Shown: in pieces, positions 1 to 64,000 of the stretch
Layout of the letters: every line of letters starts with the position of its first letter
Position numbering within the stretch: position 1 is the first letter of the stretch
Source: Burkholderiales bacterium
GTDB lineage: Bacteria; Pseudomonadota; Gammaproteobacteria; Burkholderiales; SG8-41
Reading direction: 5' to 3'
Length of the DNA stretch: 64,000 bases
Assembly (NCBI GenBank): GCA_019749945.1
Contig: JAIEPF010000014.1
Span: 1-64,000, forward strand
Position numbers and translations under genes: made by a program
Notes under the pieces: model-generated
Seen by the model: the letters and a program-made list of their open reading frames with translations, nothing else
Databases searched by the model: none
What the model was told of the DNA's origin: nothing

Positions 1-89
1 CTCAAACTCGGCTGTTGCCTCATCTGCTGGCGATCTCTCAAAACCGTATGATTTCATTTTGTTAGGCGCTCTAAGTGCTCAGAGAAAAA

Positions 90-878
90 CTAGCGCCCAG
101 TGAACCTGGGCTTCTGCTTGTTGATGAAGGCATCGTAACCGATGCGGTAATCGTCGGTGCTGAAGTAATCGAAGTTGGCGTCGATTTCGGCCTCGCTCAG
201 CGGCGCCGGCTGCGGCGTCAGGCGGCGCACGAATTGTTTGTGCCAGCGCGCCACCAGCGGCGCACCTGCCGTGATGCGCGCGACCGTCGCCTCAGTTTCC
301 GCAGCGAGTTCCGCATCCGGCACCAGCCGGGTCAGCAGGCCCTTGGCCTCGGCTTCGGCCGCACCCCAGACCCGGCCTTCGACGAGGATTTCCAGCGCCA
401 CCGCGCGCCCGACCAGCGGCAGCAGCGCATTGAGTTCATCGTACGCAATCGCGAAACCGAGGCGGTTGATCGGCACACCGAAACGCGCGCTGTGCCCGGC
501 GATGCGCAGATCGCACTGGCAGGCCAGCTCCAGGCCGCCGCCGGCGCAGGCGCCATGGATCATCGCCACGGTCGGATGCCGGCATTCGCCGACCGCGCGC
601 AGTGCGCCGTAGACCAGTTCACGGTGATAAACCTTGCCCTGCTCGAAGGTATTGCGTTCAGTGGCGAATTCGGCGATGTCGGCGCCGGCGGCAAAGGCCT
701 TCATGCCGGCCCCGCGCAGCACCACGCAGCGCAGATCATCGTCCGCCGAAAGCTGCTGCATCACCGCGGCGAGTTCGCGCCACATCGCGACCGTCAGTGC
801 ATTCAGTTTCGGGGGATTGGACAGCGTGACGGTGGCCACCTTGTTTTCGTCACACTTCAGCAGAATTTCACCACTCAT
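90..878 (-). CDS. Enoyl-CoA hydratase/isomerase (crotonase) family protein
   Basis: A 262-residue single-domain crotonase. The oxyanion-hole segment KAFAAGADIAEF and the block GACAGGGLELACQCDL are present, so the Glu equivalent to the first catalytic acid of rat enoyl-CoA hydratase (E144) is kept. The position of the second acid (E164, in the FGxPE motif) reads FGVPI, so the acid is absent. The whole protein closely resembles the crotonase at 15080-15862, including the C-terminal block GAPLVARWHKQF, so the two are paralogs. It probably acts on a short-chain or branched acyl-CoA in the cytoplasm. Canonical hydration is doubtful given the missing acid; isomerase or another crotonase chemistry is possible. 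Confidence 0.88.
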   Translation of the reverse strand: MSGEILLKCDENKVATVTLSNPPKLNALTVAMWRELAAVMQQLSADDDLRCVVLRGAGMKAFAAGADIAEFATERNTFEQGKVYHRELVYGALRAVGECRHPTVAMIHGACAGGGLELACQCDLRIAGHSARFGVPINRLGFAIAYDELNALLPLVGRAVALEILVEGRVWGAAEAEAKGLLTRLVPDAELAAETEATVARITAGAPLVARWHKQFVRRLTPQPAPLSEAEIDANFDYFSTDDYRIGYDAFINKQKPRFTGR

Positions 879-887
879 AGCCGGATT

Positions 888-1229
888 TTAAACGAAGGTC
901 TTACGCACATAACCCGCGCCGATGAAAAAGGCGACGCCGCAGACCAGTCCGACGAACATGTTGCGGCGGGCCAGCCGATAGGCGATGAAGGCCACGGCGC
1001 AGGCCAGCAGGCGGTCGGTCAGGGCGGTCTGCGCCAGCAATCCCGAGGGCATCACGATGATGCGCGCAATCAATCCGGCGACCAGCGCATAGGCCACGCA
1101 GGACACCCATTCGAACAGTGCGCTTTGCGGATTGATGCGCCCCGACAGCAGCACGCCGAAGCCGCGCCACAGATAAGTGGCTGCACCGCAGGCGAGCAAC
1201 AGCAGCCAGAGTTCAGTCGCGCCGCGCAT
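888..1229 (-). CDS. azlD: AzlD family branched-chain amino acid transport subunit
   Basis: A small hydrophobic protein of 113 residues with about four membrane segments, of the size and pattern of AzlD. This is the small partner of AzlC in branched-chain amino acid (or other small amino acid) exporters of the inner membrane. The start was placed at MRGATELWLL, because the frame upstream of it is basic and cysteine-rich and belongs to the overlapping azlC sequence. The start lies inside the 3' end of azlC (17-base overlap), as is usual for azlCD. Confidence 0.82.
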   Translation of the reverse strand: MRGATELWLLLLACGAATYLWRGFGVLLSGRINPQSALFEWVSCVAYALVAGLIARIIVMPSGLLAQTALTDRLLACAVAFIAYRLARRNMFVGLVCGVAFFIGAGYVRKTFV

Positions 1230-1935
1230 GGTTTCCCTGCAACAGGAAGGCCGCCGTGCCGCCGATGAATCCCGCGCCGAGCAGACTCCAGCCGGGCGCC
1301 ACGCTGTACAATGCCAGTGCCGTCGCCGCACCGCAGACCAGCGCCGTGAACGCCGAGCGGCTTTGCGCCTCGCCGACCAGGGTCACAAAAAAATACAGCG
1401 GCGTCAGCAATGCCAGGCCGTAACGCAGCAAGGGCGGCAAGGTCACCAGCAGCAACTGGCCGATGATGGCAAACAAGGCGGCGGAACCGATGCAGACCGC
1501 GGAAAAGCCGAGGAAATAATGCCAGCGCGCCTCGAGGTCCTCGAGATCCGCCTCATTGAAGCGCCGCATCGCCACCGCCCAGGTGGTCATCGACACCAGC
1601 TGCGCCGCGAGCAGGAACTGCCAGAGGCTGCGGCCGCGCCTGCCTTCGCGCATCAGCGGCATCAAGGTCAGCGTCATCGGGAAAAACCGCGCCGCGCTCA
1701 GCGACACCGCCAGCACGGTGGCCGCCACCGCCGCACCGCCGGCGTGCATTTCCATCAGCACCAGTTGCCCGGGCAAGGCCCAGATGGCGAAGGTCGCCGC
1801 CAGCGTCATCCAGATCGAATAACCGGCGTCGGCGGCGAGCGAGCCGTAACCGAGGAAGCCCGCACCGAGCACCGCGGCGGGCACACCCAACGCTTCACGC
1901 GCGCCAATGCCGAAGGCGCGGCGGTGCAGCGCCAT
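1213..1935 (-). CDS. azlC: AzlC family ABC-independent amino acid exporter, large subunit
   Basis: A 240-residue polytopic membrane protein with the AzlC-type segment GYGSLAADAGYS near the N-terminus and the downstream motif ARFFPMTLTLMP. With AzlD it should form a branched-chain amino acid exporter. The start MALHRRAFG was chosen because its ATG overlaps the TGA of the 3-hydroxyacyl-CoA dehydrogenase gene by one base (TGATG), while the frame upstream is a shadow of that gene. The operon order is 3HAD, azlC, azlD and possibly the crotonase. Confidence 0.85.
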   Translation of the reverse strand: MALHRRAFGIGAREALGVPAAVLGAGFLGYGSLAADAGYSIWMTLAATFAIWALPGQLVLMEMHAGGAAVAATVLAVSLSAARFFPMTLTLMPLMREGRRGRSLWQFLLAAQLVSMTTWAVAMRRFNEADLEDLEARWHYFLGFSAVCIGSAALFAIIGQLLLVTLPPLLRYGLALLTPLYFFVTLVGEAQSRSAFTALVCGAATALALYSVAPGWSLLGAGFIGGTAAFLLQGNHARRD

Positions 1936-2852
1936 CAACGCCGCGGATCTCGCGGTTTGGGCCGGGTTTTCGGCGCCGGCGTGTTCACACCGGAATCCAG
2001 ATATTCGGTGAGCTTGGCGAGCTGCGCCGAAGACTGTTTGCGCGCGGCCTCGACATCGCAACCCGCCCAGTCATAAAACCCCTTGCCCGCCGCGGCCCCG
2101 GTTTCACCATCCCTGACCATGGACTGCAGCATCGGATTGGGGATGCCGTTGTGGAACAGCTCGGGCACGATCGAGGCCTGGGCGCCGGCGTGAATGCTCA
2201 AACCGCTAATGTCCTTTTGCTCGATCAGACCGGTGATGCACATGCGCGGCGCCAGCATGCGCCGTGCGGCATGGTCGATGTCGGCGGCACTGGCAACACC
2301 ATTCTCAATCAGGTAATAGGCTTCGTGCAGGATGGCATGCTGCAGGCGGTTGACCAGAAAACCGACGATGGGTTTGTACAAAACCACCGGCTCCTTGCCC
2401 GAGCGGCGCAGCGCTTCCGCGGCGATATCCACCAGTTCCCGCGGCGTTTTCGGTCCGGCCATCACTTCCACCACCAGCGCCTGGTCGGCGGGCATGAAGT
2501 AATGCAGGCCGAGAAAACGCTCCGGGTGTTTCAGCACTTTTGCCAGTTCGACCAGATCCAGCCCCGAAGTGCCGGTGGCGATCAGGTAATCAGCACCCGG
2601 CCAGGCGGCTTCGAGTTCCTTGTACACCGCCTGCTTGGTCGCCACGTCCTCCGGCACCAGTTCCAGCACCAGGTCCGGCGGCGTCGCCGGCAGTTTGTCG
2701 ACGGCGCGCACGCCCGCCGGCAGATCCTTCAGTGACGCGGCGCGACTGCTGCGCACCGTCGTGTCAAAACCATGTTTGGCAAAGGTGCTGGCCACGCCGC
2801 GGCCCATCACGCCATAGCCGTAGATCAGGATCGAATGGATTGTTTTGGTCAT
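1935..2852 (-). CDS. 3-hydroxyacyl-CoA dehydrogenase, NAD-binding
   Basis: A 305-residue cytoplasmic dehydrogenase. The N-terminal Rossmann motif GYGVMG follows a beta strand at about residue 10. The family block LHYFMPADQALVVEVM carries the catalytic His, and the C-terminal domain begins at VGFLVNRLQHAILHEA. The size fits a stand-alone HADH (oxidation of (S)-3-hydroxyacyl-CoA) or a related beta-hydroxyacid dehydrogenase. The start is the ATG at MTKTIHSIL; the 22 codons upstream are not family-like. It leads the minus-strand unit with azlCD, and the crotonase downstream fits a beta-oxidation-like role. Confidence 0.85.
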   Translation of the reverse strand: MTKTIHSILIYGYGVMGRGVASTFAKHGFDTTVRSSRAASLKDLPAGVRAVDKLPATPPDLVLELVPEDVATKQAVYKELEAAWPGADYLIATGTSGLDLVELAKVLKHPERFLGLHYFMPADQALVVEVMAGPKTPRELVDIAAEALRRSGKEPVVLYKPIVGFLVNRLQHAILHEAYYLIENGVASAADIDHAARRMLAPRMCITGLIEQKDISGLSIHAGAQASIVPELFHNGIPNPMLQSMVRDGETGAAAGKGFYDWAGCDVEAARKQSSAQLAKLTEYLDSGVNTPAPKTRPKPRDPRR

Positions 2853-2995
2853 TGCCCGGAAAGTCCTGAGATAAGTGCTGAAATGGATGCCGCGCAGCGC
2901 ATCGGATGACGCGTGCAATGCCTGTGTAGGCTAACCAAGTTGCATCGCATTGCCAACTGCCTGACAAGACCGGTGAGCCTGCCGGTCAAGGCAAG

Positions 2996-3024
2996 TTGAC
3001 ACCCTGTGGATATGGGTTTAACGT
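2996..3024 (+). promoter_or_regulatory. Putative sigma70-type promoter for the downstream Bug gene
   Basis: A perfect -35 hexamer TTGACA is followed after 17 bases by TAACGT, a weak -10 box. It lies about 75 bases before the ATG of the solute-binding protein gene and in a locally AT-rich stretch. Assigned from sequence match only. Confidence 0.35.
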
Positions 3025-3098
3025 TTTTACGTCATAACAACAAACACTAAAGGGATGCGCGTCCGCGGCGTCCCTCCTATCATTCTGGAGGAGTTACG

Positions 3099-4055
3099 AT
3101 GAAACGATTGCTGATCGCCGGCGCCTGTGCCCTGACCTCGCTTGCCGCGTCCGCGCAGGGTTTCCCGAACAAGGCCATCACCGTGGTCGTGCCCAATCCG
3201 CCGGGGGGCATGAACCAGATCCACGCCCAGCCCCTGTCGGCCATCATCGAACGCCTGACCAAGCAGCCGGCGCCGGTGGTCAACCGCTCCGGCGGCACCG
3301 CCGCGGTCGGCACCGCCTATGTCGCCGGCCAGCCGGCCGATGGCCATACGCTGCTGGTCACCACGCCGAACATTTATCTGGTCATCGAAAAGGACAAGCT
3401 CTACGGCATCAAGTCGCCGTACACGCTGGCGCAGATCCAGCCGGTGGCGCTGATGAGCGCCGATCCGCTGATCATGGTGACCCACCCCTCGGTGCCGGTC
3501 AAAACCGCCAAGGAATTTGCCACGCTGCTGAAAAAGAAAACCGGCGTCTACACCTTCTCCTCCTCCGGGCCCTACGGCATCACCCACGTGCCCTTCGAAA
3601 TGTTCATCGACACCGTCGGCATCAAGATGCGCCACGTGCCGACCACCGGCGGCGGCCCGGCCATCACCCAGGCCCTGGGCGGTCATGTCGATGCCACGGC
3701 GAGCGGCCCGGCGGCGGTGTATCCCTATGTCTCGACCGGCAAACTCAAGGCCATCGGCAATACCGGGCTTAAACGTCATCCGTCGTTCTCCGACACCCCG
3801 ACCCTCAAGGAACAGGGCATCGATGCCGAAGCCTATCTGTGGGTCGGCCTGTTCACGACGGCCGGCCTGCCCGAGGCCACGCTGACTCAGTTGCGCGACC
3901 TGGTGCGCAAGGCCGCTGCCGATCCGTCGTTCATCGACGCACTGAAAAAAGTGCAGGTGGTGCCGGACTATCGCGACACTCCGGAATTCAAGGTCTTTTT
4001 TGATGCCGATTACGCGCGTATGGCGAAAGCGGTGCAGAAAATCGGGAAAATTTGA
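3099..4055 (+). CDS. Bug/TctC family tripartite tricarboxylate transporter substrate-binding protein
   Basis: A 318-residue periplasmic binding protein. It has a cleavable signal peptide (MKRLLIAGACALTSLAASAQ) followed by the family opening FPNKAITVVVPNPPGG, and later HVPTTGGGPAITQALGGHVD. A strong ribosome site (GGAGGAG) sits 7 bases before the ATG. Bug proteins bind carboxylates or amides and deliver them to TctAB permeases, but no permease gene is in the window. The enolase-superfamily gene downstream may act on the imported ligand. The N-terminal binding loop is more divergent than in the other Bug copies here (PPGGMNQIH rather than PGGxxDxxAR). Confidence 0.9.
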   Translation: MKRLLIAGACALTSLAASAQGFPNKAITVVVPNPPGGMNQIHAQPLSAIIERLTKQPAPVVNRSGGTAAVGTAYVAGQPADGHTLLVTTPNIYLVIEKDKLYGIKSPYTLAQIQPVALMSADPLIMVTHPSVPVKTAKEFATLLKKKTGVYTFSSSGPYGITHVPFEMFIDTVGIKMRHVPTTGGGPAITQALGGHVDATASGPAAVYPYVSTGKLKAIGNTGLKRHPSFSDTPTLKEQGIDAEAYLWVGLFTTAGLPEATLTQLRDLVRKAAADPSFIDALKKVQVVPDYRDTPEFKVFFDADYARMAKAVQKIGKI

Positions 4056-4105
4056 ATCCGCTCCGCGATGATTGCATAATCTATTGATTTTATTGATATT
4101 TTAAT

Positions 4106-4128
4106 GCGGCGCTGCGGCGCCGCTTTTT
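4106..4128 (+). terminator. Rho-independent terminator after the Bug gene
   Basis: A GCGGCG stem pairs with CGCCGC across a 6-base loop and is followed directly by five T. It lies 50 bases after the stop codon of the Bug gene and just before the next start, so it should partly insulate the two genes. Confidence 0.6.
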
Positions 4129-4151
4129 CTGGACATTTTTCGAGATCACTC

Positions 4152-5258
4152 ATGCGCATCAAACAGATCCGGGCCATCGCCGTCAGCCTGCCGATGATCA
4201 AGCCGGTGAAAATGTCCTTCGAGGAAGTGCGCAACGCCGAAAACATCCTGGCGCGCATCGAAACCAGCGACGGCATCATCGGCTGGGGTGAAGCCGCGTC
4301 AGCCCCGACCATGACCGGCGAAACCCCGGGCAGCATGGTCGCCGCGGTGCGTTATCTCGCCGACAAACTCGAGGGCATGCCGGCCGATGACATCCCCGCA
4401 GCGATGCACCGCGCCGGACAATATCTTTACGGCAACAACGGCGCCAAGGCCGCGATTGAAATGGCGCTGTTCGATGCACTGGGCCAGGCCAAAGGCAAAC
4501 CGGTGTATGAACTGCTCGGCGGCGCACGGCGCATGCGCATCCCGGCGCTGCGCCTGATTGGCGCCGGCAGCACCGAAGGCGATATCGCGGAAACCCAAAA
4601 GCGCCTCGCTGAAGGTTATGTCGCGATCAAAATCAAGGTCGGCGTCAGCACGCCGGAAGCCGATGCTGAACGCGCACGCGCCGTTGCCGGCTCGGTCAAG
4701 GACGACAAGGTACTGATCTGCGCCGACGCCAATCAGGCCTGGACGCCGGACGAAGCCATCCGTTTTGTCCGCGGCATCGCCGACACTCGCATCGAATTTT
4801 TCGAACAGCCCGTCGCCGCATACGACGTTGCCGGCATGGCACGCGTCGCTGCTGCCAGCCGCGTCAAGATCGGGGTCGATGAAGGCCTGCACAGCCTCGA
4901 CGATCTGCAGCGCCACCACGACATGAAAGCCGCACACGGCGCCAGCCTGAAAACCATCAAATTGGGCGGCATGCAGGTGGTGCACGATGCCGCGATGCTC
5001 TGCGAAAAACTCGATATGAAGGTCAACCTCGCCTGCAAGATCGCCGAGGCCGGCATCGCCAGCGCCGGCCTGCTGCATCTGGCGGCGGCGATTCCGTCAC
5101 TGGACTGGGGTGTCAGCCTGTCGAGTCCTTATCTGTCTGACGATCTGGTTGCCGAGCCCATTGCGCTGGATGGCGGTTTCGTCAACGTGCCGACCGGGCC
5201 GGGGCTGGGGATTCGAGTGGATGAGGCAAAGGTACGGCGGTATACGCGGGAAGTTTAA
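4152..5258 (+). CDS. Mandelate racemase/muconate lactonizing enzyme family protein (enolase superfamily)
   Basis: A 368-residue enzyme of the muconate-lactonizing subgroup. The N-terminal capping domain is followed by a barrel with the K-x-K motif (IKIKVG, K160 and K162), metal ligands at D192 (ADANQAW), E218 (EQPV) and D243 (GVDEG), and a Lys at about 267 on the opposite face. All catalytic residues for metal-assisted proton abstraction next to a carboxylate are present. The substrate cannot be told from sequence; lactone, N-succinylamino acid and dipeptide members exist. The ATG at MRIKQIRA was chosen because the in-frame sequence before it encodes the terminator hairpin. Its placement after a Bug gene suggests catabolism of an imported carboxylate. 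Confidence 0.88.
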   Translation: MRIKQIRAIAVSLPMIKPVKMSFEEVRNAENILARIETSDGIIGWGEAASAPTMTGETPGSMVAAVRYLADKLEGMPADDIPAAMHRAGQYLYGNNGAKAAIEMALFDALGQAKGKPVYELLGGARRMRIPALRLIGAGSTEGDIAETQKRLAEGYVAIKIKVGVSTPEADAERARAVAGSVKDDKVLICADANQAWTPDEAIRFVRGIADTRIEFFEQPVAAYDVAGMARVAAASRVKIGVDEGLHSLDDLQRHHDMKAAHGASLKTIKLGGMQVVHDAAMLCEKLDMKVNLACKIAEAGIASAGLLHLAAAIPSLDWGVSLSSPYLSDDLVAEPIALDGGFVNVPTGPGLGIRVDEAKVRRYTREV

Positions 5259-5433
5259 TCAATCAAAGCAGTTTTTTATTGGTAACGTAGCCCGCCCTCA
5301 CTCGCCAATACGCGCCAACACTCGCGGAAAATTGTCGTTTTCCCTACGTTTTTAGATAAAGCGGTAGGGCACATACAATTCGTATCAACACCCACTGAAC
5401 ATCACAGGGCAGCATTCCCCCAAAGTCGATCCA

Positions 5434-5835
5434 ATGATGAAATCAAAGTGGGAAAAAGCTGATGGGCCATATCCTTGGCGGACGATTATCCTCGTTGGGG
5501 TTCTAATTATTAGTTATTTTCTTAGCGTGCTGTGGTCAGCATGGGTAAACAGCACTACCTCTATTTTTTACAGAACACTTAGCTCAATTCCGTGCCTAAA
5601 AACTTACCACCCCGCCTTCACTCCAGGCAATGGCGGCCCTAATTTTTGGTTTCTTGAAGATTACGAAGTCGTCTATTTCAGCTCCGCAATTCTTTCCGAT
5701 CCAGAATGTGCTGGTAAGTTAATGGCCGCCGGAACAACGTTTATCAAACTGAATCCGGGACGGCATCAAGTAGTCATTCAGCTTGTTGACCCCGTAACCA
5801 TGGAAATAATTTCCAAGATTTCCATTAAGCCTTAG
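5434..5835 (+). CDS. Hypothetical single-pass membrane protein
   Basis: A 133-residue protein with a hydrophobic segment at about residues 18-36 (IILVGVLIISYFLSVLW), preceded by a charged, tryptophan-containing N-terminus. A domain of about 95 residues outside the membrane contains two or three Cys. Codon use is markedly AT-richer than in the flanking genes, suggesting acquisition. No family was recognised. The reading frame is clean and starts MMKSKWEK, but no strong ribosome site was seen. Confidence 0.5.
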   Translation: MMKSKWEKADGPYPWRTIILVGVLIISYFLSVLWSAWVNSTTSIFYRTLSSIPCLKTYHPAFTPGNGGPNFWFLEDYEVVYFSSAILSDPECAGKLMAAGTTFIKLNPGRHQVVIQLVDPVTMEIISKISIKP

Positions 5836-5917
5836 CGGCCACTGACAGTATCCCTACGTTGTAGAGTTAATCTATTGATTTTCCAGTAAAAGCGTCTGAT
5901 TAAAAGTCCGTTGATCT

Positions 5918-6031
5918 CTACAGCCTTAGACACGCCGCGTAGTGCCCCGGCCTGATTTCACGCAACGGCGGCACACTTTCCCCACACTCCACCGTTGCCC
6001 GCGGACACTGCGCCTGGAATACACAGCCTGA
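5918..6031 (-). pseudogene. Remnant of the 3' end of an OppF/DppF-like ATPase gene
   Basis: The minus strand reads SGCVFQAQCPRATVECGESV and on through [10 protein letters not shown] to a TAG stop. This matches the C-terminus of the intact fused ATPase gene at 6853-8850 with only about four residue changes, although the DNA differs at roughly a dozen sites, mostly third codon positions. The frame is lost just upstream (a TAA lies about 24 bases beyond the recognisable part). It is therefore the surviving end of a second, homologous gene that had diverged under selection before truncation. Confidence 0.75.
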
Positions 6032-6155
6032 GAAGGGTGAGATAGGGACGGAGCCTTATTTCGCAATCTCCGTACCGGAGTGAATTTCTTTTCTTCTCAC
6101 CCGCGACTACTCCCATATGGCACATCCCCATCGGCCCTGGCAGCGGCGCGTAGAG

Positions 6156-6503
6156 TCATGCCGCGGCCTGCAATCGCCTTGCGCCGCGCACCCGCACGGG
6201 TTGCACCGCGAGTCGCATGCCCATCGCTTTGAGCAGCGCTCGCAGGCTTTTGAGTTCGGGGTTGCCACGAGGTGAAAGCGTACGGTACAGCGTCGTGGCG
6301 TTGAGATTCGTTGTCTGCGCCAGCTTGGACACACCGCCAAAGGCTTCCGCCATGCGGCGCAGCGCGATCAGCAGCTCCGGCTGACCGCCATCTTCGAGGA
6401 TTGCATTAAGGTACTCCGCTGCGAATGCAGGATCGTCGCGAAAGCTCGCAATCGTTGCTTCGTCGTGGCTGCGGTAGGGCAATGTTTTCGCTTTGGCTGT
6501 CAT
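6156..6503 (-). CDS. HigA-like antitoxin (addiction-module antidote, HTH)
   Basis: A 115-residue protein with a Cro/C1-type helix-turn-helix in its second half (GGVSKLAQTTNLNATTLYRT, then LKSLRALLKAMGMRL). It matches the short antidote family that partners RelE/HigB-type killers. Its ATG overlaps the toxin's TGA by one base (TGATG), and an upstream CGGAGA within the toxin end can serve as the ribosome site. A GTG one codon earlier is the alternative start. It should neutralise the toxin and repress the operon. Confidence 0.85.
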   Translation of the reverse strand: MTAKAKTLPYRSHDEATIASFRDDPAFAAEYLNAILEDGGQPELLIALRRMAEAFGGVSKLAQTTNLNATTLYRTLSPRGNPELKSLRALLKAMGMRLAVQPVRVRGARRLQAAA

Positions 6504-6820
6504 CACAATCTCCGTTGGTAATCATCCAGGCATTTCACTGCACGTTCGATGTCGGCTGCCTGGGTTCGCTTGTCGCCGCCACATAAGATCAGCACGATGG
6601 TTCGCCCGACCCTGCCGTAATAGACCCGGTATCCCGCTCCGACATCAATCCGCAGTTCCGAAATTCCATCACGGCATGGCTTGTGATCACCAAAGTTGCC
6701 AGAAGCGACCCGGTCAATCCTGCGCTGGATGGCCACACGCGCCCGAATGTCCCTGAGAGCATCGAGCCATGTCTGGAATAAATCGCGCCCGGATGCCGTT
6801 AGGTAATGGCGAATTTCCAC
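6503..6820 (-). CDS. HigB/RelE-type killer toxin (addiction module)
   Basis: A 105-residue protein of the phage Gp49-like HigB group, with the core GAGYRVYYGRVGRTIVLILC and the tail GGDKRTQAADIERA typical of these toxins. They are ribosome-associated or free mRNA interferases. Toxin precedes antitoxin, as in higBA. The pair sits between an OppF remnant and the 3' end of the intact opp-type gene, so it marks a rearranged site. Confidence 0.87.
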   Translation of the reverse strand: MEIRHYLTASGRDLFQTWLDALRDIRARVAIQRRIDRVASGNFGDHKPCRDGISELRIDVGAGYRVYYGRVGRTIVLILCGGDKRTQAADIERAVKCLDDYQRRL

Positions 6821-6852
6821 GGTGGCGAGTTTCGCTTATAAGCGATAAATTG

Positions 6853-8850
6853 TCAATCTCGCAGCTTCAAGCACGCCGCATAATGCCCCGGCTTGATTTC
6901 ACGCAGTGGCGGCACGCTTTCTCCGCACTCCGCCGTCGCCCGCGGACAACGCGCCTGGAATACACAGCCTGAGGGCGTGACCGACCCGCCGGGCACTTCA
7001 CCGCCGGACAATGCCCGCACCCGCTGCGCCTCCAATGCCGGATCCGGAATCGGCACCGCTGCCAGCAGCAGCTGCGTGTACGGATGCAGCGGTTCTGCGT
7101 ACAAGACATCGCGGTCAGCGATTTCCATGACCTTGCCCAGATACATCACCATCACGCGGTCGGCAATGTGGCGCACCACCGCGAGGTCGTGGGCGATGAA
7201 GAGATAAGTCAGGCCAAGCTTCTGCTGCAGGTCTTCCAGCAGGTTGATGATCTGCGCCTGGATCGACACATCCAGCGCCGACACCGGTTCGTCGCAAATG
7301 ATGAACGACGGCTCCAGCGCCAGCGCCCGTGCGATGCCCACACGCTGGCGCTGCCCGCCCGACAGCTGATGCGGGTAACGCTCGGCCATGTAGTCAAACA
7401 GGCCGACCTGTTGCAGCAGTTCACGCACCCGCACCTGTGCCGCGGCGGCATCCGCTTGCAGTTTGTACACCAGCAGCGGCTCGGCAATACTCTGGCCGAT
7501 GGTCATGCGCGGATTCAGCGAGCTGTACGGATCCTGGAAGATCACCTGCACCTGGCGGCGGTAACGCTGCAGTTCCTCCCCTGCGGCCTGCGTCACTTCG
7601 GTGCCGTCGAACAGGATCTGCCCGGCCGTGGCCTGTTCCAGTTTCAGCAGGGTGCGGCCGACCGTGGTTTTGCCGCAACCGGATTCACCGACCAGACCCA
7701 GGGTTTCGCCGCGAACAATGTCAAAGGACAGGTCATCGACGGCGCGCAACGGCGGCCGGTCGTTACCAATATCAAAATACGTTTTCAACCCGCGCACCTG
7801 CAACAGTGGTGAAGCGCGACCCAGTGTTTTGTTGATGCCCGCCGCGCCGGATGACGCATTGGCCGCGGCCTGCTGCAGCAATTCCGCTGCGCGTATGCAG
7901 GCCGACCCGCGCTGCGGCGCGACCTCCAGCAGTTCCGGCAAAGCCTGCACGCAGGCATCGATACGCAGCGCGCAGCGCGGTGCAAAACGGCAGCCGGGGG
8001 GCGGATCGAGCAAATCCGGCGGCGCGCCGTCGATGGTTTCGAGCCTTGCACCGCGTGGCCGGTCGAGCCGCGGCACCGAGCGCAGCAGGCCGGCGGTGTA
8101 GGGATGCAGTGGCTGCGCAAACAGTTCCGTCGCAGCCGCCTGCTCCGCCATGCGCGCCGCATACATCACATTGACGCGATCGGCATAACGCGCGACGACA
8201 CCGAGGTTGTGGGTGATGATTACCAGCGCGATACCCAACTCGCGCGACAAGTCCTGCATCAGCCCGAGGATCTGCGCCTGGATGGTGACGTCGAGCGCAG
8301 TGGTCGGTTCGTCGGCGATGATCAGCCGCGGATTGCAGGTCAGCGCGATGGCAATCATCACGCGCTGGCGCATGCCGCCGGAGAACTGGTGCGGATACTG
8401 GGCTAGGCGCCGCGCCGCATCGGGGATGCCCACGCGCTGCAGCAGTTCGATAGAACGTTCACGCGCGGCGTCAGCGTTCATGCCGAGATGGATGCGCAGG
8501 GGTTCAGCCATCTGGTAGCCGATGTCCAGCACCGGGTTCAGCGAGCTCATCGGGTCCTGGAACACCATCGCGATGTCGCGACCGCGGATTTTGCGCATCT
8601 CCGCATCGGGCAGCGCCAGCAGGTCGCGATTATCAAACAGGATGCGCCCGCTGACCTGCGCCGTCGGCGCCAGCAGGCGCATCACCGCCAGTGCCGACAC
8701 CGATTTGCCACAGCCGGATTCTCCGACCAGCGCCAGGGTCTCCCCGGCGCTGACCTGCCAGGAGACGCCCTGCACTGCACGCACCACGCCGCGCGGCGTG
8801 GCGAACTGCACCTGCAGGTTTTCAACCTCCAGCAGCGGGCCTGCGGGCAT
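6853..8850 (-). CDS. Fused dipeptide/oligopeptide ABC transporter ATPase (DppD-DppF type)
   Basis: A 665-residue protein with two complete nucleotide-binding domains. Domain 1 has Walker A at 43-50 (GESGCGKS), signature FSGGM at about 156 and Walker B LIIADEP at about 176. Domain 2 has Walker A at 388-395, signature LSGGQ at about 496 and Walker B FIICDEP at about 516. Each ends in the OppD/F C-terminal extension with HPYT and a cysteine cluster ([16 protein letters not shown]). It should energise an importer of peptides or similar small molecules. No cognate permease or binding protein is adjacent. The start is [10 protein letters not shown], whose ATG overlaps the oxidase stop (TGATG); about 100 in-frame codons upstream are a shadow of the oxidase gene. 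Confidence 0.93.
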
Positions 8851-11840
8851 CAGGCCAGCGCATCCGCCAGCACGCGCGCGACATGCACCGCCTCTCGCGC
8901 CGCACCGTCGTGGATCTGGTGCCGGCAACTGGTGCCGTCGGCGACAATCAGTGTGTGCTCTCCGGCTTCGCGCACCTTGGGCAACAAAGAGGCCTCGGCC
9001 ATCCGCATCGACACATCGTAGTGTTTCGCCTCGTAACCAAAACTGCCGGCCATGCCGCAGCAGCTGGATTCGATCAATTCGACTTTCAGCTCCGGCACCA
9101 GCGCCAGCGCCTTGCGCACCGCCGGCATCACCGCGAAGGCTTTCTGGTGGCAATGGCCGTGCAGCAGGGCTTTCGCCTGTGGGAGCGCCTTGAGTTTCAG
9201 TTTCAGGCGCCCGGCGTCGTGTTCGCGGGCGATAAATTCCTCGAACAGCAGCGCCTGCTGCGCCAGTGCGGAGGCATCGGCGCCCGGCAGCAGCGACAGG
9301 AATTCGTCGCGCAGCGAGAACAGACAGGACGGCTCCAGGCCGAGCACCGGCACGCCGCGCTCGATATAAGGCTTCAGCGTCGCAATCATGCGTTGCGCCT
9401 CGGCGCGCGCTTCATCGACCAGTCCGCCGGCGAGGAAAGTCCGGCCGCAGCACAAGGGCCGCGACTCGCCATCGGGACGCGGCATGTGCACCGTGTATCC
9501 GGCGGCTTCCAGTACGCTGACCGCTGCGCGGGCGTTTTCCGGCTCGAAGTAGGTATTGAAGGTGTCGACAAACAGCACCACTTCGCGAACCTCCGCTCCC
9601 TCGCCCCGCAACGCGGGGAGAGGGTTGGGGTGAGGGGCAACGGTATCAACAGCACCGCTGTACCCCCTCACCCTAGCCCTCTCCCCCAAAAGCTTGGGGG
9701 AGAGGGAATGAAATGAATCGCGCCTCCACTGGGGCAAGGAACGCTGCGCAGCAAAACCCAGCAGCGGTTTGCCCAGGCGCTGCAGCACATTCATCACCGG
9801 CGCCAGCCGCGCCGCCCAGGGCGCATAACGCGGCAGGTACGCAATCAGGCGTTCCTTCAAGGTCATCCCGTGCTTGCGGTGCCAGTGGTGCAGGAACTCG
9901 ACTTTCATTTTCGCCATGTCGACGCCGGTCGGGCATTCGCGCTTGCAGCCCTTGCAGGACACGCAGAGTTCCATGGCTTCACGCACCGGTTGCGAGGTCA
10001 GCGCATCAGGGCCGAGCTGTCCGGACAGCGCCAGACGCAGGGTATTGGCGCGGCCGCGGGTCAAGTGCTGTTCCTCGCGGGTGACGCGGTACGAGGGGCA
10101 CATGGTGCCGGCATCGAACTTGCGGCAGTGGCCGTTGTTGTTGCACATCTCGACGGCCTTATCGAAGCCGCCCCACTCGCTCCAGTCGAGCACGGTCTTG
10201 GGTGGCTGCGCGGCATAGTCGGGCTTGAAGCGGAACAGGCTGCGGTCATCCTGTTTCGACGGCCGCACGATCTTGCCGGGATTGAGCAAGCCCTTGGGAT
10301 CGAACAGGTCCTTGATTTCCTCGAAAGCGCCCGTCAGCTTGGGCCCGAAAAAGGGCGCGATCCATTCCGAACGCACCAGACCATCGCCGTGTTCACCGGA
10401 ATAAGAGCCTTTGTATTGTTTGACCAGCGCCGCGGCCTCTTCGGCAATCGCGCGCATTTTCTGTGCGCCGTCGCGGCGCATGTCGAGGATCGGCCGCACA
10501 TGCAGGCAGCCGACGGAGGCATGCGCATACCAGGTGCCCTTGGTGCCGTGTTTGTGGAACACCTGGGTCAGGCGATCGGTGTATTCCGCCAGATGCTCCA
10601 GCGGCACGGCACAGTCTTCGATGAAGGATACCGGTTTGCCGTCGCCCTTCATCGACATCATGATGTTGAGCCCGGCCTTGCGCACTTCCCAGAATTCGCG
10701 CTGCACGGCAGGATCGATGACCTCGACCACACTGCCCGGCAGCCCGCGATCCGCCATCAGCTCGACCAGTTGTTTCAGGCGGCGGATCTGTTCGTCACGA
10801 TCCTCCCCGGCAAATTCCACCAGCAGGATCGCCGCGGGTTCCCCCTTCACGCATTGGTCGACGATGGGCCGGAAGGCCGGATTGCTGCGCGCCAGTTCGA
10901 TCATGGTGTTGTCGACCAGTTCGACCGCCGCGGGTTTCAGCTTGACGATGTGCTGCGGCGCTTCCATAGCCTGATAGAAGGTCGGGAAGTGGCAGACACC
11001 CAGGGTTTTGTGTTTGGGCAGCGCCGACAGCCGCAGTTCGACGCGGCGCGAAAACGCCAGCGTGCCCTCGGAGCCGACCAGCAGATGCGCCATGTTCACA
11101 CCCGGCGGCAGCATCATGTCGAGGTTATAGCCGCCGACGCGGCGCAGCACTTTCGGATAACGGTGTTCGATTTCCTCGGCTTCGCGGCGCGCAATGCCGG
11201 TGATGCGCTCCACCAGTTCGCGATAACCGCGGGGCGCATCGAGCTCGGCCAGATCCTGGGGCAGCGCGCCGAAGCGGTACTGCGCGCCATCGGCCAGCCA
11301 GGCATCGATGCCCAGCACGTTGTGCACCATATTGCCGTATTCAATGGAACGCGAACCGCAGGAATTGTTGCCGGCCATGCCGCCGATGGTGGCCTGCGCG
11401 CTGGTCGAGACATCGACCGGGAACCACAGGCCGTAGGGTTTCAGCCAGGCATTGAGGTGATCCAGCACCAGGCCCGGCTGCACGGTGACCGTGCGCGCAT
11501 CGCGGTCGAAGGCGGTGATCTTGTTCAGGTGTTTCGATACATCGAGCACCAGTGCGGCGCCCACGGTCTGGCCGCATTGCGAGGTGCCGCCGCCGCGCGG
11601 CAGCAGCGGCACACCTTCTTCAATCGCAATCTGCAGTGCGGTCAGTGCATCGTTCTCATTGCGCGGCACCACCACACCAACGGGTTCGATCTGGTAAATC
11701 GAGGCATCGGTCGAATAACGACCGCGCGATGCGGCATCAAACAGCACTTCGCCGCGCAATTCGCGGCGCAGGCGCTGCGCCAATTTGCTGCGGTCCGGTG
11801 AGCTGCGTACCAGGTGCACAGTTTGAACGGGGGCATTCAT
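8850..11840 (-). CDS. FAD-binding oxidase fused to Fe-S (CCG-domain) oxidoreductase, GlcD-GlcF type
   Basis: A 996-residue fusion. The N-terminal PCMH FAD domain has the loop LLPRGGGTSQCGQ at about 80, followed by an FAD-oxidase C domain. A 4Fe-4S region (CVSCKGCKREC) lies at about 622, and two CCG domains at about 797 and 925. This architecture occurs in glycolate, D-lactate and 2-hydroxyglutarate dehydrogenases that pass electrons to the quinone pool. The aminotransferase across the divergent promoter favours glycolate or a related C2 acid. Residues about 712-749 are encoded by an inserted palindromic repeat (see the repeat at 9595) lying between the Fe-S and CCG parts. The start overlaps the GntR stop by four bases (ATGA). 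Confidence 0.9.
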   Translation of the reverse strand: MNAPVQTVHLVRSSPDRSKLAQRLRRELRGEVLFDAASRGRYSTDASIYQIEPVGVVVPRNENDALTALQIAIEEGVPLLPRGGGTSQCGQTVGAALVLDVSKHLNKITAFDRDARTVTVQPGLVLDHLNAWLKPYGLWFPVDVSTSAQATIGGMAGNNSCGSRSIEYGNMVHNVLGIDAWLADGAQYRFGALPQDLAELDAPRGYRELVERITGIARREAEEIEHRYPKVLRRVGGYNLDMMLPPGVNMAHLLVGSEGTLAFSRRVELRLSALPKHKTLGVCHFPTFYQAMEAPQHIVKLKPAAVELVDNTMIELARSNPAFRPIVDQCVKGEPAAILLVEFAGEDRDEQIRRLKQLVELMADRGLPGSVVEVIDPAVQREFWEVRKAGLNIMMSMKGDGKPVSFIEDCAVPLEHLAEYTDRLTQVFHKHGTKGTWYAHASVGCLHVRPILDMRRDGAQKMRAIAEEAAALVKQYKGSYSGEHGDGLVRSEWIAPFFGPKLTGAFEEIKDLFDPKGLLNPGKIVRPSKQDDRSLFRFKPDYAAQPPKTVLDWSEWGGFDKAVEMCNNNGHCRKFDAGTMCPSYRVTREEQHLTRGRANTLRLALSGQLGPDALTSQPVREAMELCVSCKGCKRECPTGVDMAKMKVEFLHHWHRKHGMTLKERLIAYLPRYAPWAARLAPVMNVLQRLGKPLLGFAAQRSLPQWRRDSFHSLSPKLLGERARVRGYSGAVDTVAPHPNPLPALRGEGAEVREVVLFVDTFNTYFEPENARAAVSVLEAAGYTVHMPRPDGESRPLCCGRTFLAGGLVDEARAEAQRMIATLKPYIERGVPVLGLEPSCLFSLRDEFLSLLPGADASALAQQALLFEEFIAREHDAGRLKLKLKALPQAKALLHGHCHQKAFAVMPAVRKALALVPELKVELIESSCCGMAGSFGYEAKHYDVSMRMAEASLLPKVREAGEHTLIVADGTSCRHQIHDGAAREAVHVARVLADALA
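9595..9706. repeat. Paired REP-like hairpins inserted in frame in the oxidase gene
   Basis: Two hairpins lie head to head. One has CCCTCGCCCCGC/GCGGGGAGAGGG arms and the tail TTGGGGTGAGGGG. The other starts CCCCTCACCCTAGCCC and has CTCTCCCCCA/TGGGGGAGAG arms. The same family occurs at 40176 (intergenic) and 51620 (end of leuC). Translated on the minus strand it adds the peptides SPKLLGERARVRG and PHPNPLPALRGEG. Strings like these are widely seen in proteobacterial proteins where such repeats have entered genes. Confidence 0.85.
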
Positions 11841-12553
11841 CGGGCGGCCTCCGCGCTCTTGGCATTGAGGGCCTCCATCACCATCACCAGCTTGTTGGCC
11901 AAATGGTCTCTCAGCAGGGTCTGCAAACGTGCGCCGTCACGTTTGACCAGCGCATCGAGCATGTCTTCATGTTCCTTCACCGCCTTGTCCCAGCGTTCAC
12001 GCGACAGGTTGGCCATGTAGCGGGCGCGCTTCACATGGGCATTCAACCCGCGGTAGACCTGCGTCAGCGTTGCATTGCCGGCGCATTCCATGAACTTGAT
12101 GTGGATCTGCTGGTTGTAGCGGAAGTACTGCGCCAGCTCGCCGCGGGCGTGGTGGGCGAGCATGTGATAGTGCAGCGCGCGGATTTCGGCAATGTCGGCT
12201 TCGGTCGCATTGCGGCAGGCGAGGTCGCCGGCCAGCGCTTCGAGTGCGCCGAGCACGACAAACACCTCCTTCATTTTTTCCGGCTTCAGCGGCGCCACCA
12301 CCGCGCCGCGGTTGGGCAGCAGCTCAACCAGGCCTTCGGAGGCGAGAAACTTGATCGCCTCGCGCAAAGGGGTGCGCGAGGTGCCGAGTTTTTCGGCGAG
12401 CACGCGTTCGTTGAGTTTGGTTTCCGGCGCCAGCTCGCCCTGCACGATCAGATCGCGCAGCCGGTCGATCACGGTTTCATGCAGCAGGCGGCGGTCGGCC
12501 AGCGAGGTGACATTATTGGTATCGGTAGTACTGGATGTGGTGGCAGCAGGCAT
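11837..12553 (-). CDS. GntR family (FadR/FCD subgroup) transcriptional regulator
   Basis: A 238-residue regulator. The winged helix-turn-helix spans about residues 22-88 (LIVQGELAPETKLNERVLAE, then TSRTPLREAIKFLASEGLV). The helical FCD effector domain follows from about 95, with conserved D, H and N residues (YNQQIHIKFMECAGN) that usually bind a metal and a carboxylic acid. It is the first gene of a unit with the oxidase and the ABC ATPase, and divergent to the aminotransferase. Its own promoter carries a palindromic TTGTATGCATAA immediately before the ribosome site. It probably represses both directions until its acid ligand appears. Confidence 0.92.
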   Translation of the reverse strand: MPAATTSSTTDTNNVTSLADRRLLHETVIDRLRDLIVQGELAPETKLNERVLAEKLGTSRTPLREAIKFLASEGLVELLPNRGAVVAPLKPEKMKEVFVVLGALEALAGDLACRNATEADIAEIRALHYHMLAHHARGELAQYFRYNQQIHIKFMECAGNATLTQVYRGLNAHVKRARYMANLSRERWDKAVKEHEDMLDALVKRDGARLQTLLRDHLANKLVMVMEALNAKSAEAAR

Positions 12554-12566
12554 GGCAAAACTCCGT

Positions 12567-12578
12567 TTGTATGCATAA
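12567..12578. promoter_or_regulatory. Candidate GntR operator, copy 1
   Basis: TTGTATGCATAA reads on the other strand as TTATGCATACAA, a near-palindrome. It lies 13 bases before the GntR start codon, next to its CGGAG ribosome site, so binding there would block the gene's own expression. A second copy lies at 12671. Confidence 0.6.
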
Positions 12579-12610
12579 TACCGCCCTGCAGCATTAGAGG
12601 CAACAAATAA

Positions 12611-12642
12611 ATATTAATAAAAACAAATACTTATAATATTTA
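12611..12642 (+). repeat. AT-rich repeat with core AAAAACAAATACTTA
   Basis: The core AAAAACAAATACTTA is at 12619-12633 within an AT-rich stretch between the two GntR operators. The identical 15-mer occurs at 31339-31353 (reverse) and 32438-32452. Close variants lie at 50183-50209 and 63102-63128. Confidence 0.55.
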
Positions 12643-12670
12643 CCCTCGCGCTGGCTGGCACCTAGGCTCA

Positions 12671-12682
12671 TTTTGCATACAA
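12671..12682. promoter_or_regulatory. Candidate GntR operator, copy 2
   Basis: TTTTGCATACAA matches the reverse complement of copy 1 (TTATGCATACAA) at 11 of 12 positions. It lies about 70 bases before the aminotransferase start, as expected for an operator on the divergent promoter. Confidence 0.6.
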
Positions 12683-12751
12683 AAAAGGTTTGCCCTGCCG
12701 GTATCCCGGCGTTACCATGCCCCTTCAACTGTTGCCCTCTGGAGTCTGATC

Positions 12752-13951
12752 ATGACCTACGCCGCCGGCCGCCATTTCCTGCAAATCCCCGGTCCCAGCA
12801 CCGTGCCCGAGCGCGTGATGCGCGCCATCGACATGCCGGTGATCGACCATCGCGGTCCGGAATTCGCGCAGCTCGGCAAGGACGTACTCGCCGGCATGAA
12901 ACGCGTGTTCAAGACCAAGGGTGATGTCATCATTTATCCGGCCTCCGGCACCGGCGCCTGGGAAGCGGCGCTGGTCAACACGCTGTCGCCCGGCGACAGC
13001 GTGTTGATGTACGAAAGCGGCCAGTTCGCCACGCTGTGGCAGAAGCTCGCGCTGCGCCTGGGCCTGAAACCGGAATTCATCGCCGGCGACTGGCGCCACG
13101 GCGCCGATCCCGCAGCCATCGAAGCGCGGCTTGCCGCAGATACCGGCCACAGCATCAAAGCGGTATGCGTGGTGCACAACGAAACCTCCACCGGTGCTAC
13201 TTCGCGAATAGCCGAAGTGCGCAAGGCCATCGACCGCGCCAAACATCCCGCGCTGTTCCTGGTCGACACCATCTCCGGGCTGGCTTCGATCGACTACCGC
13301 CACGATGAATGGGGCGTCGACGTCACCATCGCCGGTTCGCAAAAAGGTCTGATGCTGCCGCCGGGACTGTCGTTCAACGCTGTTTCGGCAAAAGCGCTCG
13401 CTGCCAGCCAAACCGCGAAACTGCCGCGTTCCTACTGGTCCTGGGATGAGATGCTGGCCCCGAACAAGAACGGTTTTTTCCCGTACACGCCCGCGACCAA
13501 CCTGCTCTATGGTTTGCGCGAGGCGTTGAAAATGCTGCTCGACGAGGAGGGCCTCGACAAGGTGTTTGCCCGCCATCAACGCCATGCCGAAGCCACCCGC
13601 CGCGCAGTGAATGCCTGGGGGCTCGAGGTGCTGTGCCAGAACCCGGCCGAATACTCCGGCGTGCTGACCGCGGTGCTGATGCCGGCCGGCCACAGCGAAG
13701 TCGCGTTCCGCAAGGTCGTGCTCGAACGTTTCAACATGTCGCTGGGCAGCGGCCTCGGCAAAATCGCCGACAAGGTATTCCGCATCGGCCACCTCGGCGA
13801 CTTCAACGATTTGACGCTGCTGGCCACGCTGTCCGGCGTCGAAATGGGCCTGGAACTCGCCGCTGTGCCGCATAAAAAGGGCGGTGTGGCCGCGGCGATG
13901 GAATATCTCGTCGCCGACAAGACCGCGGCGCGCACCGCCAAAGCCGCCTGA
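12752..13951 (+). CDS. Class V aminotransferase, serine-glyoxylate / alanine-glyoxylate type
   Basis: A 399-residue PLP enzyme. The N-terminus QIPGPSTVPERVMRAI is typical of serine-glyoxylate aminotransferases. The glycine-rich ASGTGAWEAAL is at about 64-74, the PLP-ring Asp is in LFLVDTISG, and the Schiff-base Lys is K198 (GSQKGLM). It probably converts glyoxylate to glycine using serine or alanine in the cytoplasm. It is transcribed divergently from the GntR regulator and GlcDF-like oxidase, so glycolate to glyoxylate to glycine is a coherent pathway. Other class V substrates such as 2-aminoethylphosphonate cannot be excluded. Confidence 0.88.
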   Translation: MTYAAGRHFLQIPGPSTVPERVMRAIDMPVIDHRGPEFAQLGKDVLAGMKRVFKTKGDVIIYPASGTGAWEAALVNTLSPGDSVLMYESGQFATLWQKLALRLGLKPEFIAGDWRHGADPAAIEARLAADTGHSIKAVCVVHNETSTGATSRIAEVRKAIDRAKHPALFLVDTISGLASIDYRHDEWGVDVTIAGSQKGLMLPPGLSFNAVSAKALAASQTAKLPRSYWSWDEMLAPNKNGFFPYTPATNLLYGLREALKMLLDEEGLDKVFARHQRHAEATRRAVNAWGLEVLCQNPAEYSGVLTAVLMPAGHSEVAFRKVVLERFNMSLGSGLGKIADKVFRIGHLGDFNDLTLLATLSGVEMGLELAAVPHKKGGVAAAMEYLVADKTAARTAKAA

Positions 13952-14101
13952 CCGGCAGCATCGCGGCGCAGGCACGCGGCGCTAGCAACGCAGAGAAGTC
14001 CACATCGTGCCAAATGCGATGGTATGCTCGACTCCCGACCGGAACCGATCAGTCTGATCACAGCTGACGAGTTCCGGAGTTACAACCATAACGGAGGAGT
14101 C

Positions 14102-15061
14102 ATGTTCAAACACTCAGCAATCGCCGCCGCCGCGCTGTTTGCGGCCGTACCCGCTTTCGCGGCCCAGTACCCCGAACGCCCGATCCGCATGATCGTGCCC
14201 TTCGCCCCGGGCGGCGGCAGCGACATCAGCGCCCGCACCATGTCCGAGGAACTGGGCCGCGCGCTGGGCACCACCATCGTCATCGACAACCGCCCGGGTG
14301 CCGGCAGCGTGCTGGGCACCGATCTCGCGACCCAGGCCACGCCCGACGGCTACACCACGCTGCTCGGCAACATCAGCATGGCATTCAACGCAGCGCTCTA
14401 CAAAAAACTGCCTTACAACGCGCTGCGCGATCTGGCGCCGATCTCGCTGGCAACCGAACAGCCCAACATCATCGTCACCCACCCGTCGCTGCCGGCCAAA
14501 AACCTGCAGGAGTTCACCGCGCTGGCGCGCAAGCAGCCGGGAAAACTGACCTACGCTTCCGCCGGGCTCGGCTCAGGAACCCACCTGGCGATGGAAATGC
14601 TGATGATGTCGCAGAAAATCAGCCTGGTGCATGTGCCTTACAAAGGCACCGGCCCCGCGGTCGCGGCACTGCTCGGCAACGAGACCAATGCCTTCATGTC
14701 AACGTTTGCGTCGGCGCTGCCGCATGTCAAGGCCAACCGCCTGCACGCAATCGCCGTAACGACCAGAAAACGCGCCGACACGCTGCCGGACGTGCCCACC
14801 GTGGAGCAGTCCGGCGTTCCCGGTTTTGAATACGCAACCTGGTACGGCGTGCTCGCGCCCGCCGCCACGCCGAAACCGATCATCGAAAAGCTGAACAAGG
14901 CCATTGTCGGCGTGCTCAGTACGCCGGCGATGCAGGAACGCTACGCAAAGCAGGGGGTGACCGCGACACCCACGACCATCGCTGAATTTGCCAGACTGTT
15001 CAAAAACGAAACGGAAAAATGGGCTAAAGTCGTGCGCGAAGCCAAAATCCCGCAGCAATAA
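14102..15061 (+). CDS. Bug/TctC family substrate-binding protein
   Basis: A 319-residue periplasmic protein with a signal peptide ending FAAVPAFAAQ. It carries the canonical Bug motifs YPERPIRMIVPFAPGG, DNRPGAGS and LVHVPYKGTGPAV. The start was set at MFKHSAIA because of the strong GGAGGAG upstream; in-frame sequence before it is not signal-like. It is followed after 18 bases by a crotonase gene, so the ligand may be an acid activated to a CoA ester. No TctA or TctB is nearby. Confidence 0.93.
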   Translation: MFKHSAIAAAALFAAVPAFAAQYPERPIRMIVPFAPGGGSDISARTMSEELGRALGTTIVIDNRPGAGSVLGTDLATQATPDGYTTLLGNISMAFNAALYKKLPYNALRDLAPISLATEQPNIIVTHPSLPAKNLQEFTALARKQPGKLTYASAGLGSGTHLAMEMLMMSQKISLVHVPYKGTGPAVAALLGNETNAFMSTFASALPHVKANRLHAIAVTTRKRADTLPDVPTVEQSGVPGFEYATWYGVLAPAATPKPIIEKLNKAIVGVLSTPAMQERYAKQGVTATPTTIAEFARLFKNETEKWAKVVREAKIPQQ

Positions 15062-15079
15062 CCACCGGCGACATTCCGT

Positions 15080-15862
15080 ATGACGACCGACACCCTCCTC
15101 ACCACCCGCGACGGCGCCATCGCCACCGTCACGCTGAACCGCCCGGACCGGCTCAATGCGCTGAACCGGGCGATGTGGGAGGAACTCGGCCGGACCATGC
15201 GCCGGTTGTCGGGCAACGACGCGCTGCGCTGCATCGTGTTGCGCGGCGCCGGCGGCAAGGCCTTTGCCGCCGGCGCCGACATTGCCGAATTCGCCACCGA
15301 ACGCGCCAACGCGCGCCAGGCGAAACAGTATGGCGAGCTGATCCACAGCGCGATGCAGGCGGTCGCGCAATGCCGCCATCCGACCGTGGCGATGATCGAA
15401 GGCGCCTGCATCGGCGGCGGCCTTGAAATCGCCGCGATGTGCGACATGCGGGTCTGCGGCACCTCGAGCCGTTTCGGCGTGCCGGTCAACAAACTCGGTC
15501 TGACCATGGCCTACGGCGAGCTCGCCGGACTGCTGGCGCTGGCCGGACGCGCGGTGACGCTGGAAATCCTGCTCGAAGGCCGCGTGTTTGATGCCGCCGA
15601 AGCGTACCGCAAGCGGCTGGTCAACCGCGTTGTCGCCGATGAACTGGTCGAAACGGAAAGTTATGCACTGGCGCAGCGCATCGCCGACGGCGCGCCGCTG
15701 GTCGCGCGCTGGCACAAGCAGTTCATCGAACGCCTGACGGTGCAGGCCAATATCGCTCCCGAGGAATGGGATGTCGGCTTCGCCTGTTTCGACACCGACG
15801 ATTACCGCAGCGGCGTCAAAGCCTTTCTCGACAAAACAAAACCTGAATTCAAAGGCCGCTGA
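15080..15862 (+). CDS. Enoyl-CoA hydratase/isomerase family protein
   Basis: A 260-residue crotonase and close paralog of the protein at 90-878. They share AFAAGADIAEFATER, CRHPTVAMI and GAPLVARWHKQF. The first catalytic acid is kept (GGGLEIAAMCD), but the second is absent (FGVPVNKLG instead of FGxPE). Both proteins therefore belong to one unusual subgroup. The gene sits between a Bug gene and a hydrolase whose ATG overlaps its stop (TGATG). Confidence 0.88.
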   Translation: MTTDTLLTTRDGAIATVTLNRPDRLNALNRAMWEELGRTMRRLSGNDALRCIVLRGAGGKAFAAGADIAEFATERANARQAKQYGELIHSAMQAVAQCRHPTVAMIEGACIGGGLEIAAMCDMRVCGTSSRFGVPVNKLGLTMAYGELAGLLALAGRAVTLEILLEGRVFDAAEAYRKRLVNRVVADELVETESYALAQRIADGAPLVARWHKQFIERLTVQANIAPEEWDVGFACFDTDDYRSGVKAFLDKTKPEFKGR

Positions 15863-16599
15863 TGCGCCTGTTTTTTGCATTGTTGCTGGCACTGGCCGGT
15901 ATCCCCTGTTACGCCGAGGCCGACTACGCCCGCGAACAGCGCTGGGCGGCTGAAATCACTCCCGCCATACTGGTCGGTGACCCGGTGCAACTGGCATTGC
16001 CCTCGGGCCGCAAATTCCTCGGCATCCATGCCCCCAACAGCAAGGCGCAGGCCGGCGTGGTCGTGGTGCATGGCCTGGGCGTGCATCCGGACTGGGGCCT
16101 GATCAATCCGCTGCGCAGCCAGCTCGCCGAACAGGGTTATGCCACGCTGTCGGTGCAGATGCCGGTGCTCGCCGCCGAACTGCGCGGCGAGCGTTATCCG
16201 CCGCTGTTTCCGGAAGCCGCGGCGCGTATCGCTGTCGCCGTGAAATACCTGCAGGATCAGGGCCACAAAAAAATCGCCATCGTGTCGCACAGCCTCGGCT
16301 CGCGCATGACCAATGTGCTGCTGAACCAGCCCGATGCTCCGCCGATCGCCGCCTGGGTCGCCATCGGCATCATCGGCGAATACACCAACCCGGCGTCGCT
16401 GAAGGCGCCGGTGCTCGACCTCTACGGCGCCAATGATTTCCCCGAAGTGCTCGAACTTGCCGCCAAACGCGCCGCCGTGATCCGCAATATCCCCGGCTCG
16501 GCGCAGATTCGCGTCGCCGGAGCGGATCATTATTTCAACAATATGGAAAATGAGCTGGTGCGCAACGTGAAGCTGTTTCTCGACCGTGCCACGCGCTGA
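15862..16599 (+). CDS. Secreted alpha/beta-hydrolase, DUF3530-like
   Basis: A 245-residue protein with an N-terminal signal peptide (FFALLLALAGIPCYA). The alpha/beta-hydrolase fold has the oxyanion segment VVVHGLGVHPD, nucleophile motif SHSLGS, an Asp region LDLYGANDFPEV and a late His in GADHYF. Size and export fit the DUF3530 group, whose substrate is unknown. Translational coupling to the crotonase suggests a shared operon with the outer-membrane-like protein downstream. Confidence 0.75.
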   Translation: MRLFFALLLALAGIPCYAEADYAREQRWAAEITPAILVGDPVQLALPSGRKFLGIHAPNSKAQAGVVVVHGLGVHPDWGLINPLRSQLAEQGYATLSVQMPVLAAELRGERYPPLFPEAAARIAVAVKYLQDQGHKKIAIVSHSLGSRMTNVLLNQPDAPPIAAWVAIGIIGEYTNPASLKAPVLDLYGANDFPEVLELAAKRAAVIRNIPGSAQIRVAGADHYFNNMENELVRNVKLFLDRATR

Positions 16600-16609
16600 A
16601 ATACCCGCG

Positions 16610-17332
16610 ATGACATTCACGAAACTGCGCCACACCCACCCGGTTTCCGTGATCATGGCGGCGCTGTTGCTGAGCCCGCCGGCCGTCCACGCCGCGCGGC
16701 CGATGATCACCGACGATGCCCGCACGGTCGACTCCTACGCCTGCCAGGTCGAATCCTGGATCCGGACCAACCGCGGCAGCCGTGAATACTGGGCGCTGCC
16801 CGCCTGCAATTTCACCGGCAACCTCGAACTGACCCTCGGCGGTGCGCGCATCAGTGATGCCACCGGCAGTGAAACCACCGACCTGATCTTCCAGGGCAAG
16901 ACGCTGCTCAAGCCGCTGGAAACCAACGGCTACGGTGTCGCCTTTGCCGCCGGTTATGCCGCACATCCGGCGGCACAAAACGGCCGCGCACTGGGTGACC
17001 CCTATTTCTACGTGCCGGTCAGCTTTTCATTCGCCGATGACCGCGTGGTGCTGCATACCAACACCGGCGCAAAACATGTCCGTGACGAGGGCAGGGCGCG
17101 TGCGACCTGGGGCCTTGGTTCGGAAACCATGATCACGCCGCGCGTCTACCTGATCGCAGAGACTTTCGGTGAAACGCGCACCAACGCTTCGTATCAGCTC
17201 GGTGTGCGGTTCTGGATCGTCCCCAACCACGTCCAGGTCGACACCACTTACGGCAACCAGTATGGCAGCAAACACGACGCGCGCTGGTTATCGGTCGGGC
17301 TGCGCCTGCTCTCGGTGCCGTTCCTGAAATAA
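16610..17332 (+). CDS. Exported beta-rich protein, probable outer-membrane or transporter-associated protein
   Basis: A 240-residue protein with a signal peptide ([13 protein letters not shown]), followed by [12 protein letters not shown] and repeating amphipathic strands ending in an aromatic-rich stretch ([19 protein letters not shown]). The pattern resembles small beta-barrel proteins annotated as transporters or MetA-like. The start at MTFTKLRHT was preferred over one eight codons earlier inside the upstream gene. Function is unknown. It lies between a secreted hydrolase and glutaryl-CoA dehydrogenase. Confidence 0.65.
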
Positions 17333-17351
17333 AACGAGGAAAAACCGGCCC

Positions 17352-18551
17352 ATGATCGATCACCAATCCGTCACCCTCAGCGGCGGTCATTTCCAGTGGG
17401 ATGATCCGCTGCTGATCGAAGCACAGCTCAGCGACGAAGAAAAAATGATCCGCGATACCGCGCGCCAGTACGCGCAGGAGAAACTCGCGCCGCGCATCCG
17501 CGACTGGAACCGCAATGAAACCTTCGACCGCGTGGTGATGCGTGAAATGGGCGAGCTCGGTTTTCTCGGCGCACCGCTCGAGGGTTACGGCTGCGCCGGC
17601 ATCGGTTACGTCGCTTATGGCCTGATCATGCGCGAACTCGAACGCGTCGATACCGCCTTCCGTTCCGCCTGCGGCGTGCAAAGCGGGCTGGCGATGACGC
17701 CGATCTACGCTTACGGCAATGAAGAACAACGCCAAAAGTATTTGCCGAAAATGGTCAGCGGCGAACTGCTCGGCTGCTTCGGCCTCACCGAACCCGACCA
17801 CGGCTCAGACCCCGGCAGCATGAAAACCCGCGCCCGCACGGTCGACGGCGGTTACCGGCTCTCCGGCAGCAAGCTGTGGATCACCCATGCCCCGATCGCC
17901 GACATCATGATCGTCTGGGCCAAGGACGACGGCGGCGTGATCCGCGGCTTCATTCTCGAGCGCGGCATGGCGGGTCTGGCCACGCGCAAGATCGAAGGCA
18001 AATTCTCGGTGCGCGCCTCGCCCACCGGCGAAATCGTCATGGACAATGTCTTTGTGCCGGAAGCCAATCTGCTGCCCAATGTCTCCGGGCTGAAAGGTCC
18101 CTTCGGCTGCCTCAACAACGCACGTTTCGTCATCTGCTGGGGCGCGCTGGGCGCGGCGGAGGCCTGCTGGCATACCGCGCGCCAGTACACCATGGACCGC
18201 AAACAGTTCGGCCGGCCGCTGGCGGCAAACCAGCTGATCCAGAAAAAACTTGCCGACATGCAATCCGAAATCGCGCTGGGTCTGCTCGCCTGCCTGCATG
18301 TCAGCCGGCTGCGCGACCAGGGGCTGGCCACGCCGGAAATGGTGTCGCTGCTGAAACGCAATTCCACCGGCAAGGCGCTCGACATCGCGCGCCAGGCGCG
18401 TGACATGCTCGGCGGCAACGGCATCTCCGACGAATTTCCGGTGATCCGGCACATGCTCAATCTTGAAACCGTCAACACGCTGGAAGGCACCCACGACATC
18501 CACGCGCTGGTGCTGGGGCGCGCGCAGACAGGATTGTCGGCTTTTAATTAA
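17352..18551 (+). CDS. gcdH: Glutaryl-CoA dehydrogenase
   Basis: A 399-residue acyl-CoA dehydrogenase of the glutaryl-CoA type. It catalyses FAD-dependent oxidative decarboxylation of glutaryl-CoA to crotonyl-CoA, in lysine, tryptophan and benzoate degradation. Diagnostic features are [33 protein letters not shown], the substrate-binding Arg region and the C-terminal [17 protein letters not shown], which contains the catalytic Glu. A GAGGA ribosome site lies about 15 bases before the ATG. The nearby Bug and crotonase genes may feed or continue this route. Confidence 0.93.
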
Positions 18552-18559
18552 GTACGACC

Positions 18560-19693
18560 GTGGCGGAACCGCTGAAGAACCAGTACGGCCCGGAAATACC
18601 GGCACGCATCGCCGACATGATTGCGCATGTGTATCCGGCATTTCCCAAACGCGCTTTCCTGCGCGATGCGCTCGCCGGATACGAAGCGCTGGAACTGATG
18701 CCGCGCGGCCGCCATATCGCCCGCGCGCTGCGCAGCCACCTGCCGCAGGACGTACCCGCGGCGCTGGATATCCTGCTTGCTTCGCTCGATGCGCCGTATG
18801 CAAAAAACGGCGGATCGCTCGCCTCCTTCCTGTTCATGCCGCACACGATGTACGTCGCCGCTTACGCGCTGGAACATTTTGATGCCGCGATGCGCGCGCA
18901 GCATGCATTGACCCAGCGCTTCACCGCCGAATTCAGCATCCGGCCCTTCATCGAAAAATATCCCGAACAAACGCTGGCACAACTGCGTCAATGGACCCGC
19001 GACCCCAGCCCGCATGTGCGGCGCCTGGTCTCCGAAGGCACGCGCCCGCGCCTGCCGTGGGCGCCGCGCCTGCGCGCCCTGCAGCGCGATCCGCGCCCGG
19101 CCATCGAACTGCTGGAATTGCTGAAAGATGATCCCGAGCCGTATGTGCGGCGCTCGGTGGCCAACCACCTCAACGACATCGGCAAAGATCATCCCGGGCT
19201 GCTCAGCGCCATCGCCAGGCGCTGGCTCGAAAACGCCGGCCCGGAACGCGCGTGGATCGTGCGCCACGCGCTGCGTTCGGCGATCAAGCGCGGCGATGCC
19301 GGTGCGCTGGCGGTTTCGGGATTCGGCGCCAAAGCCGAGGTTGCGGTGCGCAGAGCCGCAATCACGCCGGCGCGGCCGCGCATCGGCGGCAAGGTGACGA
19401 TTGCGTTTGACCTGGTCAACACCAAGCCGCGCGCCCAGCGCGTGCTCGCCGACCTGCGCGTGCACTACGTGAAATCCAGCGGCAAAACCGGACCCAAGGT
19501 GTTCAAACTCAAAACCGTCGAACTCGCGCCGAAAGCCGCGCTGCATTTCGAAAAAACCCTGTCGCTGGCCGACCTCACCACGCGCCGGCATCACCCGGGC
19601 CGGCACCGGGTTGAGGTGCTGCTCAACGGCCGCGCAACATATATCGGCGGGTTTCAACTGACTGCGGCCGCACGCCGGCGCCGGGCAGAATGA
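18560..19693 (+). CDS. DNA alkylation repair protein, AlkC/AlkD-like HEAT-repeat glycosylase
   Basis: A 377-residue protein starting with GTG. The first 255 residues are helical HEAT-like repeats, including LRQWTRDPSPHVRRLVSEGT and LKDDPEPYVRRSVANHLNDI. Residues about 270-370 form a beta-rich module (IGGKVTIAFDLVNTKPRAQR, RHRVEVLLNGRATYIGGFQL) like the Ig-like domain of AlkC. The family removes 3-methyladenine and related cationic lesions. It starts 8 bases after gcdH, but functional linkage is unlikely. Confidence 0.82.
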   Translation: MAEPLKNQYGPEIPARIADMIAHVYPAFPKRAFLRDALAGYEALELMPRGRHIARALRSHLPQDVPAALDILLASLDAPYAKNGGSLASFLFMPHTMYVAAYALEHFDAAMRAQHALTQRFTAEFSIRPFIEKYPEQTLAQLRQWTRDPSPHVRRLVSEGTRPRLPWAPRLRALQRDPRPAIELLELLKDDPEPYVRRSVANHLNDIGKDHPGLLSAIARRWLENAGPERAWIVRHALRSAIKRGDAGALAVSGFGAKAEVAVRRAAITPARPRIGGKVTIAFDLVNTKPRAQRVLADLRVHYVKSSGKTGPKVFKLKTVELAPKAALHFEKTLSLADLTTRRHHPGRHRVEVLLNGRATYIGGFQLTAAARRRRAE

Positions 19694-19741
19694 CCCGCTT
19701 GCCAGCCTGCGCGGCCAGGCATAGAGGGGTAAAATGACGGC

Positions 19742-19966
19742 GTGAGTGACGCCAACCTCAAACGATGGGCTGAAACCTGGGTGTCTGCAGGCCGGGCGCT
19801 GGATGCCGTACGCCGGCGCGAATTGAGGGCAATGACCGACGACGATGTTCGTCGGGCAATCATGGATTTGTTTTCCGGACCGTTGCCGGCCGACCTCGCG
19901 CCCCGGACCACATCCGGGCTGGTGGAGCAACAAAGACTTTTTGCGAGACTGCGTCCTCCGGCATGA
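19742..19966 (+). CDS. Small hypothetical protein upstream of nucleotidyltransferase (possible antitoxin)
   Basis: A 74-residue, charged, helical protein starting with GTG, with MTDDDVRRAIMDLFSG in its middle. Its stop overlaps the start of the nucleotidyltransferase gene by four bases (ATGA), so the two are co-translated. No family was recognised. Size, position and coupling are those of an antitoxin, but this rests on context only. Confidence 0.6.
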   Translation: MSDANLKRWAETWVSAGRALDAVRRRELRAMTDDDVRRAIMDLFSGPLPADLAPRTTSGLVEQQRLFARLRPPA

Positions 19967-20535
19967 ATGCGTTGCTGGCCACAGCAGCGGAAATTCAGGA
20001 ATTCCTCCAGCGCTCTAACGAACGTTTCTGCTTTATTGGCGGCGTCGCGCTGCAGCGCTGGGGTGAACCGCGTTTCACGCGTGATGTGGACATCACGCTG
20101 CTTTGCCCCTTCGGACAAGAGGCCTCATGCGCGGACAGGCTGCTTGCTGCCTTTACACCCCGCATTCCGGATGCGAAGGCATTCGCCCTGCAGAACCGGG
20201 TCTTGCTGTTGCGCGGCGCTTCCGGCATCCCCATCGATATCGCCCTGGGCGCGATCCCGTTTGAAGAACGCTGCGTTGACCGCGCGACGTCTTTTCGGTT
20301 CGGCAACGTCAGCCTGAAAACATGCTCGGCGGAAGATCTTGTCGTTTTCAAGGCATTTGCCGGTCGCGACCAGGACTGGGTCGACATTGAATCGATTGCA
20401 ATCCGGCAATCCGTCCGGCTGGACTGGTCCGGAATATTTGCCGAACTGAAACCCCTCGCAGAGTTGCGGGATGGCGTGCAGACCATGGAGCGTCTGCAGC
20501 ATATCAAAGAGGTTTCTTGCGGCGACGGCGCGTGA
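19963..20535 (+). CDS. Nucleotidyltransferase-like protein (AbiEii-related)
   Basis: A 190-residue protein with the minimal nucleotidyltransferase signature: a Gly pair in CFIGGVALQRWG, then TRDVDITLLC supplying the two metal-binding Asp, and a third acidic position in GIPIDIALG. Later FKAFAGRDQDWVDIESI matches the conserved C-terminal part of AbiEii/DUF1814-type proteins. Such proteins can be toxins that modify tRNA or other targets. With the coupled 74-residue partner it may form a toxin-antitoxin or abortive-infection pair. Confidence 0.75.
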   Translation: MNALLATAAEIQEFLQRSNERFCFIGGVALQRWGEPRFTRDVDITLLCPFGQEASCADRLLAAFTPRIPDAKAFALQNRVLLLRGASGIPIDIALGAIPFEERCVDRATSFRFGNVSLKTCSAEDLVVFKAFAGRDQDWVDIESIAIRQSVRLDWSGIFAELKPLAELRDGVQTMERLQHIKEVSCGDGA

Positions 20536-20604
20536 CGACGGCAGCCGCTGTCAGGGCCGATCGACTTCAATCGCATTACTGTTTTCCATCGGCCCTTGCG
20601 CGCC

Positions 20605-21147
20605 CTATGTTGCGCGTCTCCGCCAGCGCCTGACAAGACGGCTCAGCGCCACCGTCAGCACAAAAGCCGGGAACACTGCGACCAGCGCCGAGGTCGGACC
20701 CCAGATGCGGAAGTACTCGGGCTGCGCCGTTGCGCCGTCCGTGACATACGCGGCATAAATCACATACTCGTCGTCCGTCACCTTGAGCTCCACCCGCTGC
20801 CGGCCGGCCGTGGCCCCGGTCGCGCTGAAACGCACCCGGGGCGCAAAACCGCCGGTCACCGCGACGGCAAATACACCCTCCGCCGCCGGCAGCTTCAGGT
20901 TCCAGGGTCGCGGCGGCGGCGGATCCTTGCGCGTCAACTGCGGCCAGCGCAGCAATTCATACTCCGGCGCGGCGGCCGGCGCGGCCGCCGGCTGCACGAC
21001 CACCACCGGGAACAGCCGGCTCGGCGTGTTGCCTGCAACATAACGCTCGGCGGTGAAATAAGTCGCCGCCTGCGACAGCAGGGTGAGCAGCGCCAGGAAA
21101 GTCGCCAGCTGCAGTACAAAAGTGCCGGTGCGGATCAGGAAACGCAT
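20605..21147 (-). CDS. Hypothetical membrane protein with two transmembrane segments
   Basis: A 180-residue protein with a hydrophobic segment at each end (FVLQLATFLALLTLLSQAA and TSALVAVFPAFVLTVALSRLV). Between them lies a periplasmic-type region of about 120 residues containing a proline/alanine linker and a beta-rich part (AVTGGFAPRVRFSATG). It ends in an arginine-rich cytoplasmic tail (RRWRRR). Function is unknown; codon use matches the host. Confidence 0.65.
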   Translation of the reverse strand: MRFLIRTGTFVLQLATFLALLTLLSQAATYFTAERYVAGNTPSRLFPVVVVQPAAAPAAAPEYELLRWPQLTRKDPPPPRPWNLKLPAAEGVFAVAVTGGFAPRVRFSATGATAGRQRVELKVTDDEYVIYAAYVTDGATAQPEYFRIWGPTSALVAVFPAFVLTVALSRLVRRWRRRAT

Positions 21148-21322
21148 GGGTGTTCCGTCAAATGGAATAACAACGCTCTAATGTAATGCTTCCGGACCCG
21201 GCGCGGCACCCGGAACATCAGGGTCTCGGTTAATCATCTTTGCGCGTAGACTGAATACACGCGGCTTGCTGCCGCCGTCCCGCTGCCAATCCCGGCAGCC
21301 CAGACTTCACCGCGAGCATGCC

Positions 21323-21985
21323 ATGCCAGGTTACGAAGTCGAAACCGTCACCCTCCATGTCGGCGACAGCGATTTCCGCATCCGCGCCCTGCTCAACAAG
21401 CGACAGTTTTCCGATCCCGACGGCGCCGCGGAACGCGCCGGGGTGTCGCCGGCATCGTGGCCGCTGTTCGGCGTGGTGTGGCCGGCGGGCCTTGCGCTGG
21501 CGGAAGCCATGAGCCGGTTTCCGATCGACGGCAAAAACATCCTTGAACTCGGCTGCGGCATCGGCCTCACCAGCCTGGTGCTGGCGCGCCGCGGCGCCCG
21601 CATCACCGCCTGCGATCACCACCCGCTGGCGGAGGACTTCCTGCGCCAGAACGCCGAACTGAACGGACTCCCGCCGATCCGGTTCCTCAATGCGCCGTGG
21701 CTGGGCCCCAATCTGCGGCTCGGCCGCTTTGATCTGATCATCGGCAGCGACCTGCTTTATGAACGCGACCACGCGGTGCTGCTCGCCGGATTCATCGCGC
21801 ATCACGCCCATCCCGCGGCACAGGTGCTGATCGCCGACCCGGGGCGCGGTTATGTCAGTCCGTTCAGCGCACTGATGCTGGCGCAGGGTTATGTGCGCAC
21901 GGCACTGCCGATGCCGATGGCAGCATCGGTGGGCATGCCGGCGTCGCGGGGGCGGTTGTTCAGTTTTGTGCGCGAGGCGGCCTGA
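21323..21985 (+). CDS. Class I SAM-dependent methyltransferase (METTL21/Methyltransf_16-like)
   Basis: A 220-residue protein. The SAM motif I is ILELGCGIGLTSLVLARRG, the acidic loop is CDHHP, and motif IV is DLIIGSDLLYERD, which resembles the DxxY motif of lysine methyltransferases. The N-terminal part with WPLFGVVWPAGLALAE also matches that family. It probably methylates a protein side chain. The start MPGYEVET was chosen because preceding codons are basic and cysteine-bearing without family similarity. Confidence 0.82.
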   Translation: MPGYEVETVTLHVGDSDFRIRALLNKRQFSDPDGAAERAGVSPASWPLFGVVWPAGLALAEAMSRFPIDGKNILELGCGIGLTSLVLARRGARITACDHHPLAEDFLRQNAELNGLPPIRFLNAPWLGPNLRLGRFDLIIGSDLLYERDHAVLLAGFIAHHAHPAAQVLIADPGRGYVSPFSALMLAQGYVRTALPMPMAASVGMPASRGRLFSFVREAA

Positions 21986-22000
21986 GCCCTTCCTGCGCGG

Positions 22001-23056
22001 TTATCGTGCCGGCGCCTGCAGCCGGGATTCATCCGGGAATTTCTGCAGCAGTTCCCCGCGCCGGCGCGGCAAGCCGTCACAGACAAAGGCGCTGGTCAGC
22101 TGCAGGCCGCGCCCGGATTCGACCGCCGCGAATTTCTCCCTTGCACACAACTCACGCGCCGCCAGGTAATGCCGCAGTTCCGCGGGCTCGTCCTGCGGGC
22201 GCGCGGCGGCGGCGCGGGCCAGCCGCTCGCTGAATCCCGCATGTCCACTGAAGCAGTCGCCCGCACCCTGCAGCCACTGCGGCGCCGCGCCGTCTTCATA
22301 AAGGCACAACGTGAATTCCACCTGCGCGCGATCCAGGCGCTGCGCCGCCTCCCGGTTGCGCGTAAACATCACCGCCATGTCTTCCGCGTCGATATGAAAG
22401 CGCGGATGCGCCATGGCTGCCAGGTCTTCCGTCCAGGCTTCGGCCAGTCTGCGAAAATCCGCGGCGCGGGTGTCCAGTCGAGTAAACACCATCAGGATTT
22501 CATCGCCGCGCATTTCGCCGCGCTGGCTCATGCCGGCCCTGAACGGCGGATCGGCCGAGGCGCGGGGCTTGGCCATGCCCAGGGGCAGTGCAGTCGACAA
22601 CAGCAGCAGGATCAGTGTCAGGACATCCAGGCGCAGCCATGGCCGCGGCGCGGCGCCTGCCGTGAAGACCAGCGCCATGACGGCATCGCAGGCGAGGAAC
22701 AGGCCGAGGGGATTTTGCTGCCACAGGCTGGCGGAGAACTTCACGCCGGTCTGCTGCGCCAGCCACAGGTCGTGCAGGTTGAGCAGCCACAACACACCGG
22801 CCAGCGCCAGGCCGACCAGCAATGCACGCAACCGCGCTGCGCCGACAGCGCCCAGACCAGGCATCAGCAACACGATGATGCCGGTCACCACAAACGACGG
22901 CACATGCAAGGCGCCGCCCGCCACCGGGATCGGAATCAGATAATCCTTCAGCGCACTGCCGCTGCCCCAGACCCCTTCCCAGCCCAGCGCGCCGGCGATC
23001 AGCGCCGGCAGCGGCCAGGCGATCAGGATCCACAGCAGCAGTCGAAGTTTGCTCAT
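22001..23056 (-). CDS. Hypothetical polytopic membrane protein with C-terminal soluble domain
   Basis: A 351-residue protein. The first 165 residues hold about five transmembrane segments (LLLWILIAWPLPALIAG, SFVVTGIIVLLMPGLGAV, LLVGLALAGVLWLLNLH, and two more). The remaining 180 residues are soluble and helical, with several Cys (FTLCLYEDG, GDCFSGH, CDGLPRRR). No family was recognised. It starts 32 bases before the iron-permease-like gene on the same strand and may share a promoter region with it. Confidence 0.65.
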   Translation of the reverse strand: MSKLRLLLWILIAWPLPALIAGALGWEGVWGSGSALKDYLIPIPVAGGALHVPSFVVTGIIVLLMPGLGAVGAARLRALLVGLALAGVLWLLNLHDLWLAQQTGVKFSASLWQQNPLGLFLACDAVMALVFTAGAAPRPWLRLDVLTLILLLLSTALPLGMAKPRASADPPFRAGMSQRGEMRGDEILMVFTRLDTRAADFRRLAEAWTEDLAAMAHPRFHIDAEDMAVMFTRNREAAQRLDRAQVEFTLCLYEDGAAPQWLQGAGDCFSGHAGFSERLARAAAARPQDEPAELRHYLAARELCAREKFAAVESGRGLQLTSAFVCDGLPRRRGELLQKFPDESRLQAPAR

Positions 23057-23093
23057 TGAACGGTCGTGGCGCGGCGGTCAGTACGTTTGCAGG

Positions 23094-23504
23094 TCACGCC
23101 TCCGGCGTTCCGGTGTCGTCCACGCCCTGATCCAGTTTTTTTCTGGCGGCGCTGGCCAGCGCCTGGTACCTGGCGCGAAAAGCATCGAGTTTCTCTTCCT
23201 CCAGTTCCTCCAGGTCGAGCAGCGCGTTATGCGCGCCCTGGGTGGCGCGGATCAGCTCATCGAGCTTGACCTGGATCGCTTCCGTGTCGCGGTTCTGCGT
23301 ATTCTGGATCAGGAACACCATCAGGAAGGTGATGATCGTGGTTCCGGTATTGATCACCAGCTGCCAGGTATCGCTGAAGCCGAACAGCGGGCCGGTGACC
23401 AGCCATACGGCAATGACGGCGACCGCCAGCGTGAATACCCGCGGTTTTCCGCAAAAACGCGCCGCCGACTTGGCAAAACCGGCATACCAGGAACTGCTGT
23501 TCAT
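23094..23504 (-). CDS. Low-affinity iron permease family protein
   Basis: A 136-residue membrane protein with two transmembrane segments. The conserved core WQLVINTGTTIITFLMVFLI followed by QNTQNRDTEAIQ is the signature of bacterial low-affinity iron permease/DUF-type proteins. A helical acidic tail follows (LEELEEEKLDAF). The start MNSSSWYAG has AGAGG 10 bases upstream. Its role in iron uptake is by family name only. Confidence 0.85.
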   Translation of the reverse strand: MNSSSWYAGFAKSAARFCGKPRVFTLAVAVIAVWLVTGPLFGFSDTWQLVINTGTTIITFLMVFLIQNTQNRDTEAIQVKLDELIRATQGAHNALLDLEELEEEKLDAFRARYQALASAARKKLDQGVDDTGTPEA

Positions 23505-23646
23505 AGATGGCCTCTTTGGGAATGCCCCGGGCCCAGCGATGATATGCCTGCCTGCCGCGACACGGCAAAGTACCATGGCTGAAAGGCCTGATGTGCTGGT
23601 ATAAACAGCAGCAGCCCGATTTTATTGATCCTGAGGAGAAGCCCGG

Positions 23647-24063
23647 ATGCCCGACAAATCACCCCTGCCCTTCGTCAAGGTGCAGGCCGCCATGAACGCG
23701 ATGACCGACAAGGCGCTGCAAACCCCGGACGACGTGGTCGCGATCGCCATCGTCGACGGCACCGGTAACCTGCTCGCCTATGCCCAGACCGGCGCGCTGC
23801 GCCTGTTCAGCCGCCGCCACGCCATCCGCAAGGCATACACCGCGGCAGTGATGGCCACGGATACCGGAGCGAACGGCAAAAAACTGAAGGAACAGGGCCG
23901 CAGCATCAGCGAAATGGGGGATCTGCAATTGACGGCTCTCCAGGGCGGGCTGGTGCTCAAAAAGGACGGCGTGCTGCTCGGCGGCATCGGTGTCGGCGGT
24001 TATGACGGCGGACATCTGGACGAAGCGCTGGCCCGTGTCGGACTCGAGATTTTGCTGCGTTAA
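23647..24063 (+). CDS. Heme-binding/GlcG-like protein (DUF336)
   Basis: A 138-residue protein of the GlcG/HbpS family. Typical blocks are VVAIAIVDGTGNLLAYAQ, RHAIRKAYTA and the C-terminal GVLLGGIGVGGYDGGHLDEA. Members occur in glycolate operons and as heme-responsive sensors, but biochemical roles are poorly defined. A GAGGAG ribosome site precedes the ATG. A Bug gene follows on the same strand. Confidence 0.85.
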   Translation: MPDKSPLPFVKVQAAMNAMTDKALQTPDDVVAIAIVDGTGNLLAYAQTGALRLFSRRHAIRKAYTAAVMATDTGANGKKLKEQGRSISEMGDLQLTALQGGLVLKKDGVLLGGIGVGGYDGGHLDEALARVGLEILLR

Positions 24064-24168
24064 AACGACCGCCGGCCCGCGTTTTCAGCGCCTGCCATGA
24101 CACCACCCCGCCTGGCTATAATCAGCGGCAAACAAATCAAAAATACCGAAGCCGCCCCGGGAGGTTGG

Positions 24169-25143
24169 ATGAAATCCATAGTGATGCTCACCGCCACGCT
24201 GCTGACCGCGCTTCTTACTCCTCTCTGCGCGCAGGCGCAGAATTTTCCCAGCCGGCCGATCCGCATCGTCGTGCCCTTCGCCGCCGGCGGCCCCGCCGAC
24301 ATCACCACGCGCAATATCGCGCCGCGACTGACCGAACTGCTCGGCCAGGCCATCGTGGTCGACAACCGCGCCGGGGCCAACGGCACCATCGGCGCCGAAG
24401 CGATGATCCGCGCCGCAGCCGACGGCCACACGCTGCTGATGACCACCGCCAGCGTCACCTCGATCAACATGGTGACCTACGCCAAACCGCCGTACGACAC
24501 GCTGCGCGACATGCTGCCGCTGTCCCCGGTGATGACCACCGGCAGCCTGATCGTGCTGCACCCGTCGATGCCGGTCAAAACCCTGAAGGAATTCGTCACC
24601 TTCGCCAAAACACGGCCGAACCAGATTGCCTTCGGCTCGGCGGGCACCGGCGGCACGCTGCATCTCGGACTGGAAATGCTGATGGCCGAGGCCGGGATCA
24701 AGATCACCCACGTCGCCTACAAGGGCGCGGCGCCCGCGGTCAGCGACGTCGTCGCCGGCCAGATCCAGGGCATGTTCGTCGACCTGCCGGTGATTTCACC
24801 GTACGTAAAATCCGGTCGCGTGCGCGCCATCGCGGTGGCGGCGCAGCAGCGTTCGCCGCACTTCCCCGACATTCCGTCGGCGAAGGAAGCGGGTTTCGCC
24901 GATGTCGACATGCTCAACTACTACGGGCTGCTCACCCAGGCGAAAGTGCCGCGCGACATCGCGCTCAAGCTGCACGACGCGATCATCAGGACGGTGAACA
25001 CCCCGGCGGTGCGCGAACGCCTGCTGTCCGTCGGCGCCGATCCGCTGACGATGTCGATCGAGGAATTCACCGATTACATCCGCAAGGACATCGAGAAGTG
25101 GCGCAAGGTGGTGAAGGCGGCGAACCTGACGTTTGAACGCTGA
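24169..25143 (+). CDS. Bug/TctC family substrate-binding protein
   Basis: A 324-residue periplasmic protein. The signal peptide ends LLTPLCAQAQ, followed by FPSRPIRIVVPFAAGGPAD, VDNRAGANGTIG and THVAYKGAAPAVSDVVAGQI. The start MKSIVMLT has GGGAGG upstream. All family landmarks are present. It lies after the GlcG-like gene, and the ligand is unknown. Confidence 0.93.
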   Translation: MKSIVMLTATLLTALLTPLCAQAQNFPSRPIRIVVPFAAGGPADITTRNIAPRLTELLGQAIVVDNRAGANGTIGAEAMIRAAADGHTLLMTTASVTSINMVTYAKPPYDTLRDMLPLSPVMTTGSLIVLHPSMPVKTLKEFVTFAKTRPNQIAFGSAGTGGTLHLGLEMLMAEAGIKITHVAYKGAAPAVSDVVAGQIQGMFVDLPVISPYVKSGRVRAIAVAAQQRSPHFPDIPSAKEAGFADVDMLNYYGLLTQAKVPRDIALKLHDAIIRTVNTPAVRERLLSVGADPLTMSIEEFTDYIRKDIEKWRKVVKAANLTFER

Positions 25144-25202
25144 ACATTGGTGTTGTGTTCCGCGCAGCGGCCGCGCACAACTCAATAAATATGTTTAAAA
25201 AC

Positions 25203-25286
25203 AATAGGTTATTACCTATTCGCCCGTTCCATTGCGACACCGGCCGCTTGATTTCAATATGAATTTAGTAATACACTAATTTCAAT
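25203..25286. promoter_or_regulatory. Candidate operator region of the Xre-RES module
   Basis: An AT-rich stretch before the antitoxin gene holds two inverted repeats. One is AATAGGT/ACCTATT with a 4-base spacer at 25203-25220; the other is TTAGT/ACTAA with a 5-base spacer at 25265-25279. The octamer ATTTCAAT is also directly repeated (25251 and 25279). Autorepression by the Xre antitoxin is expected. Confidence 0.45.
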
Positions 25287-25309
25287 AGAAATTCCGGACC
25301 GGAGGCTTC

Positions 25310-25699
25310 ATGACCACCGCCCCTGCCGCTGAACCCATTGCCGACGCCGATCGCCGGCGCGTACTGACCGGCGCCACGCTGAAAGCGGCCGATCTGCTGG
25401 AAATCCAGCAGGCCGTCCTCGCCAGACTGCTGGGTGTCAGCACGGCGCAGGTCAGCCGCATGCGCCAGGGCAGCTACCTGCTCGACCAAAAGCGCAAGGA
25501 ATGGGAACTGGCGGCATTGTTCGTGCGCCTCTACCGCGCGCTGGATTCGATCACCGTCAACAGTTTTGAGGAGGCCCGGGCCTGGCTCAACAGCCGCAAC
25601 CGCGGGCTCGGCGGCGAAAAACCCGTCGCCTTGATCGCTTCTGCCGCGGGTCTGGTGCGCGTCGTCGATTACCTCGATGCCGCCCGCGCGCGCATTTAG
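25310..25699 (+). CDS. Xre/ParS-type antitoxin with MbcA-like toxin-binding domain
   Basis: A 129-residue antitoxin. A degenerate helix-turn-helix lies at about 30-60 (LARLLGVSTAQVSRMRQGSY). The C-terminal toxin-binding domain begins at ELAALFVRLYRALDS and contains FEEARAWLNSRNRGLGGEKP, characteristic of the DUF2384 group. It overlaps the RES toxin gene by 23 bases. It should both bind the toxin and repress the operon; GGAGG is 5 bases before the ATG. Confidence 0.9.
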   Translation: MTTAPAAEPIADADRRRVLTGATLKAADLLEIQQAVLARLLGVSTAQVSRMRQGSYLLDQKRKEWELAALFVRLYRALDSITVNSFEEARAWLNSRNRGLGGEKPVALIASAAGLVRVVDYLDAARARI

Positions 25700-26378
25700 C
25701 CCGCAAAACCTGCGCTCCCGGATCTGGCGCGCGGTGGAGGCGCAGCACAAGGTTGCCACGATGCGCCTGGTGGACCACAAGCTCGAGGACCAGGACATCC
25801 TCGAAAAAATCCTCGAGGAAGCCAAACCGCCGGTGCCGGCGGAGGCCCGCGACAAACACTGGCTGATTTTCACGCCCTTCCGTTATACCCCGCGCCCGCC
25901 CGGCAGCCGCTTCCGCGCACCCGAAGATCCGGGCGTGTTTTATGGCGCCTTTGAGCAGCGCACCGCCTGCGCCGAAATCGGCTACTGGCGCTGGCGTTTT
26001 GTGCAGGACAGTGAAGGCTTGACGCTGCTCGAAGCCAAACCGATGAGCCTGTTTGCCGCGAATGTGAAAACTGCCGCGGCCATCGACCTGCGGAAACCGC
26101 CCCTATCCCGCCAGCGCAAAGCCTGGACGAATCCCGACAGTTATGCGGAAACCCAGGCGCTGGCGCGCAAGGCGCGGGAACAGGACATCGAAGCCATGGT
26201 GTATGAATCGGTGCGCGATCCGGAGCACGGCGGTGCGGTCGCGGTGCTGACCCCGAAACCCTTAAGCGGCCCGGTCGGCAATCCGGAGAGCTGGTTTCTG
26301 ACGATCACAGCGGATCGGGCCATCTGGCAGCGGGAACTGGGGGAGAGTTTTCAGTTTCTTTTCGGGAAGTCACGGTAG
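25677..26378 (+). CDS. RES domain toxin
   Basis: A 233-residue toxin of the RES family. The three name-giving residues are visible: Arg in FRYTPRPPGSRF, Glu in CAEIGYWRWRF and Ser in MVYESVRDPEHGG, with GVFYGAF between them. Characterised members degrade or phosphorolyse NAD+ in the cytoplasm, halting growth. A helical N-terminal extension of about 60 residues precedes the fold. It is the last GC-rich gene before the AT-rich island at 26.4 kb. Confidence 0.9.
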   Translation: MPPARAFSPQNLRSRIWRAVEAQHKVATMRLVDHKLEDQDILEKILEEAKPPVPAEARDKHWLIFTPFRYTPRPPGSRFRAPEDPGVFYGAFEQRTACAEIGYWRWRFVQDSEGLTLLEAKPMSLFAANVKTAAAIDLRKPPLSRQRKAWTNPDSYAETQALARKAREQDIEAMVYESVRDPEHGGAVAVLTPKPLSGPVGNPESWFLTITADRAIWQRELGESFQFLFGKSR

Positions 26379-26483
26379 CGACCCCAAAAAATTGCTGACC
26401 CGACCCCTCTGCTACCGACTTTATCGGGTAATTCTGGAATCACAGCGCCACATGTCTAATGCTTATACGTACTACAAACGGAC

Positions 26484-27923
26484 TTACGCAGCAGTTGGCA
26501 ATTCACGAATCCCAGCCATTGCAAACCTCGAGTTCTCACCCCTGCCGCACTCATTGCAATCATCATCCTTTCGCGGCTGCTCAATAAGTGCTTCTCGCGA
26601 CACGTGCTTGAATCGACGAAAATCTGTCGTTACATTTTCGTTCGCGACACCCAGAAAACTCATTAGGAAATCGTTAACGGCGTGCGATGCTCCAACTGCA
26701 TTTAGCGTAATCACGCTTGGACTCGGCGCTTGGGTTCCATAATCTTGTGCCCGGCGCTCTCTTTCCGTTTTCGCTTCCACCGCAAGTCCGTTTCTCGAAA
26801 TTAGCCCATTACACCAGAGACAACTCTCACCTGGAATGATCCATCGGTAGACCGAGTAAGCATCTTCCAGAAGACCCGAGCGCTCCTCGACCAGGATTTT
26901 TGATCCAATTTGAATGCCAGGAATTAGATATTGATGCACTATGGCATTGAAAACAAGACGAGCCTGCATTGAATCAGCAGCCAGAAAAAGAAAATCGCAG
27001 TCCAAAAACCGGAGGGCAATTTCCTTATATGCGAAGTTTCCAAAAATGGCTTCAATAGCTACATTGGGATTTGCTTGCTTTGCAACCCGTTGAGCGATAG
27101 CTGCCTTTTTTGCGGAAAAACGTAGGCCCGCCTTTCGAATCCAGCCAGGCATTCGTTTATACGTGAATGGAAAACGGGCATCCCAATAAGTCGAACCGAC
27201 TATGCGTGACAAATTAGATAACTCGATCCGATCATCGTCTGCAACAAGAATGTGGCCGACTCCGAGACGTGATAAGTACTCAACTAACAAAGAACCCACA
27301 CCGCCAGCCCCAATGACTCCAACTTTTGATTCAGAAAGAATTTTTTGACCAGCATTACCAAACATCAATAGCTGTCTATCGTAGGTAGTGGTTGAGGCGT
27401 ACCGAACATCTTTTTTACGAGAAAAAATTCTTCTTACCACCGGGCCAATTACGCGAAGCTCTTTCAACTCCAATCGCTGCCCGCCTGGCACCCAAACATC
27501 GGCGGCGGCGGCATTAGCAGCAAGAACTAACGCACCAACTGGCGACCCCTGCATTACGTCAAGTAGCGCGGGATACCCACGTTCGTGAGAGGTAAGATCA
27601 TCCGCACTGAAATCTACAGAATCGGTGCCGCCATGATTATGCACGGCTATATAACAAAGTTTTTTTTCTCGGCAGTATTGAATCTTGTCATAAATAAATT
27701 CCGCCCGGAGCATCCTGTAACCGTACTTACCTGGCACATAATCGATACCGTCTTTTGCCAGAAATACTTCTCGCACTAATAGCCTTAATTCGCCGTTCGC
27801 TTCATGCACTCCAGCCGCAATAACTGCACCGTGCTCATCCTGCCCCCCATGAAACAGATGCGCATAAAGCTTTTGAAATATACGCTGGGATATATGTATG
27901 GAGCACACAGTGGCATTTTTCAT
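26484..27923 (-). CDS. JAB (JAMM) protease fused to ThiF/E1-like activating enzyme
   Basis: A 479-residue fusion. The N-terminal JAB domain has a complete JAMM zinc site: E30, the HxH pair H95/H97 (VHNHG), S106 and D109. It is followed from about 180 by an E1-like domain with DRQLLMFG, the ATP motif VIGAGGVGS (about 203-211) and LSNLSR. Zinc-ribbon Cys lie in CLWCNG (368/371) and CNEC (456/459). The crossover loop (AQDYGTQAPSPSV), where MoeB/ThiF-type E1s carry a catalytic Cys, has none. It should adenylate the small Ubl encoded upstream and cleave Ubl precursors or conjugates. The ATG chosen overlaps the E2-like stop by four bases (ATGA); another lies five codons upstream. AT-rich, unlike the flanks. 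Confidence 0.88.
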   Translation of the reverse strand: MKNATVCSIHISQRIFQKLYAHLFHGGQDEHGAVIAAGVHEANGELRLLVREVFLAKDGIDYVPGKYGYRMLRAEFIYDKIQYCREKKLCYIAVHNHGGTDSVDFSADDLTSHERGYPALLDVMQGSPVGALVLAANAAAADVWVPGGQRLELKELRVIGPVVRRIFSRKKDVRYASTTTYDRQLLMFGNAGQKILSESKVGVIGAGGVGSLLVEYLSRLGVGHILVADDDRIELSNLSRIVGSTYWDARFPFTYKRMPGWIRKAGLRFSAKKAAIAQRVAKQANPNVAIEAIFGNFAYKEIALRFLDCDFLFLAADSMQARLVFNAIVHQYLIPGIQIGSKILVEERSGLLEDAYSVYRWIIPGESCLWCNGLISRNGLAVEAKTERERRAQDYGTQAPSPSVITLNAVGASHAVNDFLMSFLGVANENVTTDFRRFKHVSREALIEQPRKDDDCNECGRGENSRFAMAGIRELPTAA

Positions 27924-28312
27924 CGCGACTTTATCCATTCAATAACTTTTAGAAACTTGAGCGCTGGCGTCTCAATTTCGGAGTTTCGAGCATTCGAGCG
28001 ACGCGATACTTGGACTGCTGCTCGATTCATAAAGGCATGTCCAACCGCCATTGCGTCACCCAGAGTACCGCCTTTGACGCGAGAAAGATCACCGCGGACA
28101 AAGAGCGGATAAACGTCGGCGTAGGGAATTTGAACTGGAATATGCCCACCAATCCATGTTTCTCTCTGTACATAGATATCAGAGAGTTGGATCGGCTCGA
28201 CCAGAACTCGGGCGCCACCATTCCCATCGGCCTCGGATATTAATGCGGCCAATGGAAATGTGGCGCGAAGTTCCTCTATCGCCCTAACTACATTTTCTGA
28301 AAATGCAACCAT
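27920..28312 (-). CDS. E2-like protein of a bacterial ubiquitin-like system (Prok-E2 family E type), no cysteine
   Basis: A 130-residue protein. Its central part (WIGGHIPVQIPYADVYPLFV) resembles the strand-loop of E2 folds. Its C-terminal part (AAVQVSRRSNARN and then ALKFLKVIEWI) matches my memory of the prokaryotic E2 family found beside ThiF-JAB proteins. It contains no cysteine at all, so it cannot form a thioester; H92, S103 and S106 are the obvious polar candidates. Its start is 3 bases after the Ubl stop and its end overlaps the E1-JAB start, giving a tight three-gene operon. Confidence 0.75.
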   Translation of the reverse strand: MVAFSENVVRAIEELRATFPLAALISEADGNGGARVLVEPIQLSDIYVQRETWIGGHIPVQIPYADVYPLFVRGDLSRVKGGTLGDAMAVGHAFMNRAAVQVSRRSNARNSEIETPALKFLKVIEWIKSR

Positions 28313-28315
28313 TTG

Positions 28316-28597
28316 CTATGAGTTGTCATCGTGAGGGATCGCTTCAAACTTACTACCCTCATGGAGATGAACAACATCGGCATCTCCGATAACCTTGCGG
28401 TGCCCATTTCCCTTGTCCTCGAACAGCACGAAATCAAGCTTAATGTTGACGCCTTGATTGATAGCTGCTTGTTTTATTTCAAGCCCCGTCGCACGCTTTT
28501 TTGTTACGGTTACCGTCTTGAAATTCACTGTGATGTGGATTGCCACATGCTTTTCTTTGTCGGACTCGCGGTTCGCAACTACGTCTAATTCATTCAT
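28316..28597 (-). CDS. Ubiquitin-like protein (multiubiquitin-domain type, single copy)
   Basis: A 93-residue protein with one beta-grasp domain: VAIHITVNFKTVTVTKKRATG, a helix GLEIKQAAINQGV, and the last strands VVHLHEGSKFEAI. The C-terminus is HDDNS rather than Gly-Gly. The second ATG was chosen because AAAGGA then lies 6 bases upstream; the first ATG abuts it. It is presumably the modifier activated by the downstream E1. The promoter region carries Xre-type repeats. Confidence 0.78.
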   Translation of the reverse strand: MNELDVVANRESDKEKHVAIHITVNFKTVTVTKKRATGLEIKQAAINQGVNIKLDFVLFEDKGNGHRKVIGDADVVHLHEGSKFEAIPHDDNS

Positions 28598-28609
28598 AAT
28601 CATTCCTTT

Positions 28610-28700
28610 AATTGCTATTAAGGGTTAGAATTGCTAAAAAGCAATTCATGGCGAGATTCTAATTATTGCAACTATAGATGTCAATTTCTAATTAGCAATT
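28610..28700. promoter_or_regulatory. Repeated AATTGCTA sites between the Ubl operon and the Xre gene
   Basis: The motif AATTGCTA occurs at 28610-28617 and again at 28629-28636. The second copy forms half of a perfect palindrome, GAATTGCT-AAAA-AGCAATTC (28628-28647). A reverse copy TTAGCAATT lies at 28692-28700. These are probably operators for the divergent Xre protein, controlling both directions. Confidence 0.6.
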
Positions 28701-28718
28701 TATTAGGGACAAATGTAA

Positions 28719-29090
28719 GTGACTGAAAATAAAAGAAATTTTGACGGGTTTGCCTTTTACAAGGCTTTAGAAAGCACGATGCTTGCTCGCAACTTGACCT
28801 GGAAACAGGTTGCCACTGAGACGGGCGTTGGCGCATCAACACTGAGCCGAATGACTCAAGGAAAGCTACCGGACGCTACGAGTTTGGCATCACTTGCTGC
28901 TTGGTCGGGACTCAATCCAGCAGATTTCGTGCGGGGATCTTCACGTCCAGAACGGACTGAACCTCTTGCGATGCTGTCTAGCTTTATTCACTCCGACCCT
29001 AACCTCACTCCGGAAGGACAGCAGGCGCTAGATGAGGTAGTGAAGGCAACATATCTGCGACTCTCGTCGATGAAACAGGAAAAGAAATAA
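28719..29090 (+). CDS. Xre-family helix-turn-helix regulator of the island
   Basis: A 123-residue protein starting with GTG (AGGGAC upstream). The helix-turn-helix is at about 25-60 (LTWKQVATETGVGASTLSRM followed by TQGKLPDATSLASLAAWSG). The C-terminal 40 residues are helical (LTPEGQQALDEVVKATYLRL). It lies between and divergent from the ubiquitin-like operon and convergent with the dCTP-deaminase-like gene, so it is the likely regulator of the island. Confidence 0.85.
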   Translation: MTENKRNFDGFAFYKALESTMLARNLTWKQVATETGVGASTLSRMTQGKLPDATSLASLAAWSGLNPADFVRGSSRPERTEPLAMLSSFIHSDPNLTPEGQQALDEVVKATYLRLSSMKQEKK

Positions 29091-29098
29091 AACTTACG

Positions 29099-29719
29099 CT
29101 AGATATTTGACCCGACGCTCTTGATCAATCTTGCAAGATCATCATCCAAGTCGGCCCGCGACACCGTTGGGCGCACATCGCCGTGATACTTCCTTGCTCC
29201 GCCTTTGGAAAGATAGCGAACCGATGTGTCTGCCTTGAAAAAACGGGCTTGGCATAAACGGCATCCAACCACGAGTTCTACAGGCGTGTTTCCATGATTG
29301 AACAATTCTAGTGGTACGCAGCCCCTGAATCCTGGCTGAATCATTGTATTTATATGTATACCAAGACGAGTAAAGCTGCTCCGCGAAAGTATGTCTGCAT
29401 ACATATTTGAGGGCAAACTTAGATACTCTAGGGTTGTTGAAATTACAACCTGATTGGGATACAAAACAAATCTCTCCCCTACTTCCCGCCGTGTTTCTTG
29501 AAAATAAGAAGTGATCGACCGTTTTTGTTCATTGAGCCTTGGTGATAGCTCTATCGCTGGCTTTCTCGTCAAGATTGATACAAGAAAATCGTAGCCAAGG
29601 CGGAAATCTATAGTCACCGCGCCGACTTGGCTTGCGTCGAGCAATGGATCAATAAAAAGAGAATCATCGTCAGTGGACGCTAATGATCTTTGAATTGCTT
29701 CGTAATCAAGCAATTCCAT
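29099..29719 (-). CDS. dCTP deaminase / dUTPase superfamily protein (defence-associated)
   Basis: A 206-residue protein with the dCTP deaminase fold. DILSRSSFTRLGI (about 109-121) carries the Ser and Arg that bind and deaminate the base. GCVPLELFNHG keeps the catalytic Glu (E138), and a late Tyr-containing segment ARKYHGD closes the active site. It is distinct from the two-domain housekeeping Dcd at 32599-33777. Stand-alone dCTP deaminases are known anti-phage effectors that drain dCTP; that role is inferred here from context. Its ATG lies within the 3' end of the metallopeptidase gene (14-base overlap). Confidence 0.82.
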   Translation of the reverse strand: MELLDYEAIQRSLASTDDDSLFIDPLLDASQVGAVTIDFRLGYDFLVSILTRKPAIELSPRLNEQKRSITSYFQETRREVGERFVLYPNQVVISTTLEYLSLPSNMYADILSRSSFTRLGIHINTMIQPGFRGCVPLELFNHGNTPVELVVGCRLCQARFFKADTSVRYLSKGGARKYHGDVRPTVSRADLDDDLARLIKSVGSNI

Positions 29720-30683
29720 TTTCCCACCTCACGGCAACCATTCGATTGCGAATCGATTTTTCGATTAAGTCATTAATGACTTTTTCTACATCTTCATCTT
29801 TACAATTTTTCCACGGATCTGACCTTCGAGTCTCAGCCACCTGCAAGTATTCCGTGCCGGCTTCCAAAATTCCATGCACCTCAGCATCGTTAGCTATGGC
29901 ATATGGCCTTACATTGTTAAATGCCGCATTAACATTGGGGCGCTTGTATCGAACTGCTAACTCTGGCAAACGAAGCGACGTGAGGGCTTTTTGAAACACC
30001 TCTATTATTGTTGTTGTATTGCCAGCAAGTAGAGCTTCGATTTGCTGCAATCGCACCCCAGTAGCTGGATGCGAATCAGATGCCGACCGGTTTGGTGCAA
30101 ATTGCTCTAAAAACGTTTTTATTGCACGTCCCGTGTACGCGGCGGCAAACAAATCCGCGAAGAATTCCATGCGATGATTGCATTGGTACTGCTCATATTG
30201 GTCATCGCTCATATCGGCAGGCTTTGCCGAAACCCCAGGCAACAAATGATTACTAGAAGCCGGGGCGAGAAGCAGCGTGTACTCTGTAAGATTCTGATGT
30301 CGGTCAATAAAATGACCGAGTTCGTGATACAGAGCGACGTTATAAAGGGGTCTGTGCCGATAAATTTCGGGCAACGCAATTTGAATAAGCTCAGATTCAA
30401 ATTTAACGTTCAATAAATACTCGCAATATATGTAGAAATTAGCCCTGACACCTCTAAAGCGAAACTGCCTCTCTTGGATAATTGCGGTCGTTATTGTTAC
30501 TGGATTCTTTTTGTATTTTTCTAACGCTAGCTGTAGGCCATACACGACCTCATATGGAATGCGCTTGGTTGTGCTCCCAGCTAGGTACTGAGTGGCTGAC
30601 CAAATCTCGTTGGTAATTATCTCTGAAACGTTCGGTGGAATGCTCGCGAGGTTCCTTAGGAGATTCCCTGCAACTTCACGCAA
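29706..30683 (-). CDS. HExxH zinc metallopeptidase-like protein
   Basis: About 325 residues from a TTG start. The zinc motif HELGH lies at 120-124 and a likely third ligand at E173 in MEFFADLFAA (HExxH...ExxxD pattern, as in IrrE/ImmA-like and other gluzincins). The true start is uncertain: the frame stays open and coding-like upstream to about 30797 (LLQSQLATLAETPYFQPSQ) with no ATG or GTG, so an unusual start or frameshift linkage to the upstream gene is possible. It may cleave a regulator or cell target. It lies between the small helical protein and the dCTP-deaminase-like protein in one operon. Confidence 0.7.
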   Translation of the reverse strand: MREVAGNLLRNLASIPPNVSEIITNEIWSATQYLAGSTTKRIPYEVVYGLQLALEKYKKNPVTITTAIIQERQFRFRGVRANFYIYCEYLLNVKFESELIQIALPEIYRHRPLYNVALYHELGHFIDRHQNLTEYTLLLAPASSNHLLPGVSAKPADMSDDQYEQYQCNHRMEFFADLFAAAYTGRAIKTFLEQFAPNRSASDSHPATGVRLQQIEALLAGNTTTIIEVFQKALTSLRLPELAVRYKRPNVNAAFNNVRPYAIANDAEVHGILEAGTEYLQVAETRRSDPWKNCKDEDVEKVINDLIEKSIRNRMVAVRWENGIA

Positions 30684-30771
30684 TTGCGCCAGATAGCGAT
30701 TCTGTGATGGCTGAAAATATGGGGTCTCAGCCAGCGTCGCGAGCTGACTCTGAAGTAACCTAAGATTTGTC

Positions 30772-31104
30772 TTAAGCAGCAGACCGTGCGGAAGAACCGT
30801 GATTTATCTCGTTCAGAATTCTCGTCGCGAGATTCGGTTCTATGCTATCGAATGATGAAATCTTGTTGAGATCAGATGCCAGCTCGGCTCTAACTCTCAT
30901 TGTTAAGGCAAGTCTAATTGCCTCTGGAAAAATATCGCCCTGAACGCTTTCAGGATTGTCGCTTAATAGGCGAGCTTGCTCGATTACGGCGATAAGATGT
31001 TTCTGCAACGACTGCGGAATGCTTTGGTTATGTTGCTGAATTAATTCCAACAGGGTGCGAACCAAATCTACGGACTGTTTATCGTCCGGCGCCGCAGCAA
31101 GCAT
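30772..31104 (-). CDS. Small helical protein, first gene of the metallopeptidase/dCTP-deaminase operon
   Basis: A 110-residue, mostly helical protein (VDLVRTLLELIQQHNQSI, HLIAVIEQARLLSDNPES, ALTMRVRAELASDLNKI) with no recognised family. A good ribosome site (AGGAG) lies about 7 bases before the ATG. Its stop lies inside the open frame that leads into the metallopeptidase, in the +1 frame relative to it. It could be an inhibitor, a regulator or the N-terminal part of a frameshifted product. Confidence 0.6.
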   Translation of the reverse strand: MLAAAPDDKQSVDLVRTLLELIQQHNQSIPQSLQKHLIAVIEQARLLSDNPESVQGDIFPEAIRLALTMRVRAELASDLNKISSFDSIEPNLATRILNEINHGSSARSAA

Positions 31105-31411
31105 AGTGGCTCCTCTCTATAGTGTTGTCGTTGGTTCGAACGACAAATCACAATACTCAAAAAAACATCGCAACTCTTTGATGTACATGAGTATTTTTCG
31201 AGCACAATGTACGCTCAGAGTATATTCGTCGACTCTAGCTAATGCAACGAAAAATCGACCTGAATGGGACATCGAGCTCTTCGCAGTCGTAACCTCGAAT
31301 GCTTTCACCCAATCCAATTTTGCAGATAAAAATATACATAAGTATTTGTTTTTAAACATTAAATTTTTAAGGTCGATAAATTTAGAGGGAAAGCAAATTT
31401 ATCTTCTGACG
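31105..31411. other. AT-rich spacer at the island's right edge, containing an AAAAACAAATACTTA copy
   Basis: This stretch of about 300 bases holds no convincing gene. The only longer frame (31117-31359, minus, 80 codons) lacks a ribosome site and begins in low-complexity AT sequence. A reverse-oriented copy of the 15-mer AAAAACAAATACTTA lies at 31339-31353, facing an identical copy on the other side of sua5. Base composition returns to the GC-rich host type at about 31410. Confidence 0.5.
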
Positions 31412-32401
31412 TTACTCGCCGGCCTCAATCCAGCGATGCCCCCCCGACCCCGCCCTCATCAACCGATCCCGAATCGCATACCACTCCGCTTGTTCCGGCG
31501 GCTGCTCGACCAGAATCGCATCACAACCGGCATGATCGAGTTCGCGCAAATTGGCATAAAGATCATGCGCATAACCCGCCGCATCCGCCGGCGCCGCCAG
31601 CCACACTAAATCATCAATCAACGGCCGCAGCGTCGTCCGCGCCAGCACCGCAACCCGTTTGCCCTGGCGCGTCAGGCTGTGTGCGAGTTCGATGATCAGG
31701 TCGCCTTCCATCAGCATCACCGGCGTTTGCGGCGAGTAATGTTTTTCCAATGTGCCGGATACGCGCGGCGCGTCGGCATCGGGTGCGGCGAGCGGGGCGC
31801 CGAGTGTGGCTTCGAGTTGTTGCGGCGTGATCCAGCCCGGGCGCAGCAGGCTTGGTGTCGCGCGCGAGCAGTCGACGATGGTGGATTCGATGCCGACATC
31901 GGCCGCACCGCCATCGAGTACGCAGGCGACGCTGTCACCGAATTCCTCGCGCACATGCGCCGCCGTGGTTGCCGACACACGGCCAAAACGATTCGCCGAG
32001 GGTGCTGCAACACCACCGCCGAATTCGCGCAGCAATGCCTGCGCGACAGGATGCGAAGGCACGCGGATCGCAACGGTGTCCTGGCCGCCGGTGACGGCAT
32101 CGGGCACGCGCGGATTGCGTTTGAGTACGAGGGTCAGCGGGCCGGGCCAGAATTTTTTTGCGAGTACATGCGCGAACGGCGGAATGTCGCGCGCCCAGTT
32201 GGCGAGCTGCACGGCGTCGGCGACATGCACGATCAGCGGATGGTTGGAGGGCCGGCCTTTGGCGGCGTAGATCTTCTGCACGGCATCGGCATTCGAGGCA
32301 TCGGCGCCGAGGCCGTAGACGGTTTCGGTGGGGAATGCGACGAGTTCGCCGGCTTTGAGGACGGCTGCGGCGTGGGTGATGTCGGCTTTGGAAACGGTCA
32401 T
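31412..32401 (-). CDS. sua5: L-threonylcarbamoyladenylate synthase, Sua5 type
   Basis: A 329-residue protein: YrdC-like catalytic domain (about 8-200) plus C-terminal Sua5 domain. Landmarks are ELVAFPTETVYGLGADA, KIYAAKGRPSNHPLIVH, PGPLTLVLKR, VAAPSANRFGRVS and ESTIVDC. In the Sua5 domain, RVSGTLEKHYSPQTPV is the typical linker. It makes threonylcarbamoyl-AMP for the t6A37 modification of ANN-decoding tRNAs. Last gene of the minus-strand pur-dcd cluster and the host gene next to the acquired island. Confidence 0.95.
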   Translation of the reverse strand: MTVSKADITHAAAVLKAGELVAFPTETVYGLGADASNADAVQKIYAAKGRPSNHPLIVHVADAVQLANWARDIPPFAHVLAKKFWPGPLTLVLKRNPRVPDAVTGGQDTVAIRVPSHPVAQALLREFGGGVAAPSANRFGRVSATTAAHVREEFGDSVACVLDGGAADVGIESTIVDCSRATPSLLRPGWITPQQLEATLGAPLAAPDADAPRVSGTLEKHYSPQTPVMLMEGDLIIELAHSLTRQGKRVAVLARTTLRPLIDDLVWLAAPADAAGYAHDLYANLRELDHAGCDAILVEQPPEQAEWYAIRDRLMRAGSGGHRWIEAGE

Positions 32402-32428
32402 GCTGCAAGTCTGCCGCGGAGGAATAAA

Positions 32429-32456
32429 AATATCAATAAAAACAAATACTTACAGA
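32429..32456 (+). repeat. AT-rich repeat with core AAAAACAAATACTTA
   Basis: AATATCAATAAAAACAAATA and the following CTTACAG lie just upstream of sua5 (minus strand). The motif is nearly identical, over about 27 bases, to that at 63102-63128. The core 15-mer is also at 12619 and, reversed, at 31339. Confidence 0.6.
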
Positions 32457-32464
32457 AAATTCAA

Positions 32465-32590
32465 AAGCAGCCACAGAGAGCACAGAGAAAACCAGGAGGA
32501 CAAAGACCGTCAACACGTGGCGCAAACCCTTAAGAACACCGGGTTTTGCTCTCCTCTGTGTTCTCTGTGCCCTCTGTGGCTAAAGCTTTT
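32465..32590. repeat. CACAGAG-armed hairpin element, copy a
   Basis: The left arm AGCCACAGAGAGCACAGAG pairs with the right arm CTCTGTGCCCTCTGTGGCT across about 70 bases. It fills the sua5-dcd gap. Related elements lie at 33799, 36175 and 42481. Confidence 0.75.
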
Positions 32591-32598
32591 CGCTTTTT

Positions 32599-33777
32599 TT
32601 AAAGCATCGCCAACGGCTTGAACTGTTTACTCAACTTCAACCCCTGCGACTGATAGTTCGAGCCGATGTTCACGCCGTAGATTTTTTCCGGTTCGCCGAG
32701 CAGGCGTTCGTAGATCAGGCGGCCGACGTCCTGGCCGTGTTCGATCATGAAAGGCACGTCATGCGAGCGCACTTCGAGCACGGCGCGCGCGCCCTTCAAG
32801 TTGTTGGCGCCGTAACCGAAGCCGGGATCAAAAAAGCCGGCGTAGTGGATGCGGAATTCGCCGACCGACGGGTCATAGGGCACCATCGATGCGGCATGGC
32901 TGTTGGGAATGCGCACGCGTTCACGCGACACCAGAATATAAAAATCGTCGGGGTTCAGCACCAGGCTGCGGTCGGCGTTGCGCGCAATCGGCTCCCAGAA
33001 ATCCAGCGGATCGTAATGATTGAGTTTTGATAAATCGATCAAGGGCGCGTGGTGTTTGGCGCGGTAACCGATGATGCCGTGGCTGCCCTCGCCTTCGAGG
33101 TCGACCGAAATCCACAGGCCGTTTTTGATGATCGCCGGCAGCGGGCCGTCGCTGTCGGAATAGACCAGCTTCAGCGCCTGGTCGAGTTCGGTGAGTTTGG
33201 TGTCGGAGGGCGGCGGATTGCCGCGGACAAAACGGATCTGATTGAGCCGCGTGCCCTGCTGCGCCAGCACGCTGAAGGTGTGCGGCATGATTTCCACGTA
33301 GAGCTTGCCCTTGTAACCGGCAGCCACGCCTTCGAATTCGGCGCCGCAGTCGGTGATCAGCCGCGTGAATATATCCAGCCGCCCGGTGGAACTTTTCGGA
33401 TTGGCGTAACCGGCGATGTCGGCGGGCAGTTTCAGTTCTTCCATCAGCTCGGCAATATAAACACACCCTTTCTCGAGCACGACGGGTTTAGTCAAGTCTA
33501 TCTGGTGCATTTTGAGGCGGTCGATTTTCGCCTGCACCGTCGAGGCCTTGCCCGGCAGGAAACTCGCGCGCACGCGCCAGGCCGTTGCGCCGAGACGCAG
33601 ATCAAGGCTTGCCGGCTGGATCTGCGACTGATCAACGCCGCCTTCGGCGCTGATGCGGCCGCCGTCGATCAGCCTGGCGATGTCGCGGTCGGGCAGGATG
33701 CCGGTGGTCACGCCGTCAGCGGACGGTTTGCTGTCCGGTTCGTTGAACAGTTTGCCGGCGTCGGGTCTCATGCTCAT
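32599..33777 (-). CDS. dcd: 2'-deoxycytidine 5'-triphosphate deaminase, two-domain form
   Basis: A 392-residue protein, about twice the size of E. coli Dcd, with two deaminase-fold halves. The first has SLDLRLGATAWRVRASFLPG and YANPKSSTGRLDIFTRL; the second has a weaker repeat ending FRIHYAGFFDPGFGYG. The long form is known in several proteobacteria and converts dCTP to dUTP for thymidylate synthesis. The start MSMRPDAGK was chosen because the codons before it translate the CACAGAG tandem repeat. It lies between purC and sua5. Confidence 0.88.
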   Translation of the reverse strand: MSMRPDAGKLFNEPDSKPSADGVTTGILPDRDIARLIDGGRISAEGGVDQSQIQPASLDLRLGATAWRVRASFLPGKASTVQAKIDRLKMHQIDLTKPVVLEKGCVYIAELMEELKLPADIAGYANPKSSTGRLDIFTRLITDCGAEFEGVAAGYKGKLYVEIMPHTFSVLAQQGTRLNQIRFVRGNPPPSDTKLTELDQALKLVYSDSDGPLPAIIKNGLWISVDLEGEGSHGIIGYRAKHHAPLIDLSKLNHYDPLDFWEPIARNADRSLVLNPDDFYILVSRERVRIPNSHAASMVPYDPSVGEFRIHYAGFFDPGFGYGANNLKGARAVLEVRSHDVPFMIEHGQDVGRLIYERLLGEPEKIYGVNIGSNYQSQGLKLSKQFKPLAML

Positions 33778-33798
33778 GTTTTCTTTAATCCTGGAAAA

Positions 33799-33966
33799 AG
33801 CTTTAGCCACAGAGAACACAGAGTTCACAGAGTTCACAGAGTTCACAGAGTTCACAGAGAAAAAACAAGAACTTGGGGCATTTCCACATCCCATCAATCT
33901 GGTGAGGATCGGGTGAGGATTCAAACCCTTGAATCTCTCGGTGTTCTCTGTGAGCTCTGTGGCCGA
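33799..33966. repeat. CACAGAG-armed hairpin element, copy b, with tandem 9-mers
   Basis: The left arm begins AGCCACAGAGAACACAGAG and contains about four tandem copies of AGTTCACAG (33820-33857). The right arm GTGTTCTCTGTGAGCTCTGT with GGC ends at about 33964. It fills the dcd-purC gap. The extra 9-mers point to slippage expansion in one arm. Confidence 0.75.
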
Positions 33967-33981
33967 ATTGCCGTTTTAAGG

Positions 33982-34869
33982 TTAATTCCCCAGCAGCATA
34001 CGCTGCGCTTCGCGGTACTTCGCGGCGGTTTTTGTCAGGACATCGGCGGGCAGCCGCGGCGCCGGGGCTTTTTTGTCCCAGGGCTGTGTAAGCAGCCAGT
34101 CGCGCACGAACTGTTTGTCAAAACTAGGCGGGCTGATGCCGGTGCGGTATTCGGCGGCGGGCCAGAAGCGCGAGGAGTCCGGCGTCAGCGCTTCGTCGAT
34201 CAGCACGATGTTGCCGGCGGCATCGCTGCCGAATTCAAACTTGGTGTCGGCGATGATGATGCCGCGCGTCACGGCAAAGGCCGCGGCTTCGGTGTAGAGC
34301 CTGATCGACAACTCGCGCACTTTCGCGGCATGGGCGGGGCCGACGGTGGCGACGACGTCTTCGTAAGTGATGTTCTCGTCATGGTGGCCGGCGGGCGCTT
34401 TGGAGGCCGGCGTGAAAATCGGTGCCGGCAGTTTCTGCGCCTGTTTCAATCCGGCCGGCAGCTTGATGCCGCAGATCGCGCCGGTTTTCTGGTAATCGCT
34501 CCAGCCCGAACCGATCAGGTAGCCGCGCACGACGGCCTCGACCAGCAACGGTTGGTATTTCTTGACCACCATCGCGCGGCCGGCGATCTGCGCGCGTTCT
34601 TCCGGCGCGACCACCGAAGCCGGATCGATGCCGGTCAGGTGGTTGGGCACGATGTGTTTGAGCTTGTCGAACCAGAAGGTCGACACTTCCGTCAGCACAC
34701 GGCCCTTGCCGGGAATCGGATCGTCGAGGATCACGTCGAAGGCCGACAGCCGGTCGCTTTGCACCACCAGCAGTTTGTCGTCGCCGACGGCATACAGATC
34801 GCGCACCTTGCCGCGATGCAGGAAGGGCAGGCTTTTGAGGCTCGATTGGTACAGCGGGGTGTCGCTCAT
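33982..34869 (-). CDS. purC: Phosphoribosylaminoimidazole-succinocarboxamide synthase
   Basis: A 295-residue SAICAR synthetase that joins CAIR and aspartate with ATP in purine synthesis. Conserved parts are [57 protein letters not shown] and [16 protein letters not shown]. Length and motifs are those of the longer (yeast/betaproteobacterial) form. It lies downstream of purK and purE on the same strand. Confidence 0.96.
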
Positions 34870-34880
34870 ATCAGTAGGGG

Positions 34881-35022
34881 GAACTCATTTCAAAAATACG
34901 CCGAGCGCAGACAGGACGAGGAGCACGCGAGGCTCCGACGCGACATTACACGACGGTAAGGCGAGGAGGAACGTAGTGTGCGACGAAGTCATGTCAAGCG
35001 CAGGCATTTTTGAGATGAGTTC
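34881..35022. repeat. Long inverted repeat between purK and purC
   Basis: GAACTCATTTCAAAAAT at 34881 is matched in reverse by ATTTTTGAGATGAGTTC ending at 35022, with one mismatch, enclosing about 105 bases. The right arm runs into the purK stop codon. The centre holds no open frame. It resembles a non-autonomous mobile or structural intergenic element and differs in sequence from the CACAGAG family. Confidence 0.65.
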
Positions 35023-36157
35023 AATCTTTCCATTCAGGGTATAGCGCACTTCTTACGATCAATGCTTTTTGCAGTGCCGCGTCGGCGGTGGCGCCGAGCA
35101 TCGTGTAATGGCCCATTTTGCGGCCGTCGCGGGCTTCATGTTTGCCGTAGAGATGCAGCTTGGCTTCCGGCACATTGAACACACGCTCCCACTGCGGCTG
35201 GCCATGCTGCCAGGCTTCGCCCAGCAGGTTCACCATCACCACCGGCGCCAGCAGACGTGTGTCGCCCAGCGCCAGGCCGCATAACGTGCGCACCTGCTGT
35301 TCAAACTGCGAGGTGGCGCAGGCATCAAGCGTGTAATGGCCGCTGTTATGCGGACGCGGCGCCATTTCATTGACCAGCAACTCGCCGGACCCGGTGACAA
35401 AAAATTCCACCGCGAGCACGCCGCAGTAATCGAGTTTTTCGGCGATGGTCAGCGCCCAGTCGGTGGCGCGCTGCGCGAGTTCGGGCGCGACACGCGCCGG
35501 CACGATGCTGACATCGAGGATGCCGTTGCGGTGCCGGTTCTCGGCCACCGGAAATCCACGGCCGATGCCGTCGGCGCCGCGCGCAACCACCGCGGAGATT
35601 TCGCACTTCAGCGCGACGCGCTGTTCGAGCACGCAGGATTCGGCGCCCATGTCCTTGAAGGCCTTGCGTGCCTCGGCAGCATTGCTGACGCGCGCCTGGC
35701 CCTTGCCGTCGTAACCGAAACGCGCGCGTTTCAAAATGCCGGGAAAGAGTTTGGCATCGGCGCCGTCGATATCGGAGATGTTTTCAATGACGGCATAGGG
35801 TGCCACTTCAATGCCGCAGGCACGCACAAAGGCTTTTTCGCGGATGCGGTCCTGCGCGATGGCGACGGCGTCCCCTGCAGGCCGCACCGCGCAATGGCTG
35901 GCCAGCCAGCGCAGGCTGTCGGCGGGTACGTTTTCAAATTCGGTGGTGACGGCGGCGCAGCTGTCGGCCAACTGCTGCAATGCTTCGCGATCCTGGTAGG
36001 CCGCTTTGAGATGAACATCGGCGATGGCGCCGGCGGGGCTCAAGGGATCCGGATCGAGTACGGTGACGCGATAACCCATGCTGTGCGCAGCCAGCGTGAA
36101 CATGCGGCCCAACTGGCCGCCGCCCAGCATGCCGAGCATGGCGTCGGGGAAAATCAT
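35021..36157 (-). CDS. purK: 5-(carboxyamino)imidazole ribonucleotide synthase
   Basis: A 378-residue ATP-grasp enzyme that carboxylates AIR to N5-CAIR. Motifs are [43 protein letters not shown] (ATP-binding loop), [27 protein letters not shown] and [17 protein letters not shown]. The N-terminal [11 protein letters not shown] is typical. It precedes purC and follows purE, the usual partner that rearranges its product. Confidence 0.96.
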
Positions 36158-36174
36158 GATGAAAAAACCAGATC

Positions 36175-36304
36175 AGCCACAGAGGGCACAGAGTTCACAG
36201 AGTTCTCGCGCAGCAACTGTCGTCGCCAAACGGCGTCGCCTGCCGGTTCAGCTGCGACCCGACTATCCCAGGTTGTTCTCTGTGTCCTCTGTGCCCTCTG
36301 TGGT
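36175..36304. repeat. CACAGAG-armed hairpin element, copy c
   Basis: AGCCACAGAGGGCACAGAG, followed by two AGTTCACAG-like units, pairs with CTCTGTGCCCTCTGTG-type sequence ending at about 36303. It fills the purE-purK gap. Confidence 0.75.
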
Positions 36305-36322
36305 AAAAAAGTTTTAAGCCTT

Positions 36323-36817
36323 TCATTTTTTCACCGGCAGCTTCATCGCGCGGACCTTCGCCGTCTGCTGCTTGCGGAAGGCGGCGAGTTTTTTGGCGAA
36401 CTTCGCGTCACTCCGCGCCAGCATCGCCACCGCGAACAGTCCGGCGTTGGCCGCACCCGCTTCACCGATGGCGAAGGTGCCGACCGGCACACCCTTGGGC
36501 ATTTGCACGATGGACAACAATGAGTCGAGCCCCTGCAGGCTGCGCGTGGTGACCGGCACGCCGAGCACGGGCACGATGGTCTTGGCGGCGAGCATGCCCG
36601 GCAGATGCGCCGAGCCGCCGGCGCCGGCGATGATGCAGTGCAGGCCGCGGGATTCAGCCTGTTCAGCATAGGCGTACAGGGCATCGGGCGTGCGGTGCGC
36701 GGAAACCACGCGGGCTTCGCAGGGCACGCCGAATTGTTCCAGCATATTGACGGCATGCTGCATCACGTCCCAGTCGCTCTGACTGCCCATGACGATGCCG
36801 ACCAGCGGTTTTTTCAC
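36323..36817 (-). CDS. purE: 5-(carboxyamino)imidazole ribonucleotide mutase
   Basis: A 164-residue class I PurE. Motifs are [32 protein letters not shown] (catalytic His), [19 protein letters not shown] and [19 protein letters not shown]. The start is the GTG at VKKPLVGIV, with AAGGGG shortly upstream, giving the normal family length. The 39 codons before it are not PurE-like. First gene of the purE-purK-purC series. Confidence 0.95.
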
Positions 36818-36988
36818 GCGCCACCCCTTTGCTTCTTGAGCCGCTTTAAAGGGATATTTTACAGTACGGACATACCGCCACGGGCGCATAAAAGGGCTGC
36901 TAGAATCGCCCGACCCGCATCCGTCGTTCCGCATCAGCCAGAGCCCGGGCTCAACCCGCGCCGGCCCCCATCCGAGGAGTCACTACCG

Positions 36989-37960
36989 ATGATCAAGTCA
37001 CTGCATTGCGTGCGCATTTTGGCCTGCGCACTGGCGGCGAGTGTTGCGCTGCCGGTCGCGGCGGCCTACCCGGATCGGCCTATCCGCATGGTGGTCATCT
37101 CCGCGCCCGGCGGCACCACCGACATCATGTCGCGCCTGCTCGCGCAGGCGATGGGCGAGGGTCTCGGCCAGCAGGTGGTGATCGACAACCGCCCCGGCGG
37201 CGGCGGCCTGATTTCTGCGGAGATCGTCTCGCAATCCGTGCCCGACGGCCACACCGTTCTTTATACACACACCAGTTTTTCGGTGATGCCCAGCCTGCAC
37301 AAAAAACTGCCCTACGACAGCATTAAGAGTTTCGAACGCGTCAGCCTGTTCGCGCTGTTTCCCGGCGTGCTGCTGGTCAACAACAGCCTGCCGATCAAAA
37401 ACGTGCAGGAGCTGATCGCCTACGCCAAGGCGCGGCCGGGCAAGGTCAATTACGCCGCGGGCACCACGGGCGCCACGGCGCATCTTTCGGGTGAACTGCT
37501 GAAGTCGATGGCCAAAATCGACATCGTGCACGTGCCGTACAAAGGCACCGGCGGACAACTGACTTCCATCGTCGCCGGAGAAACCCAGTTCACCTTCGCC
37601 TCGGTGCCGGCGGCATTGCCCTTTGTCAAGGGCGGCCGGGCCCGCGCCATCGCCGTCGGTTCGCTCAAACGCTCGGCCGCGCTGCCCGACATTCCGACCG
37701 TTGCCGAATCCGGCCTGCCCGGTTTTGATGTCAGCGCCTGGAACGGCGTGATGCTGCCGCGCGGCAGCTCAAACGCGATCGTCGAACGTCTCGGTCGCGA
37801 GATGCAGCGCGTGATCTCGCTTGCCGACATGAAAGAGCGCGCCGCGGCACAGGGCGCGGAACTGACCTGGACCACGCCGCAGGAATTCACCACCTATCTG
37901 AATGGCCAGGTGGCGAAATGGGGCAAGCTGGTGCGCGAATCCGGACTATCCAATAACTAG
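36989..37960 (+). CDS. Bug/TctC family substrate-binding protein
   Basis: A 323-residue periplasmic protein. The signal peptide ends ASVALPVAAA, followed by YPDRPIRMVVISAPGGTTD, IDNRPGGGGLIS and IVHVPYKGTGGQL. The ATG is preceded by GAGGAG. It heads a plus-strand unit with an SDR protein and an MmgE/PrpD protein, so the ligand is probably the acid processed by these. Confidence 0.94.
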   Translation: MIKSLHCVRILACALAASVALPVAAAYPDRPIRMVVISAPGGTTDIMSRLLAQAMGEGLGQQVVIDNRPGGGGLISAEIVSQSVPDGHTVLYTHTSFSVMPSLHKKLPYDSIKSFERVSLFALFPGVLLVNNSLPIKNVQELIAYAKARPGKVNYAAGTTGATAHLSGELLKSMAKIDIVHVPYKGTGGQLTSIVAGETQFTFASVPAALPFVKGGRARAIAVGSLKRSAALPDIPTVAESGLPGFDVSAWNGVMLPRGSSNAIVERLGREMQRVISLADMKERAAAQGAELTWTTPQEFTTYLNGQVAKWGKLVRESGLSNN

Positions 37961-37980
37961 TTGTTTTTAAAGGATATATT

Positions 37981-38757
37981 ATGACTCACTCGGCAGGCAT
38001 GCGGCCCGGCGATGAACTCGCCGGCAAGGTCGCGCTGGTCACCGGCGGCGCGCGCAATATCGGACGCTGCATTTCATTGTCGCTGGCCGCGGGCGGCGCC
38101 ACCGTCATGGTCAATGCCAACACCTCGCGCGAGGCCGGCGAGGAAACCGTGGCAATGATCAAAAAAGCCGGCGGCAAGGCGGCGCTGTACATCGCCGACG
38201 TCACCGATCCGAAACAGGTTGCGCAACTGGTGGCCGAAACCGTGAAACAGTTCGGCCGCATCGACATGGTGGTCAACAACGCGGCGATCCGCGCCGAGAC
38301 CCCGTTCGACAAAATCACTTTTGAAGAATGGAAACGCGTGACCTCCATCGTGCTCGACGGCGCGTTCCTCACCACACAGGCTGCGCTGCCGCATCTGGTG
38401 AAAGCCGGCGGCGGCGCCGTGGTCAACATCGGCGGACTCACCGGCCACAAGGGCGCCATCCACCGCTCGCATGTGGTGGCGGCCAAAGGCGGCCTTGCGG
38501 CAATGACCAAGGCGGTGGCGCTGGACCTCGCCGCCAGCAACATCACGGTCAACTGCGTGGTGCCCGGCACCGTGGAAACCGTGCGCGGCCTGCCCGGTGC
38601 GCCGGCACGTCCCGACTATCGTGTGTCGCTGCCGCCGGTGGGCCGGCGCGGCGCGCCTGAAGAAATCGCCGCGATGGTGCGCGTGTTGTGCGGACCCGAC
38701 GCGCGTTACATCACCGGACAATCCATTCATATCAACGGCGGAGGCTTGATGCCATGA
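37981..38757 (+). CDS. SDR family protein lacking the usual catalytic Ser/Tyr
   Basis: A 258-residue short-chain dehydrogenase fold. The NAD(P) loop is TGGARNIGR, NNAA is intact (VNNAAIRAETPF), and the C-terminal YITGQSIHINGGG is typical. At the active site the catalytic Ser position reads NIGGLTG instead of NISSxxG. The YxxxK motif reads VVAAK, so Tyr is replaced by Val while Lys remains. It may be a degenerate enzyme or use other chemistry. Its stop overlaps the next ATG by four bases. Confidence 0.87.
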   Translation: MTHSAGMRPGDELAGKVALVTGGARNIGRCISLSLAAGGATVMVNANTSREAGEETVAMIKKAGGKAALYIADVTDPKQVAQLVAETVKQFGRIDMVVNNAAIRAETPFDKITFEEWKRVTSIVLDGAFLTTQAALPHLVKAGGGAVVNIGGLTGHKGAIHRSHVVAAKGGLAAMTKAVALDLAASNITVNCVVPGTVETVRGLPGAPARPDYRVSLPPVGRRGAPEEIAAMVRVLCGPDARYITGQSIHINGGGLMP

Positions 38758-40163
38758 GCAGCAAAAAAACCAAATCCAACTCCAAGACGGCGGTATCGCC
38801 GCTGATGAAAACGCTGGCCACCTATATGGCCGGCGCTGCCAAACAGCCGCTGCCAAAAGCGGTCGCGGAAAAAACGAAACATCATCTGCTCGACACCATC
38901 GCTGCGATGGTGTCCGGTTCGCGCCTGCTCCCCGGCAAAAAAGCCATTGCCTATGCCAGAACCCTCGGCGGCAAACCGCAGGCCATCGTCATCGGCTCGA
39001 ACATCCTCACCAACGCCGAACAGGCCGCCCACATCAACGGCATGCTGGCCCACGCCGACGAGACCGACGATTCGCACGCACCTTCGCTGTCGCATCCGGG
39101 TTGTGCGATTGTCCCCGCCGCCCTGGCCATGGGTGAACGCGAGAAATCGAATGGCACACAAGTGCTGCGCGCCGTGGCCCTCGGCTACGACCTCTGCGCG
39201 CGCCTCAACCTGTCACTGCATCCCTATGATTTTCGCCAGGCGGGTCACTCGACCCACAGCTTCGGCCCCAGCTTCGGCGCCGCAGCCGCGGCCTCCCTGC
39301 TCGCCGGCCTCGACTACAACGGCATGCGCCATGCGCTGTCGTACACCGCGCAGCAATGTTCGGGCATTTCCTGCTGGATGCGTGACGAGGAACACATCGA
39401 AAAAGCCTTCGACTTCGGCGGCATGCCGGCGCGCAACGGCACCGCCGCGGCATCGATGGTGTCCTGCGGCTTCACCGCGGTGGAAGACGTATTCTCCGGC
39501 GAACGCAATTTCTTTGTCGCCTACGACGAAACCCGCCGCATCGGCAAAAAACCGCAGCCCGAGCGTCTGATCAAGGATCTCGGCAAGACCTACGAGGTGA
39601 TGAACACCAACATCAAGCGCTGGTCGGTCGGCTCGCCGATCCAGGCGCCGCTGGACGGCCTGCTCGAACTGATCCGTGAATACGGCGTCAAGGCCGCCAA
39701 CGTCGAGAAGCTGGTGATCCGTGTCGCGCACCAGGCGGCGAACACCACCGACAACCGCAACATGCCCGACATCTGCATGCAGCATATGTGTGCGGTGATG
39801 CTGATCGACGGCATGGTCACCTTCAAGTCCTCGCATGACGAGAAGCGCATGAGCGACAAGAAAGTGCTCGACCTGCGCAAACGCATCACGCTGTACGGCG
39901 ACGACGCACTGACCGCGGCGATGCCGTCGCGCCAGGGCATCCTCGAACTCAAGCTCAAAGACGGCCGCATGCTGCGCAAACACGTCAAGGCGGTGCTGGG
40001 CACGGCGCAGAACCCGATGACCCGCGCCCAGGTCGACGAGAAGTGTTACCACCTGATGGCGCCGATCCTCGGCAAGTCGCGCGCACGCAAGCTCTGCGAC
40101 ACGGTGTGGAGCCTGGAAAAAGTCGGCAACATCACCAAGCTGCGCACGCTGCTGACAGCCTGA
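38754..40163 (+). CDS. MmgE/PrpD family protein
   Basis: A 469-residue member of the 2-methylcitrate dehydratase / cis-aconitate decarboxylase superfamily. Landmarks are LLDTIAAMVSGSRLLPGKKA, HADETDDSHAPSLSHPG, the helix-rich core FGPSFGAAAAASLLAGLD, and the C-terminal second domain with VIRVAHQAANTTDN. The start MSSKKTKSN overlaps the SDR stop (ATGA). The substrate is probably a substituted tricarboxylate or dicarboxylate; the homolog at 44732 is a separate branch. Confidence 0.88.
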   Translation: MSSKKTKSNSKTAVSPLMKTLATYMAGAAKQPLPKAVAEKTKHHLLDTIAAMVSGSRLLPGKKAIAYARTLGGKPQAIVIGSNILTNAEQAAHINGMLAHADETDDSHAPSLSHPGCAIVPAALAMGEREKSNGTQVLRAVALGYDLCARLNLSLHPYDFRQAGHSTHSFGPSFGAAAAASLLAGLDYNGMRHALSYTAQQCSGISCWMRDEEHIEKAFDFGGMPARNGTAAASMVSCGFTAVEDVFSGERNFFVAYDETRRIGKKPQPERLIKDLGKTYEVMNTNIKRWSVGSPIQAPLDGLLELIREYGVKAANVEKLVIRVAHQAANTTDNRNMPDICMQHMCAVMLIDGMVTFKSSHDEKRMSDKKVLDLRKRITLYGDDALTAAMPSRQGILELKLKDGRMLRKHVKAVLGTAQNPMTRAQVDEKCYHLMAPILGKSRARKLCDTVWSLEKVGNITKLRTLLTA

Positions 40164-40175
40164 GTGATCAATATC

Positions 40176-40218
40176 CCCTCTCCCCATCTCCTGATGGGGA
40201 GAGGGTTAGGGTGAGGGG
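40176..40218. repeat. REP-like hairpin, intergenic copy
   Basis: CCCTCTCCCCATC pairs perfectly with GATGGGGAGAGGG across a 4-base loop (40176-40205), followed by the family tail TTAGGGTGAGGGG. It lies 12 bases after the MmgE/PrpD stop and could also attenuate transcription. Same family as the copies at 9595 and 51620. Confidence 0.8.
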
Positions 40219-40275
40219 CAACAGCAAGCCATTTTGTTGACCGCGTTTCAAGCCTGTCGAGTAGAGAGGCCGCAT

Positions 40276-41178
40276 ATGGCATGGAAATTCGAGCTGCTGA
40301 AAAAGCCCGCGGGCATTCCGATCACCGAAGGCCCGGTGTGGGACGGCGAATACCTGTATTTCACCCACATCCACGCCAACACGATTTTCCGTTACGACCT
40401 GAAAACGAATGCCATCTCGCCCTGGCGCACCGGTCTCGATCGCGTCAACGGCCTCGCTTTCGACGCTGAGGGCCGGCTGTTCGGCTGCTGCCAGGGCGGA
40501 CGCAGCGTGATGCGTTTTGATCCCGACGGCAAAAACGTGGTGATCGCCGACCAATTCGAAGGCAAGCGGCTCAATACGCCGAACGACCTCGCCATTGATC
40601 GCAAGGGCCGCATCTGGTTCACCAATCCCTGGAATGACGGCAATGTCGACAAGACCGAAAAGCAGGAACTCGACCAGCGCCTGGTGTACCGGCTCGATCC
40701 GCAGAAGGATGGCAGCTATTCGATCACCCAGGTCTTGTCCGACACCACACAGCCCAACGGCATCCTGGTGTCGCAGGACCAGAGCACGCTGTATGTCGCG
40801 GAAAGCAGCTTCACCCGCGGCATCGCGCGCGAACTGCGCGCCTATCCGATCCATGATGACGGCAGCCTCGGTCCGTACAAAACGCTGTTCACCTGGGGCG
40901 AGGATCATCGCGGCGTGCATCGCGGCATCGACGGGATGTGCTTAGACATGGATGGCAATATCGTCGCCACCGCAGGCTGGGAAGTCGCCGGCGCGGGCCC
41001 GATGATTTATGTGTTCTCGCCGACGGGCCGCGTGCTCGAAACCCATCCGGTCGCCTGCAACCGCCCGACCAACTGCTGCTTCGGCGGACCGGACATGACG
41101 ACGTTGTTTGTCACCAGTACCGACGGGCATTTTTTCAAAGCCGAGACCCGTCGCGTTGGTTGGGCGATGTACCCGTAA
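40276..41178 (+). CDS. SMP-30/gluconolactonase family protein
   Basis: A 300-residue six-bladed beta-propeller. ITEGPVWDGEYLYFTHIHAN supplies the first metal-binding Glu, NTPNDLAIDRKGRIWFTNPW the Asn/Asp site, and GIDGMCLDMDGNIVATA the last Asp. It is probably a calcium- or zinc-dependent lactonase. The start MAWKFELLK has GAGAGG upstream. Placed between MmgE/PrpD and acyl-CoA dehydrogenase genes, it may open a lactone intermediate. Confidence 0.88.
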   Translation: MAWKFELLKKPAGIPITEGPVWDGEYLYFTHIHANTIFRYDLKTNAISPWRTGLDRVNGLAFDAEGRLFGCCQGGRSVMRFDPDGKNVVIADQFEGKRLNTPNDLAIDRKGRIWFTNPWNDGNVDKTEKQELDQRLVYRLDPQKDGSYSITQVLSDTTQPNGILVSQDQSTLYVAESSFTRGIARELRAYPIHDDGSLGPYKTLFTWGEDHRGVHRGIDGMCLDMDGNIVATAGWEVAGAGPMIYVFSPTGRVLETHPVACNRPTNCCFGGPDMTTLFVTSTDGHFFKAETRRVGWAMYP

Positions 41179-41302
41179 GCGCGTTCACCACGGCCTCATT
41201 TCTCCATGATGCGGATTCCTCCGCGGACGTACTGACTCCCAGTGCAGCGGGCGGTAAAATGCAAGCTTCCCCAACCCGCCATTTTTTCCAAAGTTTCAAA
41301 TC

Positions 41303-42457
41303 ATGGATTTCAAGTTTACCCCCGAGCAGGAACAGTTCCGCGATGCCGTGCGCGGTTTTGCCGAGCGCCATTTGCGCGACGGCGCGCTGAAACGCGCGCA
41401 CCAGGAAGAACATCCCTGGGATGTCGGCAAGCTGATGGCCGAGCAGGGCCTGATGGGCATCACGATGAAGGAAGAAGACGGTGGCCAGGGCGGCTCGCTG
41501 ATGGACGCCATCATCGCCATCGAAACCATCGCATCGGTGTGCCCGCGCAGCGCCGACGTGATCCAGGCCGGCAATTTCGGCCCGGTGCGTGTGCTGGCCG
41601 AATACGGCACGCCGGACCAGAAAAAACGTTATCTCGACAAAATCCTTGCCGGCGAATCAGTGATCACCGTCGGCATGACCGAGCCGGAAGCCGGTTCGGC
41701 GGTAACCGACCTCAAGACCACGGCCACGCCCGACGGCGACGGTTACCGCATCAACGGCGTCAAGGTGTTCCAGACCCACGCCTCCTACGCCGAGGTGATG
41801 CTGACCTATGTGCGTTTCGGCCCGGGCGTCGGCGGCATCGGTTCGGTGCTGATCCCGCGCGATGCACCCGGCTTCAAGCAGGGCGCGCCGTCGAAATTCC
41901 TCAACGGCGAAGACTGGGTGCAGACCTACCTCGACAATGTCTACGTCGGCCCCGAAAACGTGATGCTGAAGGAAGGCGGCTTCAAGAAACAGATCGCAGG
42001 ATTCAACGTCGAGCGCATCGGCAATACCGCCCGATCGCTGGCTTTCGGCCGCTACGCCTACAACATCGCCCGCGAATGGGCGATGCAGCGCAAGCAGTTC
42101 GGGCGGCTGCTTTGCGAATTCCAGGGCATCCAGTGGAAATTCGCCGACATGAAAATGAAACTCGACGCCGGCCAGCTGCTTCTCTACAAGGCCGCCGTCA
42201 ATGCCGACAACGGCATTCCCTCGGCCGACGACACTGCCGTCGCCAAGGCCTTCTGCAACCAGGCCGGCTTCGACATCTGCAATGAAGCGATGCAAATCAT
42301 GGGCGGCATGGGTTACACCGATGAGACGCTGGTCGAATACTGCTTCCGCAAATGCCGCGGCTGGATGATCGCCGGCGGCTCGATCGAAATCCTCAAAAAC
42401 CGCATTGCCGAGGGTGTGTTTGAGCGCAGCTTCTCGCAACGCCCCCCGAAAAGCTGA
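41303..42457 (+). CDS. Acyl-CoA dehydrogenase
   Basis: A 384-residue flavoprotein. It shows MDFKFTPEQEQFRDAVRGFA, TVGMTEPEAGSAVTDLKTT, the FAD loop REWAMQRKQFGRLLCEFQG and IMGGMGYTDETLVEYCFRKC. At the usual catalytic Glu position near the C-terminus (EGT) it reads AGGSIEI, as in subfamilies where the base is elsewhere. The substrate is unknown; context suggests a CoA ester of a short or branched acid. No gene spans the gap before it. Confidence 0.92.
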   Translation: MDFKFTPEQEQFRDAVRGFAERHLRDGALKRAHQEEHPWDVGKLMAEQGLMGITMKEEDGGQGGSLMDAIIAIETIASVCPRSADVIQAGNFGPVRVLAEYGTPDQKKRYLDKILAGESVITVGMTEPEAGSAVTDLKTTATPDGDGYRINGVKVFQTHASYAEVMLTYVRFGPGVGGIGSVLIPRDAPGFKQGAPSKFLNGEDWVQTYLDNVYVGPENVMLKEGGFKKQIAGFNVERIGNTARSLAFGRYAYNIAREWAMQRKQFGRLLCEFQGIQWKFADMKMKLDAGQLLLYKAAVNADNGIPSADDTAVAKAFCNQAGFDICNEAMQIMGGMGYTDETLVEYCFRKCRGWMIAGGSIEILKNRIAEGVFERSFSQRPPKS

Positions 42458-42480
42458 AACCCTAAACCCTTAAACCCTTT

Positions 42481-42574
42481 TAGCCACAGAGGTCACAGAG
42501 GACACAGAGAACTTCAAAACCCACGATCTCTATATCTCACGGGTTTTCTCTGTGTCCTCTGTGACCTCTGTGGC
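42481..42574. repeat. CACAGAG-armed hairpin element, copy d
   Basis: TAGCCACAGAGGTCACAGAG, then GACACAGAG, pairs almost perfectly with CTCTGTGTCCTCTGTGACCT, then CTGTGGC. An inner AAAACCC/GGGTTTT pair continues the stem. It lies between the acyl-CoA dehydrogenase and acyl-CoA synthetase genes, on the opposite gene orientation from copies a-c. Confidence 0.8.
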
Positions 42575-42597
42575 AAACGCTTTTGACCTTGACCTTC

Positions 42598-44673
42598 ATG
42601 TCCAACAACAAACTTTATCAAGCCGTATTTGATCCCCGCTCCATTGCGCTGATCGGCGCGTCGAGCGACGAAAAGAAAAACACTTCGCGCCCGCAACGTT
42701 ATCTGCGTCGCCACGGTTACACCGGCAAGATCATCCCGGTGAATCCGGCGCGCGCCGAAATCTTTGGTGACAAGGCCTGGCCCGACGTCACTTCCATTCC
42801 GGATGAAGTCGACCACGCTTTTGTCATGGTGCCGGCAAAAGCGGTGCCGGAAGCCGTACGGCAATGCGTCGCAAAAAAAATCCCGGTGGTCACGGTCTAC
42901 AGCGACGGTTTCGCCGAGACCGGCGCCGAGGGCCGCGTCAAACAACTGGAACTGAACGAGATCATCCGCGGCAGCAACACGCGGCTGGTCGGCCCCAATT
43001 GCATCGGCCTGATGAGCACGCAGACCCATCTCGCGCTGTCGGTGAATGCGGTGCTCGAGAAACTCGAAATCACCCCCGGCGGGCTGGCGATTGTGTCGCA
43101 GTCCGGCAGCATGATGGGCGGCCTGATGTCGCGTGGCCTTGGCCGCGGCGTCGGTTTCTCCAAGCTGATTTCCGTCGGCAATGAAGCCGACCTCGGTGTC
43201 GGTGAACTCGCGGGCCTCTTGGTCGATGATCCGCACACCCAGGCGATCCTGCTGTTCATGGAGACCATCCGCGATGCGCCGCATCTGGCCGATGCCGCGC
43301 GCCGTGCCTACAACGTCAACAAGCCGGTGATTGTCTACAAACTCGGCCGCTCCGAAGTCGGCCAGGACCTTGCCGCGTCACACACCGGTGCCATGGCCGG
43401 CACCGACGAAGCGGTGGACGCTTTCTTCAAAGCCCATGCCATGCTGCGCGTCGATACGCTGGAAGCCTTGTTCGAACTGCCGGCGCTGGTGCAGGGCCGC
43501 AAGCCGAACAAAAAACACCGCGTTGCGGCGATGACCACCACCGGCGGCGGCGCAGCCTGTGTCGTTGACCGCATCGGCACTTACGGTGTCGACGTCGTTG
43601 GCCCCAGCGATGCGCTGGTCGCGACGCTGGCGGCAAAAAACATCACGATCAACAAATCACGCATCACCGACCTGACGCTGGCCGGCGCAAAAAAGGAAAT
43701 CTACGGCGGCGTGCTGAATGCGCTGCTCGCCTCCGACCATTGCGACCTGGTGCTGGCCGTCGCCGGCAGCTCGGCGCAGTTCCAGCCGCAGATCGCGGTT
43801 GAGCCGCTGCTTGAGGCTGATCGCGGCGACAAGGCGCTGGCGGTGTTCCTCGCGCCGCATGCCGAAGCCTCGCTGAAACTGCTGGCCAGCGCCGGCGTCG
43901 CAGGATTCCGTACGCCGGAATCCTGTGCCGACTCGATCCGCGCCTGGAAAGAGTGGAAAGCTCCGGCGGCAATTTCCGCACTGGACGTGCCGCGCACGAC
44001 AGCCGCCGGCAAGCTGTTGGCCGGCACGTCACAGAAACAATTGAACGAACAACAAGCCTGCGCGGTTTTCGGCGCACTGGGTGTAACGCAGGCACAGACC
44101 GCGGTGATGGTCGATGCGAATGCCAAAGTCGATATCGGCTATCCGGTGGTCGCCAAGATCCTGTCGCCGGACATCGCACACAAGACCGATGCCGGCGGCG
44201 TGGTGCTGAATGTTGCTGACGCGGCGCAATTGAAAAAAGCCGCTGAAGATATCTACAGCCGCGTCAAAACCAAACACCCACAGGCCAAACTGAACGGCAT
44301 CCTGGTGCAGCGCATGGAGCGCGGGCTGGCCGAGGTCATCGTCGGTTACAAACGCGATCCGCAGGTGGGCCCGCTGGTGGTGATCGGCGTTGGCGGCGTG
44401 CTGGCGGAGATTTATCATGACTTCGCGATGCGCCTGGCCCCGGTGACGCCGGAAGCGGCAGCGCAGATGATCGAGGAAGTCAAAGGCCTGGCGGTGATCC
44501 GCGGTTATCGCGGCATGACCCGCGGCGATTGTGCGGCGCTGGCGCAGGCGGTGGCGGCGTTTTCGCAGCTGGCGGCGTTTGATGACATTGCCGAAGCGGA
44601 AATCAACCCGCTGATCGTGAAACAGGAAAATGAAGGCGTGGTTGCCGTTGACGGCCTGATCGTTCGCCACTGA
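42598..44673 (+). CDS. Acetate--CoA ligase family protein (NDP-forming acyl-CoA synthetase)
   Basis: A 691-residue fused alpha-beta enzyme. The N-terminal CoA-binding domain has FDPRSIALIGASSDEKKNTS and VGPNCIGLMS. A succinyl-CoA-ligase-like part follows (VSQSGSMMGGLMSRGLGRG), then the phospho-His motif ASHTGAMAGTDEA with H262. The C-terminal ATP-grasp domain has GYPVVAKILSPDIAHKTDAG. It should make acyl-CoA from an acid, ATP and CoA with ADP release. The start MSNNKLYQA was preferred; an ATG five codons earlier is possible, and neither has a clear ribosome site. Confidence 0.92.
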   Translation: MSNNKLYQAVFDPRSIALIGASSDEKKNTSRPQRYLRRHGYTGKIIPVNPARAEIFGDKAWPDVTSIPDEVDHAFVMVPAKAVPEAVRQCVAKKIPVVTVYSDGFAETGAEGRVKQLELNEIIRGSNTRLVGPNCIGLMSTQTHLALSVNAVLEKLEITPGGLAIVSQSGSMMGGLMSRGLGRGVGFSKLISVGNEADLGVGELAGLLVDDPHTQAILLFMETIRDAPHLADAARRAYNVNKPVIVYKLGRSEVGQDLAASHTGAMAGTDEAVDAFFKAHAMLRVDTLEALFELPALVQGRKPNKKHRVAAMTTTGGGAACVVDRIGTYGVDVVGPSDALVATLAAKNITINKSRITDLTLAGAKKEIYGGVLNALLASDHCDLVLAVAGSSAQFQPQIAVEPLLEADRGDKALAVFLAPHAEASLKLLASAGVAGFRTPESCADSIRAWKEWKAPAAISALDVPRTTAAGKLLAGTSQKQLNEQQACAVFGALGVTQAQTAVMVDANAKVDIGYPVVAKILSPDIAHKTDAGGVVLNVADAAQLKKAAEDIYSRVKTKHPQAKLNGILVQRMERGLAEVIVGYKRDPQVGPLVVIGVGGVLAEIYHDFAMRLAPVTPEAAAQMIEEVKGLAVIRGYRGMTRGDCAALAQAVAAFSQLAAFDDIAEAEINPLIVKQENEGVVAVDGLIVRH

Positions 44674-44731
44674 ACGGCTGAAGCAGAAAACCGAGCACAA
44701 CTGAGTCGAGCACCAACCGAGGAGACCCATC

Positions 44732-46090
44732 ATGCTGATGCAACAACTGGCCGATTACGCCATCAAGGAACAGACCTCCAAACTGCCGCCGGAAGTCATC
44801 CACCACGCCAAACGCGCGGTGATCGACTGGTACGCGGCGCTGTTGCCCGGCAGCATCGTCAATCCGGCCAAACTGCTGGAAGAGGCTTTCGCCGAGGATC
44901 TCGACCGCGGCCGTGCACGACTCGCCAGCGGCCGCCGCGCCACGCTGCGCACCGCCGCCATGATCAACGGCGCCGCTTCGCATTCCGTTGAGTTTGACGA
45001 CATCTACCGCGATGCCGGTTACCACCCGGGCAGTCCGGTGATTTCCGCGGCGCTGGCCGCGGCCCAGGCCAGCGGCGCTTCGGGCGACAAATTCCTCCGT
45101 GGCGTGATCGTCGGCTACGAAATCTCCACCCGCATCGGCGAGGCGATCATGCCCTCGCACTACAAGTACTGGCATACCACCGGCACCGTCGGTTCCTTCG
45201 GCGCTGCCGCTGCCGTCGCCACCATCCTCGGTGCCAACAAGGAACAGTTCATGCACGCGCTGGCGACGGTCGGCAGTTTTGCCTCCGGCCTGCAGCAGGC
45301 TTTCCGCTCACAGGCCATGACCAAGCCGCTGCACGGCGGCCACGCCGCCGACGCCGGCTGCTGGGCGGCGATGGCGGCAATGAAGGGCCTCACCGGTGCG
45401 CTCGACATGCTCGAGGGCGAAGTCGGCTTCGGCAACGCGATGAGCGTGAACCCGGATTGGAGCAAGGCGACCAAGGGCCTTGGCAGCGATTACCACATCA
45501 TCCAGATGACCTTCAAAAACCACGGCTGCTGCGGCCACACCTTCCCGTCGATCGACGGCGCGCTGCACCTGCAGAAAGAGCACAAGTTCAGTCACCGTGA
45601 CATCAAACACATCAAGCTGCACACCTACAAGGCCGGCCTCAACATCATCGACAACAGCAATCCCGAGGGCGAATACCAGGCCAAGTTCAGCATTCAGTAC
45701 ACCGTCGCCCATGCGCTGGTGCGCGGCAGCGTGCGCCTGAACGCCTTCGACCCGGACCATCTGAACGATCCCGACATTCGCGCGCTGCTTAAAAAAATCG
45801 AGCCGATCGCCGATCCGGAAATTTCCGCGGGTTACCCCAAGCGCCGCGAATCGCGGGTGCAGATCGAACTCAACGACGGCCGCAAGCTCGAGTACTTCCA
45901 GCCCTACCGCAAGGGTGACCCGGAGTTGCCGCTGACTGACGAGGAATTGAATGACAAGTTCACCGAACTCGCCGAGCCGGTGCTGGGCAAGGCTGCCGCG
46001 GCCTCCCTGCTGAAACAGTTGTGGGGCACGGAAAAACTCGCCCATGTCGATTACGATACCGGTGCCGGGGTTAAACGTGCGGCGGGCTGA
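44732..46090 (+). CDS. MmgE/PrpD family protein
   Basis: A 452-residue homolog of 2-methylcitrate dehydratase. Features are RAVIDWYAALLPGS, NGAASHSVEFDDIYRDAGYH followed by PGSPVISAALAAA, KPLHGGHAADAGCWAAMAA and GCCGHTFPSIDGAL. A GAGGAG site precedes the ATG. Downstream come three consecutive Bug genes, so the operon probably handles an imported di- or tricarboxylate. Confidence 0.9.
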   Translation: MLMQQLADYAIKEQTSKLPPEVIHHAKRAVIDWYAALLPGSIVNPAKLLEEAFAEDLDRGRARLASGRRATLRTAAMINGAASHSVEFDDIYRDAGYHPGSPVISAALAAAQASGASGDKFLRGVIVGYEISTRIGEAIMPSHYKYWHTTGTVGSFGAAAAVATILGANKEQFMHALATVGSFASGLQQAFRSQAMTKPLHGGHAADAGCWAAMAAMKGLTGALDMLEGEVGFGNAMSVNPDWSKATKGLGSDYHIIQMTFKNHGCCGHTFPSIDGALHLQKEHKFSHRDIKHIKLHTYKAGLNIIDNSNPEGEYQAKFSIQYTVAHALVRGSVRLNAFDPDHLNDPDIRALLKKIEPIADPEISAGYPKRRESRVQIELNDGRKLEYFQPYRKGDPELPLTDEELNDKFTELAEPVLGKAAAASLLKQLWGTEKLAHVDYDTGAGVKRAAG

Positions 46091-47057
46091 GGCCACAGGC
46101 CGCATCGCACTGCGAATCGCCGCCGGTGCGCTGCTGGTACTGGGCGCAACCCAGCTGCCGGCGCAGTCCTATCCCGCAAAACCGGTGCGCCTGATTATTC
46201 CGGCGGCGCCGGGCGGCGGCACCGACATCATTGCCCGCACCATAGGCCCCAAACTCAGCGAACTGCTGAAGCAGAATGTGCTGACTGAAAACCGCGCCGG
46301 CGGTTCGACCAACATCGGCACCGAAGTCGTGGCCCGGGCCGCGCCGGACGGCTACACCGTACTGATGGCAAGCACACCGCACGCCATCAACCCGAGCCTG
46401 TTCGCAAAACTCAACTTCGATCCGATCCGGGATTTCACGCCGATCAGCCAGTTGGCGACGACACAGACCGTGTTCGTCGTGCATCCCGCGCTGCCGGTGC
46501 GAAGCGTCAAGGAGTTCATCGCACTGGCCAAATCGCGCCCTGGCCAGCTCACTGCGGGTACTTCTGCCGGCACATCGCAGTTCCTCGCGGTGGAATTGTT
46601 CAAGGTCATGGCAAAAATCGACGCCGTAAACATCCCTTACAAGGGCGCCGGCGCGGCACTCACTGACACCATCGCCGGCCATGTGCAATTCCAGGTCAAT
46701 ACACTGGTGGCCACGCTGCCGCACATCAACAGCGGCAGGCTGCGCGCGCTGGGTGTGTGTGGTCCAAAACGGTCGCCGATACTGCCGGATTTACCCACCG
46801 TCGGTGAAACGCTGCCCGGTTTTGAGTCGGCGGGCTGGTATGGCCTGCTGGGCCCCGCCGGCCTGCCGCGGGATATCACCGCGAAACTGCACGACACCTT
46901 CAAAAGCGCCTTATCCGATCCGGCGATCCGGGAACGGCTGGGCAGTCAGGGCGTCGACATTGTTGCCGGCTCGCCGGAAGAACTGGCGGCATTCCTCGCA
47001 CGGGAAATCCCGAAATGGGCCACTGTTGTCAAAGCTTCCGGACTGAAACCCAACTGA
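46077..47057 (+). CDS. Bug/TctC family substrate-binding protein
   Basis: About 326 residues with the signal region GALLVLGATQLPAQ, then YPAKPVRLIIPAAPGGGTD, TENRAGGSTNIG and VNIPYKGAGAALTDTI. The GTG at VRRAEATGR was chosen because it gives a compact signal peptide; an ATG 11 codons earlier (46044) is the alternative. Either start lies inside the end of the MmgE/PrpD gene, so the two are translationally coupled. Confidence 0.9.
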   Translation: MRRAEATGRIALRIAAGALLVLGATQLPAQSYPAKPVRLIIPAAPGGGTDIIARTIGPKLSELLKQNVLTENRAGGSTNIGTEVVARAAPDGYTVLMASTPHAINPSLFAKLNFDPIRDFTPISQLATTQTVFVVHPALPVRSVKEFIALAKSRPGQLTAGTSAGTSQFLAVELFKVMAKIDAVNIPYKGAGAALTDTIAGHVQFQVNTLVATLPHINSGRLRALGVCGPKRSPILPDLPTVGETLPGFESAGWYGLLGPAGLPRDITAKLHDTFKSALSDPAIRERLGSQGVDIVAGSPEELAAFLAREIPKWATVVKASGLKPN

Positions 47058-47193
47058 AGCGCACAGGCGGCGCTCGCGGGAATTCGCGTTAAAATTCTGC
47101 GGTAGTTTTAGAGCCAGTACCCGGCCAGATAACAACAAACAGAAATGATCCGGCGGGCACGATCCCGGCGATCATTCATTGAGGAAGCTGCAA

Positions 47194-48156
47194 ATGAAAA
47201 AATTCCTGGTCTTGTTCGCGCTTGCAGCCTTGTGCATGCCGGCATATGCCGCGGACCCGTTCCCTACCCGCCCGATCCGCGTCGTTGTGCCCTACGCTCC
47301 CGGAGGCAACGTGGATATTTCCGCGCGCATCATCGCCGCGCCGCTGGCCGAGGCCCTCGGGCAATCGGTGGTGGTCGACAACCGCCCCGGCGCCGGCGGC
47401 AACCTCGGCGCATCCCTGGTGGCCAAATCCACGCCCGACGGTTACACGCTGCTGGTCGGCTCCAGCGGTCCGCTGTCGGTGAACCCGGTCATTTTCAAGA
47501 ACCTGCCCTACGATTCGCTGAAGGACTTCGCACCGATCTCCACGGTGCAGGCGGTGCCGCTGGTGTTGCTGGCCAGCCCGAAATCCGGTTTCAACTCGGT
47601 CGCCGAGGTGATTGCCGCGGCAAAAACACGGCCGGGCAAGGTGACCATGGCCTCTGCGGGTGCGGGCACCACCAATCATTTTGCAATTGAACTCCTGGCC
47701 CAGATGGCCGGCGTCAAGCTGCTGCACGTGCCGTACAAGGGCAGCGGCCCGGCATTGTCGGAGCTGCTCGGCGGCCAGGTCGAAACCATGGTCGATCAGC
47801 TCGCGGCGTCGATCGGCTATGTCAGGGACGGCCGGCTGAAAGTGCTGGCAGTGACCACGACACAACGCGCATCGGCGCTGCCCAACGTGCCGACGCTGGA
47901 TGAACTCGGCTACAGGGGTTATCAGGCCTCGACGCTGCTCGGCCTGCTGGCGTCGGCGGGAACGCCGAAACCGGTGATCGCCAAATTGAACGCCGCGGTG
48001 CGCAAGGTGATGGACAACAACGCGGTCGCCGAGCGTTTTCGCGGTCTCGGCGCCAATCCGGGCGCCAGTTCGCCGGAGGAATTCAGCACGCGCATCCGCG
48101 ATGAACTGGCGCAGTGGCGGGCACTGGTGAAAAAACTCGACCTGAAATTTGAATGA
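47194..48156 (+). CDS. Bug/TctC family substrate-binding protein
   Basis: A 320-residue protein with the signal peptide KKFLVLFALAALCMPAYAA, FPTRPIRVVVPYAPGGNVD, VDNRPGAGGNLG and LLHVPYKGSGPALSELLGG. GAGGAAG precedes the chosen ATG. It is the second of three tandem Bug genes, separated from the first by 136 bases that hold no clear element. Confidence 0.93.
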   Translation: MKKFLVLFALAALCMPAYAADPFPTRPIRVVVPYAPGGNVDISARIIAAPLAEALGQSVVVDNRPGAGGNLGASLVAKSTPDGYTLLVGSSGPLSVNPVIFKNLPYDSLKDFAPISTVQAVPLVLLASPKSGFNSVAEVIAAAKTRPGKVTMASAGAGTTNHFAIELLAQMAGVKLLHVPYKGSGPALSELLGGQVETMVDQLAASIGYVRDGRLKVLAVTTTQRASALPNVPTLDELGYRGYQASTLLGLLASAGTPKPVIAKLNAAVRKVMDNNAVAERFRGLGANPGASSPEEFSTRIRDELAQWRALVKKLDLKFE

Positions 48157-48170
48157 ACAGGGAATCGTGT

Positions 48171-49196
48171 ATGAAAATCCTTGTAAGTATGAAAAACATC
48201 ATACTTATCGGATTCTTGACGCCGCGAAAAGCAGTCATTCATAGGCTCGGGTTGCTGCTGGCCCTGGCGCTGCCGGCTTTCGCACAAGCTCAATCCGATT
48301 ATCCGGTCAAACCCGTCAGGCTGATCGTGCCGCTCGCTCCGGGCGGAACCGGCGATACGCTGGCCCGTCTGACCGGTGATCTTCTCACCGCTGCGCTGGG
48401 TCAACCCACCGTCGTGGATAACCGGCCGGGGGCCAACGGTATCATCGGCATGGAACTCGTTGCGCAGGCATCGCCGGACGGTTACACGCTGCTATCAGGC
48501 TCCAGCGGCAACACCGCACTGAACGCAGCGATGCACGGCGACAAGCTGCGCTTCGACGTGGAGCGCGACTTCTCGCCCGTGATCCATGTTGCGACCACCA
48601 CTTCGGTTGTGGTCGCTAATCCCGGCTTGCCGGTCAAATCGATCCCCGACCTGATTGCTCTGGCCCGCAGCAAACCGGATTTCATCCTTTACGCATCAGC
48701 CGGCATAGGTTCGGCAGTGCACCTCGGCAGCGCGCTGTTCGAGAACATGGCCAAAGTGCGCATGAATCATGTGCCTTACAAGGGCAGCACTCCGGGCCGG
48801 CTGGCCGTCGTGCAGGGGGAAGCCCATATCATGTTCGATGGCCTGCTGCCCTCGCTGCCGCTGATCAAACAGGGACGGCTGAGGGCGCTTGCCGTAACCG
48901 GATTGCGGCGCTCGGCCGCGCTGCCTGAGCTTCCGACGATTGCCGAAACCCTGCCGGGATACCGTGCAGAAACCTGGTATGCGCTGTTCGCGCCGGGGAA
49001 AACGCCGCTTTCCATCGTGAAAGCACTTAACACTGCCGTCGCCACGGGCCTGAAACGCGCTGATGTGCGGCAGCGTCTGCTTGCCCAAGGCGCCGATCCT
49101 GCCGGCACATCCCCTGCCGAGTTGGCCCAGTTGCTGAGACAGGAAACGGCGCTGTGGCGCAAAGTCATCAAGGATGCTGGTATTGCAGCCCAATAA
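48171..49196 (+). CDS. Bug/TctC family substrate-binding protein
   Basis: A 341-residue protein with an unusually long N-terminus (MKILVSMKNIILIGFLTPRK) before the hydrophobic signal LLLALALPAFAQAQ. Then come YPVKPVRLIVPLAPGGTGD, VDNRPGANGIIG and MNHVPYKGSTPGRLAVVQG. AGGGA lies 8 bases before the chosen ATG; another ATG at 48153 overlaps the previous stop by four bases. Third Bug gene in a row. The divergent sequences suggest different ligands rather than recent duplication. Confidence 0.9.
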   Translation: MKILVSMKNIILIGFLTPRKAVIHRLGLLLALALPAFAQAQSDYPVKPVRLIVPLAPGGTGDTLARLTGDLLTAALGQPTVVDNRPGANGIIGMELVAQASPDGYTLLSGSSGNTALNAAMHGDKLRFDVERDFSPVIHVATTTSVVVANPGLPVKSIPDLIALARSKPDFILYASAGIGSAVHLGSALFENMAKVRMNHVPYKGSTPGRLAVVQGEAHIMFDGLLPSLPLIKQGRLRALAVTGLRRSAALPELPTIAETLPGYRAETWYALFAPGKTPLSIVKALNTAVATGLKRADVRQRLLAQGADPAGTSPAELAQLLRQETALWRKVIKDAGIAAQ

Positions 49197-49268
49197 CGGC
49201 CGCCATTCTGATCCGTTCACCGGCGCCAACAATTCCGGTTGCCGCAACAATTTTTTCAAGGAGCCCTC

Positions 49269-50174
49269 ATGAGCAAGAGCCTTCATCGTCCAACCGGCCA
49301 GTTACGCGCCTTGCTGGCGCGCCCCGGCTGCCTCGTCGCCCCCGGCGTTGCCGATGCCTTTGGTGCGCGGCTGGTGAAAATGGAAGGCTTCGAAGCGGTG
49401 TACATGACCGGCTTCGGCACCAGCCTGACGCGGCTCGGCATGCCCGACGTCGGCCTGCTCACCGCCAATGAAATGATCGACAACGCCGGCCGCATCGCCG
49501 ATGCCTCGGAACTCCCGGTGATCGCCGATGCCGACACCGGTTACGGCAATCCGATCAATACCCGGCGCACCATCCGTGATTATGAAAAAGCCGGCGTCGC
49601 CGGGGTGCACATCGAAGACCAGGCCTGGCCCAAACGCTGCGGCCACCTCGCCGGCAAACGCGTGATCCCGACCGCGGAGATGGTCGCCAAGATCAAGGCC
49701 GCCTGTGACGCACGGCGCGACGACGATTTCGTGATCATCACCCGCACCGACGCCATCGCCATCGAAGGCATCGAGGCCGCGCTGGAACGCGGCGAACGTT
49801 ATCGCGAAGCGGGGGCCGACGTGCTGTTCATCGAAGCCCCGGTCGGCCGCGAGCAGGTCGAAGTCGTCTCCAAACGTTTCAAAGGCGTGCCGCTGCTCTA
49901 TAACATGGCCGCCAGCGGCAAGACACCGGACCTGCCCGCCGATGAACTGGGCAAACTCGGTTTCAAGATCGCGATTTATCCGAACTGGATGCTGCTCGCG
50001 GCGATCCCCGCCATGCAAAACCTGCTGCGCGAACTGAAAAAAACCGGCTCCATCGCCCACATGCGCGATAAGGTGGCGAACTTCAAACAGTTCACCGACA
50101 TCGCCGGCCTGCCCGAAATCCAGGAACTGGAAAACCTGTACGGACTGCCCGAAGACCAGCGTGCCGCACTGTAA
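49269..50174 (+). CDS. Isocitrate lyase / PEP mutase family enzyme (2-methylisocitrate- or dimethylmalate-lyase-like)
   Basis: A 301-residue (beta/alpha)8 enzyme. VYMTGFGTSLTRLGMPDVG, metal-binding DADTGYGNP, HIEDQAWPKRCGH (catalytic Cys of lyases in this superfamily) and IITRTDAIAIEGIEAALERG are present. The KRCGH loop argues for carbon-carbon lyase activity on a 2-hydroxy acid rather than for a phosphonate mutase. It has an AAGGAG ribosome site. The LeuC/LeuD-type hydro-lyase genes follow directly. Confidence 0.9.
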   Translation: MSKSLHRPTGQLRALLARPGCLVAPGVADAFGARLVKMEGFEAVYMTGFGTSLTRLGMPDVGLLTANEMIDNAGRIADASELPVIADADTGYGNPINTRRTIRDYEKAGVAGVHIEDQAWPKRCGHLAGKRVIPTAEMVAKIKAACDARRDDDFVIITRTDAIAIEGIEAALERGERYREAGADVLFIEAPVGREQVEVVSKRFKGVPLLYNMAASGKTPDLPADELGKLGFKIAIYPNWMLLAAIPAMQNLLRELKKTGSIAHMRDKVANFKQFTDIAGLPEIQELENLYGLPEDQRAAL

Positions 50175-50182
50175 TGATCAAT

Positions 50183-50209
50183 GTAACTTATTGTTTTTAT
50201 TGATAATTC
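50183..50209 (-). repeat. AT-rich repeat variant (TATCAATAAAAACAA)
   Basis: The reverse strand reads AATTATCAATAAAAACAATA and then AGTTACA, matching the motif at 32429 and 63102 in its first 15 bases and its TTACA end. It ends two bases before the ATG of the leuC-like gene and covers the position where a ribosome site would be expected. Confidence 0.5.
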
Positions 50210-50210
50210 A

Positions 50211-51644
50211 ATGACGAATCCACGCACACTGTTCGACAAGATCTGGGACAGCCATGTCATTGTCGAAAAACCGGGCGGCGATGCGCTGCTGCACATCGAC
50301 CGCAATTTTGTCCATGAAGGCTCCTTCCACGCCTTCGGCGCACTGGCCAAGGAAGGCCGCACCGTGCGCAAACCGCGGCAGACCTTTGCCGTCGCCGACC
50401 ATTACGTGCCCACCGTCGGCCGCGAACGCGGCATCGATGCCGCCGAGGATGCCGATGCACGGCACATGATCCGCCTGCTCGAAGAAAACTGCCGCGTCAA
50501 CAATGTCGCGCATTTCGGCATTGCCGATGAACGCCAGGGCATCGTGCACGTGATCGGCCCCGAACTCGGCATCACCCAGCCCGGCCTGACCATCACCTGC
50601 GGTGACTCGCATACCTCGACGCATGGCGCGCTGGGCGCTTACGCCTTCGGCACCGGCGCCTCGCAGCTGAAGCAGATTCTCGCCACGCAATGCCTGTGGC
50701 TGAAACGGCCGAAAACATTGCAGGTCGTGGTCAACGGCACGCTGGGACCGCAGGTCACCGGCAAGGACATCGTGCTGGCGATCATCGCCAAAATCGGCAC
50801 GGCCGGCGCCACCGGGCATGTCATCGAATTCGCCGGTTCGGCGATCCGCGGCCTCACCGTCGAAGGCCGGCTGACCGTGTGCAATATGGCGATCGAGGCC
50901 GGCGGCCGTGCCGGCATGATCGCGCCCGACGATGCAGTGTATGAATATCTTCATGGCCGCGAATACGCGCCCAAGGGGGCGGACTGGGATCGCGCGCTGG
51001 CGCAATGGCGCACACTGCCCACTGATGACGGCGCGCGTTTCGACCGCACGGTCACGCTCGACGCCACGCAACTCGAGCCGATGCTGACCTGGGGCACCAG
51101 TCCGGAGGAAGCGCTACCCGTCTCTGGACACATTCCCGATCCGAAAACGCTGGGTGACCCGAATCAGCGCGCCCATGCGCTGCAGGCCCTCGCTTACATG
51201 GACCTCAAACCCGGCATGGCGCTGACCGACATCCGCATCGACCGCGCCTTCATCGGCAGCTGCACCAACGGCCGCATCGAAGACCTGCGCGCTGCCGCCG
51301 CGGTACTGAAGGGCCGCAAGTCGATGATCCCGGCCTGGGTCTCGCCGGGCTCCACCGCACTCAAAGCGCAGGCCGAGGCCGAGGGCCTGCACCGTATTTT
51401 CCTCGACGCGGGGGTCGAGTGGCGCGCTTCGGGCTGCTCGAGCTGCGCGGCGATGAACGGCGACACGGTGCCTGCGGGCCTGCGCTGCGCATCCACTTCC
51501 AACCGCAATTTTGAAGGCCGCCAGGGCAAGGGTGCGCGCACCCACCTGATGAGCCCGGCGATGGCTGCCGCGGCAATGGTCACCGGCCACGTCACCGATG
51601 TGCGCAAACTCCTCTCATCCCCTCTCCCTCAGGGAGAGGGCTAG
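50211..51644 (+). CDS. leuC: Aconitase-superfamily hydro-lyase large subunit, LeuC-like
   Basis: A 477-residue [4Fe-4S] dehydratase subunit. TLFDKIWDSHVIVEKPGG, TCGDSHTSTHGALGAYAFGT, cluster ligands in FIGSCTNGRIEDLR and GCSSCAAMNGD, and TSNRNFEGRQGKGARTHLMS are all present. It departs from typical isopropylmalate isomerases (VHEGSFHAFGAL, DHYVPT instead of DHNVPT). No leuB or leuA is nearby, so a catabolic role such as hydration of an alkylmaleate is as likely as leucine synthesis. Its last residues SSPLPQGEG and stop are encoded by a REP-like hairpin. Confidence 0.88.
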   Translation: MTNPRTLFDKIWDSHVIVEKPGGDALLHIDRNFVHEGSFHAFGALAKEGRTVRKPRQTFAVADHYVPTVGRERGIDAAEDADARHMIRLLEENCRVNNVAHFGIADERQGIVHVIGPELGITQPGLTITCGDSHTSTHGALGAYAFGTGASQLKQILATQCLWLKRPKTLQVVVNGTLGPQVTGKDIVLAIIAKIGTAGATGHVIEFAGSAIRGLTVEGRLTVCNMAIEAGGRAGMIAPDDAVYEYLHGREYAPKGADWDRALAQWRTLPTDDGARFDRTVTLDATQLEPMLTWGTSPEEALPVSGHIPDPKTLGDPNQRAHALQALAYMDLKPGMALTDIRIDRAFIGSCTNGRIEDLRAAAAVLKGRKSMIPAWVSPGSTALKAQAEAEGLHRIFLDAGVEWRASGCSSCAAMNGDTVPAGLRCASTSNRNFEGRQGKGARTHLMSPAMAAAAMVTGHVTDVRKLLSSPLPQGEG

Positions 51645-51652
51645 GGTGAGGG
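51618..51652. repeat. REP-like hairpin supplying the end of the leuC-like gene
   Basis: CCCTCTCCCT pairs with AGGGAGAGGG around CA, followed by CTAGGGTGAGGGTGG. The TAG at 51642-51644 within the repeat is the stop codon. Same family as the copies at 9595 and 40176. Confidence 0.8.
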
Positions 51653-51677
51653 TGGGTTCAAAACCCGGGAAAAACTA

Positions 51678-52292
51678 ATGACACCCTTCACCACGCTCAC
51701 CGCCATTGCAGCCCCCATCGACATGGCAAACATCGACACCGACCGCATCATCCCTGTGCGTTTCCTGCGCAAGCTGCGCAACGCCGAGGCCGGCTATGAA
51801 AAATACCTGTTTCACGACGTGCGTTTCGACAACAACGGACAGGAAAAACCTGATTTCGTGCTGAACAAGCCGGCCTTCCGCCGCGCCGGCATCCTTGTCA
51901 CCGGCGCCAATTTCGGCTGCGGCTCCTCGCGCGAAGGCGCGGTCTACGCCCTGCTCGACTACGGCATCCGCGCCGTGATCGCGCCCTCCTTCGGTGATAT
52001 CCATTACGCCAATGAGCTGCAGAACGGCATGCTGCCGGTGACCCTGCCCGAGGAAATCTGCCGTGGCCTGCGCGACCAGCTGCAGGCCAGGCCGGGCGCC
52101 ACGCTGGCCATCGACCTGCCGGCGCAGACCGTGACCGATACCGAGGGCACGGCGCATCCCTTCAGCATCGACCCGGTGTACAAGGAGCGCCTGCTGAAGG
52201 GGCTCGACGACATCGGCCTGGTGCTGGAACAGCTCCCCGCCATCGAGTCCTTCGAACACGGCTACCACGCCGAGCGGCCCTGGCTGGCCTGA
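51678..52292 (+). CDS. leuD: Aconitase-superfamily hydro-lyase small subunit, LeuD-like
   Basis: A 204-residue swivelling subunit. IDMANIDTDRIIPVRFLRKL, GANFGCGSSREGAVYALLDY and VIAPSFGDIHYANELQNGML match LeuD. It partners the large subunit 33 bases upstream. As with that subunit, sequence details differ from standard LeuD (GAVYAL where EHAPWAL is usual), which supports a paralogous substrate. Confidence 0.88.
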   Translation: MTPFTTLTAIAAPIDMANIDTDRIIPVRFLRKLRNAEAGYEKYLFHDVRFDNNGQEKPDFVLNKPAFRRAGILVTGANFGCGSSREGAVYALLDYGIRAVIAPSFGDIHYANELQNGMLPVTLPEEICRGLRDQLQARPGATLAIDLPAQTVTDTEGTAHPFSIDPVYKERLLKGLDDIGLVLEQLPAIESFEHGYHAERPWLA

Positions 52293-52349
52293 GCGCCGGC
52301 ACTCCAGAGCGCCGCCACTGCGTTATCATCGGCGCGAAGGAAAACACCC

Positions 52350-53315
52350 ATGCTGGTCAACAGCGTCGCCTACAAAGACGGTCTTAAAATCGCGGATGTC
52401 GCGCGCGAGAAAATCCACGAATACCTCGCCCGTAACGACTGTGTGGTGTGGGTGGCCGTGCGCGACCCCAGCCCGCAGGAACTCGACCAGCTGGAAGAAG
52501 AGTTTGACCTGCACCCGCTGGCCATCGAAGACGCGCGCCACGGCCACCAGCGGCCGAAATTCGAGGAATACGGCGATTCGCTGTTTTTCGTGATGCACAT
52601 GATCGAACCCGATGGTGACGACCTGCGCGTCGGCGAAGTCGATATTTTCGTCGGCCGCAATTATGTGCTGTCGGTGCGCAACCGCAGCGAACGCAACTTC
52701 GCCGATGTGCGCGCGCGCTGCGAGCGCGAACCCGAGCTGATGCAGCACGGCACCGGTTACATCCTTTATGCGCTGATCGACGCGGTGGTCGACCGCTATT
52801 TTCCGATCCTCGACACCATCGAAACCAAACTCGAGACCATCGAGGAACTGATTTTTGCCGGCACCTCGCCGCGCGCCAACATCGAGGCGCTGTACGGCTT
52901 GAAACAGCAGTTGATGACGCTGAAACACGCCACCGCGCCGCTGCATGAGGCCATCGGCAAACTGTATGGCGGACGTGTGCCGCAGATCTGCACCGGACTG
53001 GGTGAATATTACCGCGACATCTCCGATCATCTGGGCCGCATCAACCAGAACATCGAGGCCGCGCGCGAGATGGTGACCACCGCGATTTCGGTCAACCTGT
53101 CGATGATCACGCTGCAGGAAAACGAGGTCACCAAGCGCCTGGCCGGTTACGCCGCGCTGGTGGCCGTGCCGACGCTGATCGCCGGCATCTACGGCATGAA
53201 CTTCGATTACATGCCGGAATTGAAATGGCCCTGGGGTTATCCGCTGTCACTCGCCGCGATGGTGGGCATCGACGGCTACCTGTTCTACCGCTTCCGTAAA
53301 GCGAAGTGGTTATAG
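52350..53315 (+). CDS. corA: CorA family magnesium/cobalt transporter
   Basis: A 321-residue inner-membrane channel. A long cytoplasmic alpha/beta domain (residues 1-250, including DPSPQELDQLEEEFDLHPLA) is followed by two C-terminal transmembrane segments, the first ending in the selectivity motif YGMNF. The connecting loop MPELKWPWGYPL is typical. It acts as a pentamer for Mg2+ uptake. Confidence 0.95.
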   Translation: MLVNSVAYKDGLKIADVAREKIHEYLARNDCVVWVAVRDPSPQELDQLEEEFDLHPLAIEDARHGHQRPKFEEYGDSLFFVMHMIEPDGDDLRVGEVDIFVGRNYVLSVRNRSERNFADVRARCEREPELMQHGTGYILYALIDAVVDRYFPILDTIETKLETIEELIFAGTSPRANIEALYGLKQQLMTLKHATAPLHEAIGKLYGGRVPQICTGLGEYYRDISDHLGRINQNIEAAREMVTTAISVNLSMITLQENEVTKRLAGYAALVAVPTLIAGIYGMNFDYMPELKWPWGYPLSLAAMVGIDGYLFYRFRKAKWL

Positions 53316-54550
53316 CCGCCCGCGCGGCGGTGATCGGCGGCGGCCCCGCCGGGTTGATGGCGGCGGAAACCCTGATCGCGGGCGGCGCAGCAGTCGATCT
53401 CTACGATGCCATGCCTTCGGTCGGCCGCAAGTTCCTGCTTGCCGGCAAGGGCGGGCTGAACATCACCCATGCCGAACCCGCGGAAAAATTCCTGCTGCGT
53501 TATGGCGGGCGCCGCGCACAGATTGCGCCATTGCTCGCGATCTTCGGCGCCGATGCGCTGCGCGCCTGGGTGTACGACCTCGGCATAGACACCTTTGTCG
53601 GCACTTCGCAGCGCGTATTCCCGAAGGAAATGAAGGCAGCACCCCTGCTGCGCGCCTGGCTGCATCGACTGCGCGCGGCCGGCTTGCACATCCATGCGCG
53701 CCACCGCTGGAGCGGCTGGACGGAGGACGGGGCATTGCGTTTTGCCACACCCGCCGGCGAGCAGCGCGTACATGCCGATTGCACCGTGCTCGCCCTGGGC
53801 GGCGGCAGCTGGGCCAGGCTGGGTTCGGATGGCGCCTGGGTGCCCTTGCTGCAGGCGCGCGACGTACCGGTAATCCCCTTGCTGCCGTCCAACTGTGGTT
53901 TTGAAATCGCCTGGAGCACGCATTTGCGCGAACGCTTTGCCGGACAGCCGATCAAGGCCGTCGCCGCGACGCTGACCGATGCACAGGGCATCACGCATCG
54001 CCGGCAGGGCGAATTCGTCATTGCCGATTACGGCGTCGAAGGCAGTCTGATCTACGCGCTGTCGGCGCCGCTGCGCGACACCATCACCGCACAAGGCAGT
54101 GTCACGCTGCAACTCGATCTTGCGCCGGACAAGGATCTGGCGCGCGTCACGGCAGAAGTCGCACACCCCCGCGGTTCGCGTTCATTGTCCAGCCACCTGC
54201 AGGGTCGCCTCGGCATCAAGGGCGTCAAGGCCGCACTGCTGCGCGAAGCACTGACTGCAGAGGAAATGCACAACCCGCAGCGCCTTGCCGCGACCATCAA
54301 GGCATTACCGTTACAACTGACCGCAGCCCGCCCGCTGGATGAAGCCATCAGCAGCGCCGGTGGTGTGCCGTTTGAAACACTCGATGAACAGTTGATGCTG
54401 AAATTGCTACCGGGCGTGTTCTGCGCCGGCGAAATGCTCGACTGGGAGGCGCCGACCGGCGGTTATCTGCTGACGGCGTGTTTTGCCAGCGGGCGGGCGG
54501 CGGGGGCCGGTGCATTAGATTGGTGCAATAAGTCAACTCGTGTGCGATAG
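53306..54550 (+). CDS. NAD(P)/FAD-dependent oxidoreductase, YhiN/HI0933 family
   Basis: A 414-residue flavoprotein. The N-terminal FAD motif is AAVIGGGPAGLMAAE, followed by the family block GRKFLLAGKGGLNITHAEP. VLALGGGSWARLGSDGAW and the C-terminal GVFCAGEMLDWEAPTGGYLL complete the FAD site. The reaction is unknown; some relatives reduce bile-acid or other C=C bonds. The GTG start lies inside the end of corA (10-base overlap). Confidence 0.9.
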   Translation: MVIAARAAVIGGGPAGLMAAETLIAGGAAVDLYDAMPSVGRKFLLAGKGGLNITHAEPAEKFLLRYGGRRAQIAPLLAIFGADALRAWVYDLGIDTFVGTSQRVFPKEMKAAPLLRAWLHRLRAAGLHIHARHRWSGWTEDGALRFATPAGEQRVHADCTVLALGGGSWARLGSDGAWVPLLQARDVPVIPLLPSNCGFEIAWSTHLRERFAGQPIKAVAATLTDAQGITHRRQGEFVIADYGVEGSLIYALSAPLRDTITAQGSVTLQLDLAPDKDLARVTAEVAHPRGSRSLSSHLQGRLGIKGVKAALLREALTAEEMHNPQRLAATIKALPLQLTAARPLDEAISSAGGVPFETLDEQLMLKLLPGVFCAGEMLDWEAPTGGYLLTACFASGRAAGAGALDWCNKSTRVR

Positions 54551-54623
54551 AGCTGGTGAATCAAAAACCGCTTTGTAATTATAGGTTTATTGATGCATCG
54601 AATTTCTATAAACTCCGGTACTT

Positions 54624-55121
54624 ATGGCTAGCCTGACTCCCACCATCTACACCATTGGATACGAAGGTTTGGATATTGAACGTTTCTTGTCGTTGCTCCA
54701 AGCACATGGCATTGAAACGGTCGTAGATATCCGCGAATTACCTTTGTCGCGAAAGCGCGGCTTTTCAAAGAACGTCCTGTCCGATACCCTCGGTTTTTGT
54801 GGCTTGAATTATGTGCATATTCCGGAATTAGGCTGCCCCAAAAGCATTCGTACCCGCTACCGTACGGACGGTAACTGGAGCACTTATAAGGTAGCTTTCT
54901 CTCAGTATCTCCAGACACAAAGCGATGCCATCGCAGATCTTTCGACGATAGCAGCAATAACAAACTGCGCATTGCTCTGTTTCGAAGCCGATTTTAATTT
55001 TTGCCACCGATCAATCGTTGCCGATGCCGTAAACAAGCTGAGCGGAACACCGGTGTGTCACATCAGTGCCTCCGCAATCAAAACAACGGGGTTTGCGGAT
55101 TTAGCACTGGCCGCTGCTTAG
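54624..55121 (+). CDS. DUF488 family protein
   Basis: A 165-residue protein. IYTIGYEGLDIERFLSLLQA, VDIRELPLSRKRGFSKN and the conserved CFEADFNFCHRSIVAD are the DUF488 signature; the Cys-His pair suggests metal or catalytic use. Composition is AT-richer than the host. Its 3' end overlaps the 3' end of the gene on the other strand by 44 bases, an unusual convergent arrangement. Function is unknown; DUF488 genes are common in mobile and defence-rich regions. Confidence 0.85.
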   Translation: MASLTPTIYTIGYEGLDIERFLSLLQAHGIETVVDIRELPLSRKRGFSKNVLSDTLGFCGLNYVHIPELGCPKSIRTRYRTDGNWSTYKVAFSQYLQTQSDAIADLSTIAAITNCALLCFEADFNFCHRSIVADAVNKLSGTPVCHISASAIKTTGFADLALAAA

Positions 55122-55905
55122 GCGGGTAAATCAGACTGACAATCAGCCACTGATCTTGGAACCGATGAATGTTTCCCATCAGGAACATCAAGTCTTTTCC
55201 AGCCAGATCTTCCTCAAGCTTCGTGCGAAACGGCTGCTCCCATTTTTCGCCGTAGTTATTTGAGCAGTTCCAATACAAAGCGCCGGCTTCCCAATCCACT
55301 ATTTTGTGTTTCTGCTCGACCTCGCCCTCGGGTGAATCGCAGACATAGTTATAGTAGAAGTCGAAGGGGATTTTCTTCAGCTCCCTGATTTGTTGCTCCG
55401 CCTCAGCCTGAACAAACAAGTTGCCTTGCATCTGCTCCTGCACCAGCTTTGCCTTTTCATCTGCAGTCCAGTCAGCATATCGTGCTGTCCGAATTTCCAG
55501 ATTCAGAATTCGTTTGGGGCGTAACAACGCAAGGCTTGCGCCCGTCGTCAATCGCTGCTGTTCGATCTCGGCAAAGTTCGAGAAAACAGGTATCCGATCA
55601 ATCCATGGCCATCGCGCCTCCCAGTGATTCTTCGTTGGCAACGAACCCGCGTCACATTCGATAGTGTCAATGAAAATCCGGTGGCTCTCCGGTCGATGGT
55701 CATCATTAGACTTTCTGACGCGCGCCGTAATCCACTGCCACTTCTTGAATTGCTTACCTTCCTCGATCAACCGGAACGGCACCGGATACAGCCGCCGGAA
55801 CTGCCCATGCTCATTGATTCCCGCAACACAGGAGGTCTCGACATACTTCGCGCTGGGCGAAGGATAAGTCTTGGCCAATATCAATATTCGGTCCAGAAAA
55901 ACCAT
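55078..55905 (-). CDS. Hypothetical protein, convergent with DUF488 gene
   Basis: A 275-residue protein starting MVFLDRILILAKTYPSPS with an ideal GGAGG 5 bases upstream. It contains AGINEHGQFRRLYPVPFRLI, TIECDAGS and a tryptophan-rich middle (WEARWPWIDRIP). It ends with FDFYYNYVC and QWLIVSLIYPPKQRP. No catalytic motif was recognised. The N-terminal pattern suggests a nucleic-acid-related or dual-function pair with DUF488, but that is inference from adjacency. Confidence 0.7.
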   Translation of the reverse strand: MVFLDRILILAKTYPSPSAKYVETSCVAGINEHGQFRRLYPVPFRLIEEGKQFKKWQWITARVRKSNDDHRPESHRIFIDTIECDAGSLPTKNHWEARWPWIDRIPVFSNFAEIEQQRLTTGASLALLRPKRILNLEIRTARYADWTADEKAKLVQEQMQGNLFVQAEAEQQIRELKKIPFDFYYNYVCDSPEGEVEQKHKIVDWEAGALYWNCSNNYGEKWEQPFRTKLEEDLAGKDLMFLMGNIHRFQDQWLIVSLIYPPKQRPVLNPQTPLF

Positions 55906-56109
55906 TGCCCCCTCCAATCGGAAAACTCGTCGTTATTTTTCTTGAATGTCTCAGTAGCTGCTTGATCACAAAATATCAGTATTTTGGTGCACGATAACTG
56001 AACCTATCGGCATGCTGCCTTCAGCCAAGCCGCGCTTCCTCGATGGCGGCTTGAATGTACTCGCCCAAGATTATGGTTTGCAGTGCAAATAGCACGTCGC
56101 TGAAGTATC

Positions 56110-57249
56110 TTATTTTTTCCCCATCAACAGAATTTCCAGTGTACGCAGATAGATTTTCTGCAAGGGCTCGATTTCCGCCACCGGCAGGCATTCGTTGATC
56201 TTGTGGATGGTGGCATTGGTCGGACCGAATTCGACCACCTGCGGGCAGATGTCGGCGATGAAGCGGCCGTCGGAAGTGCCGCCGGTGGTCGACAGCTCGG
56301 TGCTGACGCCGGTGACTTCCCTGATCGCCTGCGAGATCGCCGCCACCAGGTCGCCCTTGGGCGTCAGGAACGGCCGGCCGTCCAGACGCCATTCAAGGTC
56401 ATACTTCACGTCATGCTTGTTGAGGATGCCCTGCACCTGGGTCTGCAGGGATTCCACGGTGCTCGCCGTTGAAAAACGGAAATTGAACTGCACCCGCGCC
56501 GTGCCCGGAATCACGTTGTTGGCGCCGGTGCCGGCGGTGAAGTTGGAAACCTGCCAGGTGGTCGGCGGAAAATATTCATTGCCGCGATCCCATTCCGTGG
56601 CCGCCAGTTCGGCAATCGCGCCGGCGACTTCGTGGATCGGATTGCGCGCCATGTGCGGATAAGCGACATGGCCCTGCACGCCGTTGATGGTGAGGATGCC
56701 GGTCAGCGAGCCGCGGCGGCCGTTCTTGATGGTGTCGCCCAGCTGTTTGACGCAGGTTGGCTCGCCGATGATGCAGTAGTCGAGTTTTTCGCCGCGCCTG
56801 GCCAGCGTTTCAACCACGCGCACCGTGCCGTCGGTGGCCGGACCTTCCTCGTCGGAAGTGAACAGCACCGCCAGCGAACCCGGATGGTCGGGATGGGCCT
56901 TGATGAATTCGCGCAGCGCCACGACAAACGCCGCGATCGAGGTTTTCATGTCGGAGGCGCCGCGGCCGTGCAACAGGCCGTCCTTCACCGTCGGCGTGAA
57001 GGGATCGATCTGCCAGCTGTCCAGCGGCCCGGTGGGCACGACATCGGTGTGTCCGGCAAAACACAGCAGCGGTGCCGCCTTGCCGCGGCGCGCCCACAGA
57101 TTGGTGACGCTGTTCATGGCGATGATCTCGCAGTCGAAACCCAGCGGTTTCAGCTCTGCCATCACCAGATCAAGGCAGCCGGCATCGTCCGGCGACACCG
57201 AACGCCGCGCAATCAGTTGCCGGGTCAGCTCCAGGGTATTGATTTCCAT
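56110..57249 (-). CDS. dapE: Succinyl-diaminopimelate desuccinylase
   Basis: A 379-residue dinuclear zinc amidase of lysine and peptidoglycan precursor synthesis. [13 protein letters not shown] supplies the first His/Asp, [16 protein letters not shown] the bridging Asp, [14 protein letters not shown] the catalytic Glu pair, GEPTC the next ligand, and [18 protein letters not shown] the last His. The start MEINTLELT gives the standard length; about 100 in-frame codons upstream overlap the divergent dehydrogenase gene and are a shadow. Confidence 0.96.
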
Positions 57250-57363
57250 TGAATGGACTTTCGTGAGTGTTGCAGTGCAGTTGCAATGCCGGTCTGTGCC
57301 GCATGGTAGCAAAGAGCGGGTAAAATCTCCCCCCTCTTCCGTCGCTGCCTGAATGATTCTGCA

Positions 57364-58362
57364 ATGACCACCCTGCTCGTTTCTTCCCGCCTGCACGCCG
57401 AGCGCGGCGCCGACATCGCCGCCCATGCGCAGCGTCTCGACATGGCGCTGGAACTGGTGGTGCTGCCGGCTGACCCGGAAGGCCGGCTGTCCGATGCCGA
57501 TTGCGCCCGGCTCGACCTGGCTTTTTTTTCCAACGACATTTTCCCGACGCATTCACGGCAGTTTTTTTCGACCGTGCGCAAGGCACCGTCGCTGCAATGG
57601 CTGCATGTGTTCAACGCCGGCGTCGATCATCCGATCTACACCGAGATGCTGAAGCGCGGTGTGTGTTTGACCACTTCAGCGGGCTCCACCGCCGTACCGA
57701 TTGCGCAGACCGCGATCACCGGGTTGCTGATGCTGGCGCGCAATTTCCCGCGCTGGCTTGCCGCACAACGCGAGCGGCGCTGGGATCCGATGCGGTCGCC
57801 GGATTTTCCGCGCGACCTGGTCGGCCAGACCGCGGTCGTGCTGGGTCTGGGCAGCATCGGCCGCGAAATTGCGCGCCTGGCGCAGGCGCTGGGGCTGAAG
57901 GTCATCGGCATCCGCCGCAGCCCGCGACAGGCTGATGACCCCGTCGATGAACTGCATACTCCAGACCAGCTGCCGCAGTTGTTGCCACATTGTGACTGGC
58001 TGATCATCGCCTGCCCGCTGACCGCGGAGACGCGCGGCCTGATCGACGCCGCGATGCTGGCGCGGCTGCCGCAGGGCGCGTACCTCATCAATGTTGCGCG
58101 CGGCGAGATCATCGACGAAACTGCACTGGTCGCGGCGCTGCGCGCACGGCGACTGGGCGGCGCCAGTCTCGACGTTTTCGCAAAGGAACCGCTGCCGGCG
58201 GAATCCCCCTTGTGGGATCTGCCCAATGTGCTGGTCACCCCGCACAACTCGGCGGCGGCGGCGGGCAACGACGAACGGGTGTACCGGCTGTTCCTCGGCA
58301 ATCTGGAACGCTGGTTTCACGGTGCGGCGCTGCGCAACACCGTAAGTACAGCAGCATCATAA
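57364..58362 (+). CDS. D-2-hydroxyacid dehydrogenase family protein
   Basis: A 332-residue NAD-dependent enzyme. The Rossmann motif is [20 protein letters not shown], the substrate Arg is in [14 protein letters not shown], the Glu in VFAKEPLP and the catalytic His in VTPHNSAAA. It probably interconverts a 2-oxoacid and D-2-hydroxyacid, as in glyoxylate/hydroxypyruvate reductases. It lies 17 bases before a Bug gene, so the imported ligand may be a hydroxyacid. Confidence 0.9.
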
Positions 58363-58379
58363 AAACGGAGGAGAAAATA

Positions 58380-59348
58380 GTGAATAAAATCAATAAGTTA
58401 TTGATTATTGCTGGCGCGGCACTGATCGCCGCCCCGGCGTTCGCGCAAACCTGGCCGGCGCGCACCGTGCGCATCATCGTGCCCTATGCCGCGGGCGGCA
58501 ACACCGACTACACCGCGCGCACCGTGGCGGCCAAGGTCAGCGAAATGTGGGGCCAGCAGGTCGTCGTCGACAACCGCCCCGGCGGCGGCACCAACATCGG
58601 TTCGGAAATCGCCGCCACCGCGGCCCCCGACGGTTACACGCTGTTCATGGGCGGCGCCTCCAACGCCATCAACATGACGCTGTACGCCAAGCCGCCGTAC
58701 AACACCGCGCGCGACTTCGCACCGGTGGTGTGGTGCGTGCAGGGCGCGGCGCTGCTGGCCGCGCATCCGTCGCTGCCCGCCAAAAACGTGAAGGAACTGA
58801 TCGCGCTGGCCAAATCGAAACCCGGCCAGCTGAATTACGGCCACGCCGGCCTCGGCAGCTCCAACCACATGGCGGGCGAACTGCTGAAATTCATGACCGG
58901 CATCAACATCGTGCACGTGCCGTACAAGGGCAACTCGCCGTCGATTACGGACGCCATTTCGGGCAATGTCGAGATGGTGTTCAGCGGCGTGCCGGCGCTG
59001 GTGCCGCACATCCAGCCGGGCGGGCGGCTGCGCGCGATCGCGATCAGCAGCCTGCAGCGTTTTCCCGCGGTGCCCGACGTGCCCACCTTCGATGAATCCG
59101 GCGTCAAGGGTTATGAAGCCAGCAACTGGTTCGGCCTGATGGCGCCGATCAAGGTGTCGAAAGACATCATCAACAAGGTGAACGCCGATGTGAACAAGGC
59201 GCTGGCGATGAAGGACGTGCGGGAAAAATTCGACCGCGACGGCCTGATCACCAAGGGCGGCAGCATCGAGGTGTTTGAAAAATTCATCCGCGCCGAGACC
59301 GAAAAATACGCCAACGTGATCAAAAAAGCCGGCATCCAGCCGCTGTAA
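58380..59348 (+). CDS. Bug/TctC family substrate-binding protein
   Basis: A 322-residue protein starting with GTG after a strong GGAGGAG. The signal peptide is MNKINKLLIIAGAALIAAPA and the rest shows TWPARTVRIIVPYAAGGNTD, VDNRPGGGTNIG and NIVHVPYKGNSPSITDAI. It continues the operon of the hydroxyacid dehydrogenase and precedes another Bug gene and a canonical crotonase. Confidence 0.94.
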   Translation: MNKINKLLIIAGAALIAAPAFAQTWPARTVRIIVPYAAGGNTDYTARTVAAKVSEMWGQQVVVDNRPGGGTNIGSEIAATAAPDGYTLFMGGASNAINMTLYAKPPYNTARDFAPVVWCVQGAALLAAHPSLPAKNVKELIALAKSKPGQLNYGHAGLGSSNHMAGELLKFMTGINIVHVPYKGNSPSITDAISGNVEMVFSGVPALVPHIQPGGRLRAIAISSLQRFPAVPDVPTFDESGVKGYEASNWFGLMAPIKVSKDIINKVNADVNKALAMKDVREKFDRDGLITKGGSIEVFEKFIRAETEKYANVIKKAGIQPL

Positions 59349-59379
59349 TCCAGAAAATCCACTCAGCCGAAGGACTCCC

Positions 59380-60363
59380 ATGAAAACCCTGATTCATCTG
59401 TTCGTCAGCCTCACCATCGCCGCCGCCGTTCCGGCCGCGCTGGCCCAGCAGGCCTGGTCGCCGAGCCGCAATGTTGAAATCGTCGTCGGCTCCGCTCCCG
59501 GCGGCAGCAATGACAAGACCGCGCGCACCGTCGAAAAAGCCATTGTCGAAGGCAAGCTGATCCCGACCTCGCTGACGGTGGTCAACCGCCCCGGCGGCGG
59601 CAGCTCGATCGCCTTCAACTATGTCAGCCAGAAAAAGGGCGATCCGCACACCCTGCTGATCGGCACCACCGCGCTGCTGACCAATCACATCGTCGGCTCC
59701 AGTCCGCTGAGTTACATGGACTTCACGCCGGTGGCATCACTGTTCAACGACTATGTGGTGTTCGCGGTCAACGTCAATTCGCCGATCAAAACCGGCAAGG
59801 ACTTGATCGCCAAACTAAAGGAAAATCCGCAGTCGGTATCGATCGGTTTTGCCACCACGCTGGGCAGCCACAACCACATCGCCGCAGGACTTCTCGCCAA
59901 AAGCGTGGGCGTCAACGCGCGCAACCTGAAAGCCATCGCCTTCAAAGGTTCGGCGGAAGCCGTGACCCAGGTGCTCGGCGGCCACATCGACATGGTCACC
60001 ACGGCGGCAGGCAATGTTGCTTCACACCTCGCCGAAGGCCGCCTGCGTGTAATCGGCGTGTCCTCGGACAAACGTTTCCCCGGCGCATTCGCCCAGGTGC
60101 CGACCTGGAAGGAACAGGGCGCGAACCTGGTCTACGGCGGCTGGCGCGCGATCATGGCGCCCAAGGACATCACGCCGGCACAGGTCGCGTACTGGGAAGG
60201 CGTGCTGCGCAAGGTGGCCTCCACTCCGGAATGGAAAGCCGACCTCGACAAGAACTACTGGTCGGACGATTTTGTCGGCAGCGCGCAGTTCAGCAAGGAC
60301 ATCGCCAAGGACTACAACGACATCAAGGCCGTGCTGGTCGATATCGGCCTCGCCAAACAGTAA
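59380..60363 (+). CDS. Bug/TctC-like substrate-binding protein (divergent)
   Basis: A 327-residue protein with the signal peptide LFVSLTIAAAVPAALAQ. The binding-loop motif is VEIVVGSAPGGSNDKTART, then VVNRPGGGSSIAFNYVSQ. The usual VPYKG is replaced by IAFKGSAEAVTQVLGGHID. It is a distant branch of the family, so it should bind a different ligand from its neighbour. Confidence 0.9.
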   Translation: MKTLIHLFVSLTIAAAVPAALAQQAWSPSRNVEIVVGSAPGGSNDKTARTVEKAIVEGKLIPTSLTVVNRPGGGSSIAFNYVSQKKGDPHTLLIGTTALLTNHIVGSSPLSYMDFTPVASLFNDYVVFAVNVNSPIKTGKDLIAKLKENPQSVSIGFATTLGSHNHIAAGLLAKSVGVNARNLKAIAFKGSAEAVTQVLGGHIDMVTTAAGNVASHLAEGRLRVIGVSSDKRFPGAFAQVPTWKEQGANLVYGGWRAIMAPKDITPAQVAYWEGVLRKVASTPEWKADLDKNYWSDDFVGSAQFSKDIAKDYNDIKAVLVDIGLAKQ

Positions 60364-60384
60364 TCACGCAACCGGGAGTTTTTC

Positions 60385-61161
60385 ATGAGTGCAGCCGTCG
60401 TCATCACCGAACGCCCCGCCGAAGGCGTGGGCCTGATCCGCATCAACCGGCCGGAAGCGCGCAATGCGCTGAACCTTGAGGTGCGGCGGCTTATCGGCCA
60501 GCACCTGACCGAAATGAGCGATGACGAGTCGATCCGCTGCATCGTGCTCACCGGCAACGACAAGGCCTTCGCGGCCGGGGCCGACATCAAGGAAATGGCC
60601 GATGCCGGCACCATCGACATGCTGCTGCGCGGCACGCAGAACATGTGGCGCACCATCTACGCCTGCCCGAAACCGGTGATCGCCGCGGTCAGCGGTTTCG
60701 CGTTGGGCGGCGGCTGCGAGCTGGCGATGACCTGCGACATCATCATCGCCGGCGAGTCGGCAAAATTCGGCCAGCCCGAAGTCAAAATCGGCATCATCCC
60801 CGGCGGCGGCGGCACCCAGCGTTTGCCGCGCACGGTCGGCAAATACAAGGCGATGCGTTATGTGCTGACCGGCGACCTGTTCGGCGCCAGGGAAGCGGAT
60901 GCGATGGGTCTGGTCAGTGAAGTTGTGCCCGACGCCGAAGTCGAAAAACGCGCCATCGCGATGGCGGCGCAGATCGCGGAACTGGCGCCGCTGGCGATCC
61001 AGCAGACCAAGGAGTCGGTGATCCGCGGCATGGATGCGTCACTGGAAACCGGGCTGACGCTGGAAACCCGCACGCTGCAGATGCTGTTTGCCTCCAAAGA
61101 TCAGAAGGAAGGCATGGCCGCCTTCATTGAGAAACGCAAACCAAAATTCACCGGGCGCTGA
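60385..61161 (+). CDS. Enoyl-CoA hydratase (canonical crotonase)
   Basis: A 258-residue hydratase with both catalytic acids: GGGCELAMTCDI (E144 equivalent) and FGQPEVKIGIIPGGGG (E164 equivalent). The oxyanion-hole segment KAFAAGADIKEMAD and the C-terminal MAAFIEKRKPKFTGR are typical of FadB/PaaF-like enzymes. It hydrates short-chain 2-enoyl-CoA. This is the only crotonase of the three in the window with the complete catalytic pair. Confidence 0.94.
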   Translation: MSAAVVITERPAEGVGLIRINRPEARNALNLEVRRLIGQHLTEMSDDESIRCIVLTGNDKAFAAGADIKEMADAGTIDMLLRGTQNMWRTIYACPKPVIAAVSGFALGGGCELAMTCDIIIAGESAKFGQPEVKIGIIPGGGGTQRLPRTVGKYKAMRYVLTGDLFGAREADAMGLVSEVVPDAEVEKRAIAMAAQIAELAPLAIQQTKESVIRGMDASLETGLTLETRTLQMLFASKDQKEGMAAFIEKRKPKFTGR

Positions 61162-61705
61162 TCGCAGCGAGGGCGCGGTCACCGCATCGCCCCCGCCCCG
61201 CGTCCCGCAAATTCCGCTGATCGTTGCACTGATCTCCGGTGCCTTGTTGGCGGCGGCGGGTTTGTTGGTTTACGCCGCGATGCTGGGCATGATGCCCGGA
61301 AACCCGGCGGTCTCCCAATTTCCGCCTGCAATCGTCTGGCTGATCGGCTCCGTGTTTGTCTGCGCCGGCGGTGGCATCGCCGTGTATCAGTTTCTGCCCA
61401 GAATCGCCGGCTGGTGCGCCCTGATTGCATTGCTGGCTTTTGTTGCAATATTCAACTGGGTTGCTTTCGGCCCGGGGGAGCGGCATTTCAGCAAAAGCAC
61501 CACCACGGGCGGCGGCAGCGTGACGGCCACAAAAAAAGGTAGCGCATCAGAAATCGAGGGACGACTGGTATTCGGGCTGTTTGCTGGATTGCTTGATGTG
61601 CTGATTCTGTATGGTATTTATGGAACCATTAAGGTGCGCTTGGCAAAAAAGCACCCGATCGAAGTGCCGAAAACGTCTGCAACAGATGATGCTGGCCATG
61701 ACTGA
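61088..61705 (+). CDS. Hypothetical membrane protein, start uncertain
   Basis: The reading frame encodes four hydrophobic segments: IPLIVALISGALLAAAGLLV, AIVWLIGSVFVCAGGGIAV, WCALIALLAFVAIFNW and LVFGLFAGLLDVLILYGIYG. A polar loop and a lysine-containing tail are also present. No ATG or GTG lies before the first segment. The only upstream options are TTG codons inside the crotonase gene (61088 or 61127), so the N-terminus is unresolved. Function is unknown. Confidence 0.55.
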   Translation: MPPKIRRKAWPPSLRNANQNSPGADRSEGAVTASPPPRVPQIPLIVALISGALLAAAGLLVYAAMLGMMPGNPAVSQFPPAIVWLIGSVFVCAGGGIAVYQFLPRIAGWCALIALLAFVAIFNWVAFGPGERHFSKSTTTGGGSVTATKKGSASEIEGRLVFGLFAGLLDVLILYGIYGTIKVRLAKKHPIEVPKTSATDDAGHD

Positions 61706-61947
61706 AGCCTCCCCTGCCGTAGCCAACTCGCGGCATTATTTGCATGCGCCGCCATCATCTCCACTGCGCCACTGTTCACGTTTTGCCAGGGATTGTTGGT
61801 GATGGCCTTCCTCGACTGTGCCCGGCTTTCCGGCAACTGGTGTGTCATTTTCTTGTGGGTATGCCCAGAGATACCGGCAGGCCCGCAGCACCTGGATTTT
61901 ACTGACCGCCAAGTTTTGGCTGATTGCGAATTCCCTCTGGTGAAACC

Positions 61948-62229
61948 ATGAAAGCCGTCTGGAACAATGCCGTGATCGCCGAGTCCGCCGACACCGTGGT
62001 CGTTGAAGGCAACCACTACTTCCCGCTGGCCGCCGTCAATGCCGCCTTCCTCAAACCCAGCACCACGACGACAGTATGTTCGTGGAAAGGCACCGCCAAT
62101 TACTACACGCTGGATGTCAACGGCAGCAGCAATACCGACGCGGTGTGGTACTACGCCGAACCGAAAGAAGCGGCGAAGGAAATCCGCGGCCGGGTTGCGT
62201 TCTGGAAGGGCGTGCAGATCACGTCTTGA
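61948..62229 (+). CDS. DUF427 domain-containing protein
   Basis: A 93-residue protein of the DUF427 family. MKAVWNNAVIAESADTVVVE, HYFPLAAVN, CSWKGTANYYTLDVNG and the C-terminal VAFWKGVQI are characteristic. The fold is beta-rich and the biochemical role is unknown. The ATG at MKAVWN was chosen over one eight codons earlier. The 240 bases before it hold no convincing gene. Confidence 0.87.
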   Translation: MKAVWNNAVIAESADTVVVEGNHYFPLAAVNAAFLKPSTTTTVCSWKGTANYYTLDVNGSSNTDAVWYYAEPKEAAKEIRGRVAFWKGVQITS

Positions 62230-62255
62230 TCTGCGCTACGCCGGCAAAACACCCC

Positions 62256-63113
62256 ATGCCTTATGCCAAATCCGGAAACACCCGGCTGTATTACGAAGAC
62301 AGCGGCCGCGGCACGCCCATCGTGTTCGTGCACGAGTTCTCGGGCGACCTGCGCAGCTGGGAAGACCAGGTCCGCCACTTCAGCCGCCGCCATCGCTGCA
62401 TCGCATTCAATGCGCGTGGTTATCCGCCGTCGGAGGTGCCTCAGTCGTGGACAAAATATTCACAAGCCATCGCCACCGACGACATCGCCGCGGTGATGCG
62501 CCACCTCGGCCTGCGCAAGGCGCACATCATCGGCTGTTCGATGGGTGCTGCTGCGACACTGCACTTCGGCCTGCGCTATCCGCACATGGCGCAATCGCTG
62601 ACGCTGATCGGCGCGGGCTCCGGTTCCGATCCGAAAAAACGCAAGGAATTCTTGCGCAACACCGCGGCCCGGGCGCAGGAGTTTGAAACCCTGCCGCTGC
62701 AGGACATCGCCAAAACCTACCGCAATGCCTCCAACCGCGTGCAGCTGCTGCACAAGGATCCGCGCGCCTGGCGTGAATTCTGGCGGCGTTTTTGCGAACA
62801 CTCCGGACTCGGTCATGCCAATACGCTGCGCGGCATACAAATGCGCCGTCCGGCGATCCAGAGTCTGGAGCGCGGCCTGCGCCGGCTGAAAGTGCCGCTG
62901 CATGTGGTGGTCGGCGACGAGGACGAATCGGCGCTCGACGCCGGCTTGTTCATCAAACGCAGCTGCGCTGCGGCCCGGCTCACGGTGGTGCCGGCCACCG
63001 GACACGTGGTCAATCTGGAAGAACCGGCGCACTTCAACCGCATCACCGATGAGTTTCTGGCGCTGGTCGAAACGCGGCGCTGGCGGCCCCGGGCTGGCCT
63101 TAAATATCAATAA
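62256..63113 (+). CDS. Alpha/beta-fold hydrolase
   Basis: A 285-residue hydrolase. LYYEDSGRGTPIVFVHEFSG gives the oxyanion strand, IIGCSMGAAATLH the nucleophile elbow (Ser), VVGDEDESALDAG the Asp and ATGHVVNLEEP the His, so the triad is complete. The family includes 3-oxoadipate enol-lactonases and esterases. The last codons and stop (LKYQ) fall within the AT-rich repeat at 63102. Confidence 0.88.
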   Translation: MPYAKSGNTRLYYEDSGRGTPIVFVHEFSGDLRSWEDQVRHFSRRHRCIAFNARGYPPSEVPQSWTKYSQAIATDDIAAVMRHLGLRKAHIIGCSMGAAATLHFGLRYPHMAQSLTLIGAGSGSDPKKRKEFLRNTAARAQEFETLPLQDIAKTYRNASNRVQLLHKDPRAWREFWRRFCEHSGLGHANTLRGIQMRRPAIQSLERGLRRLKVPLHVVVGDEDESALDAGLFIKRSCAAARLTVVPATGHVVNLEEPAHFNRITDEFLALVETRRWRPRAGLKYQ

Positions 63114-63128
63114 AAACAAGTATTTACA
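63102..63128 (+). repeat. AT-rich repeat supplying the hydrolase stop codon
   Basis: AAATATCAATAAAAACAAGT followed by ATTTACAG is almost identical to the element at 32429-32456. The TAA stop of the hydrolase lies within it (63111-63113). Confidence 0.6.
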
Positions 63129-63145
63129 GTTACTCCGGGGGAAAC

Positions 63146-63532
63146 TCAGCCTTCGATTTTTTTCTTCAGCCTGGCCTGGTACTTGTCGAGGTCGACGATA
63201 AAGCGGTCATGATCACATTCACCGACCTGCTCGACATCATCGAACACCCTGATCTTGAAGCTCAGCCGGCGACGGTCGACCGCGGTCAGTTCGACCTCGG
63301 CGCGCACGCGTTTGCCCATCGGCGTCGGTCCCATGTGGCGGATGGTGACCACGATGCCGACCTGGCCCTGCCCCGGCTTCAGGTGCGGTGCGACCAGCTG
63401 GCCCGCGGCACTTTCGCAGAACTGCACCATCGACGGCGTCGAGAACACCTTGTAGTCGCCGCGCTGCGTGGTCATCGCCTCGGTGACTTCGCGCTCGACG
63501 CTGAGGGTCATGCCGGCCTGCAAGGTATCCAT
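63146..63532 (-). CDS. Thioesterase, hotdog-fold FlK-like
   Basis: A 128-residue protein. VEREVTEAMTTQRGDYKVFS, PSMVQFCESAAGQLVAPHL (with a conserved Glu), IRHMGPTPMGKRVRAEVE and the late RFIVDLDKYQARLKKK match fluoroacetyl-CoA-thioesterase-like hotdog proteins. These hydrolyse small acyl-CoA esters in the cytoplasm. The start MDTLQAGM gives normal family length. It is convergent with the hydrolase gene. Confidence 0.87.
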   Translation of the reverse strand: MDTLQAGMTLSVEREVTEAMTTQRGDYKVFSTPSMVQFCESAAGQLVAPHLKPGQGQVGIVVTIRHMGPTPMGKRVRAEVELTAVDRRRLSFKIRVFDDVEQVGECDHDRFIVDLDKYQARLKKKIEG

Positions 63533-63594
63533 GGCTGATATCCGCTGTTGTTTGTGAACCGCGGGCATTGTAGCCGACACGGTCGGCGCAAAAA

Positions 63595-63614
63595 AACCGC
63601 CCCTCGGGGCGGTT
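63595..63614 (-). terminator. Rho-independent terminator of the exported small protein gene
   Basis: AACCGCCCC pairs with GGGGCGGTT across two bases. On the minus strand the stem is followed by a run of T, as expected 20 bases after the stop codon of the gene at 63636-63968. Confidence 0.8.
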
Positions 63615-63635
63615 GCGGTTGATCAGCCGCGGGAT

Positions 63636-63968
63636 TTATTTCGCTTTCTGGCGATCGTGTTTCTGGCGGTGGATGCGCTGGCTTTCATGGTTCTGCGCAT
63701 GGTGGATTTTCGCGCGTTCCTTTTTGGTCACCGTGCCGTCGGCTTTCGCCTTGTCTTCCATTTTGCTGATGCCGGCCTGATGCCGTTCCAGACGCGCGGC
63801 TTCACGCTTGTTCAGCTCACCCGACTGCACGCCCTGGTCGATGCGTTTTTGCTGCATTTCCTGGCGCTTGTCGATGCCGGGCGTGGCCGCCGGGTCCCTG
63901 GCCTGCGCATGGGACAGCGCGGGTACGACGGCAATGACGGCGGCTGCAATGACGGCCTTGATGTTCAT
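63636..63968 (-). CDS. Exported small basic protein, function unknown
   Basis: A 110-residue protein with a signal peptide (VIAAAVIAVVPALSHAQA) and a mature part rich in Lys, Arg, Gln and His. It has a repeated helical pattern (RIDQGVQSGELNKREAARL, KADGTVTKKERAKIHHAQN) like EF-hand-free DUF-type periplasmic proteins of proteobacteria. AGGGAG precedes the ATG and a strong terminator follows. A metal-binding or stress role is only a guess from its composition. Confidence 0.75.
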   Translation of the reverse strand: MNIKAVIAAAVIAVVPALSHAQARDPAATPGIDKRQEMQQKRIDQGVQSGELNKREAARLERHQAGISKMEDKAKADGTVTKKERAKIHHAQNHESQRIHRQKHDRQKAK

Positions 63969-64000
63969 GTTGAATCTCCCTGGATGAATGGTGGGGCAAT

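Follow-up and report, generated by a model that had tools for sequence, protein, structure and literature searches.

The window, by which we mean the whole 64,000-nucleotide stretch of Burkholderiales DNA analysed here, carries three consecutive genes on its minus strand. The first (28316-28603) encodes a BubA-like, ubiquitin-like protein (Ubl) of 95 aa with one Multi_ubiq domain (Pfam PF14452, E=4.3e-10), the second (27920-28312) a BubB-like, E2-like protein of 130 aa, and the third (26484-27938) a BubCD-like JAB-E1 fusion of 484 aa with a Pfam ThiF match (E=2.1e-30). The Ubl and E2-like genes are 3 bases apart, and in an ATGA at 27923-27920 the E2 stop codon shares bases with an ATG inside the E1 gene. 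The longest E1 ORF begins 15 bases earlier, at 27938, so that the E1 start codon is uncertain, with 27923 as the alternative. An earlier note on this DNA had described just this gene order with its two tight junctions, and the three open reading frames bear it out. On the plus strand, a divergent gene encodes an XRE-type regulator (28719-29090; 123 aa, Pfam HTH_3), which shares with the Ubl gene the intergenic region at 28604-28718.

The operon and its relatives

Searching genome contigs for the E1 returned 15 loci at 39-50% identity. At 14 of them, Ubl and E2-like genes stand directly upstream in the same order, and at the 15th (L007) the contig ends too soon for the upstream genes to be judged; the conserved three-gene order is more than chance. 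Together with the window and the nine best-ranked plasmid loci, these 15 make up the set of 25 loci used below, which holds 24 Ubls, 24 E2-like proteins and 25 E1s. L007, lacking Ubl and E2 at its contig edge, and L032, whose E1 is cut short, are excluded from the counts concerned. Seventeen plasmid loci were fetched among the 40 matches listed of 281: ranks 1-9, unselected, and eight lower ones picked by hand, which serve as the comparison group (L018, L019, L023, L024, L026, L027, L033 and L034). Because members of the set were chosen for E1 similarity to the window and the eight others were hand-picked, the fractions reported here are not prevalences. The joint E1 alignment comprises 32 sequences, 24 from the set and the 8 others. 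A scan of viral_contigs with the E1 alignment found no relative, and a search of a phage collection gave six records, none covering 80% of the query. At L032 (4980-6583; Deinococcus sp. D7000), the JAB-E1 gene is truncated to 371 aa and adjoins a transposase gene.

The BubCD, BubB and Multi_ubiq matches identify the three genes as an intact Bub (bacterial ubiquitination-like) operon. In phmmer, the E1 matches Citrobacter BubCD over residues 16-427 (E=4.1e-23). Its predicted structure (pLDDT 83) ranks five Bub entries first in the PDB, among them BubCD 9ea4 at Z 36.4 (RMSD 3.3, 425 residues aligned), followed by ThiF at Z 25.5. The AlphaFold2 model of the E2-like protein (pLDDT 88) has Citrobacter BubB as its best PDB match (9eae_C, Z 12.2, RMSD 2.7, 120 aligned). 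TSG101 UEV domains rank next (Z about 8), on a par with true E2s (UEV/E2 range Z 7-8.2), and unrelated CapZ chains match at the same level of Z 7-8. In Foldseek, BubB is the sole match with E<0.001 (2e-4), other E2 folds lying at E of at least 0.2. Comparison of profiles by hhalign paired the E2-like family with six other BubB-like proteins (probability 96.9, E=2e-10), and the profile of the set retrieved two Citrobacter BubB chains only from the PDB, weakly (E about 0.035). Three of five set members tested match Prok-E2_E (PF14462) below its cut-off. A single-sequence search with the window's E2-like protein returned no Pfam family and no PDB chain, and a PDB search with the Ubl returned no match. 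The earlier note had treated the 130-aa protein as a member of the E2 superfamily while allowing that a profile search might place it elsewhere; such a placement is ruled out by the profile-profile, Foldseek and structure matches to BubB, which put the protein with BubB and the E2/UBC fold.

This kind of system is already known: Cys-less E2s in such operons were in print by 2006, and Bub has been named and structurally solved. The fifth operon type of Iyer, Burroughs and Aravind (2006; Table 1 row 6e, PMC1779556) is given there as a JAB-E1, a like Ubl and a Cys-less E2/RWD-like domain, sometimes standing alone between the Ubl and JAB-E1 genes. Section 14 of that paper judges the E2 likely inactive, and within that section a Tyr/Ser relay, a Ser end and a regulator are absent. 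A passage of a 2024 review (PMC11354881) again calls the Cys-less E2/RWD-like domains inactive. The Citrobacter Bub structures (9ea4, 9ea5, 9ea8, 9eae and 9eav; Ye et al. 2026) are cited in PMC13373217, excerpts of which report 544 identified Bub operons and phage protection by them as not demonstrated. PMC13373217 is the only source naming Bub among the matches listed in our literature search, in which mostly unrelated words matched, so that the search is poor evidence of absence.

The Citrobacter system shares with the window the JAB-E1 domain order, an E2-fold BubB, a Ubl of the multiubiquitin family and a Tyr in the crossover loop. However, at the related plasmid loci of Citrobacter koseri and Enterobacter (L018, L019) the Ubl forms a fusion with the E2, a DUF6527 gene follows and the E1 lacks the CxxC pair, whereas the window has separate Ubl and E2 genes, no DUF6527 gene, CxxC pairs and a Ser-ended Ubl.

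Missing cysteines, Tyr400 and Ser103

The JAB-E1 fusion has an intact JAMM metallopeptidase site and an intact ATP-binding motif, as the earlier note had read it. The JAMM residues (E35, H100, H102, S111 and D114; 27597-27836, minus strand) are invariant in 21 of 21 aligned E1s and conserved in at least 31 of the 32 in the joint alignment, and G210, G212, G213, G215 and S216 of the nucleotide-binding GxGGxGS motif (G210-S216; 27291-27311, minus strand) are likewise invariant in all 21. Its cysteines had been described as four zinc-ribbon residues plus isolated ones. This agrees with the alignment, in which four of the eight Cys, of zinc-ribbon type (C373, C376, C461 and C464; span 26547-26822, minus strand), are the sole invariant Cys of the 21 E1s. 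The E2-like protein, said to be free of Cys, indeed has none in its 130 aa. Its counterparts in the set have 0-3 Cys each and, in 8 of 24 cases, none at all; no invariant or near-invariant Cys column exists among the 20 aligned sequences.

Judged from these alignments, the missing cysteines are not a local mutation but are fixed across the homologues, because no Cys is conserved in the 24 E2-like homologues and only the zinc-type Cys are invariant in the 21 E1s. The earlier note had asked whether close homologues keep a Cys that was simply mutated in this copy. They likewise lack a conserved one, which rules out a local mutation or a pseudogene. That the operon once was a normal thioester system and is now decaying is a reading of practically negligible probability: it draws on the lack of Cys in the window copy and on nothing more, whereas the window retains the residues that are invariant in the homologues, and these, too, lack a conserved Cys in the E2.

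The Bil (bacterial ISG15-like) and CBASS Cap2 pathways are also built from bacterial E1/E2/Ubl/JAB parts, and they use catalytic cysteines. A conserved Cys in the E1 crossover loop or in the E2, as in Bil and canonical pathways, was not found in the window's set. PADLOC E1-E2 models match the ThiF part of the window's E1 with partial coverage only. Membership in CBASS, Bil or 6A-MBL was rejected, the PADLOC and NCBIfam matches being partial on the E1 and the latter far below their cut-off.

Across the joint alignment of 32 E1s, just 26 columns keep the same residue in 31 or more sequences, mostly residues of the JAMM or nucleotide site. In the crossover region (residues 373-413) these columns are Y400, P407, V409 and N413, of which Y400 (codon 26739-26741, minus strand) is the only one with a side chain able to be acylated. 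In the alignment it adjoins the column of the catalytic Cys in canonical E1s, being one column away from the Cys of all five MoeB/ThiF-like control E1s (control locus L041 gave no ORF and was left out). MoeB/ThiF E1-like enzymes share the adenylation fold and the CxxC pairs with the window's E1, but carry Cys (5/5 controls) where Bub has the neighbouring Tyr. We know of no JAB domain and no E2 partner in these enzymes.

On inspection, the loops of 31 E1s have a Tyr 7-12 residues ahead of P[SA]V. The remaining E1, L028, has AASV in place of P[SA]V and also contains the Tyr, which is thus present in all 32 loops. In L033 the automatic alignment sets a Gly under Y400, and the Tyr of this sequence lies one residue earlier. 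The PDB title of 9eav reads BubCD(D104A/Y370F)-BubB-BubA(155-229); its chain A has Phe at the position of the window's Tyr400, and the other two Citrobacter chains have Tyr (Y370). The crossover-loop Tyr thus appears to be a family mark of Bub. A noncanonical oxyester mechanism has reportedly been described for Bub by Ye and colleagues. Ser408 (PSVITLN) was also considered as the E1 nucleophile, a candidacy weakened by Ala at this position in 6 of 32 E1s. The more distant E1 relatives L035 and L036, from a genome of the same order (G060) and one of the same family (G031), also have Tyr at the crossover-loop position.

In the E2-like protein, the candidate acyl-carrying residue is Ser103 (codon 28004-28006, minus strand), within a QxSRR motif. 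Ser103 and Arg104 are invariant in the 20 aligned E2-like proteins and occur in four further sequences, L029-L032, as well (24/24). In the profile-profile alignment, Ser103 stands opposite the Ser of the Citrobacter-type WSRH motif; the HMMER alignment, a weak hit (E=0.035), shifts it by one residue relative to that Ser. Comparison loci L023, L027 and L033 have SWH instead of WSRH. In the model, 13 residues separate Ser103 from the next helix, a distance which we take to resemble the spacing between the catalytic Cys and helix 2 of eukaryotic E2s.

These data also bear on the reading of 2006, in which the E2-like protein is a scaffold devoid of catalytic activity, comparable to UEV or RWD domains, and the E1 alone modifies targets. 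Such a role would suit a family without a conserved Cys whose next best folds after BubB are the TSG101 UEV domains, at Z about 8 and level with true E2s, and PMC1779556 describes the domain as likely inactive in the section concerned. Yet there is no obvious need in a mere scaffold for the invariance of Ser103 and Arg104 (20/20), and we consider this role distinctly unlikely.

The Ubl end and the proposed relay

The earlier note had reported a Ubl ending in HDDNS rather than Gly-Gly, and this end is confirmed. The DDNS codons (28319-28330, minus strand) are directly followed by the stop codon, so that no trimming of the Ubl is needed to expose the terminal Ser. The same four residues end 22 of the 24 Ubls of the set, and all 24, the two exceptions L014 (DHSS) and L025 (HEDS) included, terminate in Ser. 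Gly was found within the last four residues in 0 of these 24 Ubls, and a Gly-Gly end in none. Among the comparison loci, L018, L019, L024 and L033 have the Ubl fused to the E2, and the Ubls of L023, L026, L027 and L034 end in or near Gly. The BubA construct in the solved structure stops at the position that aligns with Gly230 of the C. koseri protein. According to a passage of PMC11354881, processing of BilA leaves it with a C-terminal Gly.

A Ubl that is not conjugated at all, and instead serves as a carrier for small-molecule or sulfur chemistry as ThiS and MoaD do, would be in keeping with an E1 domain of ThiF/MoeB type bearing four zinc-type cysteines. We find this highly improbable: the Ubl has no GG end, the 24 loci that carry all three genes have JAMM residues and a gene for an E2-fold partner, and the nearest solved relatives are Bub proteins.

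In the E1 tree, the set (24 E1s, all uncut) groups together on a long stem with a support of 97/100. The genome loci of the tree represent 11 phyla, to which Actinomycetota are added by the plasmid loci and Deinococcota by L032, which lies outside the tree. A DUF6527 gene near the E1 was found at 0 of the 25 loci of the set, compared with 7 of the 8 hand-picked others, the flanks searched differing in length. L033 is grouped with the DUF6527 type in the tree although it is without the gene. The window lies in a separate Bub clade, the DDNS clade, with Ser-ended Ubls, no DUF6527 and, in many cases, a divergent XRE regulator of its own. The minimal gene content of the clade and the invariance of the Ser at its Ubl end may be new. 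At L033 (2824-5647), on a haloarchaeal plasmid, a protein annotated as E2/UBC, its N-terminal part long and acidic, accompanies a JAB-E1 relative, and no DUF6527 match was found there.

The Cys-free operon is probably explained by a non-thioester pathway. The earlier note had proposed such a route, by a Ser ester or by direct transfer; the non-thioester route stands as the best reading, but the conserved candidate in the E1 is a Tyr, Y400, and not a Ser. We infer the following chemical steps and regulation. The E1 domain would adenylate the Ubl at its C-terminal Ser, which is natively exposed. The acyl group would then pass to Tyr400 as an oxyester on the crossover loop, where E1s of the MoeB/ThiF type have Cys, and from there to Ser103 of the E2-like protein, again as an ester. 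Ser103 would hand it to an amine on the target, forming an amide, and the JAMM domain would remove or edit the tag. Finally, the divergent XRE protein would control the operon through ATTGCAAT-like half-sites. Taken as a whole, an intact Bub operon of the DDNS clade that runs an oxyester relay from Ubl-AMP to Tyr to Ser to target under XRE control is a proposal that we consider likely. A more specific form of it, in a clade without DUF6527 and often with its own regulator, is put forward tentatively: here the Ser-ended Ubl would be adenylated and relayed from Tyr to Ser as an ester, with no cysteine involved. There would be no maturation cleavage of this Ubl, and the JAMM domain would therefore act in deconjugation only.

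Alternatively, the conserved Tyr400 could position the adenylate rather than carry the acyl group. The E1 would then pass the Ubl from the adenylate directly to Ser103, and Tyr400 would merely shape the active site. Such a transfer is compatible with the invariant Ser103 and with the model of the E1, in which residues 401-406, the loop adjoining Tyr400, have pLDDT values under 50; moreover, conservation alone cannot separate a nucleophile from a binding residue. However, Tyr400 is only one column from the canonical Cys, and the depositors of 9eav picked Y370F for their E1-E2-Ubl complex, as its title states. We regard direct transfer as unlikely.

Tyr400 and Ser103 are the two residues that probably took over from Cys in enzymes whose lack of cysteine, as judged from the alignments, is fixed across distant bacteria. 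The window offers a minimal three-gene version of the system, in which the Gly-less Ubl end can be tested. Should the C-terminal Ser truly be the activated residue, this clade would be an exception to the usual rule of a Gly end in E1-activated Ubls. The Bub pathway is little studied, and the window holds a widespread form of it with a Ser-ended tag, which seems to use Tyr and Ser instead of Cys.

The regulator, the island and neighbouring genes

Of the 24 loci of the set that were fetched, 13 have a homologue of the XRE regulator in the same divergent place (E<=7.6e-26). Five loci (L020, L021, L022, L031 and L032) instead have, upstream of the Ubl, a gene annotated as an ImmA/IrrE peptidase, beside which L020, L022 and L032 also have an annotated HTH gene. 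The intergenic region of the window contains a perfect 8-4-8 palindrome, GAATTGCT-4-AGCAATTC (28628-28647), and a promoter-like site (28684-28656, minus strand; 11/12 match), sites of this kind numbering 6 in the wider region against a shuffle mean of 7.1, which is no excess. TTGCAAT or ATTGCAA is present in 13 of 14 regulator-Ubl intergenic regions, whereas in 200 shuffled sets no 7-mer occurred in more than 5; the shuffles were of single bases and the loci are related. The natural reading of the palindrome and half-sites is that of a putative operator for the XRE protein.

The operon lies inside a 5-kb stretch of about 45% GC, in surroundings of about 58-67%. Each of the 61 genomes compared (the window's own and 60 relatives) scores some E1 match, nearly all of them short ThiF matches and the rest weak relatives; a close full-length JAB-E1 was found in the window's genome only. 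The stretch from 26.4 to 31.4 kb has no match of at least 100 bases at E<=1e-10 in the 15-19 kb taken from each of six relatives of the same genus. The sister genome G018 keeps both borders (window 26379 and 31459) with 2.2 kb between them. This site (L063:6853-8737) is occupied by a gene for a C5 cytosine DNA methyltransferase (PF00145), overlapped by a 331-aa ORF that has no Pfam match and is possibly its restriction partner. Because the borders are kept in G018 around other genes, the site takes different cargo, in this one case perhaps a restriction-modification system. Directly left of the island, a RES/Xre toxin-antitoxin pair (25310-26378, plus strand) lies in a stretch that is kept in G018.

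The same AT-rich stretch contains a further group of genes (31104-29099, minus strand), which encode a 110-aa protein, a 325-aa HExxH zincin-like protein with sub-threshold Pfam matches only and a dCTP deaminase-like protein, the last gene overlapping that of the zincin-like protein by 14 bases. The deaminase and peptidase neighbours have no homologue at E<=1e-3 in the Bub loci compared, the window's own copy apart, and the group therefore looks like separate cargo; it is perhaps defence-related. Further along the window, short tandem repeats at 33800-33880, reading NSV or TEF in overlapping frames, lie near the start of an ORF (33924-32599) that by eye resembles a second deoxycytidine deaminase.
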